Counted from the stretch's first letter, positions 1 to 64,000 are shown. The stretch is 64,000 bases of DNA from Candidatus Stramentimicrobium fermentans (GCA_012520575.1 JAAYOB010000023.1:1-64000), one strand, 5' to 3'. Translations and numbers: made by a program. The notes: generated from the letters alone by a model not told the origin.

Positions 1-1643
1 ACCAAGGACATATAAATCTTTATCTTCGGTTCGGTCCCGGAAGGCCGTATGGCATACCAGGAACCATCCCGGAAAAAGCATTTCAAAACATCGGATTGGG
101 GAATATCAATTATCTCTGCCCTCTTCAATTCATAATCATACTGTAATGGGGTTAAGTAATCTATCTTACGGGAGATGGGCATTCCTGGAACTTCGGGAAA
201 TTCTGCCCGAAAAGCAGTCATAATCTCCCCTATCTTTTGTTCCCCTTCTATTCCCTCTAAAAAGATCGACTCTAAATGCTCCAGAAAATACCCGTACTGT
301 TCATAAATCTGCTCTAATACGTTCAGCAATGTCAACCCCATCTTTTTATAATAAGCAGCCATCTCAACAATCAGCATAGCACTAATTACCGCATCCTTAT
401 CCCGCACAAAATTACCGGCCAAATAACCAATGCTCTCCTCATAGCCGAATAAGAATATGCCGCCTTCTTTTTCCAGCTCTTCAGCTTTATTACAGATAAA
501 TTTAAAGCCGGTAAGAGTATCATAAACGGGGATATCAAAACTTTCCGAAATTACTCTGCCCATTTCTGAGGTGACAATGGTCTTGATAATAAATCCTTTT
601 TTAGGCAATTTTCCCTTCTCTTGACGTCTTTTTAGAATATAGTGTATCAGCAATGCACCGGTCTGATTGCCATTTAAAAAGACATAATCACTATGGCTAC
701 CTCTAACGGCTACAGCAATACGGTCACAATCCGGGTCGGTAGCCAGCAGTATCTCAGCCCCCACTTTTTCTCCCAACTTAACAGCATGCTCAAATGCTTC
801 CACATTTTCCGGATTGGGTGATTCCACAGTAGAAAAATCAGGGTCCGGTTTGGCTTGCTCTTCATCCACAAAAACATTCTTATAGCCCAAATCACTCAAA
901 ATTGTTCTGATAGGAGTATTTCCGGCACCATGAAGCGGTGTATATACTATCTTTATTTCCTTATCTGTTTCCTCATCTTTACTTAAGGACAGGGTTTTTA
1001 CCTTCTCGTAATAGACACGGTCAAAAACTTCTCCCAACACCTCACACAATCCTTTTTCCCGAGCCTTTTTTAAAGAAATCAATTTTACTTCGGAATAATC
1101 TTTTATCTTACCAATCTCAGCAATAATCTCATCTGCTACCTCTGGCAGTATTTGGGCGCCGTTTTCTCCATAAACCTTATAGCCGTTATAATCCGGCGGA
1201 TTATGGCTGGCGGTAATGACGATACCTCCCACCGCTCCAATCATTTTTACGGCAAAAGAGAGCTCCGGTGTTGGTCTGATACCATCAAAGAGATATGTTT
1301 TTATACCATTGGCAGCTAAAACCTGAACAGCATGCTCTGAAAACTCACGTGACATATGGCGGGGGTCATAGGCAATCACTACTCCTCTATCCGATGCATT
1401 TTTCACATTTTTTACCAGATAATTCGCTAGTCCCTGAGTAGACTGTCCCACTGTATAAATATTCATACGATTAGTACCAATAGCAATTTTCCCTCTCATC
1501 CCACCGGTACCAAACTCTAAATCCTTATAAAAACGGTCCTCAATCTCTTCTTTATTGTGGGATATGGAGCGCAATTCTTCCTTATCCGGTATACTGAGAA
1601 AGGAACTATTGAGCCATTTTTGGTATTTGTCTAAATAATCCAA
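1..1643 (-). CDS. Phosphoglucomutase/phosphomannomutase family phospho-sugar mutase, 3' end truncated by window edge, TTG start
   Basis: Not in the ORF track. My translation from TTG (1643-1641), preceded by GGAGG with 6-nt spacing, reads LDKYQKWLNSSFLSIPDKEELRSIS...FGTGGMRGKIAIGTNRMN...ITASHNPPDYNGYKVYGENGAQ; the TASHNP phosphoserine-loop motif is diagnostic. Confidence 0.93.
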   Translation of the reverse strand, partial: MDYLDKYQKWLNSSFLSIPDKEELRSISHNKEEIEDRFYKDLEFGTGGMRGKIAIGTNRMNIYTVGQSTQGLANYLVKNVKNASDRGVVIAYDPRHMSREFSEHAVQVLAANGIKTYLFDGIRPTPELSFAVKMIGAVGGIVITASHNPPDYNGYKVYGENGAQILPEVADEIIAEIGKIKDYSEVKLISLKKAREKGLCEVLGEVFDRVYYEKVKTLSLSKDEETDKEIKIVYTPLHGAGNTPIRTILSDLGYKNVFVDEEQAKPDPDFSTVESPNPENVEAFEHAVKLGEKVGAEILLATDPDCDRIAVAVRGSHSDYVFLNGNQTGALLIHYILKRRQEKGKLPKKGFIIKTIVTSEMGRVISESFDIPVYDTLTGFKFICNKAEELEKEGGIFLFGYEESIGYLAGNFVRDKDAVISAMLIVEMAAYYKKMGLTLLNVLEQIYEQYGYFLEHLESIFLEGIEGEQKIGEIMTAFRAEFPEVPGMPISRKIDYLTPLQYDYELKRAEIIDIPQSDVLKCFFRDGSWYAIRPSGTEPKIKIYMSL

Positions 1644-1675
1644 TTATTACCTCCGATCCGTATAATTTTTAGAAT

Positions 1676-2830
1676 TCATTTAAAAAATTCTTTTGCTAAA
1701 TCGGTCAGATAAGGTCTCAGCAATTTACCCGCATCCAACAATATTGAGGGCTTTTGAAACGCCTCTCTGAATAATCCGGAATGGGTATCAAAATCGACTA
1801 TCTGTTCTATGAAAGGAGCATTTTTTTTAAATATCTGAAACAATTCTGCTCTCTGATATTCTTCCAGGTTTTCATAAATTTTACGTGCCCTTATACCAAA
1901 TCTTATTTCTGGGCCAAATTGTTTTTTCCATCTGCCGTCATACCGGTCTAAATTCCCTTCATTTATACAATCAGCCAGGATTTGTGCCGACCGTAAACCG
2001 AAAGAAAGTCCACCCCCCGTTAATGGCTTCATCTGACAGGCAGCATCTCCCACAAGGGCTATTCCGTCAGCTGAAGTGGAGATAAATCCGATAGGAATCT
2101 TGCCGGTGATTACCTCTTCTATCTTGCCCTCAATTCCTTTTTCTTTTATAAATTCATCCAATACTTTTTTCCCATGGTCAGCCACCACTCCCAGACGTAA
2201 TAAATATTCATTTTCGGGCACAATCCAGATAAAAAAGGGAATAGTATCATCAAAGAAAACTTGTACAGTATCAGGAGATAACTGTTGCTTGGAATCTTTA
2301 AGACGTATTTGGTATTGCAGGCCATAATAATAAGCTAATTCAAAGTTCCGGGATTCTCTTTTATGGTTATTCCTTTTTAAAAAATATTCTCTTACAATGG
2401 AATCAACCCCGTCTGCCCCGATTAAGATATCTGTTTCGTATTCTTTCCCCTGTGCTGTCCTGAGCAAATATCCCTTAGTATTTTGTTCGATTGAGGTGAC
2501 CGTTTCTCCTAAATGAATCTCTAAACCTTCGCCTAAACAGGTGTCAAACTTTTCCCGGTTTAATATTGCCGCTACTCCATCTTTATTAATAGAGAAACTT
2601 TCTTGCCAGGGAGTATTAATAGAAAAATTATTAATGGTATTGATAATGGCACCATCACTGATAAAAGGCCGCATCAGAGCAATAATATCCGTGGAGACAA
2701 TGCCGGCACATTGTACCGGTTTTCCAACCTCGTTATGCTCTTCCAACAGAATGGGATGGAATCCTGCCTGCTCTAATAATCGAGCAGTAAAACAGCCTAC
2801 CGGTCCCGCACCCACGATCACTATTCTCAT
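1676..2830 (-). CDS. FAD-dependent oxidoreductase, geranylgeranyl reductase family
   Basis: N-terminal MRIVIVGAGPVGCFTARLLEQAG Rossmann motif; internal GIALVGDAACQMKPLTGGGLSFGLRSA motif. Confidence 0.85.
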   Translation of the reverse strand: MRIVIVGAGPVGCFTARLLEQAGFHPILLEEHNEVGKPVQCAGIVSTDIIALMRPFISDGAIINTINNFSINTPWQESFSINKDGVAAILNREKFDTCLGEGLEIHLGETVTSIEQNTKGYLLRTAQGKEYETDILIGADGVDSIVREYFLKRNNHKRESRNFELAYYYGLQYQIRLKDSKQQLSPDTVQVFFDDTIPFFIWIVPENEYLLRLGVVADHGKKVLDEFIKEKGIEGKIEEVITGKIPIGFISTSADGIALVGDAACQMKPLTGGGLSFGLRSAQILADCINEGNLDRYDGRWKKQFGPEIRFGIRARKIYENLEEYQRAELFQIFKKNAPFIEQIVDFDTHSGLFREAFQKPSILLDAGKLLRPYLTDLAKEFFK

Positions 2831-2922
2831 TACTATTCGACCCTTCTCTATTTTAAATCCACCAAATGGCCAAATCGATTGTTGCCTCGTATGTCATTTG
2901 AATATTTAAAACAAATCATCAA

Positions 2923-3372
2923 TCATACTCTAATACCCTTATATTTTCTATTCTTTATCTTATCAATTATCACTTTTCTTCTCTCATTTAAAAAAGCATA
3001 ATCCTTTAATACGCTCAGTTGAAACTCCATCTTCTTTAAATTATCAGAATAATAAATCAAACATCCGGTTCTTAAAATCTCTGCCCGGAATACAGTGGAT
3101 GCCTTTTTTAAATCTACCAAATCGACTTCTCTCTTTAACCCATCGGTCAAATCCTGTGCGATAAGGAAAAGCGCATATTCATCGATATCATCATCCGTTA
3201 AAATGGCGATATCTATATCGCTATCATCCCTGACCCTATTCTTATTAACAGAGCCAAAAATATAGATTAGTTGCGGAGACAATTTGTCTATTAATATATT
3301 TTTTATTTTTTCTTTCATCTCTTCTGTCTTCATACTTTGTTTGCACCGATTCCAACTGTTTTCTTGCCTCAA
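2923..3372 (-). CDS. MNT-type minimal nucleotidyltransferase domain protein (no HEPN partner seen)
   Basis: IYIFGSVNKNRVRDDSDIDIAIL = GSxxxxxxxxxSDIDI nucleotidyltransferase motif; true start may be the internal Met MKTEEMKEK. Confidence 0.75.
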   Translation of the reverse strand: MRQENSWNRCKQSMKTEEMKEKIKNILIDKLSPQLIYIFGSVNKNRVRDDSDIDIAILTDDDIDEYALFLIAQDLTDGLKREVDLVDLKKASTVFRAEILRTGCLIYYSDNLKKMEFQLSVLKDYAFLNERRKVIIDKIKNRKYKGIRV

Positions 3373-3621
3373 TTATAACATACCGTAATCAATTGGTTAA
3401 TCTATTAATCGGTTAACTGGATAATTAGATAATAGTTTTCTGTTATCAGAACAGATTTTTAACCGTTTTTTATTCTCTGTAATTTGGCAATTTATAACTT
3501 TATATATTTTTCCTATTGACTTTTGGTGGATCGGTCGATTGTATTTTTGATTGGTGATATTGTCATGTAGCAGTCCTACAAACCGTAGGACGTATTAGAA
3601 TCATGAAGATTTTTTTCTTCA

Positions 3622-3661
3622 GTCATTGCAAATACTGCATTAGCATTGTGTGGCAATCTCA
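3622..3661 (+). repeat. Dispersed intergenic repeat, decayed copy (GTCATTGCrA...GGCAATCTCA type)
   Basis: GTCATTGCAAATACTGCATTAGCATTGTGTGGCAATCTCA; compare 52888-52924 reverse complement. Confidence 0.55.
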
Positions 3662-3730
3662 GACTCTACGACTCTCAATCTTGAACTCAAAACTGATTAC
3701 GGTTAACTGTATTTGATTTCATAACTTTTT

Positions 3731-4046
3731 TTACTTCAAATCCAACACAAATCTAATAGCTCTTTCCATCTCATCAATTTTTTCCTTACTAAGATGAGCT
3801 ATCTTCTCTCTCAATAAACTTTTCCTGATAGTTATAATGGTATCTAAATTGATAACACACTTTTTGCGTAATCTATCTTGTAACCCCAGAGGAACCTCGA
3901 CGGGAATACCTCTAATAGTAGAGATGTTATTTCTGCAACAGTCACCGCATTACGTACCGAATAAGCCTAATTACGGGATAATAACACAAAAGGCTTTCTG
4001 CCAATGGGGACGGCAAATCAGCCCACCAAATATCACCTTTCTTCAT
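3731..4046 (-). pseudogene. Degraded MazF/PemK-type endoribonuclease toxin
   Basis: Minus strand starts MKKGDIWWADLPSP, continues in another frame as IGRKPFVLLSRN*AYSVRNAVTVAEITS, then in a third as TIRGIPVEVPLGLQDRLRKKCVINLDTIITIRKSLLREKIAHLSKEKIDEMERAIRFVLDLK*; at least two frameshifts plus one in-frame TAG. Confidence 0.88.
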
Positions 4047-4050
4047 ATCC

Positions 4051-4314
4051 TTAAAATTCCTTATCCAAAATCTTATATTGCTTGTCTTCCCATTCTGCTA
4101 CCTTATCAACTTTCTCCGGAATTTCCTGATAACCTTTGATATATCGATTAATATCTTCTTCTTCCTTTTTTCTATCAAAATAATACTGGATAATCTGCTG
4201 AATTAATGAGCTTCTGGCAACATTCTTTCTTTCCTTTTCATCTTCTATTTTTTTATAACTATCCTTATCAAGAGTAATAGTGATCCTAACATTTTTCAAA
4301 CCAATCCCTCCCAT
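4051..4314 (-). CDS. Ribbon-helix-helix antitoxin-like protein (partner of degraded MazF/PemK)
   Basis: NVRITITLDKDSYKKIEDEKERKNVARSSLIQQIIQYYF is RHH-like; lies immediately upstream of the toxin remnant on the same strand. Confidence 0.75.
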   Translation of the reverse strand: MGGIGLKNVRITITLDKDSYKKIEDEKERKNVARSSLIQQIIQYYFDRKKEEEDINRYIKGYQEIPEKVDKVAEWEDKQYKILDKEF

Positions 4315-4657
4315 CTACCATACAGATATCCTACTTTTTTCATACTATTATATTATATCTTTACATACTTGTCTAATTTATTAACTATTTCATTGATTAA
4401 TCGGTTAATGGCTTGGATTTTTTCATCTTGATAGGTGTATTATTGGTTGATTGTATTTTTGATTGATAAATTAGCAGATTGGTTGGTTTATTGCCCGGTT
4501 GTGTTGGCTGATTAATTCTGACAAATAGTATAAACCATAAATGATTTTTTTCAGTCATCACACATAAATCTTTTAGTTACTATTAAAATATTTATGCAAT
4601 AATCTCGTCCCTTTTGGTGATTCACGCTTGGCAGATTGCATTCTCTTAGAGCCACCT

Positions 4658-6517
4658 TCACCATCTATACTCCCCCAGCAGTCCCTCATCCCTATTTGGC
4701 TTATACTCAGGTACTATCTCCTGTATTTTCTTAATAATTTCCCCCCTATGACTGCCTTGTGTCAGTTTTTCTAATTCCGATATTTCTTTCAGTAATTTTA
4801 CTCTGTCTACTTCCTGAGTAGAAACAACAAATATTTTTTCATGAGGGGTATGACTTTTCATTTGACTCTTTTCTACATCCGACATTAATTCTTCAAATAA
4901 TTTTTCACCAGGGCGCAACCCAATAAACTCTATGGCTATATCCTTTTCCGGCTCAAAACCCATTAGTTTAATCATCTCTTTAGCCAGGTCAAAAATATTG
5001 ACCGGCTCTCCCATATCCAATACAAATACTTCTCCGCTTTTGGCAAATATTCCTGCTTGTATCACCATCCTGCTGGCTTCAGGTATAGTCATAAAATAAC
5101 GTTTTGCCTCTCTATCAGTAACGGTAACCGGCCCCCCCTTAGCAATCTGTTCACGAAACAGCGGAATTACACTGCCACTACTATCCAGCACATTACCAAA
5201 ACGGACAGAGGCAAACTTAGTACGGCTATCCTTACCATAGGCTGCCACTATCATTTCAGCAACACGCTTGCTGGCACCCATTACACTAGTTGGGTTAATA
5301 GCCTTATCGCTGGATATCATAACAAAACTCTCCACCTTGTTTTCCTCTTTATGAGCTAATTCCACCAAATTTTTGGTACCGATAACATTATTCCATATTG
5401 CTTCTTCCGGGTAATATTCTAAAATAGGTACATGCTTGTAGGCAGCTGCATGAAAAATGATATCGGGTTTCATTTCTTGAAAAATATTTTTTAATTTCTC
5501 TGTATTAACAATATCCAGCAATAGCGGTACCAACAGCAAATCCGGCCATTCAACCCTCAGCTTATTAAAAATAGAGTAGAGCCCACTTTCGCTTTTATCC
5601 AATAAGATTAGCCTTAGGGGTTTATAATAACAGACCTGCCGGGCAAGCTCGCTTCCGATAGAACCACCGGCACCGCTTACTAAAATAGTTTTATTCTTAA
5701 TATAATCAGAGATAGCATCTGTGTCTAAATTGACCGGTATTCTCCCCAGAATATCTTCAATCTGCAGTTCTCTCACCTTGCTGTAATTAACCTGACCATC
5801 AATCAATTCATACAATCCGGGCAGTGTTCTAATATTCACTATTTTAGGTATATGCTCCACAATTTCTCTTATTTGCTTGCCATTGGCGGAAGGCATAGAA
5901 ATAATAACACTGCTGATATCTCGCTCTTTAATGATTTTGCTGATATCTTTCGTTGAGCCCAGCACTCTTTTACCATGAATACTTTTCCCTGCCTTATTCC
6001 TATCATCATCCACAAAACCTACCAAAACCCCCAAATCTTTTCTCTTCATTATCTCTCGGGATATAATATCACCTGCATCACCAGCCCCAACTAATAAAAT
6101 TCTCTCTTTACCCCCACTCATCTTAATCCGACTTTCATAATATAAGCGCCAGACTAATTTATTGCCAATAATAAAGGTAAGTGAAAAAAAGAAGAAGAGA
6201 AATCGTATGGTTTGAGGAAACCGATAGCCCTTGAGTAGGAGTACTGTTACGAGGGAAGAAAGAATTGTTAACACTAAAGTAGTGCCAATAAGGATAATCT
6301 CTTTTATACTAAAATAACGCCAGAAACAATCATACAAACGTAATAATAGCGAAAAAGTTACATAGATTAAACAAATAAGCCAGATATTTTCCCGATAAAG
6401 ATAAAAATAATGTGGAAACCCATTACTAAAACGAACCGCTAAAGATAGCAGTAGGGCAATATTAAGGCAGATTAAATCAACTAAAATCCAGATATACTTA
6501 TTATTAACTCTTCTCAT
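4658..6517 (-). CDS. Membrane-bound nucleoside-diphosphate-sugar epimerase/dehydratase (CapD/WbpM/PglF family)
   Basis: N-terminal TM segments, CoA-binding-like domain (ILLVGAGDAGDIISREI), ILVSGAGGSIGSELARQ, HAAAYKHVPILE, RFGNVLDSSGSVIPLFREQI, 619 aa. Confidence 0.93.
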   Translation of the reverse strand: MRRVNNKYIWILVDLICLNIALLLSLAVRFSNGFPHYFYLYRENIWLICLIYVTFSLLLRLYDCFWRYFSIKEIILIGTTLVLTILSSLVTVLLLKGYRFPQTIRFLFFFFSLTFIIGNKLVWRLYYESRIKMSGGKERILLVGAGDAGDIISREIMKRKDLGVLVGFVDDDRNKAGKSIHGKRVLGSTKDISKIIKERDISSVIISMPSANGKQIREIVEHIPKIVNIRTLPGLYELIDGQVNYSKVRELQIEDILGRIPVNLDTDAISDYIKNKTILVSGAGGSIGSELARQVCYYKPLRLILLDKSESGLYSIFNKLRVEWPDLLLVPLLLDIVNTEKLKNIFQEMKPDIIFHAAAYKHVPILEYYPEEAIWNNVIGTKNLVELAHKEENKVESFVMISSDKAINPTSVMGASKRVAEMIVAAYGKDSRTKFASVRFGNVLDSSGSVIPLFREQIAKGGPVTVTDREAKRYFMTIPEASRMVIQAGIFAKSGEVFVLDMGEPVNIFDLAKEMIKLMGFEPEKDIAIEFIGLRPGEKLFEELMSDVEKSQMKSHTPHEKIFVVSTQEVDRVKLLKEISELEKLTQGSHRGEIIKKIQEIVPEYKPNRDEGLLGEYRW

Positions 6518-6565
6518 ATTTAAATTATATGCTTAAGTTCTAATAAACCGCAAGCACTAATTATT

Positions 6566-7720
6566 TTATGCCAATGCTTCTCCCTTCAAGGTAATTGCTT
6601 CAGCTAACTTCTCAACCACATAATCCATCTGCTCTTCAGTTAAATTATTAAAAAAGGGAAGAGCAATCGTACGCGATGAGATGTCCTCCGTAACAGGAAA
6701 GTCGCCTCTCTGATAACCAAACATATCAACATAAAAGGGCTGCAAATGAATAGGTGTAAAGTAAGGCTTGCACTGCACGCCCTCCTGGTTTAAATATTTC
6801 ATAACCTTGTCTCTGTCAATCCCTTTAGCCAATCTAATCACATAAACAAACCAGCTCATCTTATTAGTATTCTGAGAAATATAAGGAATCTGCACTTCCT
6901 TAATTTCCCCTAATCTCTTGTTATATCTCTCTGCCACTTTCGCCCTTTTCTCTAATATCTCATCAATTCTCTCCAGCTGAGAACACCCCAAAGCCGCCGC
7001 CAATTCATCCATTCGAAAATTATACCCCAATCTGTCATGGTCCAACCATTCTCCGCTTATTCCTCTCCCCTGGCTACGCATACTCCTGGCGGCAACAGCC
7101 AGTTCTTCATTATCTGTTACCAATACCCCTCCTTCAGCGGTGGTTATTTGTTTATTGGGATAGAAGGCAAATACTCCGGCTTCTCCAAAGGTACCGCACT
7201 TTCTACCCTTATACTCTGAACCCAAAGACTCCGCTGAATCTTCAATTAACAATAAATTATATTTTCTTGCAATCTCCTCAACCCTATCCCAATCAGCCGG
7301 CTGACCAAAGACATCAACCGCTAACAGTGCTTTTACCTTTTTCAATTCTTCTGCTTTTAAGCTTTTCAGCCTTTCCTCAATCTTAACCGGGTCCAAATTC
7401 AAGGTCTGCTCATCAATATCTACGAATAAAGGCTCTGCCTTTTCAAATAAAATGCAATTGCTGGAAGCAATAAAGGAAAACGGGGTAGTCAATACCTTAT
7501 CTCCTTCCTGAATACCCAATCCCTTTATAATCAAATGCAAAGCACTGGTTCCGCTGTTAACCGCAACCGCATTCTTCACGCCTACATAATCACAAATCTT
7601 TTTTTCAAATTCTTCAATCTTTGGTCCAATGCTTAAAAACCTGGTCTTCAGTACTGCCACCACTGCATCAATATCTTTCTCTATAATATCCGGACTGGAT
7701 AACGGCACCTGCATCTTCAT
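6566..7720 (-). CDS. DegT/DnrJ/EryC1/StrS family PLP-dependent sugar aminotransferase (PglE-like)
   Basis: VAVNSGTSALHLIIKGLG, LLLIEDSAESLGSEYKG, FAFYPNKQITTAEGGVLVT. Confidence 0.93.
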   Translation of the reverse strand: MKMQVPLSSPDIIEKDIDAVVAVLKTRFLSIGPKIEEFEKKICDYVGVKNAVAVNSGTSALHLIIKGLGIQEGDKVLTTPFSFIASSNCILFEKAEPLFVDIDEQTLNLDPVKIEERLKSLKAEELKKVKALLAVDVFGQPADWDRVEEIARKYNLLLIEDSAESLGSEYKGRKCGTFGEAGVFAFYPNKQITTAEGGVLVTDNEELAVAARSMRSQGRGISGEWLDHDRLGYNFRMDELAAALGCSQLERIDEILEKRAKVAERYNKRLGEIKEVQIPYISQNTNKMSWFVYVIRLAKGIDRDKVMKYLNQEGVQCKPYFTPIHLQPFYVDMFGYQRGDFPVTEDISSRTIALPFFNNLTEEQMDYVVEKLAEAITLKGEALA

Positions 7721-7757
7721 TCCTCACTCCCCTAACTCTTTATATATTGTGCCTGCT

Positions 7758-8396
7758 TTAAACATTGTTTCTGATAAATCTAGCCGGCACACCTGCCACT
7801 ACAGTATTAGGTAAAACATCTTCAATAACTACACTCCCTGCCCCAATGTATGCATCATCTCCTACTTTCTTACCGGGAATAATCGCTACATGGCTTCCAA
7901 TAAAAACTCTTTTCCCTATCTTTACCCTGCCATTTATCCCACAATGAGAAGTAATTGTGGTAAAGTTGTCAACTTCTACATCATGACCGATAATTGATGT
8001 TAAAAGTGTAACAAAATTCCCAACTTTAGCATTCACTGATATTCTTGCATTTGGGTACACAATCAAGCCCTTGCCAATAAAATTGTGCTGGGTAATGATG
8101 GCTGTGGGATGAATTACTTCTGTAAAATCAGCGCCTTTCTTTTTTAAAGCCCGTACTGCTGCCTCTTTTTGTTGAGGAATTGATATGGCGCAGACGAATA
8201 CCTCTCTCGGACCGGGCTGCCATTCTTTTAAACTCCCAATAATAGAATGACTGCATTCATATCCCTTTAAAGCATTTAGATTATCATCAATAAAACCTTT
8301 TATTATCCACCGGGGCTTCACAGCATTGATATCTTTTATCCATTGCAGAACTTCTCTTCCCGTACCTCCCGCTCCTACAATTATAATTTCTTTCAT
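7758..8396 (-). CDS. Hexapeptide-repeat sugar O/N-acetyltransferase (PglD/NeuD-like)
   Basis: Rossmann-like N-terminus IIIVGAGGTGREVLQWI followed by left-handed beta-helix hexapeptides and terminal AGVPARFIR. Confidence 0.9.
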   Translation of the reverse strand: MKEIIIVGAGGTGREVLQWIKDINAVKPRWIIKGFIDDNLNALKGYECSHSIIGSLKEWQPGPREVFVCAISIPQQKEAAVRALKKKGADFTEVIHPTAIITQHNFIGKGLIVYPNARISVNAKVGNFVTLLTSIIGHDVEVDNFTTITSHCGINGRVKIGKRVFIGSHVAIIPGKKVGDDAYIGAGSVVIEDVLPNTVVAGVPARFIRNNV

Positions 8397-8463
8397 ACTT
8401 ATTCCTCCGGTTGATTAGGTTCAATTTCGATTAAAGATTAGAAACCATTCTAAACCAATCTTA

Positions 8464-9096
8464 TTATTTTTTCTCTTTAATGGTTGATATATATCCGGTA
8501 TTAATCCCATCTTCTCCGTATATTCCTTCTCGGGTGATAAATATAATCCACAGTGTCCTGAATAATATTGTTATATCAAGCCATAGAGACCAATTATCAA
8601 TATACCATATATCATAGTCAATCTTTTCTGCCCATGTTAACTTATTCCTGCCATTGACCAATGCCCAACCGGTAATACCCGGCTTCATTTCTAATCTTCT
8701 CCTATGCTCATCTGTGTATTGTTCTACCTGTGATAATAAGGTCGGCCTTGGGCCTACTATACTCATATCACCCTTAAAAACATTGATTAGCTGAGGCAAC
8801 TCGTCAATTCCCCAACGAAGATGCCTTCCGACATTAGTGATTCGGGGGTCTCCTTCCCTCAGACCTTCGCCCATCTCTTCAGCATTATCCACCATCGTTC
8901 TTAATTTATAAGTATGGAAAGGTTTGCCGTCTTTTCCAGCCCTTTTCTGTACGAAAAATACCGGTCCTTTCGAGTCCAATTTAATCAATACTCCAATCAG
9001 AGCAAAAATTGGTATTAAAAATATTAAAGCCGATCCGCTAGTAAAGATATCAAATATTCTTTTGATTGTTAACTTTATTCTTCTTAGTAGTTTCAC
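8464..9096 (-). CDS. Bacterial sugar transferase (PglC/WcaJ-like phosphoglycosyltransferase)
   Basis: KRIFDIFTSGSALIFLIPIFALIGVLIKLDSKGPVFFVQKRAGKDGKPFHTYKLRTM, DELPQLINVFKGDMSIVGPRP, KPGITGWALVNGR. Confidence 0.95.
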   Translation of the reverse strand: MKLLRRIKLTIKRIFDIFTSGSALIFLIPIFALIGVLIKLDSKGPVFFVQKRAGKDGKPFHTYKLRTMVDNAEEMGEGLREGDPRITNVGRHLRWGIDELPQLINVFKGDMSIVGPRPTLLSQVEQYTDEHRRRLEMKPGITGWALVNGRNKLTWAEKIDYDIWYIDNWSLWLDITILFRTLWIIFITREGIYGEDGINTGYISTIKEKK

Positions 9097-9102
9097 TAAT
9101 TT

Positions 9103-10296
9103 CTAGTTTATACTCCTAACAACTTGAATAAATTTATCACAACATATATTTCTTGAATATTTCTTTTCTCCTAACTCTTTAGAATTTCTAGACATTTCTC
9201 TGTATCTTTCTTTGTTTTCCTTCAAAAATAATATTTTATTCACCATTTCCTTATAATCAGTAGGAGAACACGAAAATCCTACATCGTGTGACTCCAACTC
9301 GTTTTTTTGCCATCCACCATAATTTATCAATATGGGTAAACCGGCAGCCAAAAAATCAAAAAACTTATTTGCGCTATTGTCTTCTAATATTCTATAATTC
9401 CTAACTAACATAATCCCTAAATCTGAAGTTTTAATTATTTTTATAATATTTTCTTTTGTCACTGAGTCTAAAAATTTGACATTATCAATATTCTCTTTAT
9501 TTTTTCTCTCTACTAAAAAATTCTTATACTTTCCTCTTCCAATTAATAAAAATTTTATTTTATTATCGTACTTTATAATATCTTTTGCTACATCCAAAAT
9601 ATAATCTACTCCATTAACAAAGCCCATTGTGCCCGGATGAATACAAATAAAATCCTCTTCTTTCAGCCCTAATTTTTTTCTTTCTTCATATTTATCAGTA
9701 TAAATAGAATCATAAAGTTCTATGTTTGCCATATTTGTAATCACTGTTATTTTTTTATTATCAATACCTTTCTTAATTAAATTTTTATACATTCCAACTG
9801 AGGCTACAATTATATGATTTGCCTTATTATAGATAAACAGCTCAAATTTTTTTAATATAAAGATTAAAAATCTATTTTTAACAACTCCTAATTCGATAGG
9901 TATATCAGGCCACACATCTCTAACCTCAAAAATAAACTTTGCCCTATGAAACCTGCTGAGTATATATCCTGGAATGGCTATGGTAAGAGGTGTAGAGGTA
10001 GCAAAAACTATATCTATATTTTTGATCTTTGTACCTATGATAATTGATTTAAATATATATTTTAAAAATAAGTTTATTCTTTTTAAATATGACATAGAAT
10101 TGGAATAACTTGTATTAGTAGAGAAATATTCAAAATTGCTTATATCTTCAAAAGATTTTCTGTTAATATTGTTTCCGGAAACCATATATGTTTTGTATCC
10201 ATTATTTCCTAATTCTTTTGAAAATTCATAAGAGCGTGTACTTCCGCTATCTTTGTTAGTATTAAAATACTGATGTAAATATAAAATACTTTTCAT
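9103..10296 (-). CDS. Glycosyltransferase family 4 (WbuB-like)
   Basis: YLHQYFNTNKDSGSTRSYEFSKELGNNGY; ANKFFDFLAAGLPILINYGG. Confidence 0.85.
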   Translation of the reverse strand: MKSILYLHQYFNTNKDSGSTRSYEFSKELGNNGYKTYMVSGNNINRKSFEDISNFEYFSTNTSYSNSMSYLKRINLFLKYIFKSIIIGTKIKNIDIVFATSTPLTIAIPGYILSRFHRAKFIFEVRDVWPDIPIELGVVKNRFLIFILKKFELFIYNKANHIIVASVGMYKNLIKKGIDNKKITVITNMANIELYDSIYTDKYEERKKLGLKEEDFICIHPGTMGFVNGVDYILDVAKDIIKYDNKIKFLLIGRGKYKNFLVERKNKENIDNVKFLDSVTKENIIKIIKTSDLGIMLVRNYRILEDNSANKFFDFLAAGLPILINYGGWQKNELESHDVGFSCSPTDYKEMVNKILFLKENKERYREMSRNSKELGEKKYSRNICCDKFIQVVRSIN

Positions 10297-10351
10297 TTCG
10301 CTCTTATTTTCCTTAGATATTTGATATGCAATACTTTTTTATAAGCCTTTT

Positions 10352-11683
10352 TTATAATTTTTCAATATTATCTTTTTTTTCTTTTATGATATTCCGGGTA
10401 TCAAATACAACTTTGGCATTTTGAATAATTAAATCATAGTCAATGGCAGTATGGTCAGTTGCGATAACTACCATATCCTGGGATCTTATTTCTTCTGCAG
10501 TAATTTTCTGCAAACCCGTATATTCTCTCTCCTTAAAAGTAAAACTCATTATATAAGGATCATAATAAGAAATCAGACTATTTTCTTCTTCTAATTTTTT
10601 TATTATCTCCAAAGATGGCGACTCTCTTATATCATCTATATCTTTTTTATAAGCAACACCAATTAATAATATTTTTGCTCCGTTGAGTGATTTTTTGAAT
10701 TTTTTTGAAAGTATCTTTGCTATTCTTTCAACTGTGTATTCGGGCATGTATCTATTTATTTCTCCAGCCAACTCAATAAACTTTGTATGGTAATTATATT
10801 CTCGGGCTTTCCAGGTAAGATAAAATGGATCGAGCGGTATACAATGTCCTCCTATACCCGGGCCCGGATAAAAAGGCATGAAGCCGTAAGGTTTTGTCTT
10901 TGCAGCTTCAATAACTTCCCATATATTGATATTCATTTTATGGCAAAGAATAGCCATTTCATTTACTAATGCTATATTCACATTCCTAAAGATATTCTCA
11001 TATATTTTAGTCATTTCAGCTACACGGGGAGATGAGACAGTGTAAACTTCACTTTCTAAAATAGACTGATAAAAAATTTTTGTTATTTTTGTAGATATAT
11101 CGTCTATTCCTCCGACAATTTTAGGAATATTTTTTACATTATATTTTTTATTTCCAGGGTCTATTCTCTCCGGAGAGAAGGCTAAAAAAAATTCTTCACC
11201 GCATTTCATACCTGATATGTATTCTAATTGCGATTTAACCATCTCTTCAGTTGTGCCTGGATAAGTTGTTGATTCTAATATAATCAACATTCCTGAGTGA
11301 AGATTATTAGCTATATTTGTCACAGATTCTTTTACGTAGGAAAGATCCGGCTGCTGATATATGTCTAATGGTGTTGGAACGCATATACAGACAATATCAA
11401 CATCTTTTAATAATAAAAAATCTGTAGTTACTTCAAATATATTTTTTTCGATGAATCCTTCGAAAGTTTCTCCATTGTTTTGATAATCATTTTCCCTTAT
11501 TTTATTTATAATATTAATTCTATTTTTTTCAATATCGAATCCTATTGTGCGATAGCCTGATTTAACTACCTGCATAGCAAGAGGAAGTCCAACATATCCT
11601 AACCCTATAATTCCAATAATAGCACTCCTGCTTCCAATCTTTTCTATTAGAGTGTTACCATTTACTGTACTGCCTGATAACAT
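10352..11683 (-). CDS. Nucleotide sugar (UDP-HexNAc) 6-dehydrogenase, WbpA/TviB/WecC-like
   Basis: AIIGIIGLGYVGLPLAMQVVKSGYRTIGFDIE; AFSPERIDPGN; GPGIGGHCIPLDPFYLTWK. Confidence 0.92.
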   Translation of the reverse strand: MLSGSTVNGNTLIEKIGSRSAIIGIIGLGYVGLPLAMQVVKSGYRTIGFDIEKNRINIINKIRENDYQNNGETFEGFIEKNIFEVTTDFLLLKDVDIVCICVPTPLDIYQQPDLSYVKESVTNIANNLHSGMLIILESTTYPGTTEEMVKSQLEYISGMKCGEEFFLAFSPERIDPGNKKYNVKNIPKIVGGIDDISTKITKIFYQSILESEVYTVSSPRVAEMTKIYENIFRNVNIALVNEMAILCHKMNINIWEVIEAAKTKPYGFMPFYPGPGIGGHCIPLDPFYLTWKAREYNYHTKFIELAGEINRYMPEYTVERIAKILSKKFKKSLNGAKILLIGVAYKKDIDDIRESPSLEIIKKLEEENSLISYYDPYIMSFTFKEREYTGLQKITAEEIRSQDMVVIATDHTAIDYDLIIQNAKVVFDTRNIIKEKKDNIEKL

Positions 11684-11765
11684 TTATCCCCCTCTCAATA
11701 TAGAAAATATTTATAATAATAAAGTTCCCTCGCAGCAAAACTGCGGGAATTAAACCCAAAGAGAT

Positions 11766-12902
11766 TCAATTTACATTGTGTTCTAATTTACTATAAATTG
11801 ATTGATATTCTTTCGCAATTATATTCCATGAAAAATTATCTACCAACCTGTAACAGCTATCCGAAATATTTTGATAATTATCGATAATCTTTACAATTTT
11901 ATCAGTAATTTCATCAACATCTAACGGGTTTACTGAATACCCGACTTCTCCCTTACTAAAAAATCCATCAACACCTTGACCTTTAGTATAAATTATAGGC
12001 AGCCCTTGGCTCATTGCCTCTAAATATACCAGACCAAAAGTCTCATTTATTGATGGCATTATAAAGATATCTGAATTTTTGTAGATCTTTAAAAGGTCTT
12101 CTTTCTTATCTATCCTGCCATGCATTTTAATATCTTTTTGATTCTTAACAATTAATTGTAAACGCTTTTCTTCTTCACCACTACCGACAATATCTAATTT
12201 AGCTTGATATCCTATGGCACTTAGTTTCTGAAATACTTTAATTGTGGTTTCGATATTTTTATTTTTAGTTAAGTTCCCAACATATAGCAACGATACTTTT
12301 TTAGTCTCTCTGTTCCAATTATTCCTATAAAATTTATTTTTTAGAAAAAAAGGGTCAATCCCGTTAGGAATAATAATTGATTTTGCTTTAATCTCTCTAT
12401 TTAAACTGCTAGGAATTATTTTTTCTAAAACAAAATCCCTGTAGGCAGGAGAAAGAAATACTACTTTGCTGGCGTTCTTCATAATATCAATGCCAATTTT
12501 TTTTAAATGAAACAGGTATCTAAAAAAAATATTTATATCTGTATTTCTGACGGCAACTATATAGTTAATATTTTTTTCGTTTTTTAATTTTAAAGCAACT
12601 CCTCCCATTGCAAACAATGTATGAGCGTGAATAATATTAACTTTGTTAAAAAAGTTTCTTTCAATGTCTTTTTTTATTTTATTTATCTTTTTAAAAAACA
12701 ATATTCTGTCAAAATCAGTAAATATCTTTGAATAAAAAAAATCCGCATTTTTAAATTTACTCTTATCTTTCTCTTTAAAATTAATATTTGTTTTTATTGG
12801 AATATAAATATCCTGCTCAATCCCAAGAGAATCAATTGCTTCAAACAATTCCTTATATAAATTATTCAAAATGTAAGCAGAACATAAATGCAATATCTTC
12901 AT
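11766..12902 (-). CDS. Glycosyltransferase family 4
   Basis: LLYVGNLTKNKNIETTIKVFQKL; DIFIMPSINETFGLVYLEAMSQGLPIIYT. Confidence 0.88.
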   Translation of the reverse strand: MKILHLCSAYILNNLYKELFEAIDSLGIEQDIYIPIKTNINFKEKDKSKFKNADFFYSKIFTDFDRILFFKKINKIKKDIERNFFNKVNIIHAHTLFAMGGVALKLKNEKNINYIVAVRNTDINIFFRYLFHLKKIGIDIMKNASKVVFLSPAYRDFVLEKIIPSSLNREIKAKSIIIPNGIDPFFLKNKFYRNNWNRETKKVSLLYVGNLTKNKNIETTIKVFQKLSAIGYQAKLDIVGSGEEEKRLQLIVKNQKDIKMHGRIDKKEDLLKIYKNSDIFIMPSINETFGLVYLEAMSQGLPIIYTKGQGVDGFFSKGEVGYSVNPLDVDEITDKIVKIIDNYQNISDSCYRLVDNFSWNIIAKEYQSIYSKLEHNVN

Positions 12903-12982
12903 TGTTTTCCTTTAAATTTTTTTGTTAGATTAAAATTTATAATTATTTAAAAATACCATGATACAGTGGTTATATAAATTTA

Positions 12983-14188
12983 TTACCTGACATCGTCCAA
13001 TACCTCCTGGTAAACTCTGATTGTTTTTTCGGCATTCTTTTCCCAGGTATAATTATCTAAGACCAGCTTTCGTCCCCTCTCGCCAATTTCTTTAGCTTTA
13101 TCGGGATTACTCAATAAGAAATCCATTGCCTCAGCAAGGCTATCAACATCTTTTGGTTTAACCAAAAGCCCGGTTTCAAAATTTCTTACAAAATCTTCCA
13201 GCCCCTCTCCTTCACATCCGATAACCGGCTTACCACAAGCCATAGCTTCAATATATACTACTCCAAAAGCCTCATTCCAACTTGGCAATGAGAATATATC
13301 TGCTTCGCTCATATACTTTAAAACATCATCGTGTGATAACATACCGATAAATTCTACTCTCTCATAAACCCCTAATTCCTTTGCCAGCTCTTGCAATTTA
13401 TTTTTTTCTACTCCGTCCCCTGCAATAATATATCTCAATTCAGGATATTTGTTGATTAGTTTGCTAAGAGCTCTTAAATTATAATCAATTCCTTTTCTCT
13501 CAATTAAATAAGATGCACTAAGCAACATAAGCCCTTTATTTTTATTATTACTTGAATCCGCATTATCTTTACAAGTATAAATTTTATTTATAGGTATGCC
13601 ATTTCCAATAACAAGCAACTTATCACTGACCTCAAAATAATTGCTAAGGATTTTTTTCAACTCATGGCTTACCAAAATTATTCGATCAGCTCTTTTAAAG
13701 ACCTGTTTTAAGGTATAAAGGCATTCGGTATTCTTTTTGATAGTTATATACAAGTCAGCCCCGTGAATTGTCACAACAAAAGGAATATCTAAATCTTGTG
13801 CTAATTCCATGGCGGCATACCCGTCAGGCAGGGCAACATGTGCATGTATTAAATCAAATTTAAAATCCCGATACAATTTTTTAACTAAATTTTTAATTCC
13901 CCAATACATTCTCTTCCCGGATGATGCAAAAAAAAGTGCTTTGGGGAAAGTTAAATACCTGGGATACCACACTTTAATTCCATCCCAATTTGTAAATTCC
14001 GGAATCATACTGTATCTTTCCCATTTCTTACTAACCTTATTTATTGGAAATGGTGTCCAGGGAACCGGAGAAACCACCTTTACTTTCACACCTTTTTCTT
14101 TTAAAGCTTTTACTTGTTCATGTACAAAAATTCCGGATACTTCATTAAATGTAGATGGGTACATGTGAGATATGGTTAATACTTTCAT
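12983..14188 (-). CDS. Glycosyltransferase family 4
   Basis: MKVLTISHMYPSTFNEVSGIFVHEQVKAL; ADIFSLPSWNEAFGVVYIEAMACGKPVIGCEGEGLEDFV. Confidence 0.92.
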   Translation of the reverse strand: MKVLTISHMYPSTFNEVSGIFVHEQVKALKEKGVKVKVVSPVPWTPFPINKVSKKWERYSMIPEFTNWDGIKVWYPRYLTFPKALFFASSGKRMYWGIKNLVKKLYRDFKFDLIHAHVALPDGYAAMELAQDLDIPFVVTIHGADLYITIKKNTECLYTLKQVFKRADRIILVSHELKKILSNYFEVSDKLLVIGNGIPINKIYTCKDNADSSNNKNKGLMLLSASYLIERKGIDYNLRALSKLINKYPELRYIIAGDGVEKNKLQELAKELGVYERVEFIGMLSHDDVLKYMSEADIFSLPSWNEAFGVVYIEAMACGKPVIGCEGEGLEDFVRNFETGLLVKPKDVDSLAEAMDFLLSNPDKAKEIGERGRKLVLDNYTWEKNAEKTIRVYQEVLDDVR

Positions 14189-14308
14189 AGCGCCTTTACT
14201 TCCTTTTTATTTTGAAAATAGACAATAAAGCTCAAAACAGATCCAAATAGCAGCCATTGTGGTGCAAAAGCCATAATAGAACTAAAACTCAGGTTGGCAA
14301 AGCAAAAC
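14185..14308 (-). pseudogene. C-terminal remnant of an integral membrane protein (possibly O-antigen polymerase/ligase-like)
   Basis: Minus-strand frame reads FCFANLSFSSIMAFAPQWLLFGSVLSFIVYFQNKKEVKAL* with stop TGA overlapping the ATG of the downstream GT4 (ATGA); no N-terminal portion remains. Confidence 0.55.
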
Positions 14309-14389
14309 TACAAAAACACTTAAGAGATTATATAAATTTTGTTACTGCCGACAAGATAACCTGTAACTAATAACAAAAGTACCTGCATA

Positions 14390-15394
14390 TTACTTTATTT
14401 TCTGGTAAAGCTTAGACGCTAAATAATATAAACTTGGATTTATATTGAACAGGAAGTAAGCTATATGCGCATTTTTAAATTTAATGCTTTCGTATGCTTC
14501 ACCTTTAATCAACTTGTAGTAATTTTTAAACTCTTTAACCAATATGGGTTCATATTCTTTTTGTATGTCCGGAGAAGTTGTTTCTCTTAAATCCCTATAT
14601 AGCACAACAATAACATTCATAATACGCAATGCAGCATAAGGACATAAATCTTCAAATCTTGTTTTATAAAATTCATATACATCTTTAGCAGCAGATATAG
14701 CATCTAATTGTTTTTCACTAAAAGGACGAGTACTTTTTTTATGAATAAGATAATAATAATGGCAACTTTCAAGGGTTGCTTTTCGTTTGCATTCAGAGTA
14801 AATTATGGAGTTTATCCAGCAATCTTGGCCACGTTTATAACTTTGGAATCTGATACTGTTAAATATCTTTTTTTTATACAATTTATTCCAAACAAGCGGC
14901 GTTGTATTTTCTCTTAGCACGTAGGCTTTGCTAGATTCATACTTCCCATCAATAATTCCATTTTTTAATGATGATGAAGAAATAACTTTATCGCTTTCAT
15001 CAACGGTATAATACCCGCACTCAGAAATATCGGCATCATTTTCTAAACATGCTATCAACAGCTGCTGATACATATCAGGAGCGATATAATCATCGCTATC
15101 CACAAATCCGATATAATCACCGGTCGCTATATCCAAACCCCTATTCCGGGCAGAAGAGACACCCCTGTTCTCTTGGGTAATAACTGTTACTCTCTTATCT
15201 TTTTCAGAATATTGATAACAGATAACAAGTGAATTATCGGTTGATCCGTCATTTACTAATATTATTTCTAAATTCCGATAGGTTTGATTCTGTATACTTT
15301 CTATACATTTAGGTAAATACTTTTCGGCATTGTATACCGGTACAATTACAGAAATTAAAGGTTGTTTCTTAGAAACAGATTTATCTTGATTCAT
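14390..15394 (-). CDS. Glycosyltransferase family 2 (copy A of a duplicated gene)
   Basis: LISVIVPVYNAEKYLPKCIESIQNQTYRNLEIILVNDGSTDNS; DYIGFVDSDDYIAPDMY. Confidence 0.93.
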   Translation of the reverse strand: MNQDKSVSKKQPLISVIVPVYNAEKYLPKCIESIQNQTYRNLEIILVNDGSTDNSLVICYQYSEKDKRVTVITQENRGVSSARNRGLDIATGDYIGFVDSDDYIAPDMYQQLLIACLENDADISECGYYTVDESDKVISSSSLKNGIIDGKYESSKAYVLRENTTPLVWNKLYKKKIFNSIRFQSYKRGQDCWINSIIYSECKRKATLESCHYYYLIHKKSTRPFSEKQLDAISAAKDVYEFYKTRFEDLCPYAALRIMNVIVVLYRDLRETTSPDIQKEYEPILVKEFKNYYKLIKGEAYESIKFKNAHIAYFLFNINPSLYYLASKLYQKIK

Positions 15395-16481
15395 AGTTTA
15401 TCACTAACCATTTCTTATATTCTCCGCTTTTGACCCTATCCACCCAACCTTTGTTTTCCGAATACCAGCTAATAGTTTCATCCAATCCATTTTCAAATTT
15501 ATAGCTCTGCTGCCATCCTAACTCTTTTTTTAATTTGTCACAATTAATGGCGTATCTTCGGTCATGTCCCGGTCGGTCTGTTACAAAGCAAATTAATTTT
15601 TTATAATAATCCTTATCCCTTCCTTTAATTTGAGCAATAAGCTCGCAGAGTATATTTACCAGCTCAATATTCTCCAATTCGCTCTCCCCGCCAATATTAT
15701 AAGTTTCGCCTACTTTTCCATATTTTAAAATATGCCAGATAGCTGAACAGTGGTCTTCCACATAAAGCCAATCCCGTACATTTTTGCCATCGCCATAGAC
15801 CGGCAATGGTTTTTCTTCTAAAATATTCAAAATCATTAAGGGGATGAGCTTTTCCGGAAATTGATAAGGACCATAATTATTGGAACAATTGGAAATAGTA
15901 ATCGGCAATCCATAAGTCTTATTATAAGCCCTAACCAAATGGTCAGAGGAGGCTTTGGAGGCAGAGTAAGGACTATTGGGCTGATAGGCAGTATATTCAT
16001 AAAAGCAATCTCCGTCTTTGACCGAGCCGTAGACTTCATCTGTACTGACATGATGAAATAGTGCCTCCTCTTTCCCAACCTCTCCCCAGAGCTTTCTGGC
16101 AACCTCCAATAAATTAAAAGTACCGATTATGTTGGTTTCTATAAAATCTTTGGGTCCAAGGATAGACCGGTCTACATGGGATTCAGCTGCAAAATTTATT
16201 AGAGTGTCAATCTCGTACTTTTGAAAAAGATCAGCAATTCTATCAAAATCACCTATATCTGCTTTCTCAAAAAAGTATCTCTTCCCGCCATGGATTTTTT
16301 CAATATCCTGCAGATTTTCCAAATTACCGGCATAGGTGAGCTTATCAACATTGATAATCTTGCCCTTAAAACTGTTGTCTTTAAAAAGGTAATGAATAAA
16401 ATTAGAACCAATAAAACCGGCACCGCCTGTAATTAAGATATTCTCTAATTTTCTTTTCATTTTTAGACATTCTTTCTTCAT
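15381..16481 (-). CDS. rmlB: dTDP-glucose 4,6-dehydratase
   Basis: [59 protein letters not shown]; adjacent rmlD/C/A. Confidence 0.96.
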   Translation of the reverse strand: MKKECLKMKRKLENILITGGAGFIGSNFIHYLFKDNSFKGKIINVDKLTYAGNLENLQDIEKIHGGKRYFFEKADIGDFDRIADLFQKYEIDTLINFAAESHVDRSILGPKDFIETNIIGTFNLLEVARKLWGEVGKEEALFHHVSTDEVYGSVKDGDCFYEYTAYQPNSPYSASKASSDHLVRAYNKTYGLPITISNCSNNYGPYQFPEKLIPLMILNILEEKPLPVYGDGKNVRDWLYVEDHCSAIWHILKYGKVGETYNIGGESELENIELVNILCELIAQIKGRDKDYYKKLICFVTDRPGHDRRYAINCDKLKKELGWQQSYKFENGLDETISWYSENKGWVDRVKSGEYKKWLVINYESR

Positions 16482-16539
16482 ATCATGTTAATCGAGTGCG
16501 CCTTTTATCTCCGCCCCCGGAGAGAGTCAGAGTAGGTAA

Positions 16540-17430
16540 TTAGTTCTTTTCTCGGAAAGGAAATTCATTTAAATAATCTCCCAGGGCCTCGTTCCACGGT
16601 CTTATTCCCAAATTAAATGTCTGTTTTATTTTCTCTTTTGACAAAATAGAATTCTTTGGTCGTTTCGCCACCGCTATTTTATATTCTTCTGTTTTGACAG
16701 GTACAATTTTTACCTCTTTTTTATTCTCAATAAGCCCAAGCCTTTTTGCCTGTTCATAAATTTCCTGAGCAAAACCATACCAAGCAATGGCTCCCTCATT
16801 GGCAAAATGATAAACCCCGTATTGCCGAACATTGTCTTTCACAATCTTAATAATTACTCTTGCTAGATCTACCGTATAAGTAGGGGAACCCCATTGGTCA
16901 TTAACTACTTGTACCGTATCCTTTTCTTTAAATAATTTCAGCATAGTAGTCACAAAGTTAGAGTAATTGCTGCCATATAGCCAGGAAGTGCGAATAATAA
17001 AATAATCATTTAATAATTTTTTAATCTCCCCTTCACCGGCTAATTTGCTTTTTCCATAAATATTTATGGGGTCCGGCTCGTCCACCTCGCTATAGGGCTC
17101 ATATAGTTTTTTCTTTCCATTAAAAACATAATCAGTGGAAATATGAATAAGCTTACATTTTTTTTTTAAGCAAAACTGAGCGATATTATGAACTCCATTC
17201 CGGTTTGTCTGAAAAGCTCTTTCCGGTTCTGCCTCTGCCTTATCCACCTGGGTATACCCAGAGCAATTAATAACCCAAGCAATTTCTTTATTTTTACTAA
17301 ATCGTTCAATTTGCCGATAATCTGTTATATCCGCTTCTCTGCCTGTAGCCCAATATTGTAGTTTTTCATTCAGCAATATTTTTTCTACAGCAGAACCCAG
17401 CATACCGCTATTTCCTATAAGCCAGAGCAT
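16540..17430 (-). CDS. rmlD: dTDP-4-dehydrorhamnose reductase
   Basis: MLWLIGNSGMLGSAVEKIL; HISTDYVFNGKKK; IYGKSKLAGEGEI; adjacent rml genes. Confidence 0.94.
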   Translation of the reverse strand: MLWLIGNSGMLGSAVEKILLNEKLQYWATGREADITDYRQIERFSKNKEIAWVINCSGYTQVDKAEAEPERAFQTNRNGVHNIAQFCLKKKCKLIHISTDYVFNGKKKLYEPYSEVDEPDPINIYGKSKLAGEGEIKKLLNDYFIIRTSWLYGSNYSNFVTTMLKLFKEKDTVQVVNDQWGSPTYTVDLARVIIKIVKDNVRQYGVYHFANEGAIAWYGFAQEIYEQAKRLGLIENKKEVKIVPVKTEEYKIAVAKRPKNSILSKEKIKQTFNLGIRPWNEALGDYLNEFPFREKN

Positions 17431-17446
17431 ATATTAATTTTTCCCC

Positions 17447-17938
17447 TTATTTCTCTAATTTTATAAAATCAAGGTAAAATTCATCCTCTTCATCCTCATG
17501 CCTTATCTCATCCACATCCCCTTTTTTGCCTTTGCCCCTGTACAATCTATCGGGGAAATTTAGTACTAACCCATCTTCATCAGAAATATTTTCATAACCA
17601 TGAACTACACCCGGTGGCACTATCACTGTAATCATATTATCTTTACCGCCGAATAATTCCATATAATTGCTATAAGTGATACTATCCTTCCTATTATCCC
17701 AGAGTTTTATCCGAAAATTACCCGGTCCTGCAAAACAGAATATATCGGTTTGCCTATTATGTTCGTGAGGGCCTCGGCCTATACCCGGTTTGGTATAAGA
17801 AAGGTAGCTCATCTCCGGTAGCAAATTATCAGGCAATTCATCTCTTCTAAAGGTCTCAACGAGGCAACCTCTCTTGTCCGCATACTGCTCTAATTTTTTT
17901 ATGATTACCCCTTCAATTTCACCTTCTTTAAAATTCAT
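17447..17938 (-). CDS. rmlC: dTDP-4-dehydrorhamnose 3,5-epimerase family protein (variant)
   Basis: KRGCLVETFRRDEL, VIVPPGVVHGYENISDEDGLVLNFPDRLYR; position between rmlD and rmlA; the RGLH motif is replaced by RGPHEH. Confidence 0.8.
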   Translation of the reverse strand: MNFKEGEIEGVIIKKLEQYADKRGCLVETFRRDELPDNLLPEMSYLSYTKPGIGRGPHEHNRQTDIFCFAGPGNFRIKLWDNRKDSITYSNYMELFGGKDNMITVIVPPGVVHGYENISDEDGLVLNFPDRLYRGKGKKGDVDEIRHEDEEDEFYLDFIKLEK

Positions 17939-17958
17939 CTTATTTCACCTATTCCAAT

Positions 17959-18825
17959 TCATTCCTGCAAAATATAATTCAGATAATTGCAGTAATCATT
18001 TTGGGGAAGCTGATTAATAATTTTCTCTAATTGCTTCTTATCAACAAAGCCCATACGATAGGCCACCTCTTCAATACACCCAATTTTGAGCCCCTGCCTT
18101 CTTTCAATGGTGGCAATATAACTAGAGGCATCTATCAAGCTATCCGGTGTGCCGGTATCCAACCAGGCATATCCTCTGCCCAGTAGCTCTACTTTTAATC
18201 TCCCTCTCTTGAGGTAAGAGAGATTTACATCGGTAATCTCCAGTTCCCCTCGGGCAGACGGTTTTAAATTTTTGGCAATTTCTACCACTTCATTATCGTA
18301 AAAATAGAGTCCGGGAACCGCATAATTAGATTTTGGTTCCTTCGGTTTTTCTTCTATGCTAATCACTTCATTATTTTCACTAAATTCTACCACGCCATAC
18401 CTTTTAGGGTCGGATACCCAGTAGCCAAAAATAGAAGCTCCTTCCTTTAGCATAGCCGAATTCTGTAGAGTTTCAGACAGGTTGTGGCCATAAAAAAGAT
18501 TATCCCCCAATATAAGGCAGACTGCATCATTACCGATAAAATCTTCTCCAATAAGGAAAGCCTGTGCAATGCCTCCCGGTTTGGGCTGTTCGCAATAGTC
18601 CAAACTAAGACCTATCTCCCTACCATCACCAAACAATTTCTTGAACTTCGGTAAGTCCTCCGGAGTTGAAATTATTAAGATATCCCTGATGCCTGCTAGC
18701 ATAATAGTTGACAGTGGATAATAAATCATGGGCTTATCATAAATAGGAATTAGCTGCTTGCTGACTGCCCGGGTCAATGGGTGCAGTCTTGTTCCTGCTC
18801 CGCCCGCTAAAATGATTCCTTTCAT
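17959..18825 (-). CDS. rmlA: Glucose-1-phosphate thymidylyltransferase
   Basis: [67 protein letters not shown]. Confidence 0.97.
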
Positions 18826-19057
18826 CTGTCCCTCTTCCCCTTATATTATTATAGCGATAAAGATATATAATAGTCTGTTTTAAAAAATATTCTTATTTTT
18901 ATAACAGGATATTTCTTAATTTGTTGAGTAATTAATATTTTTTGAAAAGTAGTTTTTCTTTACGGACATTATACCATTCGGTAAAACCCTCTCCCACCAT
19001 TCGTTATTTTCAGGAATCTGATTAAATTATGGTAAATAGAATGCACTGATTTTTAAT

Positions 19058-19503
19058 TTATTCTTCCATATGCCAAAAGGTATCAAAAGCTATTTTTATG
19101 GAATATAAATTTTTTTTGTTATTCTCAATTCTGTCCAAACCGGTATAAACAACACCTACTTTAGTAGAATCAGTTATCAAAGCTCTCATCTGTTTTTCTA
19201 ATTTTTTCGGCATCCACTCATCACACTATCCTGAAAAGCAGTGTACTCTCCTCTGGAAATTCTTATACCGATATTCCTAGCGGAAGAGCCTCTTTTTTTG
19301 TCCATGTTTTATGCAAATCATGCGAGCATCCTTTTGTTTATACCTTGTATCGCTTCATCAGTGTTATCCGATGAACCATCATCTACTGCAATTAATTCAA
19401 AATCCTGATAGGTCTGATTTAATACGCTTTCTATCGCTCGGCTAACCAGATGCCCTTTATCATATGTTGGAATAATTATACTGACAGTTGGATTTAGATT
19501 CAT
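19058..19503 (-). pseudogene. Decayed family 2 glycosyltransferase
   Basis: Starts VSIIIPTYDKGHLVSRAIESVLNQTYQDFELIAVDDGSSDNTDEAI (61-aa ORF 19318-19503), then two stops, then KKRGSSARNIGIRISRGEYTAFQDS, a 2-nt shift, then DEWMPKKLEKQMRALITDSTKVGVVYTGLDRIENNKKNLYS. Confidence 0.88.
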
Positions 19504-19659
19504 TGCACCTTCTTTATTTCATATTCTATGGAATGCACTCATAACATAGCACCTTTACTTCTTTTTTATTTTGAAAATAGGCATAGTGCTTAAGATATTA
19601 TATAAGTTTTGTTACTGTCTACAAGATAACCTGCAACTAATAACAAAGGTACCGACATA

Positions 19660-20697
19660 TTATTTTATTTTCTGATAAAGCTTATACGCTAAATAATATA
19701 AACTTGGATTTATATTGAACAGGAAGTAGGCTATATGTGGATTTCTAAATTTAATTCTTTCGTACGCTTCACCTTTAATCAACTTGTAGTAATTTTTAAA
19801 CTCTTTAACCAATGTTGGTTCATATTCTTTTTGTATGTCCGGAGAAGTTGTTTCTCTTAAAATTCTATAAAATCTTACAGTTGTTTGGACAATACGCAAT
19901 GCGACATAAGGACATAGCTCTTCAAATCGAGTTTTATAAAATTCATAAATATCTTTAGAAGCAAATATAATATCTAATTGCCCTTTATTAAAAGGAGAGC
20001 GGTATGCGCTTTTTTTATGAATAAGATAATAATAATGGCAACTTTCAAGGGTTGCTTTTCGTTTGCATTCAGAGTAAATTCTGGAATTTACCCATTCATC
20101 TTCGGAAAGCTTATAACTTGGGAATCTGATACTGTTAAACATCTTTTTTTTATATAATTTATTCCAAACATAATTACGACCATTTTTATTTTTTACGTAA
20201 TCTATATAGCACTCATAGCTACCATTAAGGATACAATATTTTAACGGAAAGGATAAAATAATTTCATATTCTTCATTAACTTCATAATACCCACACTCAG
20301 AAATATCGGCATCATTTTCTAAACATGCTGTCAGCAGCCGCTGATACATATCCGGAGCGATATAATCATCATTATCTACAAATCCGATATAATCACCGGT
20401 CGCTATATCCAAACCGCTATTCCGAGCAGAAAAGGCACCTTCGTTCTCCTGAGCAATAACTATTATCCTCTTGTCTTTTTCAGAATATTCATAACAAATA
20501 GCAAGCGAATTATCGGTTGAACCGTCATTTATTAATATTATTTCTAAGTTCCGATAGGTTTGATTCTGTATGCTTTCTATACATTTAGGCAAATATTTCT
20601 CGGCATTATATATCGGTACAATTACAGAAATTAAGGGCTGTTTCTCGGAAACAGGTTCATCTTGATTCATAGTTATATTAATCTCTAATTTTTCCAT
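19660..20697 (-). CDS. Glycosyltransferase family 2 (copy B, paralogue of 14390-15394)
   Basis: Near-identical N- and C-terminal blocks to copy A (KYLPKCIESIQNQTYRNLEIIL; TSPDIQKEYEP.LVKEFKNYYKLIKGEAYE). Confidence 0.93.
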   Translation of the reverse strand: MEKLEINITMNQDEPVSEKQPLISVIVPIYNAEKYLPKCIESIQNQTYRNLEIILINDGSTDNSLAICYEYSEKDKRIIVIAQENEGAFSARNSGLDIATGDYIGFVDNDDYIAPDMYQRLLTACLENDADISECGYYEVNEEYEIILSFPLKYCILNGSYECYIDYVKNKNGRNYVWNKLYKKKMFNSIRFPSYKLSEDEWVNSRIYSECKRKATLESCHYYYLIHKKSAYRSPFNKGQLDIIFASKDIYEFYKTRFEELCPYVALRIVQTTVRFYRILRETTSPDIQKEYEPTLVKEFKNYYKLIKGEAYERIKFRNPHIAYFLFNINPSLYYLAYKLYQKIK

Positions 20698-20706
20698 TCT
20701 TAATTA

Positions 20707-21657
20707 TCATATTGTCCTATGTGCTTCATTGCTTAAAAACCAGTTAATGGTTTTCTTTAATCCTTCTTCCAGTTGTATAGTAGGTTCCCATTGCAGTTCT
20801 CTTTTAGCTAAACTTATATCCGGTCTTCTCTTTATCGGGTCATCTTCGGGAAGTGGTTTGTAGACAATCTTGGAATTGGAATTTGTTAGCCTTATTATTA
20901 TTTGGGCTAATTCCAGAATGCTAAACTCATTGGGGTTTCCCAAATTAACCGGTCCAACAAAATTGTCCGGGCTATCCATCATCTTAATAATGCCATCGAC
21001 CATATCATCTACATAGCAAAAACTCCTGGTCTGGCTTCCATCTCCATAAATAGTTATGTCCCTATTGGAAAGTGCCTGTATTATGAAGTTGCTTACTACT
21101 CTTCCGTCATCGGGTTTCATATGCGGTCCATAGGTATTAAAGATTCTAACCACTTTAATATTTAAATTGAGCTGCCTGTGATAATCGAAGAAAAGAGTTT
21201 CCGCACATCTTTTCCCTTCATCATAACAGGCTCTTGGTCCGATAGGGTTGACATTTCCCCTGTAATCCTCCGGTTGCGGATGCACATCAGGGTCACCATA
21301 GACCTCGCTGGTAGATGCCTGCAGGATTTTTATTTTTAATCTTTTGGCTAAACCTAACATATTTATTGAACCGGCTACATTCGTTTTAGTGGTCTGGATA
21401 GGGTCTTTCTGATAATTAACCGGGCTGGCAGGGCAGGCTAAGTTATAAATCTCATCGACTTCCACATAAAGAGGAAAGGTGATATCATGGCGAATGACTT
21501 CCAAGTAAGGATTATCGAGAAGATGAGCTATATTTCTTTTATCACCCGTAAAGAAATTATCCACACAGAGTACCTCATTTCCCTTATTTAGCAATCTTTC
21601 AGAAAGATGGGAACCGATAAACCCGGCACCCCCGGTGACAAGAATACGTTTTGTCAT
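20707..21657 (-). CDS. UDP-glucuronate decarboxylase / UDP-xylose synthase-like SDR
   Basis: [84 protein letters not shown]. Confidence 0.92.
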
Positions 21658-21669
21658 AAGCTTACCTTT

Positions 21670-22650
21670 CTAAAGGTTAACTCTTTTCTTAACAGTATTT
21701 TTCAGTTTTCTGATAATTTTAATTACCCCTTCCGGCAATACTTTTAACGCTATTCTTTTTATATTCGAATAATAGTATATTTTTTTAAAAAAGTTTGGGA
21801 AATTCCTATCCGGTGGCGAATAATGCTTCCAAGGGGTTTTTTTTAAATATTTATAATATTCCTTTTTTAATGGATGATTGTTAGTGAAATGCCACGGTTT
21901 AGGGTATGTGGTAAAATGTAAAATTGAAGGATTCTTCCTTGCTTCCATATACTCTGCTTTCGTGCAACGCAATTCATAAAGCCTTCGGATGAACATCGAA
22001 GACTGAACATTCCATGACAGGGATAGCTCTTTCCACCTGTTAAATAAAATTGCATTAAGCCCGTCCTGGTCAACATAATTCACTTTGTCAGGATTATTTT
22101 TAATCCATTCTCTTGCCTTGTCACTAATACAATGATCTCTCCATCTCTCTAAATTTAACAGCAGAACGCCTGAGTTAAAATATTTCGAACCAGCCGGCAG
22201 TCCCAACATATCCGGTAACCTATAATTTAAATCTTCTACTGCGGCTAGAAAGTATTCTGAAATATCAATATTCCACAATTTAGAAATATCTTCTTTTACA
22301 ATTAAATCACAGTCTAAATATATTGCCTTTTTTATGGAATCTGTTAGTATCTCCGGAATTGATATTCTATAGTAACAGGCAAGTACATGATTGCCTAATA
22401 CTTTGAAGCCTTCATATTTTGAATTATCAATAGTTTTAAAAATAGCATTGGCTCCAGATTGCTCAATAATCCTTTTTAAATTAATTTTATTACTTTTGGA
22501 AATAGAGTCTTCAATAATATAAATATCTAAATTCCTGTGAGCATTCATTCGAAAATTCTCAAGAAGGGAGTATAACATTACACCTAAGTGTTGGGCATAA
22601 TTATCATCAGTAACTGCAACAATATTAATTTTTTCATCATTTTCATTCAT
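21670..22650 (-). CDS. Glycosyltransferase family 8
   Basis: AVTDDNYAQHLGVMLYSLLEN; KAIYLDCDLIVKEDI; YFNSGVLLLNLERWR; VDQDGLNAILF. Confidence 0.93.
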   Translation of the reverse strand: MNENDEKINIVAVTDDNYAQHLGVMLYSLLENFRMNAHRNLDIYIIEDSISKSNKINLKRIIEQSGANAIFKTIDNSKYEGFKVLGNHVLACYYRISIPEILTDSIKKAIYLDCDLIVKEDISKLWNIDISEYFLAAVEDLNYRLPDMLGLPAGSKYFNSGVLLLNLERWRDHCISDKAREWIKNNPDKVNYVDQDGLNAILFNRWKELSLSWNVQSSMFIRRLYELRCTKAEYMEARKNPSILHFTTYPKPWHFTNNHPLKKEYYKYLKKTPWKHYSPPDRNFPNFFKKIYYYSNIKRIALKVLPEGVIKIIRKLKNTVKKRVNL

Positions 22651-22787
22651 TTATTGTCCCCCTAAGAATTGTAACCATATTAAAAACAAAATTAAGAAGA
22701 GAAATTATTGATACTTTTATCGAGTTAAATTACACTTTTTTGAATATTTATATTTAGTTATTTGTTTATTGATATATTTGCATTTCC

Positions 22788-24605
22788 CTATGATGCCGGC
22801 AGTTTTGCCATATCTCGGAACCGTTCATTTTTTTTAAGTAATTCTTCGTAGGTGCCCTGTCCCATAATCCGGCCTTTTTCCAAGATGTAGATCCGGTCAC
22901 AGTCTTTCAAAGTACTGAGGCGATGAGCAATCATGATAACGGTTCTTGCCTTCGCCGCAGCATGTATAGCTTTTAATACCGCCTCTTCTGTAGCGCCATC
23001 CAGTGAACTGGTAGCCTCATCTAAGATTAACACTTCCGGATTACGATAGAGGGCACGAGCCAATCCGATACGCTGCCGTTGCCCGCCGCTTAAACGAATT
23101 CCCCGCTCCCCGATAATAGTATCATACTTTTGAGGTAATTCCTTTTCGATAAATCCATCCAAGGCTGCGATACGGGCTACAAATTTTACCTGCTCATACG
23201 AAATATATTTATCCGGCACTCCAAAAGCAATATTTTTTAGTACGGTGTCGTCGCTTAAATATATTTCCTGAGGAACATAGCCAATTTTTTTCTGCCAAAC
23301 AGCAATATTTTGATCGGTCAAAATCGTATCATCAATGATAATCCTGCCCTCTTGAGGAGTAAGTAAACCCAAAATAATATCAACAAGAGTGGTCTTGCCG
23401 CAGCCGGTAGGCCCGGCAAAACCAATGGTGTTATTTTTGAAGATAGTAAGGTTAATCTGTTTAATGACTTGAAAAGTTGAGCCCCCATAAGAAAAACTAA
23501 TATTCTCCAGTTTAATGGTTTTATCAAAAGATAGTTGAAATTTTTCATTTGGTGAAGCAGGCACCGCTAATTGCGACAATGGTTTAATGGCTACCATATC
23601 TTCATATATCTTGTCCACAATAGCGATATTGTAATAGACGATGCCTGCTGCGGCAAGAAGGCGATTTAGAGCAGGCAGGGTACGGTAGGCGGCGAAGGCA
23701 TAGAGACTGAGTAAGGGTAAAAAATCGGTAACCTTCTCTCCGCAAGCAATCATAAAGAGAATAAAGAAGATTATCCCGCCAAAGGCTACTGCTTCGAGCA
23801 GGTATCTTGGAATTTCTCTTACCACATGGGCAAAGACATTATGGCGAGTAAATTTTAAGGAAAAATTACTATAATTTCGGAGAAAGTAGGATTCTATGCC
23901 CAGTGCTTTAGCGGTCTTAATGCCGGATAGGGCTTCATTGACTATTTTATATCGTTCCCTGTTTGCTTCTAACCGTTCTCTTCCCGCTTCTTTCAGTCTT
24001 CTTTTGACAAAATAATTTATAAGTCCATAACTACCGCCCAAAAAGAAAATAACTCCCATGGTTATAGATATATCTACAATAAATAACATAATGAGTATTG
24101 CCAACACCATCAGGCCATTGATTATGATTTCAAATAAAGAAATTAGGAGTTGATTGGTAAGCTGATATATTTCTGATAAGACATTCTTTACTAGTTCACT
24201 GGTATTCTTGTGCAGGAAGTATTCATAGGGTTGGGAAAGATAAATGGTAAGCAGCCTTAGGGATAGGCCATGGTTTTTACCGAGGGTGAATCTGGCTTTC
24301 CCCCAGGTAGTAATCGCCGAGATGACACTGGACAGTATTACAATAAGGAAAACTGTTATACCTAAAAAGAATATAAAGGAATTAATGCCGGTAAAGTTTA
24401 ATTTTTGGTAGATGAGCGAGAGCCATTTGTTCTGCTCGACTATATTGGGATTCATCACTGCATTAATAAAAGGAAAGATGCTGGCAACTCCAAATGCCTG
24501 GGCAAAAGCAGTAACCAAACTGGCAACAAAGACCAAGGCCGCCTGCTTGCGCTCCCGAGGAGTAAGTATTTCGTATATTTTTTTTAAGAAAGACTTTTGA
24601 TTCAA
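22788..24605 (-). CDS. ABC transporter, fused permease/ATPase (MsbA/PglK-like, candidate glycolipid flippase)
   Basis: TM N-terminus; Walker A GFAGPTGCGKTTLV; signature LSGGQRQRIGLARALYRNPEVLILDEATSSLD. Confidence 0.93.
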   Translation of the reverse strand: MNQKSFLKKIYEILTPRERKQAALVFVASLVTAFAQAFGVASIFPFINAVMNPNIVEQNKWLSLIYQKLNFTGINSFIFFLGITVFLIVILSSVISAITTWGKARFTLGKNHGLSLRLLTIYLSQPYEYFLHKNTSELVKNVLSEIYQLTNQLLISLFEIIINGLMVLAILIMLFIVDISITMGVIFFLGGSYGLINYFVKRRLKEAGRERLEANRERYKIVNEALSGIKTAKALGIESYFLRNYSNFSLKFTRHNVFAHVVREIPRYLLEAVAFGGIIFFILFMIACGEKVTDFLPLLSLYAFAAYRTLPALNRLLAAAGIVYYNIAIVDKIYEDMVAIKPLSQLAVPASPNEKFQLSFDKTIKLENISFSYGGSTFQVIKQINLTIFKNNTIGFAGPTGCGKTTLVDIILGLLTPQEGRIIIDDTILTDQNIAVWQKKIGYVPQEIYLSDDTVLKNIAFGVPDKYISYEQVKFVARIAALDGFIEKELPQKYDTIIGERGIRLSGGQRQRIGLARALYRNPEVLILDEATSSLDGATEEAVLKAIHAAAKARTVIMIAHRLSTLKDCDRIYILEKGRIMGQGTYEELLKKNERFRDMAKLPAS

Positions 24606-24755
24606 TACAATAATCTGCCTTTCCCTTTTCTGCCTGATTAATCAACTGTTATTTATTTTTACTATTTAAATATACAATCGGTTTGATACGCTTTTGGTTT
24701 TCCTATAATAGTGCAAGTGTACTATTTGGCACTTGGCAATTACAGGTTATCCAAC

Positions 24756-26108
24756 CTATCTCCGCCCCATGCCGATGTAAGTGAATCCTATTTTCCTTAC
24801 TTTGTCCGGTTCGTATAGATTGCGCATATCGAGAAGAATCGGATTGTTCAACAATTTTTTTATTTTTGGTAGATTCAGATTACGGAATTGATTCCATTCG
24901 GTCAAGATAACTAAGGCATCACTATTTTGGGCTGTCTCATATTCATCAGCACAATAAGTAAGTGCGGAAAAGATTTTCCCGGTATTCCCCATAGCCATAG
25001 GGTCAAAGCATCTTATTTGTGCACCTTTTTGCAATAGCATTTTAATGATATCAAGGGCAGGGGATTCTCGGACATCATCTGTGTTTTGTTTAAAAGCAAG
25101 TCCTAAAATAGCAATATTCTTTCCGTTAAGGTTGCCCAGGGCTTTTTCTATCTTAGCAACTACTATTTGCCGTTGTCTTTCATTAACCTCCCCAACCGCT
25201 TTGAGTAGTTTAAAATCATAGCTATGATCTTTAGCGGTAGACAGAAGAGCTCTGGTATCTTTAGGAAAACAGGAGCCGCCAAAACCGGGGCCCGGGTGTA
25301 GAAATTTGGGACTGATACGTCCGTCCATGCCCATAGCACCGGCAACTTGGTGTACATCCGCTCCTACTCTATCACAAAGATTGGCTATTTCATTGATAAA
25401 AGATATCTTAGTTGCCAAAAAGGTATTACAGGCGTATTTAATCATCTCTGCAGTTTCCAAGGTAGTAAAGATAAAGGGAGCATCTAAGAGATAGAGGGGT
25501 CGATAAATTTCCTGCATAATTTGCCTAGCTCGCTCTGTTTCGTAGCCTATAACTATTTTATCCGGATGGGTGAAGTCATAGATAGCCGAGCCTTCCCTCA
25601 AAAATTCCGGATTGGAGATAATATCAAAAGGAGCGGGTTTAGGCTGAGACTGCTTCTTCTCTAAATTCCCCATAACGACAGAAGAAAGGGAATTAGCGAT
25701 AATTTGCTTTAATTTACAAGCGGTACCCACAGGAACGGTACACTTATTGACTATAACTTTATAATCATTTAAAGAACAGGCAATTTCTCCGGCTACCTCT
25801 TCTACCTGGCTAAGGTCGGCAGAGCCATCATTTTTTGAGGGTGTGCCAACCGCAATAAAGATTACCTGTGATTGCCCAACTGCCCGTTTAAGATTAGTAC
25901 TAAAAGACAAACGTCCATCAGCAACATTTTTCGAGATAAGGGATTCCAAATTGGGCTCATAGATAGGTACTTTTCCTGAATTAAGCAATTCAATTTTACT
26001 ACCATCTTTGTCTACGCAGGTTACTTGAAGCCCAAAATCAGCCAGGCAAGTACCTGTTACCAACCCAACATAACCGGTTCCAATTACGGAAATTTGCATA
26101 TTCCCCAA
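24756..26108 (-). CDS. UDP-glucose 6-dehydrogenase
   Basis: ISVIGTGYVGLVTGTCLADFG; NPEFLREGSAIYDF; PGPGFGGSCFPKDTRAL. Confidence 0.94.
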   Translation of the reverse strand: MGNMQISVIGTGYVGLVTGTCLADFGLQVTCVDKDGSKIELLNSGKVPIYEPNLESLISKNVADGRLSFSTNLKRAVGQSQVIFIAVGTPSKNDGSADLSQVEEVAGEIACSLNDYKVIVNKCTVPVGTACKLKQIIANSLSSVVMGNLEKKQSQPKPAPFDIISNPEFLREGSAIYDFTHPDKIVIGYETERARQIMQEIYRPLYLLDAPFIFTTLETAEMIKYACNTFLATKISFINEIANLCDRVGADVHQVAGAMGMDGRISPKFLHPGPGFGGSCFPKDTRALLSTAKDHSYDFKLLKAVGEVNERQRQIVVAKIEKALGNLNGKNIAILGLAFKQNTDDVRESPALDIIKMLLQKGAQIRCFDPMAMGNTGKIFSALTYCADEYETAQNSDALVILTEWNQFRNLNLPKIKKLLNNPILLDMRNLYEPDKVRKIGFTYIGMGRR

Positions 26109-26168
26109 ACCGTCCTTTAATTGATTAATTTGTTAATTAGTATATTACCGATTGCCTTTCGATATATA

Positions 26169-26608
26169 TTATATACTGCCTTGCATATTTTTGTTTCTTT
26201 GCCAAAACTCTGTAAAAAATGCTACAAAAATACCTAAGATAAGAATAACCTTAATACTCCGGAAATAGCTGGGTTAAATTTTTTATTAGGCTTTATGGGA
26301 GTTCTAGGAAGCAGATCTAATCTACCTGCTTGTAAAGAGTGATAATTTGAATTATAAATTGATTCTATTTCTTGATACTCTTTTGACAATTCTTCATAAA
26401 TCGCCATAGCTGAAGCATAGTCTCTTTGCAGCTGTGTTTCTTCTATTTTATTGATAATTAATTCAGATAATAATTCTTTTGTTTCCGTATCAAGGTTTTC
26501 TATTTCCGCTATTAACAGTTCTTTTTCTACTGCCATTATCTGTATCATTCTAAAGTATACTGTATGCTTACTTTTAATATTATAAGGCAAAGCAATCCTA
26601 GCTAGCAT
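26169..26608 (-). pseudogene. Wzz/chain-length-determinant C-terminal remnant, frameshifted
   Basis: AMAIYEELSKEYQEIESIYNSNYHSLQAGRLDLLPRTPIKPNKKFNPAISGVLRLFLS* (annotated ORF) continues in another frame as GIFVAFFTEFWQRNKNMQGSI*; restoring one T at TCTTAGGT gives LSLGIFVAFF. N-terminal TM/periplasmic region missing. Confidence 0.75.
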
Positions 26609-26620
26609 TGATTAATTGAT

Positions 26621-27442
26621 TTAGTATACCAAAAATGCTTGCAATACTTCTTTGGTTATCTTATCCTGCACAAAAACTACCCCATAATATCTGTCGAGCT
26701 CAGCATCTTCATCTTCTATCTCCGCCAGATCCAGATGTGAGACAAAGTCAAATTTTTTTTCTTCCAATGGAGCTAACTGACAGATATCCTGCTCTCCAAA
26801 GATATCTTTTACTAAATAAAAGAATTCGCTCTCATCGCCTTCATAGTAGACCATCCCGCCTAACATCAGATTCTGCAATTGCGAATGGCTCCGGTTGAGA
26901 ACACTTCCCCGTATAATGATTTTTCCGCCGCAGATCTCCATCATTACTTTTATCTCTACCGGCGTAGATTCGGCTAATTGTTTCTCTATAATACTCCGAT
27001 ATGCGGCAATATTCTCATCTATGTCGGCACAATCACTATGCAAGCCATGCACGCGCTCTGCCAGTCCGTTAAAGAAGGCATCGGGGGTGCCTTTTATACC
27101 GCTGCCGGTATACCAATCATAACGGGTATTGGCCTGCGGAATATCATGCCCATCCCCCCAGATGTGTGCCTCAACCAGAATTACCGTCCCCGGCTCATAG
27201 CTCCAGGCAAGATCTTCCAAGCAAAAAGCGGCTTTGGGACATACCGTACAGTCCTCATTAACAAAAAGCTCTATAAGTACATTGCGCGGTACTTCAGCAC
27301 ATAGATTGTTTTGTATATTTTCTACTGAAGGTTTCTCGGCTCCTTGACCAAATGCAAAATTTATAATTGTGGTACAGGCTATTATAAAAACAATAATATA
27401 AACTGCAACTAAATGCTTATTTTTCTTCATATCTCTTTGCAC
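26621..27442 (-). CDS. Secreted thioredoxin-fold-like protein (Omp28-like), paralogue of 30471-31220
   Basis: N-terminal hydrophobic signal; NVLIELFVNEDCTVCPKAAFCLEDLA with CxxC; C-terminal YYGVVFVQDKITKEVLQAFLVY. Confidence 0.7.
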   Translation of the reverse strand: MQRDMKKNKHLVAVYIIVFIIACTTIINFAFGQGAEKPSVENIQNNLCAEVPRNVLIELFVNEDCTVCPKAAFCLEDLAWSYEPGTVILVEAHIWGDGHDIPQANTRYDWYTGSGIKGTPDAFFNGLAERVHGLHSDCADIDENIAAYRSIIEKQLAESTPVEIKVMMEICGGKIIIRGSVLNRSHSQLQNLMLGGMVYYEGDESEFFYLVKDIFGEQDICQLAPLEEKKFDFVSHLDLAEIEDEDAELDRYYGVVFVQDKITKEVLQAFLVY

Positions 27443-27530
27443 TATTTCCTGATTATTCTCCGATAAAGTTGAGTTAGAACATTAGAACATGCCATTCATC
27501 ATAGTATTTCCTCATCAGGTATGTAAGCCC

Positions 27531-29615
27531 TCACTTTTCTGCTTCTAAATTTATTAACAAAGTTTTTGAGTATCCGGAAATTTTGCTTTCCGGTGAAATC
27601 TCAATAACTTTTTTTAAGGCCTCTATTGCCTTTTCTTTTTTATCCTGGTTTAGATATGCCCCTGCTAATCCATAATAAGCTTCAGCGCTATCAGAGTTAT
27701 TAAAAGTTACTCTTTCAAATTGGTGAACAGCTTTATTATATTCCCCAGCTGTCAGATAAAGATTACCTAGCTGCAATAGTAAGGGCTCCATATTTTTTTT
27801 GTTCTCCTGATATTCTATTCCTCGCTCTAAATAAGGAATCGCTTTATTAGTCTCTCCCACTTTAATAAATTGAACTGCTATATTCTGGGGTAGGCGATGA
27901 TGATCAACATATTTTTCAGCTTTAAGAAGATATTCCAACGCAAGCTGATTTATGTCTTTGCTGGCTAAAATATTTCCTATATCAAAATACATTTCACCCT
28001 GCCAGGGATTCCATTTTAATCCCTTTTCGTATAGTTTTATCCCTTTGTTGTAATTTCCAAGAGCAATTTGCTCATTACCATAATACCAGTAAACTCTGGA
28101 CATGAATGGTTTTATTAGCAAAAAACTGGTAAAGACTGCAAGTACAATAATGAAAAATGACCATATAGTCTTTTTAATTACTGGACCATAATTATTAATA
28201 AACTTTTTCTCTATTGATTTGTTGACTTTACCAGTGATAAAAGCAGACTCATTACCATGTTTATCATTTAATTCTTGAGAGACAATAATCTGGGCATTGG
28301 TAAGACCTATAAACATCCAGAATAAAGATGATGAGGCGGCTAACTGCAAAGGAAATCCAAAAATAGCATCCAGCAATACTGCCATTATCCCACCCATTAA
28401 TGAAATAACAATACTTTTACCACTCTCACTTATACTGGGAAGATTTATTAAAATATTTCGGCAATAAATGAATAAGATACTTAAAAAGAGCAATAACCCA
28501 ATAATTCCTATTTCCGACCACATTTGCAAATACTCATTGTGGGCTTGCACTGCATAACCATGCGGATAAATTTCTCTATTATCTCTTTGTGCGAAAAATT
28601 GGGCTTGATATTTCAGAGTGTTATATCCGTATGTGCCCAACCCTGAACCAAATAAAGGGTAATCCTTAATCATCATCCAGGTGGATTTCCATATTGCGAC
28701 TCTTCTTAGGATAGAACTGCCAGAAGACAAAGATTCAATAGTAATTCTTTGTTTCAATTTTCCAATAGGGGTATTCTCTCTATTCAAAGGATGGGGAATA
28801 TAAATAATAGTTGTTGCTATTATAATGACTAAAATAAAACATAGCATCAGTTTTTTATAGATTTGTTTATCAAACAAATTTGCGGCACTTTTATAATAAC
28901 ACAAAATCACTATGGGAATAGCAATAAAAACACCCAGATAGGAGCCCCTGGTAAAAGTAAGAAAGAGGGTAACGCCCATTACCCCTGCAGCAAAAAATAA
29001 GAAAAAACGATTTATTATTTTTACTTTTGAAAAAATTAGACCTAAAGTTAAGGATAAAGGCAAAATAATGTATTCTGCAAAATAATTGACATTTCCAAAA
29101 AGACCAAAGACTTTGTTTCTTCCAATATTCTCTGTCCAAAATTCGAAATCAATTCCAAGGTACTGTAATATACCATATATTCCCAATCCTGTTCCCATAA
29201 TAACTATTACGAATAGAAGAATATGTATATCTTTTTGTCTATACATAGAATTGGTAACAAGAAAATAAACAATTGGGCCCGCCAAAAAAAAGGGCAAAGC
29301 CAGAATAGTTCTCTGAACATTGATGGTCCAAAATAATGACGATATCATATAAAGTATATAGATGAAAACAAATACGTCGAGACTTGATTTTTTCAGGTGG
29401 TATTCTTCAAAGAAAACAACTCTTAGCAAAATAAAAGCTAATCCTATTAAGGCAGTTAATTGAAAGATTAAGTTTTTTATGGGGTCAAATACCGGTATAC
29501 TATACGGATAAAATGCAATTGGCAATAGAATAACATTCAATAACAATATTAAGAAGACACACTTGTCCCACTTTAAGCAATGATTGTCTATAATTAAACT
29601 ATTTTTAACATTCAT
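27531..29615 (-). CDS. O-antigen ligase/polymerase family membrane protein with C-terminal TPR repeats
   Basis: Many TM segments; HNEYLQMWSEIGIIGLLLFLSIL motif; C-terminal TPR (YYGLAGAYLNQDKKEKAIEALKKVIEISPES). Confidence 0.88.
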   Translation of the reverse strand: MNVKNSLIIDNHCLKWDKCVFLILLLNVILLPIAFYPYSIPVFDPIKNLIFQLTALIGLAFILLRVVFFEEYHLKKSSLDVFVFIYILYMISSLFWTINVQRTILALPFFLAGPIVYFLVTNSMYRQKDIHILLFVIVIMGTGLGIYGILQYLGIDFEFWTENIGRNKVFGLFGNVNYFAEYIILPLSLTLGLIFSKVKIINRFFLFFAAGVMGVTLFLTFTRGSYLGVFIAIPIVILCYYKSAANLFDKQIYKKLMLCFILVIIIATTIIYIPHPLNRENTPIGKLKQRITIESLSSGSSILRRVAIWKSTWMMIKDYPLFGSGLGTYGYNTLKYQAQFFAQRDNREIYPHGYAVQAHNEYLQMWSEIGIIGLLLFLSILFIYCRNILINLPSISESGKSIVISLMGGIMAVLLDAIFGFPLQLAASSSLFWMFIGLTNAQIIVSQELNDKHGNESAFITGKVNKSIEKKFINNYGPVIKKTIWSFFIIVLAVFTSFLLIKPFMSRVYWYYGNEQIALGNYNKGIKLYEKGLKWNPWQGEMYFDIGNILASKDINQLALEYLLKAEKYVDHHRLPQNIAVQFIKVGETNKAIPYLERGIEYQENKKNMEPLLLQLGNLYLTAGEYNKAVHQFERVTFNNSDSAEAYYGLAGAYLNQDKKEKAIEALKKVIEISPESKISGYSKTLLINLEAEK

Positions 29616-29727
29616 TTGGTATTGCCGTTAATATAAAAGATAGATTTTTACCTTTTTCCTGTTAGTAATGCTGTAAATAATGAAATAAGATATCGTACCC
29701 TATCTTTATTTTCATCTTAGTGTAAAG

Positions 29728-30153
29728 CTATTTAACATTGACTATTGCTTGTGCCCACTGACCGGCAGTGCCGCCATAATTAACCCATACTTCATATCTA
29801 CCTATTTTGTTATAGTCCTTAATGTTAAAAGTTGCGGTACGTGAATTTGTCCGCGGAGATATATTACATGCGGCACCGCAAGCAATGCATTGATACACAC
29901 AGGTCCATTTTATTTGCGATACATCAATATTGATTATTTTATTATCAGAATTATAGGCTTTTACTTCAAATCTTTGGGTCTGATTGGCTTTCATCTCTGC
30001 TTGGGATGGAAGCACTTTCAGATATTTTATCTCAGTGTTGCTTTCATCGTATTCATCCTCAGATATAGGAGGAGTTGGTCTAGTGCATCCTGCTACTAAA
30101 AAAAACATTAAAGCTATTAACACTATAATAGTTAAATTAAGCATTTTTCTCAC
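29728..30153 (-). CDS. Lipoprotein with Ig-like domain and Cys cluster
   Basis: Lipobox FFLVAGC; KVLPSQAEMKANQTQRFEVKAYNSDN; WTCVYQCIACGAACNIS. Confidence 0.7.
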   Translation of the reverse strand: MRKMLNLTIIVLIALMFFLVAGCTRPTPPISEDEYDESNTEIKYLKVLPSQAEMKANQTQRFEVKAYNSDNKIINIDVSQIKWTCVYQCIACGAACNISPRTNSRTATFNIKDYNKIGRYEVWVNYGGTAGQWAQAIVNVK

Positions 30154-30470
30154 AAAAGGATTCCTCCTTACCTTTTTTTAGTTTTTTAAAGGTTTCCCCT
30201 GCTGACGCTCGCGCAAAGGGCTGAAGATATGTTCATTTAAAATTTTAATTGATTTGGATTATGCTATATATTGTCAGCAAATCCTTTCAATCAAACAATG
30301 AATATGGCAATTACTACAATACTTCCCTTTATCCTATTGTAAATGAGAATCAGGAATTGTGTCTGGATTTTAACTCAGCCACAATTCCATACCATACATA
30401 GAACTATACTTATTCTCTTATTTAATTCTTTAACCAATCCATCCATTATTAATTTGAAATGGAGGTTATG

Positions 30471-31220
30471 TCAGTTTATAAAAAGAGATTGATGCACTCT
30501 TTTTTTACCTGTTGTTTCCTGTACAAAGATAACCCCGTCAAAGCCCTTCCCATCCCAATTAATATCTGTTAAAGTTATGCTAAAATTTTTTGTTTCTCCA
30601 ACTGCCAAGGCAGGCACAGGTACCTTCTCTTTTTCAAAAATATAAGTCGCCGCATAGGCAAGGTTGCCGCTTCTTTTAAAAGTCATTCCATTTATAACCA
30701 TATTGGAAAGCGTGGTAGTGCCTATATTTTTTATAGTTCCGCTTATCACAGAATTTTGTCCATTTTGAATTCTATTAGCTTGAATAGAAACCTTGGGAGG
30801 AATATTTAATTGAGCATCAATTCTATTCTTTAAAGTAGAGTAATCATGGGAGCCTGCAAGATAACTAGCAAGGCCATTAAATATAGTATGTGGAACTGTC
30901 GAAGCAAGATTGTACCAGTCATAATGTCTTGTTTTAGATTCAGGTATGGAGTAGATACCCCAGGGGATTATCTCTACCAGAATCATTTCGTCTCGACTGT
31001 ATTCTGATGCTAATTTCTCTAAATGTGGTTTTAGTTTAGCACAAACAGGGCAATTATTGGTTACAAAGGTCTCCACTAACACTACCTGTTTTACTGCTTC
31101 TTCGCCTTCGCCTTCGCCTTCTGTTCCGTTAGGGGGAGTTACGCCGTCACATCCTGTAATAGCAAAAATTGTGAAAAATATTATAAGCAAAAATACTAAT
31201 GTTTTTTTCATTCGATTCAT
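30471..31220 (-). CDS. Thioredoxin-like (Omp28-like) lipoprotein
   Basis: Lipobox FAITGC, EGEGEGEE linker, VVLVETFVTNNCPVCAKLKPHLEKLASEY, C-terminal FDGVIFVQETTGKKRVHQSLFIN. Confidence 0.75.
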   Translation of the reverse strand: MNRMKKTLVFLLIIFFTIFAITGCDGVTPPNGTEGEGEGEEAVKQVVLVETFVTNNCPVCAKLKPHLEKLASEYSRDEMILVEIIPWGIYSIPESKTRHYDWYNLASTVPHTIFNGLASYLAGSHDYSTLKNRIDAQLNIPPKVSIQANRIQNGQNSVISGTIKNIGTTTLSNMVINGMTFKRSGNLAYAATYIFEKEKVPVPALAVGETKNFSITLTDINWDGKGFDGVIFVQETTGKKRVHQSLFIN

Positions 31221-31294
31221 CTCCTTAAATATTTAATGCTATCTTAAAATACTTTCCTATTCTTTTCTATTTTAGAAAAACAATATTCAATCAG

Positions 31295-32065
31295 TTACCT
31301 AATCACATTAATCCGGGCTCCCGCAGTCAGAGAATTGTATTGTACTCTAATATTTCTTAAACCCGGCGACTCTGGAGCTGTATAGATAGTCTCCAATCCA
31401 ACCTCTGGTACCAATTCACCAACCATGCACGGTTTACTCCATACTGTTAATTTTTCATCTAAAGGTACTTCATTAACTGAAAATAAATCATATCCTTTTA
31501 CTATAAAAGATAATTTTTCCCCTACCCTTAAGGTGGCTTCTATCGGCACAACAGCAATAGAAAAAAGCTCCTGCATCTCATAGTTTACAGTACAATAGAA
31601 GGGATTTTGACCTTCAGCAGGTAAAATGTTTCCTGCTTCATCTTTAAAGCGAACAAATATATTTTTTATACCGGAAGTTCTTACTGTACCAAAATATCCA
31701 TTGGCAATGTTAAATTGGTCATATTTTTTAGAAAATCTAATCCATTCAGACCAATCTTCACCATTACCGCTAAAGGACATGTATTCAATATCGTCTTCCT
31801 CGACCAATATTTCCATCTCAGGTGTGCAGTCTTTTATAATATCAGGGCTACCCTTAATAGATAAAAAATTTTTGGTACCACTATCACCCTCAACAGCACT
31901 ATTGCTGTGATCATCTGCATTATGGTAGGAAATAAAAGGATATTGCTGACAGGTACAGATAAAAAAGGGCGTTGAAAAGCATATAAAAATGACAATCAAT
32001 TTTTTAAAAACGAATGGATATTTCTTCATGCAACTTATTATATAAGACCAAAGTATTATTAGCAA
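31295..32065 (-). CDS. Putative lipoprotein with Ig-like C-terminal domain
   Basis: PFFICTC lipobox after MKKYPFVFKKLIVIF (likely true start at an internal Met); VVPIEATLRVGEKLSFIVKGYD. Confidence 0.6.
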   Translation of the reverse strand: MLIILWSYIISCMKKYPFVFKKLIVIFICFSTPFFICTCQQYPFISYHNADDHSNSAVEGDSGTKNFLSIKGSPDIIKDCTPEMEILVEEDDIEYMSFSGNGEDWSEWIRFSKKYDQFNIANGYFGTVRTSGIKNIFVRFKDEAGNILPAEGQNPFYCTVNYEMQELFSIAVVPIEATLRVGEKLSFIVKGYDLFSVNEVPLDEKLTVWSKPCMVGELVPEVGLETIYTAPESPGLRNIRVQYNSLTAGARINVIR

Positions 32066-32207
32066 GTATTCGTTATAAGTATTCCATACCTGATTGGTTA
32101 TAGTTACAGGGTGCCATTTTAAGCAAAGCAGCTTTCAATCCCATGAATATGACACGGATAATGTTTAACAAAATTGATTAAACAGATTTTTGTATTTTGC
32201 ATTCTCC

Positions 32208-32256
32208 ACAATAAGGAAAGAGAAAGATTTTAAAAATCTTTCTCTTTCCTTATTGT
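32208..32256. terminator. Perfect 24-bp inverted repeat with 1-nt centre, probable hairpin after the Cys-rich lipoprotein
   Basis: ACAATAAGGAAAGAGAAAGATTTT-A-AAAATCTTTCTCTTTCCTTATTGT. Confidence 0.65.
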
Positions 32257-32345
32257 TATTTCTAATTCAATACTATATTGTTTAGTTTCTAATTTAATGT
32301 TTTTGTAATAATATATAGTATTACCGCTTAATTGATTAATCTACT

Positions 32346-33374
32346 CTAATCGCAACAATTCCCTGCAGGAAGACAAGTACCAATGACTCCATCTGCTGTT
32401 GCACCGACAACACAGGAGGTATCAGTTGATTCTGTTTCCCAAGTGGTACATGCACAATTCAGTTTATCCGCACAGTATCTTGTTACTGTAACCGCACATC
32501 CTGTTTCCCCTGTTTGTGTCATGGTAGCATAATATTCTACTTCATTTCCTACATTATCAACTAAAGTAGCAATAACGTAATAGAGTATTTTATTATTTGT
32601 AACGTTTCTAAGAGGTAAGCAGCTTGTTTTTGTATCTATCGGACAATCAGTTCCGCTGTCAGACCAGATGGGGTCATAACAAGTTGTGGCACAGCATTTG
32701 TCAAAGGGATTTTTATTATAAATAGCAATTGACCAGCCAGCCAATCCGGAACAATCATCACCGCAGCATTCTGCATCTGCTTTACAATCTTGTGAAGTTA
32801 CCTGGCTCTTAAAGGTGAATTCACAATCTTCACATTCACAATCAGCTCCCTTTACTTCAATACAGGCAAATGGTGGCAAGCAATCTACGATAACCGGTAC
32901 CTGGATGCAGGTATCTTCATCACATTCCCCGGCTACTACAGTAACATAGGATGCACAGCATTCACTTGTAAGATTGCAGCTATCTGGGTCGCCGCAAGGA
33001 GTACAAGCAAATTTGTATTTACCGGACCAGACGGTATTATCCTCATTGGGCCATAGGACTATCTGAGTGCCAGAGGTTGGTTGTTTGCTATAATCACCAA
33101 GACAATCACTGACAAAAACACGGGCGTTAACTACCGGTTTCGGGAAGGTAACTGTAATATCATGGTTACCACCGGAAACATAATTTTTTCCACCAATTTC
33201 AACGGCACCGTCTATTTCGACCACAACTCCGTCAACTGGATCATCGGGATCATCGGGATCTGGTCCCGGTCCCGGGGGTAAACAGCCGACAAAGAGAAAT
33301 GCGGTCAAGGCTGCGATTAAAAGTAGTACTAAAAATTTCTTATTCATTAAGAATTCTCCTTCCATTTTTTTCAA
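32346..33374 (-). CDS. Cysteine-rich lipoprotein of unknown function
   Basis: MNKKFLVLLLIAALTAFLFVGC lipobox; PPGPGPDPDDPDDPVDG linker; 31 Cys counted in the 342-aa ORF; likely start is the internal MNKK. Confidence 0.85.
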   Translation of the reverse strand: MKKMEGEFLMNKKFLVLLLIAALTAFLFVGCLPPGPGPDPDDPDDPVDGVVVEIDGAVEIGGKNYVSGGNHDITVTFPKPVVNARVFVSDCLGDYSKQPTSGTQIVLWPNEDNTVWSGKYKFACTPCGDPDSCNLTSECCASYVTVVAGECDEDTCIQVPVIVDCLPPFACIEVKGADCECEDCEFTFKSQVTSQDCKADAECCGDDCSGLAGWSIAIYNKNPFDKCCATTCYDPIWSDSGTDCPIDTKTSCLPLRNVTNNKILYYVIATLVDNVGNEVEYYATMTQTGETGCAVTVTRYCADKLNCACTTWETESTDTSCVVGATADGVIGTCLPAGNCCD

Positions 33375-33751
33375 TGAATTATGTTTTTTATTTTTCCATG
33401 GATTTTCCTGAGAAATTAATTAATTCCTCTTTTTCCGGCTTCTCTGCTCTTCAGCTGTAATTTAAAAGTATTTTACAGATAAATGCCGTATGTCGACCTC
33501 ATACAGGCTAAGATGCCAGCTTTTATATACATTTTTGTATTTTATATTACCTTCCCTTTAAATGTCAAGTATTACAATCAAAATCCAAGCGAAAGTAATT
33601 TTCAGTTATCGGTTAGGGACCACAGGTTTTCAGGTAAAGAGTGCAGGTTAACAACCATTTGTCACCTGTGAACATTTTTCTTTATCTACGCTCAACTTAA
33701 AAAACTATTTAGATAGCTGATTAATCTATTTTCAAGGTACGGATACTAATA

Positions 33752-34756
33752 CTATTTAAAGGGCGATGAGCCGCTTTCATTATCAGCAGATGTATCTCCA
33801 CTGCCGGAAGAAAAGGGCGATGAGCCGCTTTCTCCCGCGGGAGCGGCAGGACCGGAGCCGGAAATAATGCTGCCGTAAGAGGCCGGAATATCCGGACTTG
33901 CCGTGATATTTCCGGTACCGTCTGCGTAAGTATCATGGGAAGATGTACCGGATGAAACTTGAACAGCGATTTGTGCCGTGATAAGGTCCTGTATATTCAT
34001 ACAGATATTTTCCATACTATTCCCGTTATCCAGCGCTTGATGAAATATGGTTTCCAATTTATCGCTACCGATGCCTAACTCTGTGGCTCTCAGGCTAAGG
34101 CCGGCCAGCTCTTTGGTAACTTCTTCCACTTCTTTCCAGCTTTTGCCCTGTTCGCTGCTTATTTCCAGGACCCGTTCCAGTGCATTTGAAGACACACCGT
34201 TAGCCAGAGAATCGGCTAAAACATCGATTATCTCTTCCCGTTTTTCATCCGAGAGCTGCTTTCCGGCTAAAAGGATTTGGGCGGTCTCCATATTTTCCAA
34301 TTTCCGGTTCAGTACCTCTATGATGGCTTTTGCCTCTACGTTTTTGACTAAACCTTCTTTAACCTTATTGATAAGGGGCTTTTCCGAGATACCGATGTCT
34401 TTGGCTGAAATGGCGGTATCTAAAAATTTCTTTACATTGTAGGGATCCACCTTATTATCGATACTCGCCTTTATGATGGATAAGGTGTCTTCTTCCGAGA
34501 TACCTTTTTCTATTGCCTCCCGGGTACTGTTTGCCACCATTCTCTTTTGGAAGTCGCTATAAGAAGACTTTTCCAAATATTGCTCCAATTGTTCCAAATC
34601 AATGTCATCTGCCGGGGCAGAAAAGGCCGGGAAAATTAGAAACAAAAAAAGAAATAGAGAGATTAACAGTTGAACGTTCAGCTTAGATAATATTCCGTAA
34701 CCCTTATTCTGTTTTCCTTTTATTTCTTTTTTCATAGTGTCTTTAATGTCTTTCAT
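33752..34756 (-). CDS. Secreted/anchored alpha-helical protein of unknown function with Gly/Ser-rich repeat tail
   Basis: Signal-like LLISLFLFLFLIFPAFSAPA; helical body; tail GESGSSPFSSGSGDTSADNESGSSPFK. Confidence 0.75.
   Translation of the reverse strand: MKDIKDTMKKEIKGKQNKGYGILSKLNVQLLISLFLFLFLIFPAFSAPADDIDLEQLEQYLEKSSYSDFQKRMVANSTREAIEKGISEEDTLSIIKASIDNKVDPYNVKKFLDTAISAKDIGISEKPLINKVKEGLVKNVEAKAIIEVLNRKLENMETAQILLAGKQLSDEKREEIIDVLADSLANGVSSNALERVLEISSEQGKSWKEVEEVTKELAGLSLRATELGIGSDKLETIFHQALDNGNSMENICMNIQDLITAQIAVQVSSGTSSHDTYADGTGNITASPDIPASYGSIISGSGPAAPAGESGSSPFSSGSGDTSADNESGSSPFK
33758..33832. repeat. 21-bp direct repeat, 54-bp period, coding for ESGSSPF
   Basis: AAAGGGCGATGAGCCGCTTTC identical at 33758-33778 and 33812-33832. 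Confidence 0.9.
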
Positions 34757-34893
34757 CTTACATTCCGTTTTATTTCACTCTGTTTTTGGTTTTTCTAGGT
34801 TTTCGGTCTTCGGTTGTCAATGTCGGTTTTCGCACTCTCGTATATTTTTACACTCTTAAACTAACTGATTAATGGATTAGCGATACCGATTAA

Positions 34894-35574
34894 TCAATTG
34901 CAAACACATTTGCTGATTTCCAGAACCGCATTCTTATTACCGAATCCGTCATTAACATATTGGTATGCCGACGGATCGGGCACCCATTTCTGCCCGTCAA
35001 TAATAAACATATACTCATAGCGCCCCGGCTCTAACTTCAGAGTAGTAGTCCAGAGGCCGTCGTGGTTAACATCGGTGAGCGGATTTCGATTGGGATCCCA
35101 GTCATTGAAGTCGCCAACTACGGCAATACTCTGTACTTGAGTGGCGTCCGCTCTCATGGAAAAGGTAATATCGGTTAGGCCATCGGGGCAATACTGTTCT
35201 ACCGGGTGGAAAAATGCATTATAGCTGAATAGAACCGCCACCAGCACCATAGTAACGGCGGCTCCCCATTTTAAGGAGACCCGGGGTAGAGCCAGGAGGT
35301 TGCTTATTCTCTCCAACCAGCCCGGAGCGGCTGTTTGCTCTTCCCGTTCAATTTTTTGCATAACTCTGCCCGTAAAGTCGGGAGACGGCTCCTCATCCAG
35401 CAAGGAGAAAGAAGCTAAACTATGGAAAAGCTCCTGCCAGCGGGCAAATTCTTTCTGACAGACAGGGCAAGAGACAAGATGTTCTTCTATCTCGATCTTC
35501 TCCTCTGCCGAAAGCCGGGCTTCCAGGTAATCCTCTATATAGTTTTGAATGTTTTGACATTCTTTTTCTTGCAT
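34894..35574 (-). CDS. Zinc-finger anti-sigma factor with C-terminal CBM48/AMPK-beta-like domain
   Basis: IEEHLVSCPVCQKEF (HxxxCxxC); one TM (AAVTMVLVAVLFSYNAFF); IAVVGDFNDWDPNRNPLTDVNHDGLWTTTLKLEPGRYEYMFIIDGQKWVPDPSA. Confidence 0.87.
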   Translation of the reverse strand: MQEKECQNIQNYIEDYLEARLSAEEKIEIEEHLVSCPVCQKEFARWQELFHSLASFSLLDEEPSPDFTGRVMQKIEREEQTAAPGWLERISNLLALPRVSLKWGAAVTMVLVAVLFSYNAFFHPVEQYCPDGLTDITFSMRADATQVQSIAVVGDFNDWDPNRNPLTDVNHDGLWTTTLKLEPGRYEYMFIIDGQKWVPDPSAYQYVNDGFGNKNAVLEISKCVCN

Positions 35575-35776
35575 TATCGAGTATACTTAAGGGCTTTCTC
35601 CCCTTAAAAACTCCTTTAATTAATATTTTCCAGATATTGTATCTGATTTAAAACTTTAGAAATATGAAGTTAAGAAACTACTTTTAAATTCTACCTTCTA
35701 CTTAATGATACGGAAGAATTGAGAGAATGTTACATGGATTGTTTAAATATTAAACAAATAAAATTTATCCCTCTAT

Positions 35777-36403
35777 TTATTCTTTATTTTCCTGTTCCTG
35801 TTCCTGTAACATATCTTTGAGCTCTACTCTGGCACGGTGCAAGCGCACCTTCACGGAATTCAGAGTGATATTAAGAATTTTAGAAATTTCGTAATAGGAA
35901 AGGTTTTGTATATGACGCAGAATAATAATCTCCCTATGGGAAAGCGACAAGGCGTTAATGGCTGACTGCATGGCAAATCTGTTCTGCTTGCGAATCTGCC
36001 GCTCTTCAGGGTCTTCAGCCAACTCGGCAGAGTTTGGGTATAGCGGACTCCCTGCCTCTTGATAGTTTTCGGGCTGAGCAGAAAAAGATGCGGTCAAATC
36101 CTGCTTTCTAATCCTATCGCGAATGGTATTAAGGGTAATCTGATAAAGCCAGCTGGAGAAGGAATAAGAAGGCTTATATTGGTGCAGTGAGCGGTAGGCC
36201 TTTAGAAAAGACTCCTGGGCGATGTCTTCACTGTCATGATAATTAGCGGTCATGCGCAGCGCCAGCTGATAGACCATATTCTTATATTTCTCCACTAAAT
36301 AGGCAAAGGCATCACTGTTTCCGGCCTGACATAATTCTATTATCTTAAGGTCATTATCATGAGTGTGAGCGGCATTAAAATCCAAGCGATTTTTTATATT
36401 CAT
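35777..36403 (-). CDS. ECF RNA polymerase sigma factor (RpoE-like)
   Basis: AFAYLVEKYKNMVYQLALRMTANYHDSEDIAQESFLKAYRSL; LSLSHREIIILRHIQNLSYYEISKILNITLNSVKVRLHRARVEL. Confidence 0.96.
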   Translation of the reverse strand: MNIKNRLDFNAAHTHDNDLKIIELCQAGNSDAFAYLVEKYKNMVYQLALRMTANYHDSEDIAQESFLKAYRSLHQYKPSYSFSSWLYQITLNTIRDRIRKQDLTASFSAQPENYQEAGSPLYPNSAELAEDPEERQIRKQNRFAMQSAINALSLSHREIIILRHIQNLSYYEISKILNITLNSVKVRLHRARVELKDMLQEQEQENKE

Positions 36404-36454
36404 CTTATCGATTTTCGATTTCGGTTTTTCAAGTTATTCTTAAGGATTTTCTTC

Positions 36455-37705
36455 TTAGGGTTCGGGAGGAAAATGCTCATTAATAATCCTATCGATTCGT
36501 TCCTGAGCCAATGCTCCCATTTGTGTAGATTCTCCCCAGCAAGTACTGTTTGGGTATTGGTCAACAATTATCTGATAGGTGTCGAGGGCTTCCTGCCACA
36601 TTGCTTTCATTTCATAGCAATACCCGATATAAAAATAGGCACAGGGGGCAATCAATCTATTGTTATCATCCGGCCATTTAGCTGAAGCATAATTGTTGAC
36701 GGCATTCTGAAAAGCAAGCAGGGCTTCATCATAGTTTGCCAAATTTTTACAATATATTTCTCCAATGAAGTATTGAGAAGCAGGCGTATAAATGCTATCG
36801 GGATAGAGGTCTATTACTCTTTGAAAACCTGCAATAGCTTCATTATAATATCCCAATTCCCTGTTGCAGAGGGCAATTCGGTATTGCGCTAAAGGGGTTA
36901 TATCGCATAGGGGATAATCATCAATAACTTTCCGGAATTCAGATATGGCATTAACGCAATCTCCGGTCCGGTAATAACAATTACCTATACCTAAACGGGC
37001 GAAGGCTGCCCAGGGACTATCGGGATAATGGAAGAGAAGGATGGAATATTCATCCCTTGCAGTAATATAGAGCCCATTCAGCTCGTAGATATAGCCGATA
37101 TGATATTGAGCATCATCAGCCCAGGGGCTGTCAGGATAATCGGCGAGCAATTCTTGAAAAGTATTCAGGGCTTGCTGATATTCTTTCTGTTCCAGAAATT
37201 TATAAGCTGCATCATAGAGGGCAGTATCTTCCTTTGGTATAAGCACAATCGGGTCACCGAAATGTACTTGATTAACAGTATTCGGCTCGATATAGACATT
37301 GAGTAATTTTTTGATAACATATCCCTCTTTGATAACGGTGAGAGTCCTCTTACCGGAGGGTGCTTCATTTAACAGGAAGTATCCGTTCCGGTCAGTGTAA
37401 GCAGTATTGGTAGAACCGCTGATACTGATTAAGACATCGGGAAGCGGGGTGGTGAAATTACCGTCTCCTATTTGTCTGTGTACCACTCCCTCTAAAGTGC
37501 CGAATTGGGAATTAAAGAGATTGCAGCCGCTTAAAGTGAGGGATAGAAGGATGAGTAATAACAGTGGTGAGAGTACCGGTAAGGGCCGTAATGAAAAAGG
37601 GACTGCTGAAACTAATCTTGATAACTTTGCTTTGTAACTTTTTGTTTTTATTTTTGTTTTTATCTGTTGATCTTTTCTACCTTTTCTATTGTATGAAGGA
37701 ATCAA
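36455..37705 (-). CDS. TPR-repeat lipoprotein with carboxypeptidase-regulatory-like domain
   Basis: LTLSGC lipobox; LPDVLISISGSTNTAYTDRNGYFLLNEAPSGKRTLTVIKEGY; repeated DYPDSPWADDAQYHIGYIYEL-type TPRs. Confidence 0.85.
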   Translation of the reverse strand: MIPSYNRKGRKDQQIKTKIKTKSYKAKLSRLVSAVPFSLRPLPVLSPLLLLILLSLTLSGCNLFNSQFGTLEGVVHRQIGDGNFTTPLPDVLISISGSTNTAYTDRNGYFLLNEAPSGKRTLTVIKEGYVIKKLLNVYIEPNTVNQVHFGDPIVLIPKEDTALYDAAYKFLEQKEYQQALNTFQELLADYPDSPWADDAQYHIGYIYELNGLYITARDEYSILLFHYPDSPWAAFARLGIGNCYYRTGDCVNAISEFRKVIDDYPLCDITPLAQYRIALCNRELGYYNEAIAGFQRVIDLYPDSIYTPASQYFIGEIYCKNLANYDEALLAFQNAVNNYASAKWPDDNNRLIAPCAYFYIGYCYEMKAMWQEALDTYQIIVDQYPNSTCWGESTQMGALAQERIDRIINEHFPPEP

Positions 37706-38051
37706 TACTGTTCTCCTTTTATTTATACTTCTCCGGGATAAGCATAACTACACAACTAAGCAATTATTATATTATATTTTTGTATTTAGTTTTTCCGGGA
37801 TAATCATTTGCCTATATAATCTATGAATTGACAAAGCTGAACAATATTTTTAAGGTCTTATATACCCCATCCCGATTCCAATCTATTTCTGAATATTAAT
37901 GAAACAAAATATCATATCTACAAAGCCGGTAATGGAAACCGATTTTTTTCAGGCGAACTTCATAGGGGCAATATGATTTCATCTCTTAATATTATCACAA
38001 CATGGTATTTTAACTCAATAAGCGCATTATACCAGAATAACTGGTTCTGCT

Positions 38052-38969
38052 TTAATACTTTTTCAATTCTTTTCGAGCTAATTGTGCCATTTCAGAATCC
38101 GGAAATTCGTTCAGGATAAGCTGAAAATAATGTTCGGCTTTTTCCTTTTCCCCTATTTTAGCATAAGAAAGCCCTAAATGATAGTAAGCAAAAGCACTCC
38201 TGCGTCCCCGTTTGAGATAAGTCAGGAAGGAGTCTATGGCACTTTGATAGTCTTTCTTCTGAAAATATATCCAGCCCATCTGATAATGAGTATAGGTCAG
38301 ATAGGGTTTTTCCGTTAATAATTGTTCATAGATAGCAAGTGCTTTTTGATATTCGTCAATTCCGGGTATCAGACTGCGTATCTGATAGATATAGGCGAGC
38401 CGCAGATAGTCATTGGTATGGTCCTCATCCGGGCTTTCTTCTATTCTCTGGGAATACTTTTCAATGGCTGTATCGGAAACAGGATAAGCCTGGCGAAAAT
38501 ATCTGGTTGCCTTAATGGCATCATTCTTTCGGGCTGCCTGCTGACCCTGCTGGAAATAGGATTGTCCTATGTAATAGTATATTTCCGGATTATCAGGGTC
38601 CTCAGAGATACATTGCTCCAGCTGATCTATTGCTTCATCATATTTTTGTTCAAAATAAAGCTCCATACCCAATTCTAAGCAAGTGGGACTGCTATCTTCT
38701 TCTATTGCTATTGCCGATGAGGTCCCCCGTTGGGCGCGGGCTGAAGATTCATCGTCTTGTGCCTGAGCTTGGGCATCAATAGATAATGAGCTGCAGCTGA
38801 GTACCATAGATATATATACACCCATTAGTACCACTAAGGGGAAAATCCGGATAGAACGAATGGAATGAGTCGGAACTTTTGATACTCTTGTTCTGATTAA
38901 AACAGACAGCATATTACCAACTTTCCGAATAGTATTTCCTGACAGTTTTAGGTCCGGTTTATTCATCAA
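38052..38969 (-). CDS. TPR-repeat lipoprotein
   Basis: Lipobox-like SMVLSC; TPRs (YYYIGQSYFQQGQQAARK; AYYHLGLSYAKIGEKEKAEHYFQLIL). Confidence 0.8.
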   Translation of the reverse strand: MMNKPDLKLSGNTIRKVGNMLSVLIRTRVSKVPTHSIRSIRIFPLVVLMGVYISMVLSCSSLSIDAQAQAQDDESSARAQRGTSSAIAIEEDSSPTCLELGMELYFEQKYDEAIDQLEQCISEDPDNPEIYYYIGQSYFQQGQQAARKNDAIKATRYFRQAYPVSDTAIEKYSQRIEESPDEDHTNDYLRLAYIYQIRSLIPGIDEYQKALAIYEQLLTEKPYLTYTHYQMGWIYFQKKDYQSAIDSFLTYLKRGRRSAFAYYHLGLSYAKIGEKEKAEHYFQLILNEFPDSEMAQLARKELKKY

Positions 38970-39039
38970 TAAGTATGTTATACATTATTATATCTTAAAA
39001 AGTCAAAAATAGATAAATGCTGTGAGAAGAAACAGGGTG

Positions 39040-39124
39040 AGGCTGCTTTAAAACTAATTTGCTTTCGCTCTGCCAGTAGCAATAATCAATCCAGCTCTTT
39101 CTTCCCAAAGTAAAGTAATCGCAT
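39040..39124 (-). pseudogene. YoeB/Txe-type toxin N-terminal remnant
   Basis: ATG overlaps antitoxin stop (TAATG). MRLLYFGKK then frame shift to SWIDYCYWQSESKLVLK, resembling the YoeB N-terminus (WEDYLYWQ...D.K.LK). Confidence 0.6.
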
Positions 39125-39386
39125 TACTCTTCCTCAACCAAGTCATGCTCACTAAGTTTTGCTCGCCCTTCCTTTATATCTTTAATAACCTGCTCCAAAT
39201 ACCTAATATTATTTTCAGAATAAAAGGGATTAGCAGAAATCTCAAAAGGTATTCGCTTTTCACGGGCTACTTTTTTGGCAAAAATAGTAAAGGCAGCTGT
39301 CAGAGAAAGCCCTAAATCTGAACAGACCTTTTCCATATTTTTTTTAAATCTTTATCCATTCTAAAATTAACCATTGTTTTTGCCAT
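39124..39386 (-). pseudogene. RelB/DinJ-family antitoxin with poly-A frameshift
   Basis: MAKTMVNFRMDKDLKK then, after A8, frame break; adding one A gives DLKKNMEKVCSDLGLSLTAAFTIFAKKVAREKRIPFEI. The annotated 70-aa ORF (39124-39336) is the downstream part. Confidence 0.82.
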
Positions 39387-39497
39387 AAACTCTACTCCTC
39401 TCCTTGTGATTTTAATTTATCAAGGTGTAAAGCATTTATCAAGCATATTCCTTATACCAATACTAATGCGGCACGAAAAATGCTTTTCTTTTTTCCG

Positions 39498-39541
39498 GTC
39501 ATCGCGAGAACTGTTGAAAACAGTTTGCGGTGAACTCATAC
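39498..39541 (+). repeat. Dispersed intergenic repeat, diverged copy
   Basis: GTCATCGCGAGAACTGTTGAAAACAGTTTGCGGTGAACTCATA; internal AACTGTTGAAAACAGTT palindrome. Confidence 0.45.
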
Positions 39542-39670
39542 TCTGCTGCCTGCATGGAAGAAAATAATTTTATCTAAAAATATTTTATGCTATACTAATG
39601 GATAATCTTTAAATATTACATTAAGTTTAATGAATAGCTGCAACAAAAAATACTAAAAGGGAAGCAACTT

Positions 39671-40762
39671 ATGAAGATTCCTGGCATCAAAATCATTGAC
39701 CGCTATATTCTGTCTCAGGTGATGAATACTTTCCTGGGAATAGTGGCGCTTTTGACTATCCTGCTAATCGTAGAGACTATGTTTGAACTTACCGAGATAC
39801 TGATTAATAAAAAAGCCCCTATTATGAGTGTCATTGAATTGTTGCTCTATCGCCTACCTGCTTTTTTGGCTGTCACCTTCCCGGTAGCCCTGTTAGGTTC
39901 CAGTGAACTGGCCATTGCTCAAATGTCTACCAATAATGAGATTGCCGCTATGCGCACCGGCGGTATCAGTTTTCGCAGAATTATGAAACCTTTTTTGATT
40001 GCCGGCATTTTAGTCAGTATCTTATCATTTGTAACAAATGACTACATTGTACCTGAAACTAACCATATTTCCCAGAATATCATCCGGGAAATTGTACTGA
40101 AAAAGGGACCGCCCCATATTAAGCGCAATGTCTTTTTCCGCGATGCCGAAAACCGCTATTTTTATATTAATAGACTGGATGAAGAAAATATGATAATGCG
40201 TGAGATTATGATTTATGAGATGACCAGAGAGCGTTATCCCAGAGTAATTACCGCAGCTGAAGGACGCTGGGTGGTGGATACCTGGGAATTAAAGAATGGA
40301 ACGGTGTATAATTATAATGAAGACGGCAAAATTACCTATGAGATGGCGTTTCAGGAAATGAAAATAGAAGTGAAGGATGAACTGCAGGATTTCTTTAAGA
40401 ATCAGCGTTCCCCGCAGGAGATGAGCACCAAGGAACTGCGGCAGCAGATACAGATACTGAAAGATGCGGGGGTGGACACCACCAATTTTGAAGTAGATTA
40501 CCATGTCAAATATTCTTTCCCCTTATCAGGATTTATTTTTGCACTTATCGGCGTTCCGCTGGGAATGCAGATGAAAAGGAGTACCAAAGCAACAGGTCTG
40601 ATTATCAGTATTATTCTGGTTTTCCTCTATTATGTATTTTACTCTCTATGCCGTGCCATAGGCCGAGGCGGCATAATTGACCCATTCAGCGCATCCTGGA
40701 TACCTAATATAGTATTTTTAGCGCTGGGATTATTCCTGGTGCTCCGTGTAGAAAAAGCATAA
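39671..40762 (+). CDS. lptF: LPS export permease, YjgP/YjgQ family (LptF/LptG)
   Basis: IIDRYILSQVMNTFLGIVALLTILLIVETMFEL; FPVALLGSSELAIAQMSTNNEIAAMRTGGISFRRIM; FALIGVPLGMQMKRSTKATGL. Confidence 0.92.
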   Translation: MKIPGIKIIDRYILSQVMNTFLGIVALLTILLIVETMFELTEILINKKAPIMSVIELLLYRLPAFLAVTFPVALLGSSELAIAQMSTNNEIAAMRTGGISFRRIMKPFLIAGILVSILSFVTNDYIVPETNHISQNIIREIVLKKGPPHIKRNVFFRDAENRYFYINRLDEENMIMREIMIYEMTRERYPRVITAAEGRWVVDTWELKNGTVYNYNEDGKITYEMAFQEMKIEVKDELQDFFKNQRSPQEMSTKELRQQIQILKDAGVDTTNFEVDYHVKYSFPLSGFIFALIGVPLGMQMKRSTKATGLIISIILVFLYYVFYSLCRAIGRGGIIDPFSASWIPNIVFLALGLFLVLRVEKA

Positions 40763-40765
40763 TAT

Positions 40766-40802
40766 TGCCATGCTGCCGTAGAGACGGTTCTTTCTTTTGG
40801 TA
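40766..40802 (+). repeat. REP-like sequence ATTGCCATGCTGCCGTAGAGACGGTTCTTTCTTTTG
   Basis: Shares ATTGCCAT...GACGGTTCTTT..TTTG pattern with 61021-61047 (reverse complement). Confidence 0.5.
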
Positions 40803-40824
40803 CATATTAATAGATATTGGAGAA

Positions 40825-43677
40825 ATGACGGAGAAGGCAGAATATAACAGATTTATGTTAAAGAAAAAAATAGAACAACTACCGCCTAAATACAAGAAAA
40901 GCAGTTATAAATATAAGTCTTGCCTCAATTTTTTCATAATAGGTTTTCTCACTTTTTTAGTTACCCTTCTTTCCCTTTCTGCCATTCCTGCCCATGCTCA
41001 AACAGACCTCTTATTTGATGAACAGATAAAAGCTTTTGCCATTACCCGATTCCGGCAAGGATTCACCGAACATGAAGTCCGTTTGCTCTGGGCTTCTTTT
41101 GAATTAGAGACAGCTGATGAGTACAAAGTATTTAAAAGTACCAACCGGATGGACTTTGTAGAAGTAAGGGCAGACTATGAAGATGAAGGATTTCAATTTT
41201 GGTGGATTGATGAGGATATTCTGGACCGAAACATCTACAGTTACTATGTAGAAGGATACAGCTCCAACGAGTTGGTGGGCAGAACTCAACAGGTGGAGGT
41301 CGATTTCTGGCTACCCTCCTGCACCGCCCTCTATCCGGTTAATAATGAAATTATAGAGGAAGAAGAGCCGGAATTTAAATGGCAGCCTATTGCCATAACC
41401 TCTTTTCCTTTTAAAGATGTAATCTTTTCAGCCGACGGAGAATTTATAGTACACGATTTGACAGAGGATAAGGAGATCTGGCGAGTTGCCATTGATGATA
41501 TAAATAGCGAAGCTATTATGTTTAATAAAGAAGAAGCTAAGGCGGTTTTAGAAAAAAAGCACCGGTATCAATGGCAATTAAAGATTATCGGTTATGGCTC
41601 AGATAACAGAGCTATTGCGGAATCTATTACCGGCGGGCTGTTTGGATTTCAGGAAGCCGCTGAAGGGGTTGTGCCTGAGGATGAAGGGGAAGAATATGTA
41701 GAAGGAAAATTAAGCATCGATGCCGGCTGGATCAGCTATCAAACAATTGAGGGGGAAGATGTAATTGTCGCTCAGGATAATGTAAAGCTCAATTACGAAG
41801 ATATTAGTCTTACTGCAAATTATCTGCAGATTACTCTCGATAAAAATGAATTAATCGCTAAAGATGAGGTAACTTTCATTGTCGAAGAAGAAAGCTACAC
41901 CTGCCAGAGTTTAAACTATAACTGGAAGAACGATAAGATTATTATGGAAGGTTTTGCCGGGGAAACAGGCGGTGAAAATGTCAGAGGATTGGTCTATTAC
42001 AAGGGCGGAAAATTAGAAAATTTTCCGGATACTGTTGAGATTAACAGCGGATTTTTCACTACCTGTGATTTAGAAGAACCTCATTGGCATATTGAGGCAG
42101 AACAGATTACTATCTACATTGATGATAAGATTGTGGCTAAAAAGGTTTCCTGGTATGAAGGAGACCGAAAGATGTTTACCTTGCCCTCTTTTCTAATCTT
42201 TCTGAGAGGTAAAAATCAGCTGCCTTATATTCCGGATATCGGACAGAGCAGCAGTGAAGGGTGGTTTTTTAAGAATCAGATTAACTATGTAGAGGATGAA
42301 TCATCTTATGGCAGTATTTACGTGGACTTAATGCAAAAAAAGGGTATCGGGGCAGGCATTGAACATACCTTTGAGTTGGGTGAAAAAAAGGTAGATGACG
42401 GTGAGTTAATCCTCTATTTCTATGGCTTAAAAAGAAAAGGGACTTCAATTTATGACCTCGATGCCAATGTTAATTACTGGCAGAATTTTGAAAATGATTT
42501 AAGATTGAAGGCAAATTTGGACTATACAGGTACTATTAATGCCGGCTCACTGGCGAGTTCCGACCATACTTTAAAACCTGATTTTTACCTTTACAAAAAA
42601 TGGGAAGATTCGCTCTTAACTCTTGCCGGAAAATATAATTTTAATGTCAAAAAGGATAATATAGCCGGCAAGGGGAATATTAAGATGGTCTATGACCATA
42701 CAATTACCGATGATTTAAAGTCCAACCTGACCCTGCTCTATTCTTCACAAGATGCCACAGACCAGCCCATAGACCACTTGCTCCGTCCGGAATGGCAATT
42801 GACATATAACGGTGAGGGTTATACCCTACGGCTAATCACTGAAAAACTATTCGATTTAAGTGTAGGAACAAGACCTGCCGGAACACCTGCACCGGGTACT
42901 CTGGATAGAATACCGGAATTGGTCTTTAACAAAAGCAGCGCTAAGTTATGGAATACGGGCATTAACTATAGTATAAATGCCTCAGTGGGACGATTTTACG
43001 AGAGCGCTACGGATCAGGAAAATGTGCGGGGAGAATATATTATCAATGTGAACAGACCATTCAAAATCAATGACAATATAAGCTTGAATGCCTCCGGACT
43101 TTACCGACAAGATTTTTATTTAACAGGTGAAGCGCGCTACATGCTGGGCGGTAAGTTAGACTTGAAGATCGGCTACCAACCAAAATTTTATGGCAATTTT
43201 TCTTATAGTTATTATATGTCTGAGGGACCAACTCCTTTTAATTTTGATACCTTAAGTCCTTTGAGTGAATCGGCCAGTGCTAGCATAACATTAAAACCCG
43301 GAAATGATTTGCAGATTAATCTTTCTACCAATTATAACTTTGTCTCTGAATCTTTTGGCAGCTTAGGCGCCAAATTGCAATGGAATCCAAAGGATGAGCA
43401 TAGTGTGAGTTTAAGCACCTATTATGACTTAAATAAAATGAAGTGGAGTGACCGAATAGATACCAAAATAACTTTAAAGTTAAGCGATGAATGGAAGGTG
43501 AATTACAGCGGCTCGCTCTATTTTAACAAATTTGATATCAAGAACAGCGTAATTAGTGTGGTAAGAGACCTGCATTGCCGGGAAGTCAGTATCAATTACC
43601 GACAATCGAGCAAATCCATCTGGGTTGATTTCAGCATTAAAGCATTCCCCACCGAATCCATCACCATCGGCGGCTAA
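40825..43677 (+). CDS. lptD: LptD/OstA-like outer-membrane LPS-assembly protein with N-terminal beta-sandwich/FN3-like extension
   Basis: Signal peptide ...LSLSAIPAHAQ; OstA-like region VAQDNVKLNYEDISLTANYLQITLDKNELIAKDEVTF; EEPHWHIEAEQITIYIDDKIVAKKVSWYEGDRKMFTLP; long C-terminal beta-barrel-like region. ORF opens at 40765, but the first 20 codons overlap a dispersed repeat, so a start at 40825 is preferred. Confidence 0.85.
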   Translation: MTEKAEYNRFMLKKKIEQLPPKYKKSSYKYKSCLNFFIIGFLTFLVTLLSLSAIPAHAQTDLLFDEQIKAFAITRFRQGFTEHEVRLLWASFELETADEYKVFKSTNRMDFVEVRADYEDEGFQFWWIDEDILDRNIYSYYVEGYSSNELVGRTQQVEVDFWLPSCTALYPVNNEIIEEEEPEFKWQPIAITSFPFKDVIFSADGEFIVHDLTEDKEIWRVAIDDINSEAIMFNKEEAKAVLEKKHRYQWQLKIIGYGSDNRAIAESITGGLFGFQEAAEGVVPEDEGEEYVEGKLSIDAGWISYQTIEGEDVIVAQDNVKLNYEDISLTANYLQITLDKNELIAKDEVTFIVEEESYTCQSLNYNWKNDKIIMEGFAGETGGENVRGLVYYKGGKLENFPDTVEINSGFFTTCDLEEPHWHIEAEQITIYIDDKIVAKKVSWYEGDRKMFTLPSFLIFLRGKNQLPYIPDIGQSSSEGWFFKNQINYVEDESSYGSIYVDLMQKKGIGAGIEHTFELGEKKVDDGELILYFYGLKRKGTSIYDLDANVNYWQNFENDLRLKANLDYTGTINAGSLASSDHTLKPDFYLYKKWEDSLLTLAGKYNFNVKKDNIAGKGNIKMVYDHTITDDLKSNLTLLYSSQDATDQPIDHLLRPEWQLTYNGEGYTLRLITEKLFDLSVGTRPAGTPAPGTLDRIPELVFNKSSAKLWNTGINYSINASVGRFYESATDQENVRGEYIINVNRPFKINDNISLNASGLYRQDFYLTGEARYMLGGKLDLKIGYQPKFYGNFSYSYYMSEGPTPFNFDTLSPLSESASASITLKPGNDLQINLSTNYNFVSESFGSLGAKLQWNPKDEHSVSLSTYYDLNKMKWSDRIDTKITLKLSDEWKVNYSGSLYFNKFDIKNSVISVVRDLHCREVSINYRQSSKSIWVDFSIKAFPTESITIGG

Positions 43678-43720
43678 GTTTAGTTTTGCTATTCTTTATT
43701 CTATTAATCTTTCTGTTCTA

Positions 43721-44362
43721 TTAGGATTTTGTGTAGAGATTTACGGTAACCTTGTTTATGGCAAAGTCAGGTCCCCCAATTGAACTTCCGGAACCTTGCC
43801 CTATTCTGCTATAGCTTTCCAAACCGGTATCACCAATTGTTAAATCGGCGGGATTATCGACAGAATCATAGGTTTTATCATTGTTATCAGTAGTAATAAC
43901 ATTCATATAAATTTTTTTGGGGTCGCCTAAGGATTTTAAATCGAGATTTATTTGAAAATATCCTTCAAATCTATTGCCAACACTGGTATACTGGCAGAAT
44001 TTACCCCATTCTCCCATACAGAATCCAAACTTATCCAATCTGATATAATGATAGCCTTTTTCCCATTCCTCTATATCCCGAGATGGTGGTTGCGTGGCAT
44101 CCTCTCCGATGTCCAAAACAATGTAATATTTCCCCAGCTCGGTGTTAATTTTCCCGGTTTCATTTATATCCACTCTGATAAGCAAGAGTTTTTGTTTTTC
44201 ACCGTCCCCTCCTCCGTCATCATCATCGGGCCAGCGGGCACAACCGCTAATCAGGAGTGCCGTTATCAGAAATAATATCAGCATTAAATCTTTTAAAAAC
44301 ATTGTTTTTTTAAATGTTTTAACTGCTTTTTTATTCTTATTATTTATATGGTTAAAGAGCAT
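43721..44362 (-). CDS. Putative lipoprotein, unknown function
   Basis: LLISGC lipobox; DDDDGGGDGE linker. Confidence 0.7.
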   Translation of the reverse strand: MLFNHINNKNKKAVKTFKKTMFLKDLMLILFLITALLISGCARWPDDDDGGGDGEKQKLLLIRVDINETGKINTELGKYYIVLDIGEDATQPPSRDIEEWEKGYHYIRLDKFGFCMGEWGKFCQYTSVGNRFEGYFQINLDLKSLGDPKKIYMNVITTDNNDKTYDSVDNPADLTIGDTGLESYSRIGQGSGSSIGGPDFAINKVTVNLYTKS

Positions 44363-44382
44363 TTTCTATATATCTCCCTGTT

Positions 44383-45153
44383 TTAATCCAAAATCATAGT
44401 ACTTCTGACACCGCCGGTTACATCCAGCTTATCATCTCCGATATGAAAGACGGCTTTTTCACCGGATATTTTTCGGTCATTAGCGAGCTCTTCGATCTTA
44501 ACCCCACCGGTCAGAGAAATCATATCCTCTGCATCATCGTAAATGGCTTCCAGTGCAGTAATAGTGTAATCTTTTTTTGTGATGAGCACCTCCCCGGTAG
44601 CAGTCATATTTTTTGTTCCGGTAAAAATCTCCAATTTCCGGCATTTCCAGGTTATATTGTCCGGCTCTCCCTTGCTATCCTCTCTTTCCTGCACTAATTC
44701 CACCTGGTTTTCAAAGATATATTTTTTGTCGTTTAAGAATGCCTCCAGCTTCTCACCGGTAATGGTGATATCCTCTTTGACCAGCTTTACATTTCCCGAT
44801 ATCTGCCCGATTTTAGTACCGACATTGAAGGACGCTAAATCTGCAGTAAGGGTAGCATCTTCCTGAATGATTACCACATTACCGCTAAAAACCATCGAAT
44901 CGTTTTCTTTATCATAGCTAACCTGATCAGAGGTTAATTCTACGATTGATTCGCCTTTTTCTTCTTTTTCCCGAGACACTTCCGGTTCGGCTATCCCGGT
45001 ATCTTTCCCTTTATCAACCTCTGCCTGCTCCTGAGCAAAGAGCAACATAGTGGTTAAGCTTATCAAGAAAATAATCATAAAACCTAACAAAACCTTTTTC
45101 GTTTTCATATTATTCCTGTTCCTTTCTTTTGTTCTATTGGGTTCAGGTCTCAA
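44383..45153 (-). CDS. lptA: LptA/OstA-like periplasmic LPS transport protein
   Basis: LTSDQVSYDKENDSMVFSGNVVIIQEDATLTADLASFNVGTKIGQISGNVKLVKEDITITGEKL; next to lptC-like gene. Confidence 0.87.
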   Translation of the reverse strand: MRPEPNRTKERNRNNMKTKKVLLGFMIIFLISLTTMLLFAQEQAEVDKGKDTGIAEPEVSREKEEKGESIVELTSDQVSYDKENDSMVFSGNVVIIQEDATLTADLASFNVGTKIGQISGNVKLVKEDITITGEKLEAFLNDKKYIFENQVELVQEREDSKGEPDNITWKCRKLEIFTGTKNMTATGEVLITKKDYTITALEAIYDDAEDMISLTGGVKIEELANDRKISGEKAVFHIGDDKLDVTGGVRSTMILD

Positions 45154-45156
45154 TAA

Positions 45157-45738
45157 TCAGAGTTTCATGGTAACTCTGGCACCATCGAATAATTCTAATC
45201 GGGTCATCTCTTTGTTAGCAGAAAAGCCGCCGGCTATTATATGGTTATCATCAACCTGTAATTCTACTTGTTCACTGCTGGACAATCTTTCATCATCAGA
45301 ATGCCAGAAAACCCTTTCGCCCTTCAGATAATCACCATTTTCTTTAGTTATGACCACGCCGCCGCTTAATTCCATATCTTTGGTGTACATATTAGCGATA
45401 CATTTCTGAGCTGAAATGGTCAGGCTTGGTTCTTCTTCTTTAAAAATTATCATCTCTCTAATATTTTCAAATAGTGTATTTTCCCGGTCTTGGGCAATAG
45501 AGATACTATCCGCTTCGATCATCCACTCTTTCTTTTCATCTTTAATACCCAGAACTTGCCCCTGGTCAATACGTACCGGCGGTTCATGAATTATAATATC
45601 ATCCACCACCTGTTCCATAGCCTCCTCAGGAGAAAGTTTATTATCATCATCCGGTAGTTTGTAGTAATAATGGTATATCAGATATCCGCTAATGATAAAA
45701 ACGATTAATATTAAAAAATATATTTTTTTATTGTCCAT
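45157..45738 (-). CDS. lptC: LptC-like LPS export periplasmic protein
   Basis: Single N-terminal TM; EKKEWMIEADSISIAQDRENTLFENIREMIIFKEEEPSLTISAQKCIANMYTKDMELSGGVVITKENGDYL. Confidence 0.85.
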   Translation of the reverse strand: MDNKKIYFLILIVFIISGYLIYHYYYKLPDDDNKLSPEEAMEQVVDDIIIHEPPVRIDQGQVLGIKDEKKEWMIEADSISIAQDRENTLFENIREMIIFKEEEPSLTISAQKCIANMYTKDMELSGGVVITKENGDYLKGERVFWHSDDERLSSSEQVELQVDDNHIIAGGFSANKEMTRLELFDGARVTMKL

Positions 45739-46081
45739 TATATTCGGGACTCCGTATTACGCTATCTATTATACAATACACAATGGTTATGGAAACCGGG
45801 TCTTGTCATTGGACATTGATTTTGTAATATCAAATGCCAAGCCCGACCCTTATATTTAGCCATATCTGGTACAATTTGATCTCAAAATATATTGTAACAT
45901 AAAGCGGGTAAAAAGAGCGCAAAAAATTATCGGTTTTGTTTGGTTTAAGGTTGCGGCAGAAATAATGAGAAACAGAAAGAAATTTCGTCGGAAATTTGTA
46001 ATGAAGGAAGGTAGTTAAAGTTAAAGTGCGAGAGAAGGGATTGAATAGTCAACCAATCAGACAATTTATGGTACAAAAGGC

Positions 46082-46121
46082 AGTGTTTCAATTGTATATT
46101 TCCTATAAATTATTATATAAT
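46082..46121 (+). promoter_or_regulatory. Predicted sigma70-like promoter (TTGTAT-18-TATAAT)
   Basis: TTGTAT at 46092-46097, TATAAT at 46116-46121; 20 bp shared with 47699-47718. Confidence 0.4.
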
Positions 46122-46454
46122 TATAGGGATACTCAAAATGAATTCAGTAGAATGCTAAGAAAGGTAAAAAAACCGGATATCATCACTTTGAAGCTTTTAC
46201 GCCTCTTTCATAGGGCGATATGGAGAAAAATGGCAAACTATTACCGGTGGCTATAACGGAGGAAATATCTGTACTTGCTCATATTGCTTAAGGTGTTATA
46301 TGTCTTTGCAAATTAGCAAAAAAATTTTGTTCACTGTTTAGACAAAAATGATAATTTAATATAAGATAAGGGTACTTTAGTAATAAAAATGTAATTTGTC
46401 ACAATATTAACTTCCCTATCGTTTATTTAAAATCTTAGGAGGTGAATAAAACTA

Positions 46455-46497
46455 AGAACAAAAAGAGAGATTAATAAATTTCTTGTTCTTTTTTTGT
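46455..46497 (+). terminator. Possible intrinsic terminator/attenuator in the leader of the caspase-lipoprotein gene
   Basis: AAGAACAA ... TTGTTCTTTTTTTG, following AGGAGGTGAATAAA. Confidence 0.4.
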
Positions 46498-46641
46498 TGA
46501 CTTCTCAAGATTTAAGATAGGAAGAGATTTATTAAATGGTATTATTAAGTGTCCCTCTTTTTTTTAAGATTTAAAAGAATCTGCAATTATTGTGATTATA
46601 TAAAATAGTGTTATATTTTAAGATTAAGGAAATTAGTTGTT

Positions 46642-47625
46642 ATGTTAAAAATGCTAAGACTTTTTTTTGAGAAAACGATAAAATACAAATTTATCCTTTT
46701 CTATCTTTTCTTTTTGACACTGCCTTTGCTGTTCACTTCCTGTGTGCCATACCCTACTCCTCCGAATACTATATCAACTTACCGTGCGTTATCCATCGGA
46801 ATCGGAGACTACATTAATTATGGTCCGGACGGAGATTTATTGTCCCCGCCTTACGATGTTAATAAGATGAGCAGGATGTATTGGGATTGCTGTTTCAGCC
46901 CCACTTGTATTACTTTTCACAAAATTGATAAATTGACCGACCGACAGGCAACTAAGGCAAGCATATTCAATAAAATCCAGAGTACTTTTTCCGGAGCAAA
47001 GGAAAATGATGTATCGTATTTCTATTTCAGTGGACATGGTACCCTGTATAACCGAACCTCCTATCTCTGCCCGGCTGATTTCAACGGAAATATCTCTACC
47101 GCTATCAGTGTCAATGAATTGGAATCTGCTTTAAGCGCTATTCCGGGAACTAAAGTGGTATTTATTAATTCCTGCCATTCCGGTGGATTTATCGGCAAGA
47201 GCTTAACAGGCAGAGGTAATAGAAATAATGAGACATATTTTATTTCGGAAGAAGAATATTTATCTAATTTTAACGAAAATATTTTAAGCACATTTTCCTT
47301 TAGTGAGGGGTTCATAGCTAAAGATTTGCTTACTTCCAGTAAATATCAGGTGCTCACTTCCAGCCATTGGTACCAATCAAGTTATGAGGTACACCCACTT
47401 TATGGCGACCCCCCCTATAGTGTTTTTACACAAGCTTTATATATGGGATGCAGTTTACCCTATAATACTCCAGCTGATATGAATCAAAATGCCCAAATTA
47501 CATTACAGGAAGCCTACCAGTTTATTACCCAATGGACTGCTTTTTTTGGATTCCACCAGAATGTCCAGGTTTATCCAATCAATTCCCCATTTATTATATT
47601 TGAATATTATTTCTCTTTTTGGTAA
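46642..47625 (+). CDS. Caspase-fold (peptidase C14-like) lipoprotein
   Basis: Lipobox LLFTSC; YRALSIGIGDYINYG; VSYFYFSGHGT (His); TKVVFINSCHSGGFIGKSL (Cys). Confidence 0.85.
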   Translation: MLKMLRLFFEKTIKYKFILFYLFFLTLPLLFTSCVPYPTPPNTISTYRALSIGIGDYINYGPDGDLLSPPYDVNKMSRMYWDCCFSPTCITFHKIDKLTDRQATKASIFNKIQSTFSGAKENDVSYFYFSGHGTLYNRTSYLCPADFNGNISTAISVNELESALSAIPGTKVVFINSCHSGGFIGKSLTGRGNRNNETYFISEEEYLSNFNENILSTFSFSEGFIAKDLLTSSKYQVLTSSHWYQSSYEVHPLYGDPPYSVFTQALYMGCSLPYNTPADMNQNAQITLQEAYQFITQWTAFFGFHQNVQVYPINSPFIIFEYYFSFW

Positions 47626-47698
47626 TTTTAAAGCATGACTAGCTAATTTGTTAATTGATTGATTAAATATAGAATTGGGAGATAAATAGTCTTAGCTT

Positions 47699-47737
47699 AG
47701 TGTTTCAATTGTATATTTACAATAATTAAGATATAAT
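47699..47737 (+). promoter_or_regulatory. Predicted sigma70-like promoter (TTGTAT-17-TATAAT) upstream of lipoprotein 47806
   Basis: TTGTAT 47709-47714, TATAAT 47732-47737; downstream GGAGG RBS and ATG at 47806. Confidence 0.55.
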
Positions 47738-47805
47738 TGAGATTGAACATGCTCTTGAAATAAATTTGTGGAATTATTTTAAAAAAAGAAGGAGGCAAGA
47801 TAACG

Positions 47806-48174
47806 ATGAAAAGAATGCCGCTGGTAAAGCTATTTTTGATTGTTGCTGTACTAACAATAATGGGATTGAGTTTATCAGGGTGTTTATGGATTGTTATTGA
47901 TGATGGTACGACTACAACGGGAACTGTTAAAATAGTGATCAATAATGATTATAAAGCGTATGAAGTATATATGGATGGTGCTTTTTTAGGTGAAATTCCA
48001 GAGGCTCCAACAAGTTGGGGATATACCAATGAAAAGACCTTTTACGACATACCGACTGGAACTCATAGTTTCTCTGTTAAAAGTATAGATCTTGTCTATG
48101 AAGGGTCGAAAACTAAAACAATTGTTCCCGGACTGAATACTGTTGAAATATATGTCAAATACATCCATAAATAG
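47806..48174 (+). CDS. Small lipoprotein with PEGA-like domain
   Basis: LSLSGC lipobox; YEVYMDGAFLGEIP...IPTGTHSFSVKSIDLVYEG. Confidence 0.7.
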   Translation: MKRMPLVKLFLIVAVLTIMGLSLSGCLWIVIDDGTTTTGTVKIVINNDYKAYEVYMDGAFLGEIPEAPTSWGYTNEKTFYDIPTGTHSFSVKSIDLVYEGSKTKTIVPGLNTVEIYVKYIHK

Positions 48175-48218
48175 TATTTTTATTATATAATTTATCTTAT
48201 TAAAAACAATTCAAATAT

Positions 48219-48280
48219 AACGAAGAGACCTCAGTTCTCGTTAAATGATGATGACACTACTGAGGTCTCTTCGTTTTTTT
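48219..48280. terminator. Intrinsic terminator between convergent genes
   Basis: AACGAAGAGACCTCAG ... CTGAGGTCTCTTCGTTTTTTTTT. Confidence 0.9.
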
Positions 48281-48298
48281 TTACTTAATTATAGCGTT

Positions 48299-49231
48299 TT
48301 ATTGGGCGAGGGACATGATTTTGGCGTCTTCAGCTACCTCAAGATAAAGCCTAGTCCCTTCTTTCAATATTACATTTTTCCCCGGAACTAAAGCACCGAC
48401 AGCCAAACCGATTGGATTGCTTAATATAATCAATCCCGCAATGCCGGCACCTACCGCAACCCCTAAACGGGTCTTCTCATCTTCTGTCAGCTCTGCCATA
48501 TCTAATTTGATATGAGAACCGCCTAATGTTTCAATGGATTTAAAGTCAAGTTCCAGCTGACCTCTTTTCAATAAAACCGAAGCCTTCTTGGCCTTGATTA
48601 CCTCGCCTTGGGCAGTAGTGCCCTTGGGGATAATTACTGAACCGGCATATACTATATCCTCAGCAACCTGATAGGTAAATGTATCACCGCCTTTATTCTT
48701 TTTGGAGCTGATTTTATCTAATAAGGTTACCGGGATTAAAGTACCGGCAGGGATATTTATTTCCTTGCTAGCAGGCCTTCCTTCGGGAAAACAGACATTG
48801 AATATTTTTTCAGCCCTCATAGCTAATACCTCTTCTGACAGCTCCCCAAATATTGTTAATTCTAAGTCTTCTATTTTAGGTAATAGGGGATCTTCGGTAA
48901 TCCTGTCTTGCAAAACCCGTTGAGTGGAATTTATTTTAAAGGACAAAGAAGGCTCTTCGGGAGTACCGGTAATGACGAAATCTTTCAACTGCTTTACTCT
49001 GTCTGTAATTATTCCCGGAAGAGTTCTACCTACCAGATCTTTTTCCAGTAATTCCACTCTGTTAAGGAGTGAATCGTCCCGGGGTTCACCATAGATTAGT
49101 ATCTCGATCTGTGTCAGGTCTTCTATAATCGGGATTTCTGCTGTTGCCTGTGCCAAAGCAATCTGGGGCAGAATAATGGAAAAAATAAAAACAATGGCAA
49201 AAAATATTGATATTCTTTTTTTAGTAAACAT
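48299..49231 (-). CDS. Secreted protein of unknown function (SH3/beta-barrel-like C-terminal region)
   Basis: Signal peptide IILPQIALAQA; INIPAGTLIPVTLLDKISSKKNKGGDTFTYQVAEDIVYAGSVIIPKGTTAQGEVIKA. Confidence 0.7.
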   Translation of the reverse strand: MFTKKRISIFFAIVFIFSIILPQIALAQATAEIPIIEDLTQIEILIYGEPRDDSLLNRVELLEKDLVGRTLPGIITDRVKQLKDFVITGTPEEPSLSFKINSTQRVLQDRITEDPLLPKIEDLELTIFGELSEEVLAMRAEKIFNVCFPEGRPASKEINIPAGTLIPVTLLDKISSKKNKGGDTFTYQVAEDIVYAGSVIIPKGTTAQGEVIKAKKASVLLKRGQLELDFKSIETLGGSHIKLDMAELTEDEKTRLGVAVGAGIAGLIILSNPIGLAVGALVPGKNVILKEGTRLYLEVAEDAKIMSLAQ

Positions 49232-49525
49232 AGTGTCCTCTCACCTCAATTTGATAATAAATCTAAATAATAATATTCTAAAAAATTAACTAAGAACTAA
49301 TGACCAAGTACTTATAAGCCATGATAAATCATAACTCTTTTACTAAATATTGTCTATATAATTATAGCTTAGTTTATAATATTATGACAAGTAGTAATAA
49401 AAATTATTATCTGGAGAAAAGATGTGGGAATAAGAGAGTGAGGTTGACACGAGGGCTGATCGCGGCAATAGAGCTCTCTCGCAGAGGCGGAAGTAAAGAT
49501 AGTCACAGGGGAATGGTTGGGGATT

Positions 49526-49558
49526 AAAAAAGCCTCCGGAAAATTCCGGAGGCTTTTC
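49526..49558. terminator. Intrinsic terminator downstream of SLH porin
   Basis: AAAAAGCCTCCGGAAAATTCCGGAGGCTTTT. Confidence 0.9.
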
Positions 49559-49584
49559 GTTCAAGATAAAATAATCAGCAATGA

Positions 49585-51267
49585 TCAGAATTTGACTTCG
49601 ATACCAGCATAGATCTTGGTAACGTCGTTATTAATTACCCAATCATCCTTATCTGACCAATCAGCTATGTCAGCTTCCCAATCGTTCATTTCAACACCGA
49701 CCTTTAAGGTGGTATTCTCAGCTACGTTATATTTGAGCTGAGCTTCTGCACTGTAGAAAGGAACGAATGCAGAATTAACGCGGCCTTCAACGATTAACTG
49801 CATTGGATCATCCGGGAATTTATAGGTAACATTGCCCACAACTCTGTATGCCGGTAATGCTGCAAAGAGATAATCAGCGTGTGCATTAACCACAAATTCA
49901 TTGTCATCACCGAAAGTAAGATTCAAGTATTCACCTTCTAAGTAGATGTCGCCGGTAAGTAATCTGTATTCACCCTTGATATAGGCTTTTTCGTCCGGGT
50001 TATCTTCATTAATATTAGTGAAATCTAAGCGTAAGCCACCGGTATTAGCCTTCGGAACGGCGAAAGCGGAATCCATTACGTATTTCCAGCTTGGAGTAAG
50101 TTTAATCTGGAGGTCATCATCTTCATCGGTTAGCATAAAGGCTAATGATGCTTTTACGCCAATCTCGTCAGGATCGTAACCGCTGTTATCAAGAACAAAT
50201 CCGGGCTGGGTATACCAACCTTCAACAGTTAAAGCTATATCTTTATCATCGCCGAGGTCGACACCTAATTTACCAGCTGCTCCAAAAGCAACGTTAACGA
50301 AATCACTTACTACACCGGCTTCTACGTCAACTTTTATAGAATCATCATCACCTGCAACGAATCCCACATTGCCACCGCCGAATACTACATTGTTAATAAG
50401 ATCGTAACCGGCTGTTATGCCAACAGGTATATCGTCTTCATCCCCTAAATCAAAGGCGACATTCAGGTAGTAGAAATCTTCTACCCGGCTAAACAATGTC
50501 CAAGTGCCGAGATCTTCTTCTGTATCCCACTGCCACTGTGCCCAGAAGCCCGGGAATTTTTCATTTTCATCAAAGTCATAGAATAAGCCTAATCCAATGG
50601 TAGCCGGAGCTACATCAGAAGAGACCAGCAAATCCCAATCGCCGGAGTATTTTAAGTTATATTTGCGAGGAGTAATAGTTACCGGACCATTGAGTACATT
50701 GCTAACTCTAAAGGTAATATCGGCAGTTGTTTCCGGGTTAATCTCAGCGGCAAATTTGAGGTCAACACGGTCTGTTAAAGTTGCCGGGGCGAGCGGATCG
50801 CCGGACATATCATAAACATCCTTGCTATAGTCAGCTTTCCAGGTTCCTGTGATTTTGACCGGTTCAAAGAATCTCTCATGTTTATCAACGACTGCCTGTA
50901 AGGCTGCAATAGCTTCACTGTTTTTGCCTACTGCTGCTTCTAAGTCAGCTACAGTAACTCCCAGGTTGGCAAGCTCATCAGCAAATTCCACAGCTAGCTT
51001 GGACAGGATTTCAACATCTTCTGCCAGAGCACCATACTGTTCAACATAAGCCAATAATCTGGCTACGGCTTCGGCAAATTCGTAACGGGTTAATGTTCTC
51101 TGTCCGCCGTAAGTACCATCCGGGTAACCAATAATCACGCCTTTTGCGGCAAGTACCTGAACTGCATCATATGCCCAGTGAGTTAGTGGCACATCTACAA
51201 AAGGATTAGCTAAAGCTGGAATGGCCAGAGCAAATACGAGTAATACTACTAATGCTAATTTCTTCAT
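49585..51267 (-). CDS. SLH-domain outer-membrane porin (OmpM-like)
   Basis: Signal peptide; NPFVDVPLTHWAYDAVQVLAAKGVIIGYPDGTYGGQRTLTRYEFAEAVARLL (SLH), coiled coil, then alternating beta-barrel pattern ending TKIYAGIEVKF. Confidence 0.9.
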   Translation of the reverse strand: MKKLALVVLLVFALAIPALANPFVDVPLTHWAYDAVQVLAAKGVIIGYPDGTYGGQRTLTRYEFAEAVARLLAYVEQYGALAEDVEILSKLAVEFADELANLGVTVADLEAAVGKNSEAIAALQAVVDKHERFFEPVKITGTWKADYSKDVYDMSGDPLAPATLTDRVDLKFAAEINPETTADITFRVSNVLNGPVTITPRKYNLKYSGDWDLLVSSDVAPATIGLGLFYDFDENEKFPGFWAQWQWDTEEDLGTWTLFSRVEDFYYLNVAFDLGDEDDIPVGITAGYDLINNVVFGGGNVGFVAGDDDSIKVDVEAGVVSDFVNVAFGAAGKLGVDLGDDKDIALTVEGWYTQPGFVLDNSGYDPDEIGVKASLAFMLTDEDDDLQIKLTPSWKYVMDSAFAVPKANTGGLRLDFTNINEDNPDEKAYIKGEYRLLTGDIYLEGEYLNLTFGDDNEFVVNAHADYLFAALPAYRVVGNVTYKFPDDPMQLIVEGRVNSAFVPFYSAEAQLKYNVAENTTLKVGVEMNDWEADIADWSDKDDWVINNDVTKIYAGIEVKF

Positions 51268-51647
51268 ATTTTTCTCCTTGGTATTTTTTTATATTTCCAG
51301 CTTAATTCTCTTTCCAAACAATAATTAGCTGAGTATCCTTCGTTTCCTCATCAAGATGTTTTTCTGAAAGAATTAAGTTGGGTGTTTGCACCATTTCTGA
51401 ATAAATAAAACAGGCACCAATTCTTCTTCACCTCCTTCCTTCCCGTTTTATCTATAAGTTGAAATGACACAAATCTTTAGTCAGTATAATTTAGGGTAAT
51501 AATATTACGTACTTAAAACTAAGGTATGTAATATTCAAATTTGGGGGGTAGATTTAAATTTAGAAAGAACTTTTTTACTATTATAGAATGGTAAGAATGC
51601 CAATGTCAAGCTTTTTTATCTAAAAATTATTATAGTTAGCCGATTAG

Positions 51648-52856
51648 CTAATCAGTTAATTGATTAGATACTTCCATTATAACCTTAAGAGGTCCGGTTG
51701 TCCAGGTATCATTGAACGCTGTTACTTTTACTTGTATGGCAATATCGCTTTGCACCACATCCTGAACCATTTCAAAAAGATTAACAGCCGAAATAGTGCC
51801 AACCAGACTGGTACGTGGTTCGGGGATAATGCCTTCTTGTACGGCTTTTAAATTAACCTTACGCAAGAGAGCAAATAATCTATTTTCAGCTTCTTTAGGG
51901 TCTTTTGTTACCGGTATCTCTTCTACTAGAAGAACCTCATTTTTATGAAAGACCAGTTTATTTTCCAACAGAGAAAAATTAGCGATAACTGCTTCTCCTT
52001 CAATAACATTCATAGCGGCAATCAAGCGGACAATCAATTCTTCTTTACTTTGAGAAATATTTTGCATAGTATCATCAAATTCTTTTTTAGAGATAATCAG
52101 CACTTGTCCACTGTTCTCATCGGGTGCTGCACCCAATTCAATTACCTTTGCAGTAGCCTGGCTAAGCAGACTAAAGAGGCTTTGCTCTACCTCTTTCTTT
52201 GCGGTTTCAGCTTTGATAATAGTCATGGCGATTTCTTCGCCCTGGTCTATAATGATGTCTCCGCTCCTCAGCCAGCTAATTCCGGAGTATAAAACTTTTA
52301 TCGCTTCCTGTAATTCGACTATTTCTTCTTGTAAATTATCTCTCTCAATGATCAGTTCCTGCCCTATCTCCCTCAGGGATTCTAATTGAGCAGTCTGTGA
52401 TTCAATCTGACTATTTAGCTTTAGATATTGTTTTTCTGATTCTTCTAATTCCAGGGTCTTTTCTTCTAATTTGTGACGTGTTTCTGCCAGCAGGGTATTT
52501 CTGATATTGATTTCCTCTGTTAATTCACTCTGTCTCCGGCGCAACTCTTCCATACCGAACAAGGCAGTACGGACATCTTTGGAAAGAATAGACAAGATGG
52601 TTATTGTGAGAATGGAAATAATAATACCGGTTAAAATAGCAATAAGAATAGCGGTACGCCGGGGACGTAAACCGAATATAGTTATTTTTTTCTTGCCGAC
52701 ACGGAAACCGGTTAAATCCCCGATATAGGCAATTAATCCGCTGATTATTATTAAGGTTAAGATTAGGACTATGCTATACATAATATTGCGGGGGAGGTGT
52801 CCCCTAAAAACCCTCAAATATAATAATAAGGTTATCGATTTTTCAGTCAAAAACAA
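51648..52856 (-). CDS. DUF3084-like membrane protein with coiled coil
   Basis: MYSIVLILTLIIISGLIAYIGDLTGFRVGKKKITIFGLRPRRTAILIAILTG; long coiled coil; likely start at the internal MYSIV. Confidence 0.8.
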   Translation of the reverse strand: MFLTEKSITLLLYLRVFRGHLPRNIMYSIVLILTLIIISGLIAYIGDLTGFRVGKKKITIFGLRPRRTAILIAILTGIIISILTITILSILSKDVRTALFGMEELRRRQSELTEEINIRNTLLAETRHKLEEKTLELEESEKQYLKLNSQIESQTAQLESLREIGQELIIERDNLQEEIVELQEAIKVLYSGISWLRSGDIIIDQGEEIAMTIIKAETAKKEVEQSLFSLLSQATAKVIELGAAPDENSGQVLIISKKEFDDTMQNISQSKEELIVRLIAAMNVIEGEAVIANFSLLENKLVFHKNEVLLVEEIPVTKDPKEAENRLFALLRKVNLKAVQEGIIPEPRTSLVGTISAVNLFEMVQDVVQSDIAIQVKVTAFNDTWTTGPLKVIMEVSNQLTD

Positions 52857-52887
52857 AAAATAAAGAATTCGGGCTAAAGAGCAGGCA

Positions 52888-52924
52888 TGAGATTGCCGCA
52901 GCCGCTACACTCCTTCGCAAGGAC
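52888..52924 (-). repeat. Dispersed intergenic repeat copy
   Basis: Reverse complement GTCCTTGCGAAGGAGTGTAGCGGCTGCGGCAATCTCA. Confidence 0.6.
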
Positions 52925-52980
52925 AAAAAAGGAAATTCCTACTGAAAATTATAAACCATGAACCGAAAACTTCTTTATCT

Positions 52981-53709
52981 TCATAATGAAAACCGTTCAC
53001 CGAGATAATATTTTCTGGTTATTTCTAAATCGGCAACCTCTGAAGGTTTTCCCGAAGCTAATATTTTCCCATCATGCATTATATAGGTGCGGTCGGTAAT
53101 CTTCATGGTCTCTCGAACATTATGGTCGGTAATTAAAATACCCAGACCTTTTTCTTTCAAAAATTCAATAATCTCCTGAATATCATAGACCGCGATAGGG
53201 TCTACTCCGGTAAAAGGCTCATCTAATAAGATAAAAGAGGGTGAACCGGCTAAAGTGCGAGCTATCTCTACCCTTCTCCGCTCACCGCCTGAGAGCATAT
53301 ATCCCTTGTAATCAGCCAGATGTTCGATTTCCAGTTCTTTTAACATTTTTTGGCAAGTTTTTTCTCTCTCCGTCTTATCAATGCCCAGAGCTTCCAGTAT
53401 TAACAGGATATTCTCATCCACAGACAATTTTCGGAAAATAGAGGGTTCCTGAGCCAGATATCCTAACCCCATTCTAGCTCGTTTGAACATAGGGGTATGG
53501 GTTATATCTTTCCCTTCAAAAAAAACTTTTCCTTTATCCGGCCTGATTAGCCCTACTATCATATAAAAGGTAGTTGTTTTACCGGCCCCGTTAGAGCCCA
53601 GCAAACCAACTACCTCTCCTTTATTAATCTCAATATTTACCTCATCAACAACTCTGCGTTTACGATAAACTTTAACCAGTTGTTCGGTCCATATTTTTCC
53701 CAAAAACAT
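52981..53709 (-). CDS. lptB: LPS export ABC transporter ATP-binding protein
   Basis: VVGLLGSNGAGKTTTFYMIVGLIRPDKG; GLGYLAQEPSIFRKLSVDENI; MLSGGERRRVEIARTLAGSPSFILLDEPFTGVDPIAV. Confidence 0.96.
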   Translation of the reverse strand: MFLGKIWTEQLVKVYRKRRVVDEVNIEINKGEVVGLLGSNGAGKTTTFYMIVGLIRPDKGKVFFEGKDITHTPMFKRARMGLGYLAQEPSIFRKLSVDENILLILEALGIDKTEREKTCQKMLKELEIEHLADYKGYMLSGGERRRVEIARTLAGSPSFILLDEPFTGVDPIAVYDIQEIIEFLKEKGLGILITDHNVRETMKITDRTYIMHDGKILASGKPSEVADLEITRKYYLGERFSL

Positions 53710-53772
53710 CTCCTGTAAGTTTTATGAACAATAAACAATGTGTCTTAATTGTTCATAAAAACAAAGTATGAA

Positions 53773-54303
53773 TTATTTCCCGCTAATAATTTTCCCCAGT
53801 ACCGCAATTACATCCTGAGTCAAATTATCTCCACCATATAGAACGACAGGATATTCATTTATTTCGCTACCGGTAAAAACCGGAACTTCTCTATTGATAA
53901 TTAACTGATATTGTTTTTCTTCTCCAACAACACTGATGGCTTTCAATACATCTGAATTTCTCTCGGCTTGCAAAGCCTGCCTTTGTGCTATTATTTTTTG
54001 CTTAACCGGGTCCCATTCCTTATTAAACTCTTCTTCCAGCTTTTTCAACTCCAGTTCTTCCAATCCCTTCCCCTCCTGATTGAGCTTAGCCTGTCTGGTC
54101 TGTAATTCTGTCATCAGCTCTTTTTCGAGCTCAATAATTTTTTCAGAATTAGGGTGACTGGCGATAACTTGAGTCAGATTGATATAACCGATTTTCTGAG
54201 CCAATACACCTATGGAAAAAATAGAAACTAATAGTATAATCAGTGCTAAAGATAATAATATTCTGCCCTTGCTCATAGTTCTTGCCTTCTCGTGAAAAGC
54301 CAT
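53773..54303 (-). CDS. OmpH/Skp family periplasmic chaperone
   Basis: KIGYINLTQVIASHPNSEKIIELEKELMTELQTRQAKLNQEGKGLEELE; adjacent to bamA. Confidence 0.85.
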   Translation of the reverse strand: MAFHEKARTMSKGRILLSLALIILLVSIFSIGVLAQKIGYINLTQVIASHPNSEKIIELEKELMTELQTRQAKLNQEGKGLEELELKKLEEEFNKEWDPVKQKIIAQRQALQAERNSDVLKAISVVGEEKQYQLIINREVPVFTGSEINEYPVVLYGGDNLTQDVIAVLGKIISGK

Positions 54304-54405
54304 TCGTTACCTTCCTCCTTCATTTGTATCTAAAAACATATAGTTATTATTTTTAATTAAATTTAGTTTAATAATGGTACAAATAAATCCGGTTTCAAAT
54401 TTTAT

Positions 54406-56154
54406 TTAAAAAGTATGGCCAATGCTGAAATACGCCTTACCCTCCTCATCACCTTCTCCAAAACCATAATCGATACTGATTGGTCCTAAGAAAGTATCAA
54501 AACGTATTCCCACTCCCTTACCGAATTTTAAATCACCGATAGTGATGGGTATACCGTGGTCCCAGGCATAACCAAGGTCCGCAAATAGTACAGCTTGCAG
54601 ATTGTCTGCCACGGGGAAACGATACTCCACATTAAAAACAAGAGACACATCCCCTACAAATTCCTTGTATTCATAGCCTCTAATGGTACCCAGTCCGCCA
54701 ATTTCGTATTTAGCGAAAGAAGGAAGTGAAGTATCTCCATAGCCGACCATCATTCTCATAGCAAGTACGCCCTCATTGATAGCGCTTGATATGGTAGTAT
54801 CTCTTTTGTAGCCTTCCCTAATGGGACCGGTAGAAAAGTAGGTGCGTAGATCGAGATCATATTTACGAAAATTATAATCTCCACCTAATACTCCGCCTGC
54901 ACTTAAAACTGAAACGGTACCAAACCATCCTTCTGTAGGGTTAAACCGGTCATCACGAGTATCATAGATCAAGAATGGTTTTAAGCTATTGGTTAGCCCT
55001 GCCTGGAGGTTATCAGGCAGTTTTCCGGATATTAATTCATAAGAAGCCTCTTCGCTCTTCAGTTCTATACCTACTTTAAAATGTTCCTTAAATTCTTGTC
55101 CGAAGGTAAGTTTGCCGCCCATTCTTTCCATCTCATATTTTGAATCAATGCCGTCGATTTGTTTATTTACTTCCAGGAAAGTGTCGTAAACATCTAAACC
55201 GAAGAAAGTAGGAGAAGAGGCATTTCCCAGCCATGGATCATAAAAGGACAGGCTATAGGTGGTTCTTCCGCCCACTTCCAGCTTTGCTTCAATGCTCTGC
55301 CCCTGTCCAAAGAGATTTGCCTCTTTAACACTGGCATAGGCAAATAACCCTTCGCCGGTACTATAGCCGCCACCGCCGCCCAGCAGACCGGTGCTTTTTT
55401 CCCTCACTTCAATGACCAATACAATCATATTCTCGGCACTGCCCGGCTCTAATTTCATAGACACGTCATCAAAAAAACCGAGATTATAAACATCTTGCAG
55501 AGATTTCCGTACCTCATTAAAATCAAACAGCTGACCCGGCTCAACTTTAACGTGTCTCCTGATTACCCGATCTACTGTTTTTTCGTTTCCGGTAATCTTT
55601 ATTTCTTCAATTTTTCCTTCTACAATTTTAATGAGTAGTACCCCGGTGTCCTGATTATAATCAATATCCTCTAATTGAGCTAAAATAAGTCCTTTTTCTC
55701 TGTAGAGTTGAGAAATTCTATCCAGATCATTCTGTAATATCATCTGTGAAAATACTTGTCCTTTGTCTAAAACCATAGCATTTTTAATTTCTTGTGCTTC
55801 TAAAACAGTACTGCCTTCGATAACAATATCTTTCACTAAGGTATTTTCCTTGACCGAAAAAACAACTCTATAGCCATCTCTGAAGGGCTCTAATTTGACC
55901 TGTACATCTAAAAAATAACCCGAATCATAGATAGCCTTCATATCAGTTTGAATTTTATCTTTAGAAAAAGTATCGCCGATATTGGAAGAGATTAGGGAAA
56001 TAATAAATTTGGTATCGATATGTTCATTATCACGCACTACAATAGCCGTAATTTTACCATTATTTTGTGCGAGAACTACACTCCCAAACAGGAAAAGCAA
56101 TAAAAGAGATATGATTAAGAAAACCAAGCCTTTATTTATAGTTTTATGCCCCAA
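54406..56154 (-). CDS. bamA: BamA/Omp85 outer-membrane assembly factor
   Basis: POTRA-like repeats (VKDIVIEGSTVLEAQEIKNAMVLDKGQVFS; IEEIKITGNEKTVDRVIRRHVKVEPGQLFDF); GGLGTIRGYEYKEFVGDVSLVFNVEYRFPV. Confidence 0.95.
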   Translation of the reverse strand: MGHKTINKGLVFLIISLLLLFLFGSVVLAQNNGKITAIVVRDNEHIDTKFIISLISSNIGDTFSKDKIQTDMKAIYDSGYFLDVQVKLEPFRDGYRVVFSVKENTLVKDIVIEGSTVLEAQEIKNAMVLDKGQVFSQMILQNDLDRISQLYREKGLILAQLEDIDYNQDTGVLLIKIVEGKIEEIKITGNEKTVDRVIRRHVKVEPGQLFDFNEVRKSLQDVYNLGFFDDVSMKLEPGSAENMIVLVIEVREKSTGLLGGGGGYSTGEGLFAYASVKEANLFGQGQSIEAKLEVGGRTTYSLSFYDPWLGNASSPTFFGLDVYDTFLEVNKQIDGIDSKYEMERMGGKLTFGQEFKEHFKVGIELKSEEASYELISGKLPDNLQAGLTNSLKPFLIYDTRDDRFNPTEGWFGTVSVLSAGGVLGGDYNFRKYDLDLRTYFSTGPIREGYKRDTTISSAINEGVLAMRMMVGYGDTSLPSFAKYEIGGLGTIRGYEYKEFVGDVSLVFNVEYRFPVADNLQAVLFADLGYAWDHGIPITIGDLKFGKGVGIRFDTFLGPISIDYGFGEGDEEGKAYFSIGHTF

Positions 56155-56512
56155 CTTTTCTTACCTCCTGGATATTTATTTCTCAATCTTGATTGCTCAG
56201 TCTTAGCTGATTAACTCTACAGAGAATTATTTTACTCTGTTCATTATATAACATATCTGACAATATCTAAACTAATTTCCAAAAAATATTTCGAAAATAA
56301 AGCTTATCGCTCTTTTAAATCAAATTATCGAAAGTATAAAATAAATGGTACTACAATTATCATTAATTATCTACAGCAAGAATTATCATAAACAGTGATA
56401 ACTGTAGTGATAGAAAATAAAAAATGATGGTTTCGAGACCCCCAGAACAATTAAATTTTTATTCTTGTCAACTGCTTTATCTAATCTGAATACACTTTTT
56501 ATTTCAGTTAAA

Positions 56513-59500
56513 TTAAAACTGTATATTCATTTTTCGGGCTAAATCATCCAGATAAGTATAGAGAATCGGTATAAAGACCAAGGTAAGAAAGGTGGAGGAG
56601 GTTAGCCCTCCTATAATAGTAACAGCCAACGGCGCTCTCATTTCAGCGCCTTCTCCTAAACCAATAGCCATAGGAACTAAAGCCAGTACGGTGGTAAGGG
56701 TGGTCATTAAAATTGGTCTCAAACGGGTCTCCCCTGCTTCAATCACTGCTTCATTGCGCCCCAAGCCGCTTTTCCGCAATTGATTAATATAATCAATCAA
56801 AACTATAGCATTGTTTACTACGACACCCGCCAGTATGATTAAGCCAATGAGAGAAAGTACATTTAAACTTATTCCGGATAGCATTAAAGCTATAATTACC
56901 CCGATAAAAGAAAAGGGAATAGAAAAAATAACCGCAAATGGGAAAAGCAATGATTCAAATTGTGCGGCTATAATCATATATACTAACAGTATAGATAGAA
57001 TCAAGGCAAAGAAAAGTTCTCGAAAAGACTTGTTCATCTCCTCTTGTTCACCGGCAAAGGCATAATGATAGCCTTCCGGCAAAACTAAAGAATTCAATTT
57101 TTGCCGGGCTTCTTGAATGACACTGCCCAAGAATCTGCCGCTAACATTACCGGTTACTTGAACCTGTCTCTGTTGGTTTTCCCGATTGATTCCCTGAGGA
57201 CCTATCCCTACCTCTACCCGGGCAATCTCTTTCAGGGGAACCTGTAAACCATAGTTAGAGCTAATCATCATATTTTCTAACTCCTGCAGTTCACCATACC
57301 CGCTCTTCTCGAGTTTTACGGTTATATTATAGCGCTCTCCACCTTCCTGGAAGTAGCCGGCTACTTTGCCCAAGAGGGCATCATGCACATTAGAGGCTAC
57401 CTGACCGGCGCTCAAACCATATAAATTCACTTTTTCCCGGTCAATGGCAATATGCAGTTCGGGCCGTACCTCTTCTACACTGCTCTGTAAATCATAAATT
57501 CCCTCCACCTCTGATAGAAGAGACATTATGGTATTGGCAATAAAATCTAATTCTCCCAGTGAATCACCACTGATATTAATGGTGAGAGCAGCGCCTGAGG
57601 TAAGAGAGAGATTCTGTTCGCTAAAACGAATCTGGGTATCGGGATATTCCCCTATCCTATCGCGCAGTTCGGCAATGATATCCGAACTATCCCTTTCTCT
57701 TTCACCTTTTTCTATCAGAGTAGCCATTATAGCTGCGTTATTACCGCCGGATCCCCCAATGTCCATACTGCTTCCACTGCCAACCGTGGTAAAAACATTT
57801 TCGATCTCAGGAACACTATGGACCACCTTTTCGATTTCCCGGGCAATTTCTCTGGTCACCTCAAAATTAGTACCCACCGGCAGTGAGATATTGATGCTGA
57901 AATTGCCCTGGTCTATCGCCGGAAAAAATTCAGCTCCCACTAAGGGTAAAAGAGTGAAGGACAGAACTAATATTGCTATAGCCATAAGGACCATGATACC
58001 CCTGTGTCTTAAAGCCCAATCGATAAGATAGCTATATTCCCGACGGACAGCATTAAAGAAACCTCTCTTATTTGCCTCCTTAGCAGTAAGAGATGAGGAC
58101 CGGTCAGCAGCATCACTTGAAGGAGATAATATTTTTCTGTTTCGGGAACGGGAAAAAAGCATGGGTACCAAGGTTAGCGCAACAAACAGAGACATTAAGA
58201 GAGAGAAAGCAATGGTCAGACCCATAGTCTTAAACAATTCACCGGCAATCCCAGAAACATAGACGACCGGAAGAAAAACAGCAATAGTGGTTAAGGTGGA
58301 AGCGGTAATGGCATCCGCTACCTCATTGGCGCCAAGCTCCGCCGCGAGGGCGGCATCTTTACCCAGTTCTCGATGACGAAACACATTTTCCAACACTACA
58401 ATGGAATTATCCACCAGTATCCCGATACCTAAGGCCAAACCTCCCAGAGTCATCATATTGAGAGTTAATTTAGCAAAATAGAGTAGAGTAAAGGTAGAAA
58501 TAACGGATATGGGAATAGAAAACCCGATAATAAGGGTACTTTTAATACTGTGAAGAAAGGCATACAAGACAAGCATGGTCAGTACTGCACCAATAAGCAG
58601 GGTATCGGAAACTTCTTTTATCGCCTTTTTAATAAAATCCGAGGAGTCAAAGACGGTAATGGCTTTAGTATCACCAGGCAGAATTCCCTTATTTTTAATG
58701 GTATTAAGCTCACTGTTCACCCGATTTGCTACAATAACGGTATTCGTTCCGGATTCCTTTTGTAAAGTTAAAGAGATACTGGGGTAACCGTTGATATAAG
58801 CTACCGTTTGCTGTTTTTTAAAGGTATCTGAAATCCGGGCAATCTCTTTCAGGGGTATTTGATTACCTTTTACCGTAGATATGATGACATTTTCAATATC
58901 GGCAATGCTCTCAAAACGTCCCAGGGTTCTGATTAAAAAATCAACATTCCCTTCCCTTAAGGTACCGGCCGGCAGGTTAATATTCTCACTCCTTAAAGCC
59001 ATTACCACCTGGTCCAGAGTCAGGCTGTTGGCTCTCAGTTTTTCATTATCAACCGATACCAGTATCTCTCGTTCCACTCCGCCGCTTACCGAGGCACTGG
59101 CAATACCCTCTATCCTTTCCAGACGTGGCTTGAGTAAAAGGCGGGCAAATCTATCCAGCTCATGCAGTGAATATTGCTCCGAATTGATACCTAAGACCAT
59201 GATGGGCATCATAGAAGGGTCAAACTTAATCACACTGGGGTCGCCGGCTCCTTCCGGCAGTATTCTTTTTACCTGGTCTATCTTTTCTCTGACCTCTAAG
59301 ATGGCAATATCCATATTGGTCCCCCATTGAAAAGATAAGAGCAGTACTGTGTTTCCTTCTTGGGAAATAGAATTGATGGTATCGACGCGATGGACAGTAC
59401 TTACCACTTCCTCCAGCGGAATGGTAATCAGCGCTTCCATCTCTTCCGGAGCAGCGCCGGGATAAGAGACCATTATGGCTGATACGGGGAAAGACATATC

Positions 59501-59614
59501 GGGCAGCAGATCCAGGCCCAAACCTTGATAAGAAACAAACCCTATTACTATCAGAGCGATAAAGAGCATAGAGATAGTGACAGGACGATTAATAGAAAAT
59601 TTAGGCAGGTTCAT
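56513..59614 (-). CDS. RND-family (AcrB/MexB-like) efflux transporter
   Basis: 1033 aa; MNLPKFSINRPVTISMLFIALIVIGFVSYQGLGLDLLPDMSFP; LALGIGILVDNSIVVLENVFRH; GVVVNNAIVLIDYINQLR. Confidence 0.97.
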   Translation of the reverse strand: MNLPKFSINRPVTISMLFIALIVIGFVSYQGLGLDLLPDMSFPVSAIMVSYPGAAPEEMEALITIPLEEVVSTVHRVDTINSISQEGNTVLLLSFQWGTNMDIAILEVREKIDQVKRILPEGAGDPSVIKFDPSMMPIMVLGINSEQYSLHELDRFARLLLKPRLERIEGIASASVSGGVEREILVSVDNEKLRANSLTLDQVVMALRSENINLPAGTLREGNVDFLIRTLGRFESIADIENVIISTVKGNQIPLKEIARISDTFKKQQTVAYINGYPSISLTLQKESGTNTVIVANRVNSELNTIKNKGILPGDTKAITVFDSSDFIKKAIKEVSDTLLIGAVLTMLVLYAFLHSIKSTLIIGFSIPISVISTFTLLYFAKLTLNMMTLGGLALGIGILVDNSIVVLENVFRHRELGKDAALAAELGANEVADAITASTLTTIAVFLPVVYVSGIAGELFKTMGLTIAFSLLMSLFVALTLVPMLFSRSRNRKILSPSSDAADRSSSLTAKEANKRGFFNAVRREYSYLIDWALRHRGIMVLMAIAILVLSFTLLPLVGAEFFPAIDQGNFSINISLPVGTNFEVTREIAREIEKVVHSVPEIENVFTTVGSGSSMDIGGSGGNNAAIMATLIEKGERERDSSDIIAELRDRIGEYPDTQIRFSEQNLSLTSGAALTINISGDSLGELDFIANTIMSLLSEVEGIYDLQSSVEEVRPELHIAIDREKVNLYGLSAGQVASNVHDALLGKVAGYFQEGGERYNITVKLEKSGYGELQELENMMISSNYGLQVPLKEIARVEVGIGPQGINRENQQRQVQVTGNVSGRFLGSVIQEARQKLNSLVLPEGYHYAFAGEQEEMNKSFRELFFALILSILLVYMIIAAQFESLLFPFAVIFSIPFSFIGVIIALMLSGISLNVLSLIGLIILAGVVVNNAIVLIDYINQLRKSGLGRNEAVIEAGETRLRPILMTTLTTVLALVPMAIGLGEGAEMRAPLAVTIIGGLTSSTFLTLVFIPILYTYLDDLARKMNIQF

Positions 59615-60900
59615 TCCAGAACCTCCCTATTGGCAACTCTCACAAGGTCACCCTCTTCTAGAGAAATATTACCTAATATCACTATAATCTCATTACCGGT
59701 AATACCATTAACAACTTCTACCTGATTATCCTGAGTTATACCTGTGGTAATAGCCCTTCTTTTTACAGTTTTCTCATCATCTCCAAGTACAAAAACATAT
59801 AGTCCATCGGCTTTTCTGGTTAGAGCGGAGGAAGGGATGATTAAGGCATCGGGGTTATCTTCAATTATAATATTTGCTCGGGCAAAAACACCGGGAGGAA
59901 TATCTATATCTGCCTCTTTAACCCTTATTTTTATTTCCATGGTTTTGGTAACCGGGTCAACTACCACTCCTTTGCTGACTATTTCTCCAGAAAATTTTTT
60001 TTGAGGGTAGGCATCTATAAATATTTCGGCATCCTGCCCTAATTGAACTGCGCCAATATCTTTTTCTGATATACCTGTTTTGACCGATAATTCGCTGACA
60101 TCAATTATTGATAGTAACGGCATTGCCGATGAAGCTAATTCTCCGGTCTTTACTGAAACAGCAGTAACACTGCCGCTAATAGGAGCTTTTATAATAGTGC
60201 TGTTGAGCTGGGATTGGGCAAGCTCTAAAGCAGATTGCGCCTGTCTAACCTGCGCTTCCACAGCTTTAATATCTTGCGATGAGGCACCCTCAGTTATCAA
60301 TTTGTAACTTTCAGAGACACTCTGATACTGTGCTTTGGCAATTTCATACTGGTTTTTGGCTTGGTCGTGCTGCTGCTCCGAGATAGCACCTTCGGTGAAC
60401 AGCTTTTGCATTTTTTGATAATTTTCCTCTGCACTATCTAAACTTATCTTTGCTTGTCTTACGCCGGCTTCAGCCTGACTGACCTCTTGCGGGCGGGCAC
60501 CGGCCTTGATTCTTTCCAGAGAGGCATGGGCTGAATCTAAGTTGGCCTTTGCTTGAGCAACCTGAAGCCTGATTTGCTCATCATCCAGACGCATTAAAAT
60601 GGCACCTTTTTCTACCTGTTCGCCTTCCTGTACCGAAACTTCTTTTACCTGTCCCATTATCTTGGCAAATACGCGCACCATTTCTTTTGGTTCAACCACT
60701 CCGGATACCGTCAAAAACGATTTAATCTCGCCATGTTGAACTCTGGTAACCTGTATGGGAACCATTCTTTCCGATTGAACTGCAGGCTCAATAACTACCT
60801 CCTGCCTCTTCTGAGAGATGCGATTAGCGGCCTGCACAATCAATAATCCTATCACTGTAATTAAAACAACATAAAATACTTTACGTCCGGTAATTCTCAT
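59611..60900 (-). CDS. RND periplasmic adaptor (membrane fusion protein)
   Basis: GEIKSFLTVSGVVEPKEMVRVFAKIMGQVKEVSVQEGEQVEKGAILMRLDD; overlaps RND gene by 4 bp. Confidence 0.95.
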   Translation of the reverse strand: MRITGRKVFYVVLITVIGLLIVQAANRISQKRQEVVIEPAVQSERMVPIQVTRVQHGEIKSFLTVSGVVEPKEMVRVFAKIMGQVKEVSVQEGEQVEKGAILMRLDDEQIRLQVAQAKANLDSAHASLERIKAGARPQEVSQAEAGVRQAKISLDSAEENYQKMQKLFTEGAISEQQHDQAKNQYEIAKAQYQSVSESYKLITEGASSQDIKAVEAQVRQAQSALELAQSQLNSTIIKAPISGSVTAVSVKTGELASSAMPLLSIIDVSELSVKTGISEKDIGAVQLGQDAEIFIDAYPQKKFSGEIVSKGVVVDPVTKTMEIKIRVKEADIDIPPGVFARANIIIEDNPDALIIPSSALTRKADGLYVFVLGDDEKTVKRRAITTGITQDNQVEVVNGITGNEIIVILGNISLEEGDLVRVANREVLE

Positions 60901-61020
60901 CTTTTACATTCCTCTCTAACATATCAAGGTAAGTTGTATTCATAGCCCACAAAATAGTTCTAAAATTGGCTAAATACTTACAATGTAATTAGTATAAAGT
61001 ACTTTTGTGGCTGAAAAAGT

Positions 61021-61047
61021 GCAACAAAAGAACCGTCCCTATGGCAA
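61021..61047 (-). repeat. REP-like sequence, reverse complement ATTGCCATAGGGACGGTTCTTTTGTTGC
   Basis: Matches the 40766-40802 pattern; located right at the 3' end of the TolC-family gene. Confidence 0.5.
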
Positions 61048-61048
61048 T

Positions 61049-62413
61049 TTAGAGTAAGCCCATGGCTTTGATAAGTGCCGCTCTATTGGTATTATAATCA
61101 TATAGGGCATTGAGATGGTTGGTCTCCGCTTCAATTAAGGCACTCTGGGCATCTATTACTTCGATATTAGTAGAGATCCCCTCATTATACTTTACCTGAG
61201 CAATGCGAAAACTCTCCTCAGAATCCCCGATTCCTTGTTCGGTAACTTTTACTAATTTCTCCGCCTCCACCATTTTCAGATAGAGGGAACGTACTTCAAA
61301 CTCTATCAGCTGCAGAGCTTGTTTTTCACTCTGCTCAACCTGGGCTAAACTTAACTCTGCCTGCTTTATTTTAGATTTATTCACTCCGCCATCAAAAATA
61401 GGTATTTCCCCCGCAATTGCTACTTTCCAACCTGCCAATCCTGAATCCATGTTCATCATTATTTGCGGCCCTTTATTGCTTTTCGCTATATTTAGCATAT
61501 TTTTCATGATTTTTTTCTGCTGGCTGACCTGCTCTAATTCAGGACGATATTGCCTGGCACTTTCCAGCGCTTCTTCCAGTGAAATATCACAGGGCTCATA
61601 GGCCAAATCATTTTCTAATTTAAGGGACGTTTCAAGGTCAATTCCCATGATGGAATTTAAATTGTATACCGTTAATAAATAACCATTCTCAGCCCTAATC
61701 AGGTTATGTTCCAAATTAGATAGCTGTGAGTTGATACGATTTAAATCTATAGGGGCAATCATGCCTTCCGTCAATAAAGAGCGTGAGCTCTCCAGATGTG
61801 CCTTAATCTGAGTTAGGGCTTGTGCACTGACCCTCTTCAGGCCTTCTGCCTGCAATACCCGGTAGTAGGCTTCGGTCACCTTATAGATGAGTTCCTGCCT
61901 GTCTCCCTCCAATTCATTCAAAGCGATGGACTGTTCCGCTTTAGCCAATTCAATCAGGTTTTTCAGTTTTCCACCGCTGTACAATATTTTAGAAATATTG
62001 AAGGAGATTAAGGGAACTCCGGTACCGGAAGAATAGAGGTAGCTGTAGTCTCCTGCGACTATCTTGTCCGGGTCCGGTGCATCACTGGTCCTAACGTAAC
62101 CGCCTTGAAATTTAGCATTTATTTTTTTTGCACCTTCCGCTTCCTGCACCTGCTCTTCTTTTATTTCCACTTTACTTTGAGCAATCTGGTAGCTCAAATT
62201 ATTTTGCAGGGCAAGCTCAATGCAATCTTCAATATTTAAACTCAAACTTTCGGCCGGATAAGCTGTACCAGACAAAAATAAAAGAAGAGATGCCACCAAC
62301 AGCAAGTAGAGGCAAAATCCCCTCAACATTACTCCTGCCCTTTCTAATACTCTTCTCGTTTTCATAAATAACACCCCCTCCTCCCCATTTAGATAAAACA
62401 AGATTAATTTCAT
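61049..62413 (-). CDS. TolC-family outer-membrane efflux protein
   Basis: LSLNIEDCIELALQNNLSYQIAQSKVEIKEEQVQEAEG; VKYNEGISTNIEVIDAQSALIEAETNHLNALYDYN. Confidence 0.93.
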   Translation of the reverse strand: MKLILFYLNGEEGVLFMKTRRVLERAGVMLRGFCLYLLLVASLLLFLSGTAYPAESLSLNIEDCIELALQNNLSYQIAQSKVEIKEEQVQEAEGAKKINAKFQGGYVRTSDAPDPDKIVAGDYSYLYSSGTGVPLISFNISKILYSGGKLKNLIELAKAEQSIALNELEGDRQELIYKVTEAYYRVLQAEGLKRVSAQALTQIKAHLESSRSLLTEGMIAPIDLNRINSQLSNLEHNLIRAENGYLLTVYNLNSIMGIDLETSLKLENDLAYEPCDISLEEALESARQYRPELEQVSQQKKIMKNMLNIAKSNKGPQIMMNMDSGLAGWKVAIAGEIPIFDGGVNKSKIKQAELSLAQVEQSEKQALQLIEFEVRSLYLKMVEAEKLVKVTEQGIGDSEESFRIAQVKYNEGISTNIEVIDAQSALIEAETNHLNALYDYNTNRAALIKAMGLL

Positions 62414-62430
62414 CTATTAAGCTAAATAAC

Positions 62431-62883
62431 TTATTCTTTATTCTGCCCGTCTCTTTCCAATTGCTTCATTTTTTGCCAGACTAAAAGTGCCTCCTCAGCA
62501 CTATTGACCCGGATATCGCCAAAAACATGGGGATGACGACGGATTAGCTTGCTTTTAGCTCCCATCAACACCTGCTGATAGTCAAATAACCCTGCCTCAC
62601 GGGCTATCTCGATTTCAATTAAGATATCCATAAGTAAATCTCCCAACTCCTCGCACAGATTCAGGTAATCACCCTTCTCTGCGGCCTCTTTTACCTCCTG
62701 TGCTTCTTCCGTAATATTGTGAGCCATAGATGACAAGGTCTGTTTTTGATCCCAGAGACAGCCCTGAGGTCCCCTCAATCGTGTCGCGATAGAGATTAAT
62801 TCTGAAAATAACTCCCGTTCTTTCCGATGCATGAAAAAATATTCTCCTTTTGACTGTACCGGCACAACATTTTTTTCTTTCAA
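62431..62883 (-). CDS. mazG: MazG-family nucleoside triphosphate pyrophosphohydrolase
   Basis: LRGPQGCLWDQKQTLSSMAHNITEEAQEVKEAAEKGDYLNLCEELGDLLMDILIEIEIARE; RHPHVFGDI. Confidence 0.94.
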   Translation of the reverse strand: MKEKNVVPVQSKGEYFFMHRKERELFSELISIATRLRGPQGCLWDQKQTLSSMAHNITEEAQEVKEAAEKGDYLNLCEELGDLLMDILIEIEIAREAGLFDYQQVLMGAKSKLIRRHPHVFGDIRVNSAEEALLVWQKMKQLERDGQNKE

Positions 62884-63065
62884 ATCATAATTGCTAAATT
62901 TTTAATTCCACATATTGTTTTATTATATTAACAAAATTGTTAAGAATCTATAAAGTAAATTCGAAGATTTAAAGTTTTTATAAATATTTTCTCTATTATG
63001 GTTAAGTCATTCTGATTATACCATTTATAGTAGATATTTCCGATATTCTATACTTATTCCTATTC

Positions 63066-64000
63066 CTATAGTATTTTTTCTAAAAAAGAAAGTCCTTGGG
63101 AAAGTGCACTATTTTCCGGAATTGACTGGCCGGTTCTTGGGGCAGTCAATATTAACTCCCCCTGACTCCCCTTTTGCCGGAAAAATGCATTCTTAACAGG
63201 GTTAATCGTTAAACTTTTTTGAATCTTATCAGACAGAGATGAACCGATGGGAAATTTAAGGGAAAGATGGCGCGTAGTTATCCTAATGTCCAAAACTTCC
63301 TGATTTTTTAATTTCAATTTCAAAGAGATGATCTGTAGTAAGGTTTCCAGTTCTTTCGGAAATGAACCATAGATATCTTGGAGCTCTGTCTTTATATCAT
63401 TGAGCTCTTCCTCGCTGTTTATCCGGCTGAGCTTCTGATAATAACTTATCCTAATCTCCGGACTGGAGATATAGTATTCAGGAATGAGGCTTTCGAGCTT
63501 TACGTCAATTTCCGGTCCGGTATCTTGCAATTCGTTACCGGCCGTTTCGGGGTGCAGAAGCCGGCTGACACTCTCCTCCAGCATCTGGCAATAATAATTG
63601 AAACCAACTTCAGTAACAAACCCATGTTGTTCTTTTCCCAGTAAATTACCGGCTCCTCTAATCTCTAAATCACGCATGGCCAGTCGGAATCCTGAGCCTA
63701 AATCGCTAAATTCCCGGATTGCTTCCAGCCGTTTTCGAGCATTATCCGTTAATATTTTTTTAGAAGGATAGAGCAGATAGGCATAGGCACGCCGGCTGCT
63801 TCTGCCCACACGTCCCCTAAGCTGATAGAGCTGGGATAGGCCAAAACGATGTGCCTGGTCAATAATGATGGTGTTCACATTGGATATATCCAATCCTATT
63901 TCAATAATGGTGGTGCAGACTAAAACATCACTCTCATGATTTATAAAACTAATCATGATCTTTTCCAACTGGTCCTCCACCATCTGACCATGGGCTGTGA
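63066..64000 (-). CDS. mfd: Transcription-repair coupling factor Mfd, C-terminal part (5' end beyond window)
   Basis: In-frame ...TAHGQMVEDQLEKIMISFINHESDVLVCTTIIEIGLDISNVNTIIIDQAHRFGLSQLYQLRGRVGRSSRRAYAYLLYP; frame open to window edge. Confidence 0.96.
   Translation of the reverse strand, partial: TAHGQMVEDQLEKIMISFINHESDVLVCTTIIEIGLDISNVNTIIIDQAHRFGLSQLYQLRGRVGRSSRRAYAYLLYPSKKILTDNARKRLEAIREFSDLGSGFRLAMRDLEIRGAGNLLGKEQHGFVTEVGFNYYCQMLEESVSRLLHPETAGNELQDTGPEIDVKLESLIPEYYISSPEIRISYYQKLSRINSEEELNDIKTELQDIYGSFPKELETLLQIISLKLKLKNQEVLDIRITTRHLSLKFPIGSSLSDKIQKSLTINPVKNAFFRQKGSQGELILTAPRTGQSIPENSALSQGLSFLEKIL

Follow-up and report, generated by a model that had tools for sequence, protein, structure and literature searches.

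Chlamydial OmcA is a lipoprotein. OmcA and OmcB are Cys-rich envelope proteins of the disulfide cross-linked outer membrane complex of chlamydiae, which also possess a DsbA-DsbB oxidase pair (PMC6752827). A thioredoxin-like CxxC domain is found in envelope proteins of two described families, the Omp28 lipoproteins (NF033782) and an Omp28-related selenoprotein (NF045500), and CcdA/DsbD-type pathways serve envelope reduction. At the RNA level, riboswitches and structured 5' leaders (Rfam; PMC2864571, PMC7266159) are conserved multi-helix RNAs with conserved loop and junction bases.

The locus described here, from Candidatus Stramentimicrobium fermentans, compares with each of these systems. As in chlamydiae, Cys-rich envelope proteins are accompanied by envelope thiol-disulfide proteins, yet the Cys-rich lipoprotein of this locus, CYS31, has no family match, and DsbB was not found in its genome. 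Its two thioredoxin-like proteins, CXXC_A and CXXC_B, have Omp28-type lipoproteins as their nearest NCBIfam matches, but the best scores of 28–32 bits lie far under the curated cut-offs of 150–200 (28.8 and 31.9 bits against 150 for NF033782), which places them outside these families. The genome carries a CcdA gene followed by a lipoprotein thioredoxin gene, and also a Trx-CcdA fusion, resembling CcdA/DsbD-type pathways; these relays are, however, unlinked to the CYS31 locus, and a partner relation is one that we infer. Finally, the CYS31 gene is preceded by a promoter-like site, an RNA and a ribosome-binding site, in the manner of riboswitch-controlled genes, and its leader shares with riboswitches a conserved covarying structure. 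Unlike Rfam riboswitches, it matches no Rfam family above the gathering cut-off and, in the ~2.0 Mb searched, is found only before one lipoprotein gene.

The CYS31 locus and its distribution

The window is the whole stretch of DNA analysed, 64,000 nucleotides long, from a genome of 1.58 Mb in 50 contigs. Four ORFs had been claimed in 26621–33374 by the sequence-only reading, and all four are found at those coordinates on the minus strand. The features of the locus are:

35777..36403, minus strand: sigma factor, probably of the ECF type, a name given on the basis of its sequence and neighbouring genes
34894..35574, minus strand: anti-sigma factor, a zf-HC2 zinc finger fused to a CBM48/AMPK1-type carbohydrate-binding domain
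33752..34756, minus strand: P7, uncharacterised, upstream of CYS31, with weak relatives across the phylum
33539..33568, minus strand: candidate sigma-70-like promoter of CYS31, TTGACA-18-TAAAAT, immediately upstream of the leader
33433..33526, minus strand: structured leader RNA core of CYS31, in which P1, P2 (7-nt loop AGGTCGA) and P3 meet at a junction
32346..33347, minus strand: CYS31, acidic lipoprotein rich in Cys, 333 aa long when started at the likely ATG; the TTG-start ORF extends to 33374
32208..32256, minus strand: hairpin 3' of CYS31, with a 24-bp perfect stem
31295..32065, minus strand: P5, probable Ig-like lipoprotein, conserved patchily with CXXC_B (G006, G010, G016)
30471..31220, minus strand: CXXC_B lipoprotein, thioredoxin-like domain (CPVC, VP at the cis-Pro position) and C-terminal Ig-like domain
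29728..30153, minus strand: CYSCL, small probable Ig-like lipoprotein with a conserved CxxC (CIAC)
27531..29615, minus strand: WZY membrane protein, O-antigen-ligase (Wzy_C) with C-terminal TPRs
26621..27442, minus strand: CXXC_A, thioredoxin-like CxxC protein that is secreted or anchored, has additional Cys and can be separated from the module

Cys content, gene families, neighbourhood, RNA structure, downstream hairpins, mosaic alleles and co-decay were computed. The comparison set comprised 50 genomes of the phylum, including that of the window, with 24 in the same order. CYS31 is present in 11 of these 24, a count that includes a pseudogene in G007 and fragments at contig ends (G001, G005, G010). 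Outside the order, none was found among the 50 phylum genomes after signal-peptide-only matches had been dropped; where the CYS31 profile matched the opening 40–60 residues of other proteins, the match reflects a shared lipoprotein signal and GE-linker and not homology. A CYS31 search of wider genome contigs gave one chance match and nothing else, and viral contigs searched with the RNA motif and with the CYS31 profile gave no match. The analysis defines CYS31 as a Cys-rich lipoprotein family restricted to one order, with mosaic alleles.

The gene order TPR lipoprotein, sigma factor, anti-sigma factor, P7, CYS31, P5, CXXC_B, CYSCL, WZY and CXXC_A is seen, whole or in part, in G001, G002, G003, G009, G010, G016, G021 and G022, though locally rearranged and interrupted by contig ends in places, and the ligase/TPR gene, WZY, is a member of the module throughout. 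Two findings had been named in advance as speaking against a functional system: a neighbourhood that is not conserved in relatives, and Cys-rich homologues occurring without the thioredoxin-like genes. Because about ten genomes of the order, from two families, share the neighbourhood, the claim largely withstands both, and the only homologue found without thioredoxin-like genes is the contig-end CYS31 fragment of G005, a genome 68% complete.

It seems unlikely to us that these genes are only neighbours heading an exopolysaccharide locus, with CYS31 and the CxxC genes functionally unconnected. Across the 24 genomes, CYS31 co-occurs with CXXC_A (Fisher P 0.001) and P7 (0.0005), values uncorrected for descent, which argues against such a reading. 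Its association with any CXXC_B is weaker (Fisher P 0.047, same genomes, likewise uncorrected) because CXXC_B paralogues also occupy a second locus, in relatives, next to genes for a redoxin and a DUF1573 protein. The unconnected reading draws its support from the apparent transcription of CYS31 as a unit of its own, from CxxC genes that occur without CYS31 (G006, G008, G011, G013, G015 and G019), and from the altered positions of CYS31, WZY and CXXC_B relative to each other in G002 and G009.

The Cys residues of CYS31

CYS31 had been described as a 342-aa lipoprotein with 31 Cys. The 31 Cys are indeed present in the 342-aa ORF, but the real start almost certainly gives 333 aa: the likely ATG at 33347 is preceded by a conserved GGAAGGAGAATTCTTA ribosome-binding site, and the TTG at 33374 would add nine poorly conserved residues. 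Cys accounts for 9.1% of CYS31, compared with 1.1% in window proteins, approximately 8 times background (binomial P ~1e-18), the highest content in its genome (1,559 predicted ORFs) for any protein of 100 aa or more, with 30 Cys in addition to the lipidated one. Neither CYS31 nor its profile has a significant match in Pfam, NCBIfam or the PDB, and the AlphaFold model is poor (pLDDT 45), with disulfide or metal geometry not readable from it. CYS31 appears to be a fast-evolving lipoprotein that is presumably exposed at the surface.

The family comparison covers eight complete sequences, from draft genomes with short contigs. Members are low in His and Met, the mature Cys number is even in six of the eight, and several Cys columns appear or vanish as matching pairs, a pattern that may, in eight sequences, reflect shared descent. 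Taken together, these features favour disulfides, and the analysis leans to disulfide rather than metal for the Cys residues. Alternatively, CYS31 thiolates might bind metal or be redox-active at the surface, with the CxxC proteins keeping the thiols reduced, which we judge improbable. Many CC, CxC and some CxxC motifs, the acidic composition, the anaerobic setting, and reductive CcdA relays with no oxidase recognised are all consistent with metal or redox chemistry; against it, the Cys residues are distributed along the entire chain and change in pairs rather than standing in fixed clusters, CxxC is rare in the family (0–3 per protein), His is almost lacking and no Pfam metal-binding domain is present.

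As a separate observation, a 131-aa lipoprotein in G032 (L081:9194-9589), unrelated to CYS31, combines a Thr/Pro stretch with 15 overlapping CxxC motifs.

Probable transcription unit and structured leader RNA

CYS31 appears to be transcribed on its own rather than in an operon with the CxxC genes, from a unit with a promoter-like site, a leader of ~185 nt and, past the stop codon, a strong hairpin. The hairpin is present in 8/8 orthologues, with z from -3.4 to -6.5 versus shuffles; of 13 control gene ends, 12 score +1.2 to -2.7, and the other, WZY of G002, scores -4.6. Sites like TTGACA-18-TAAAAT can be recognised in G001, in G003 and in the pseudogene of G007 and are not evident in several relatives. 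A promoter scan of the region finds no more sites than in shuffles, so the promoter call is made from position and partial conservation only.

Upstream of CYS31, a leader element of ~100 nt is conserved in nine alleles, all those whose leader sequence could be compared, and in the G007 pseudogene. It folds into a three-helix junction, in which P1 pairs CTGG..TCTT with AAGA..CCAG, P2 is formed by CCGTATG-AGGTCGA-CATGCGG, and P3 pairs TTTATCTGTAA with TTACAGGTAAA. The helices contain 92% standard pairs, with two-sided changes in 15 of 29 pairs; the observed values are reached by 0/500 shuffles, and the covariation collapses to at most three two-sided pairs when the partners are slid. Realignment with a covariance model, which leans to structure, gives the same covariation result. 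The leader RNA is thus well supported as a real structure from sequence covariation. When the covariance model was run over 0.58 Mb (the window, related loci and other stretches), it detected the element nowhere but in front of CYS31. The search was extended by 1.43 Mb; this addition, taken together with the window and the stretches next to it, covers essentially the whole of the genome, and the best other match in it has E 7.3. The element occurs once in this genome, with ~2.0 Mb searched altogether.

The leader RNA probably sets the amount of CYS31 made. It is plausible, if short of likely, that it only stabilises the mRNA or fixes a constant, high translation of an abundant coat protein, and senses nothing. 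A single gene with a terminator-like hairpin, a Shine-Dalgarno sequence that can lie in a hairpin loop in most f1 members, and the lack of any alternative terminator fold seen in the CYS31 leader all agree with such a role. On the other side, the loop AGGTCGA (first base C in G016), AAATA after P3 and an AAGAG-like junction stretch are kept in sequence beyond pairing needs. We also propose, tentatively, that the leader could represent a new riboswitch or protein-binding RNA class that senses a redox, sulfur or envelope signal and tunes CYS31, the mature part being swapped beneath it.

Thioredoxin-like proteins and redox context

CXXC_A and CXXC_B are 31% identical, in agreement with the proposal that they are paralogues, and are the sole members of their family in the genome. 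The CxxC motif and Pro110, at the thioredoxin cis-Pro position, are invariant across 23 CXXC sequences; by analogy with thioredoxin, this Pro would be cis. A clear lipobox is present in CXXC_B, and CXXC_A is without one. CXXC_B scores 18.7 bits against PF00085 (threshold 23.5), and the CXXC profile matches PDB thioredoxins at E 0.001–0.1. In both proteins, the thioredoxin-like part is followed by a C-terminal domain; the AlphaFold model of CXXC_B is weak and usable only for its C-terminal sandwich, which matches Ig-like sandwiches. As for the C..C.C...C cluster pointed out in CYSCL, its inner CxxC (CIAC) is conserved, but its outer two Cys occur only in the window and G003.

A search of the window's genome for DsbB or VKOR found no match. 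With CcdA relays present and these oxidases not found, CXXC_B is likelier to be an isomerase or reductase than an oxidase.

Three further observations concern other proteins of these genomes. An AhpC/TSA peroxiredoxin in the window's genome (G000:C21:4979-5377, minus strand; L101) has an in-frame TGA exactly at its peroxidatic Cys (FYPGDFTFV*PTE) and is probably a selenoprotein. In the same genome (G000:C20; L102), a DUF1573-like lipoprotein lies beside a redoxin apparently without the usual Cys, near a Trx-CcdA fusion, and a comparable redoxin/DUF1573 locus in relatives also has a CXXC_B paralogue. A 758-aa protein of G006 (L061:3448-5724) joins a lipoprotein signal and a CxxC thioredoxin-like domain to an apparent caspase-type peptidase domain, a call that rests on the motifs GHGT and DSCHSGG.

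Decay in G007 and apparent mixed ancestry in G016

In G007, the block from the sigma factor to WZY is colinear but disrupted by frameshifts and premature stops. The genes at the two edges of the decayed block, for the TPR lipoprotein and CXXC_A, remain open, and ORF density over the next 40 kb of the contig is normal. This decay is a single case in a draft genome 78% complete. On the same contig (C72; L062 ~8.8–17.8 kb), the CYS31 leader RNA is still intact, at 90 bits, despite the decay of the module.

In G016, identity to the window is 48% for CYS31, 62% for CXXC_B and 54% for WZY, and all three are at least as close to the window as proteins of the window's own genus. CXXC_A of G016 is distant from that of the window (42% versus 63–72%), and P7, the sigma factor and the TPR lipoprotein match the f2 family. 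CXXC_A thus goes with the f2 lineage, and CYS31, CXXC_B and WZY with f1. Contamination as the source of the f1-like CYS31 contig is possible but less likely, because the contig bears an f2-type leader; it may be likelier for contig C27 of G022. Elsewhere in G016 (contig C65; L051 3028-4367), mostly non-coding stretches are ~80–97% identical among G016, G008 and G009, with differing surrounding genes, and possibly represent a shared mobile element.

The co-decay in G007 and the common lineage of CYS31, P5, CXXC_B and WZY in G016 argue further against the genes being mere neighbours. A dedicated folding pair had been suggested, and the neighbourhood is kept, but the pair is no unit, CXXC_A being separable in both genomes. 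Since G007 and G016 each split CXXC_A from the core, the pair is better framed as CYS31 and CXXC_B.

Mosaic CYS31 alleles

Leader identity exceeds coding-body identity in 26 of the 28 allele pairs (means 63% and 48%). Specifically, the leaders of G016 and G022b are 87% identical and their coding bodies 41%, whereas G016 and the window share 62% in the coding body and 54% in the leader. G022a and G009 share 96% in the leader and 50% in the body; G022a lies on a short contig, where a binning error is possible. The pattern suggests that the mature CYS31 coding sequence has been replaced between lineages under a resident leader.

Discussion

The explanation that we favour, with slightly more confidence than doubt, is that CYS31 is an envelope lipoprotein stabilised by disulfides and controlled through its RNA leader, and that CXXC_B is its thiol-disulfide partner. 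Here we infer the abundance and disulfide state of CYS31, the enzyme-substrate relation and the function of the RNA. CYS31 would be an envelope lipoprotein made in large amounts, with beta domains that are probably Ig-like; after export in an unfolded state, it would be locked by some 8–15 disulfides, around 15 in the case of the window protein. The gene would be transcribed alone from its own promoter, in a unit ended by the terminator-like hairpin, and the ~185-nt leader would set CYS31 output via ligand or protein binding or mRNA stabilisation. CXXC_B, fed by the CcdA-type relays of the genome, would most likely reshuffle or reduce wrong disulfides in CYS31 and CYSCL, and WZY may join glycan to the same surface layer. 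Between lineages, the mature CYS31 body would be exchanged while the leader stays resident.

The locus suggests that disulfides are handled in the envelope of an uncultured anaerobe whose genome gave no match to DsbB or VKOR, and it presents a covariance-supported RNA motif, without an Rfam counterpart and linked to a single gene, that is testable in vitro without the organism.
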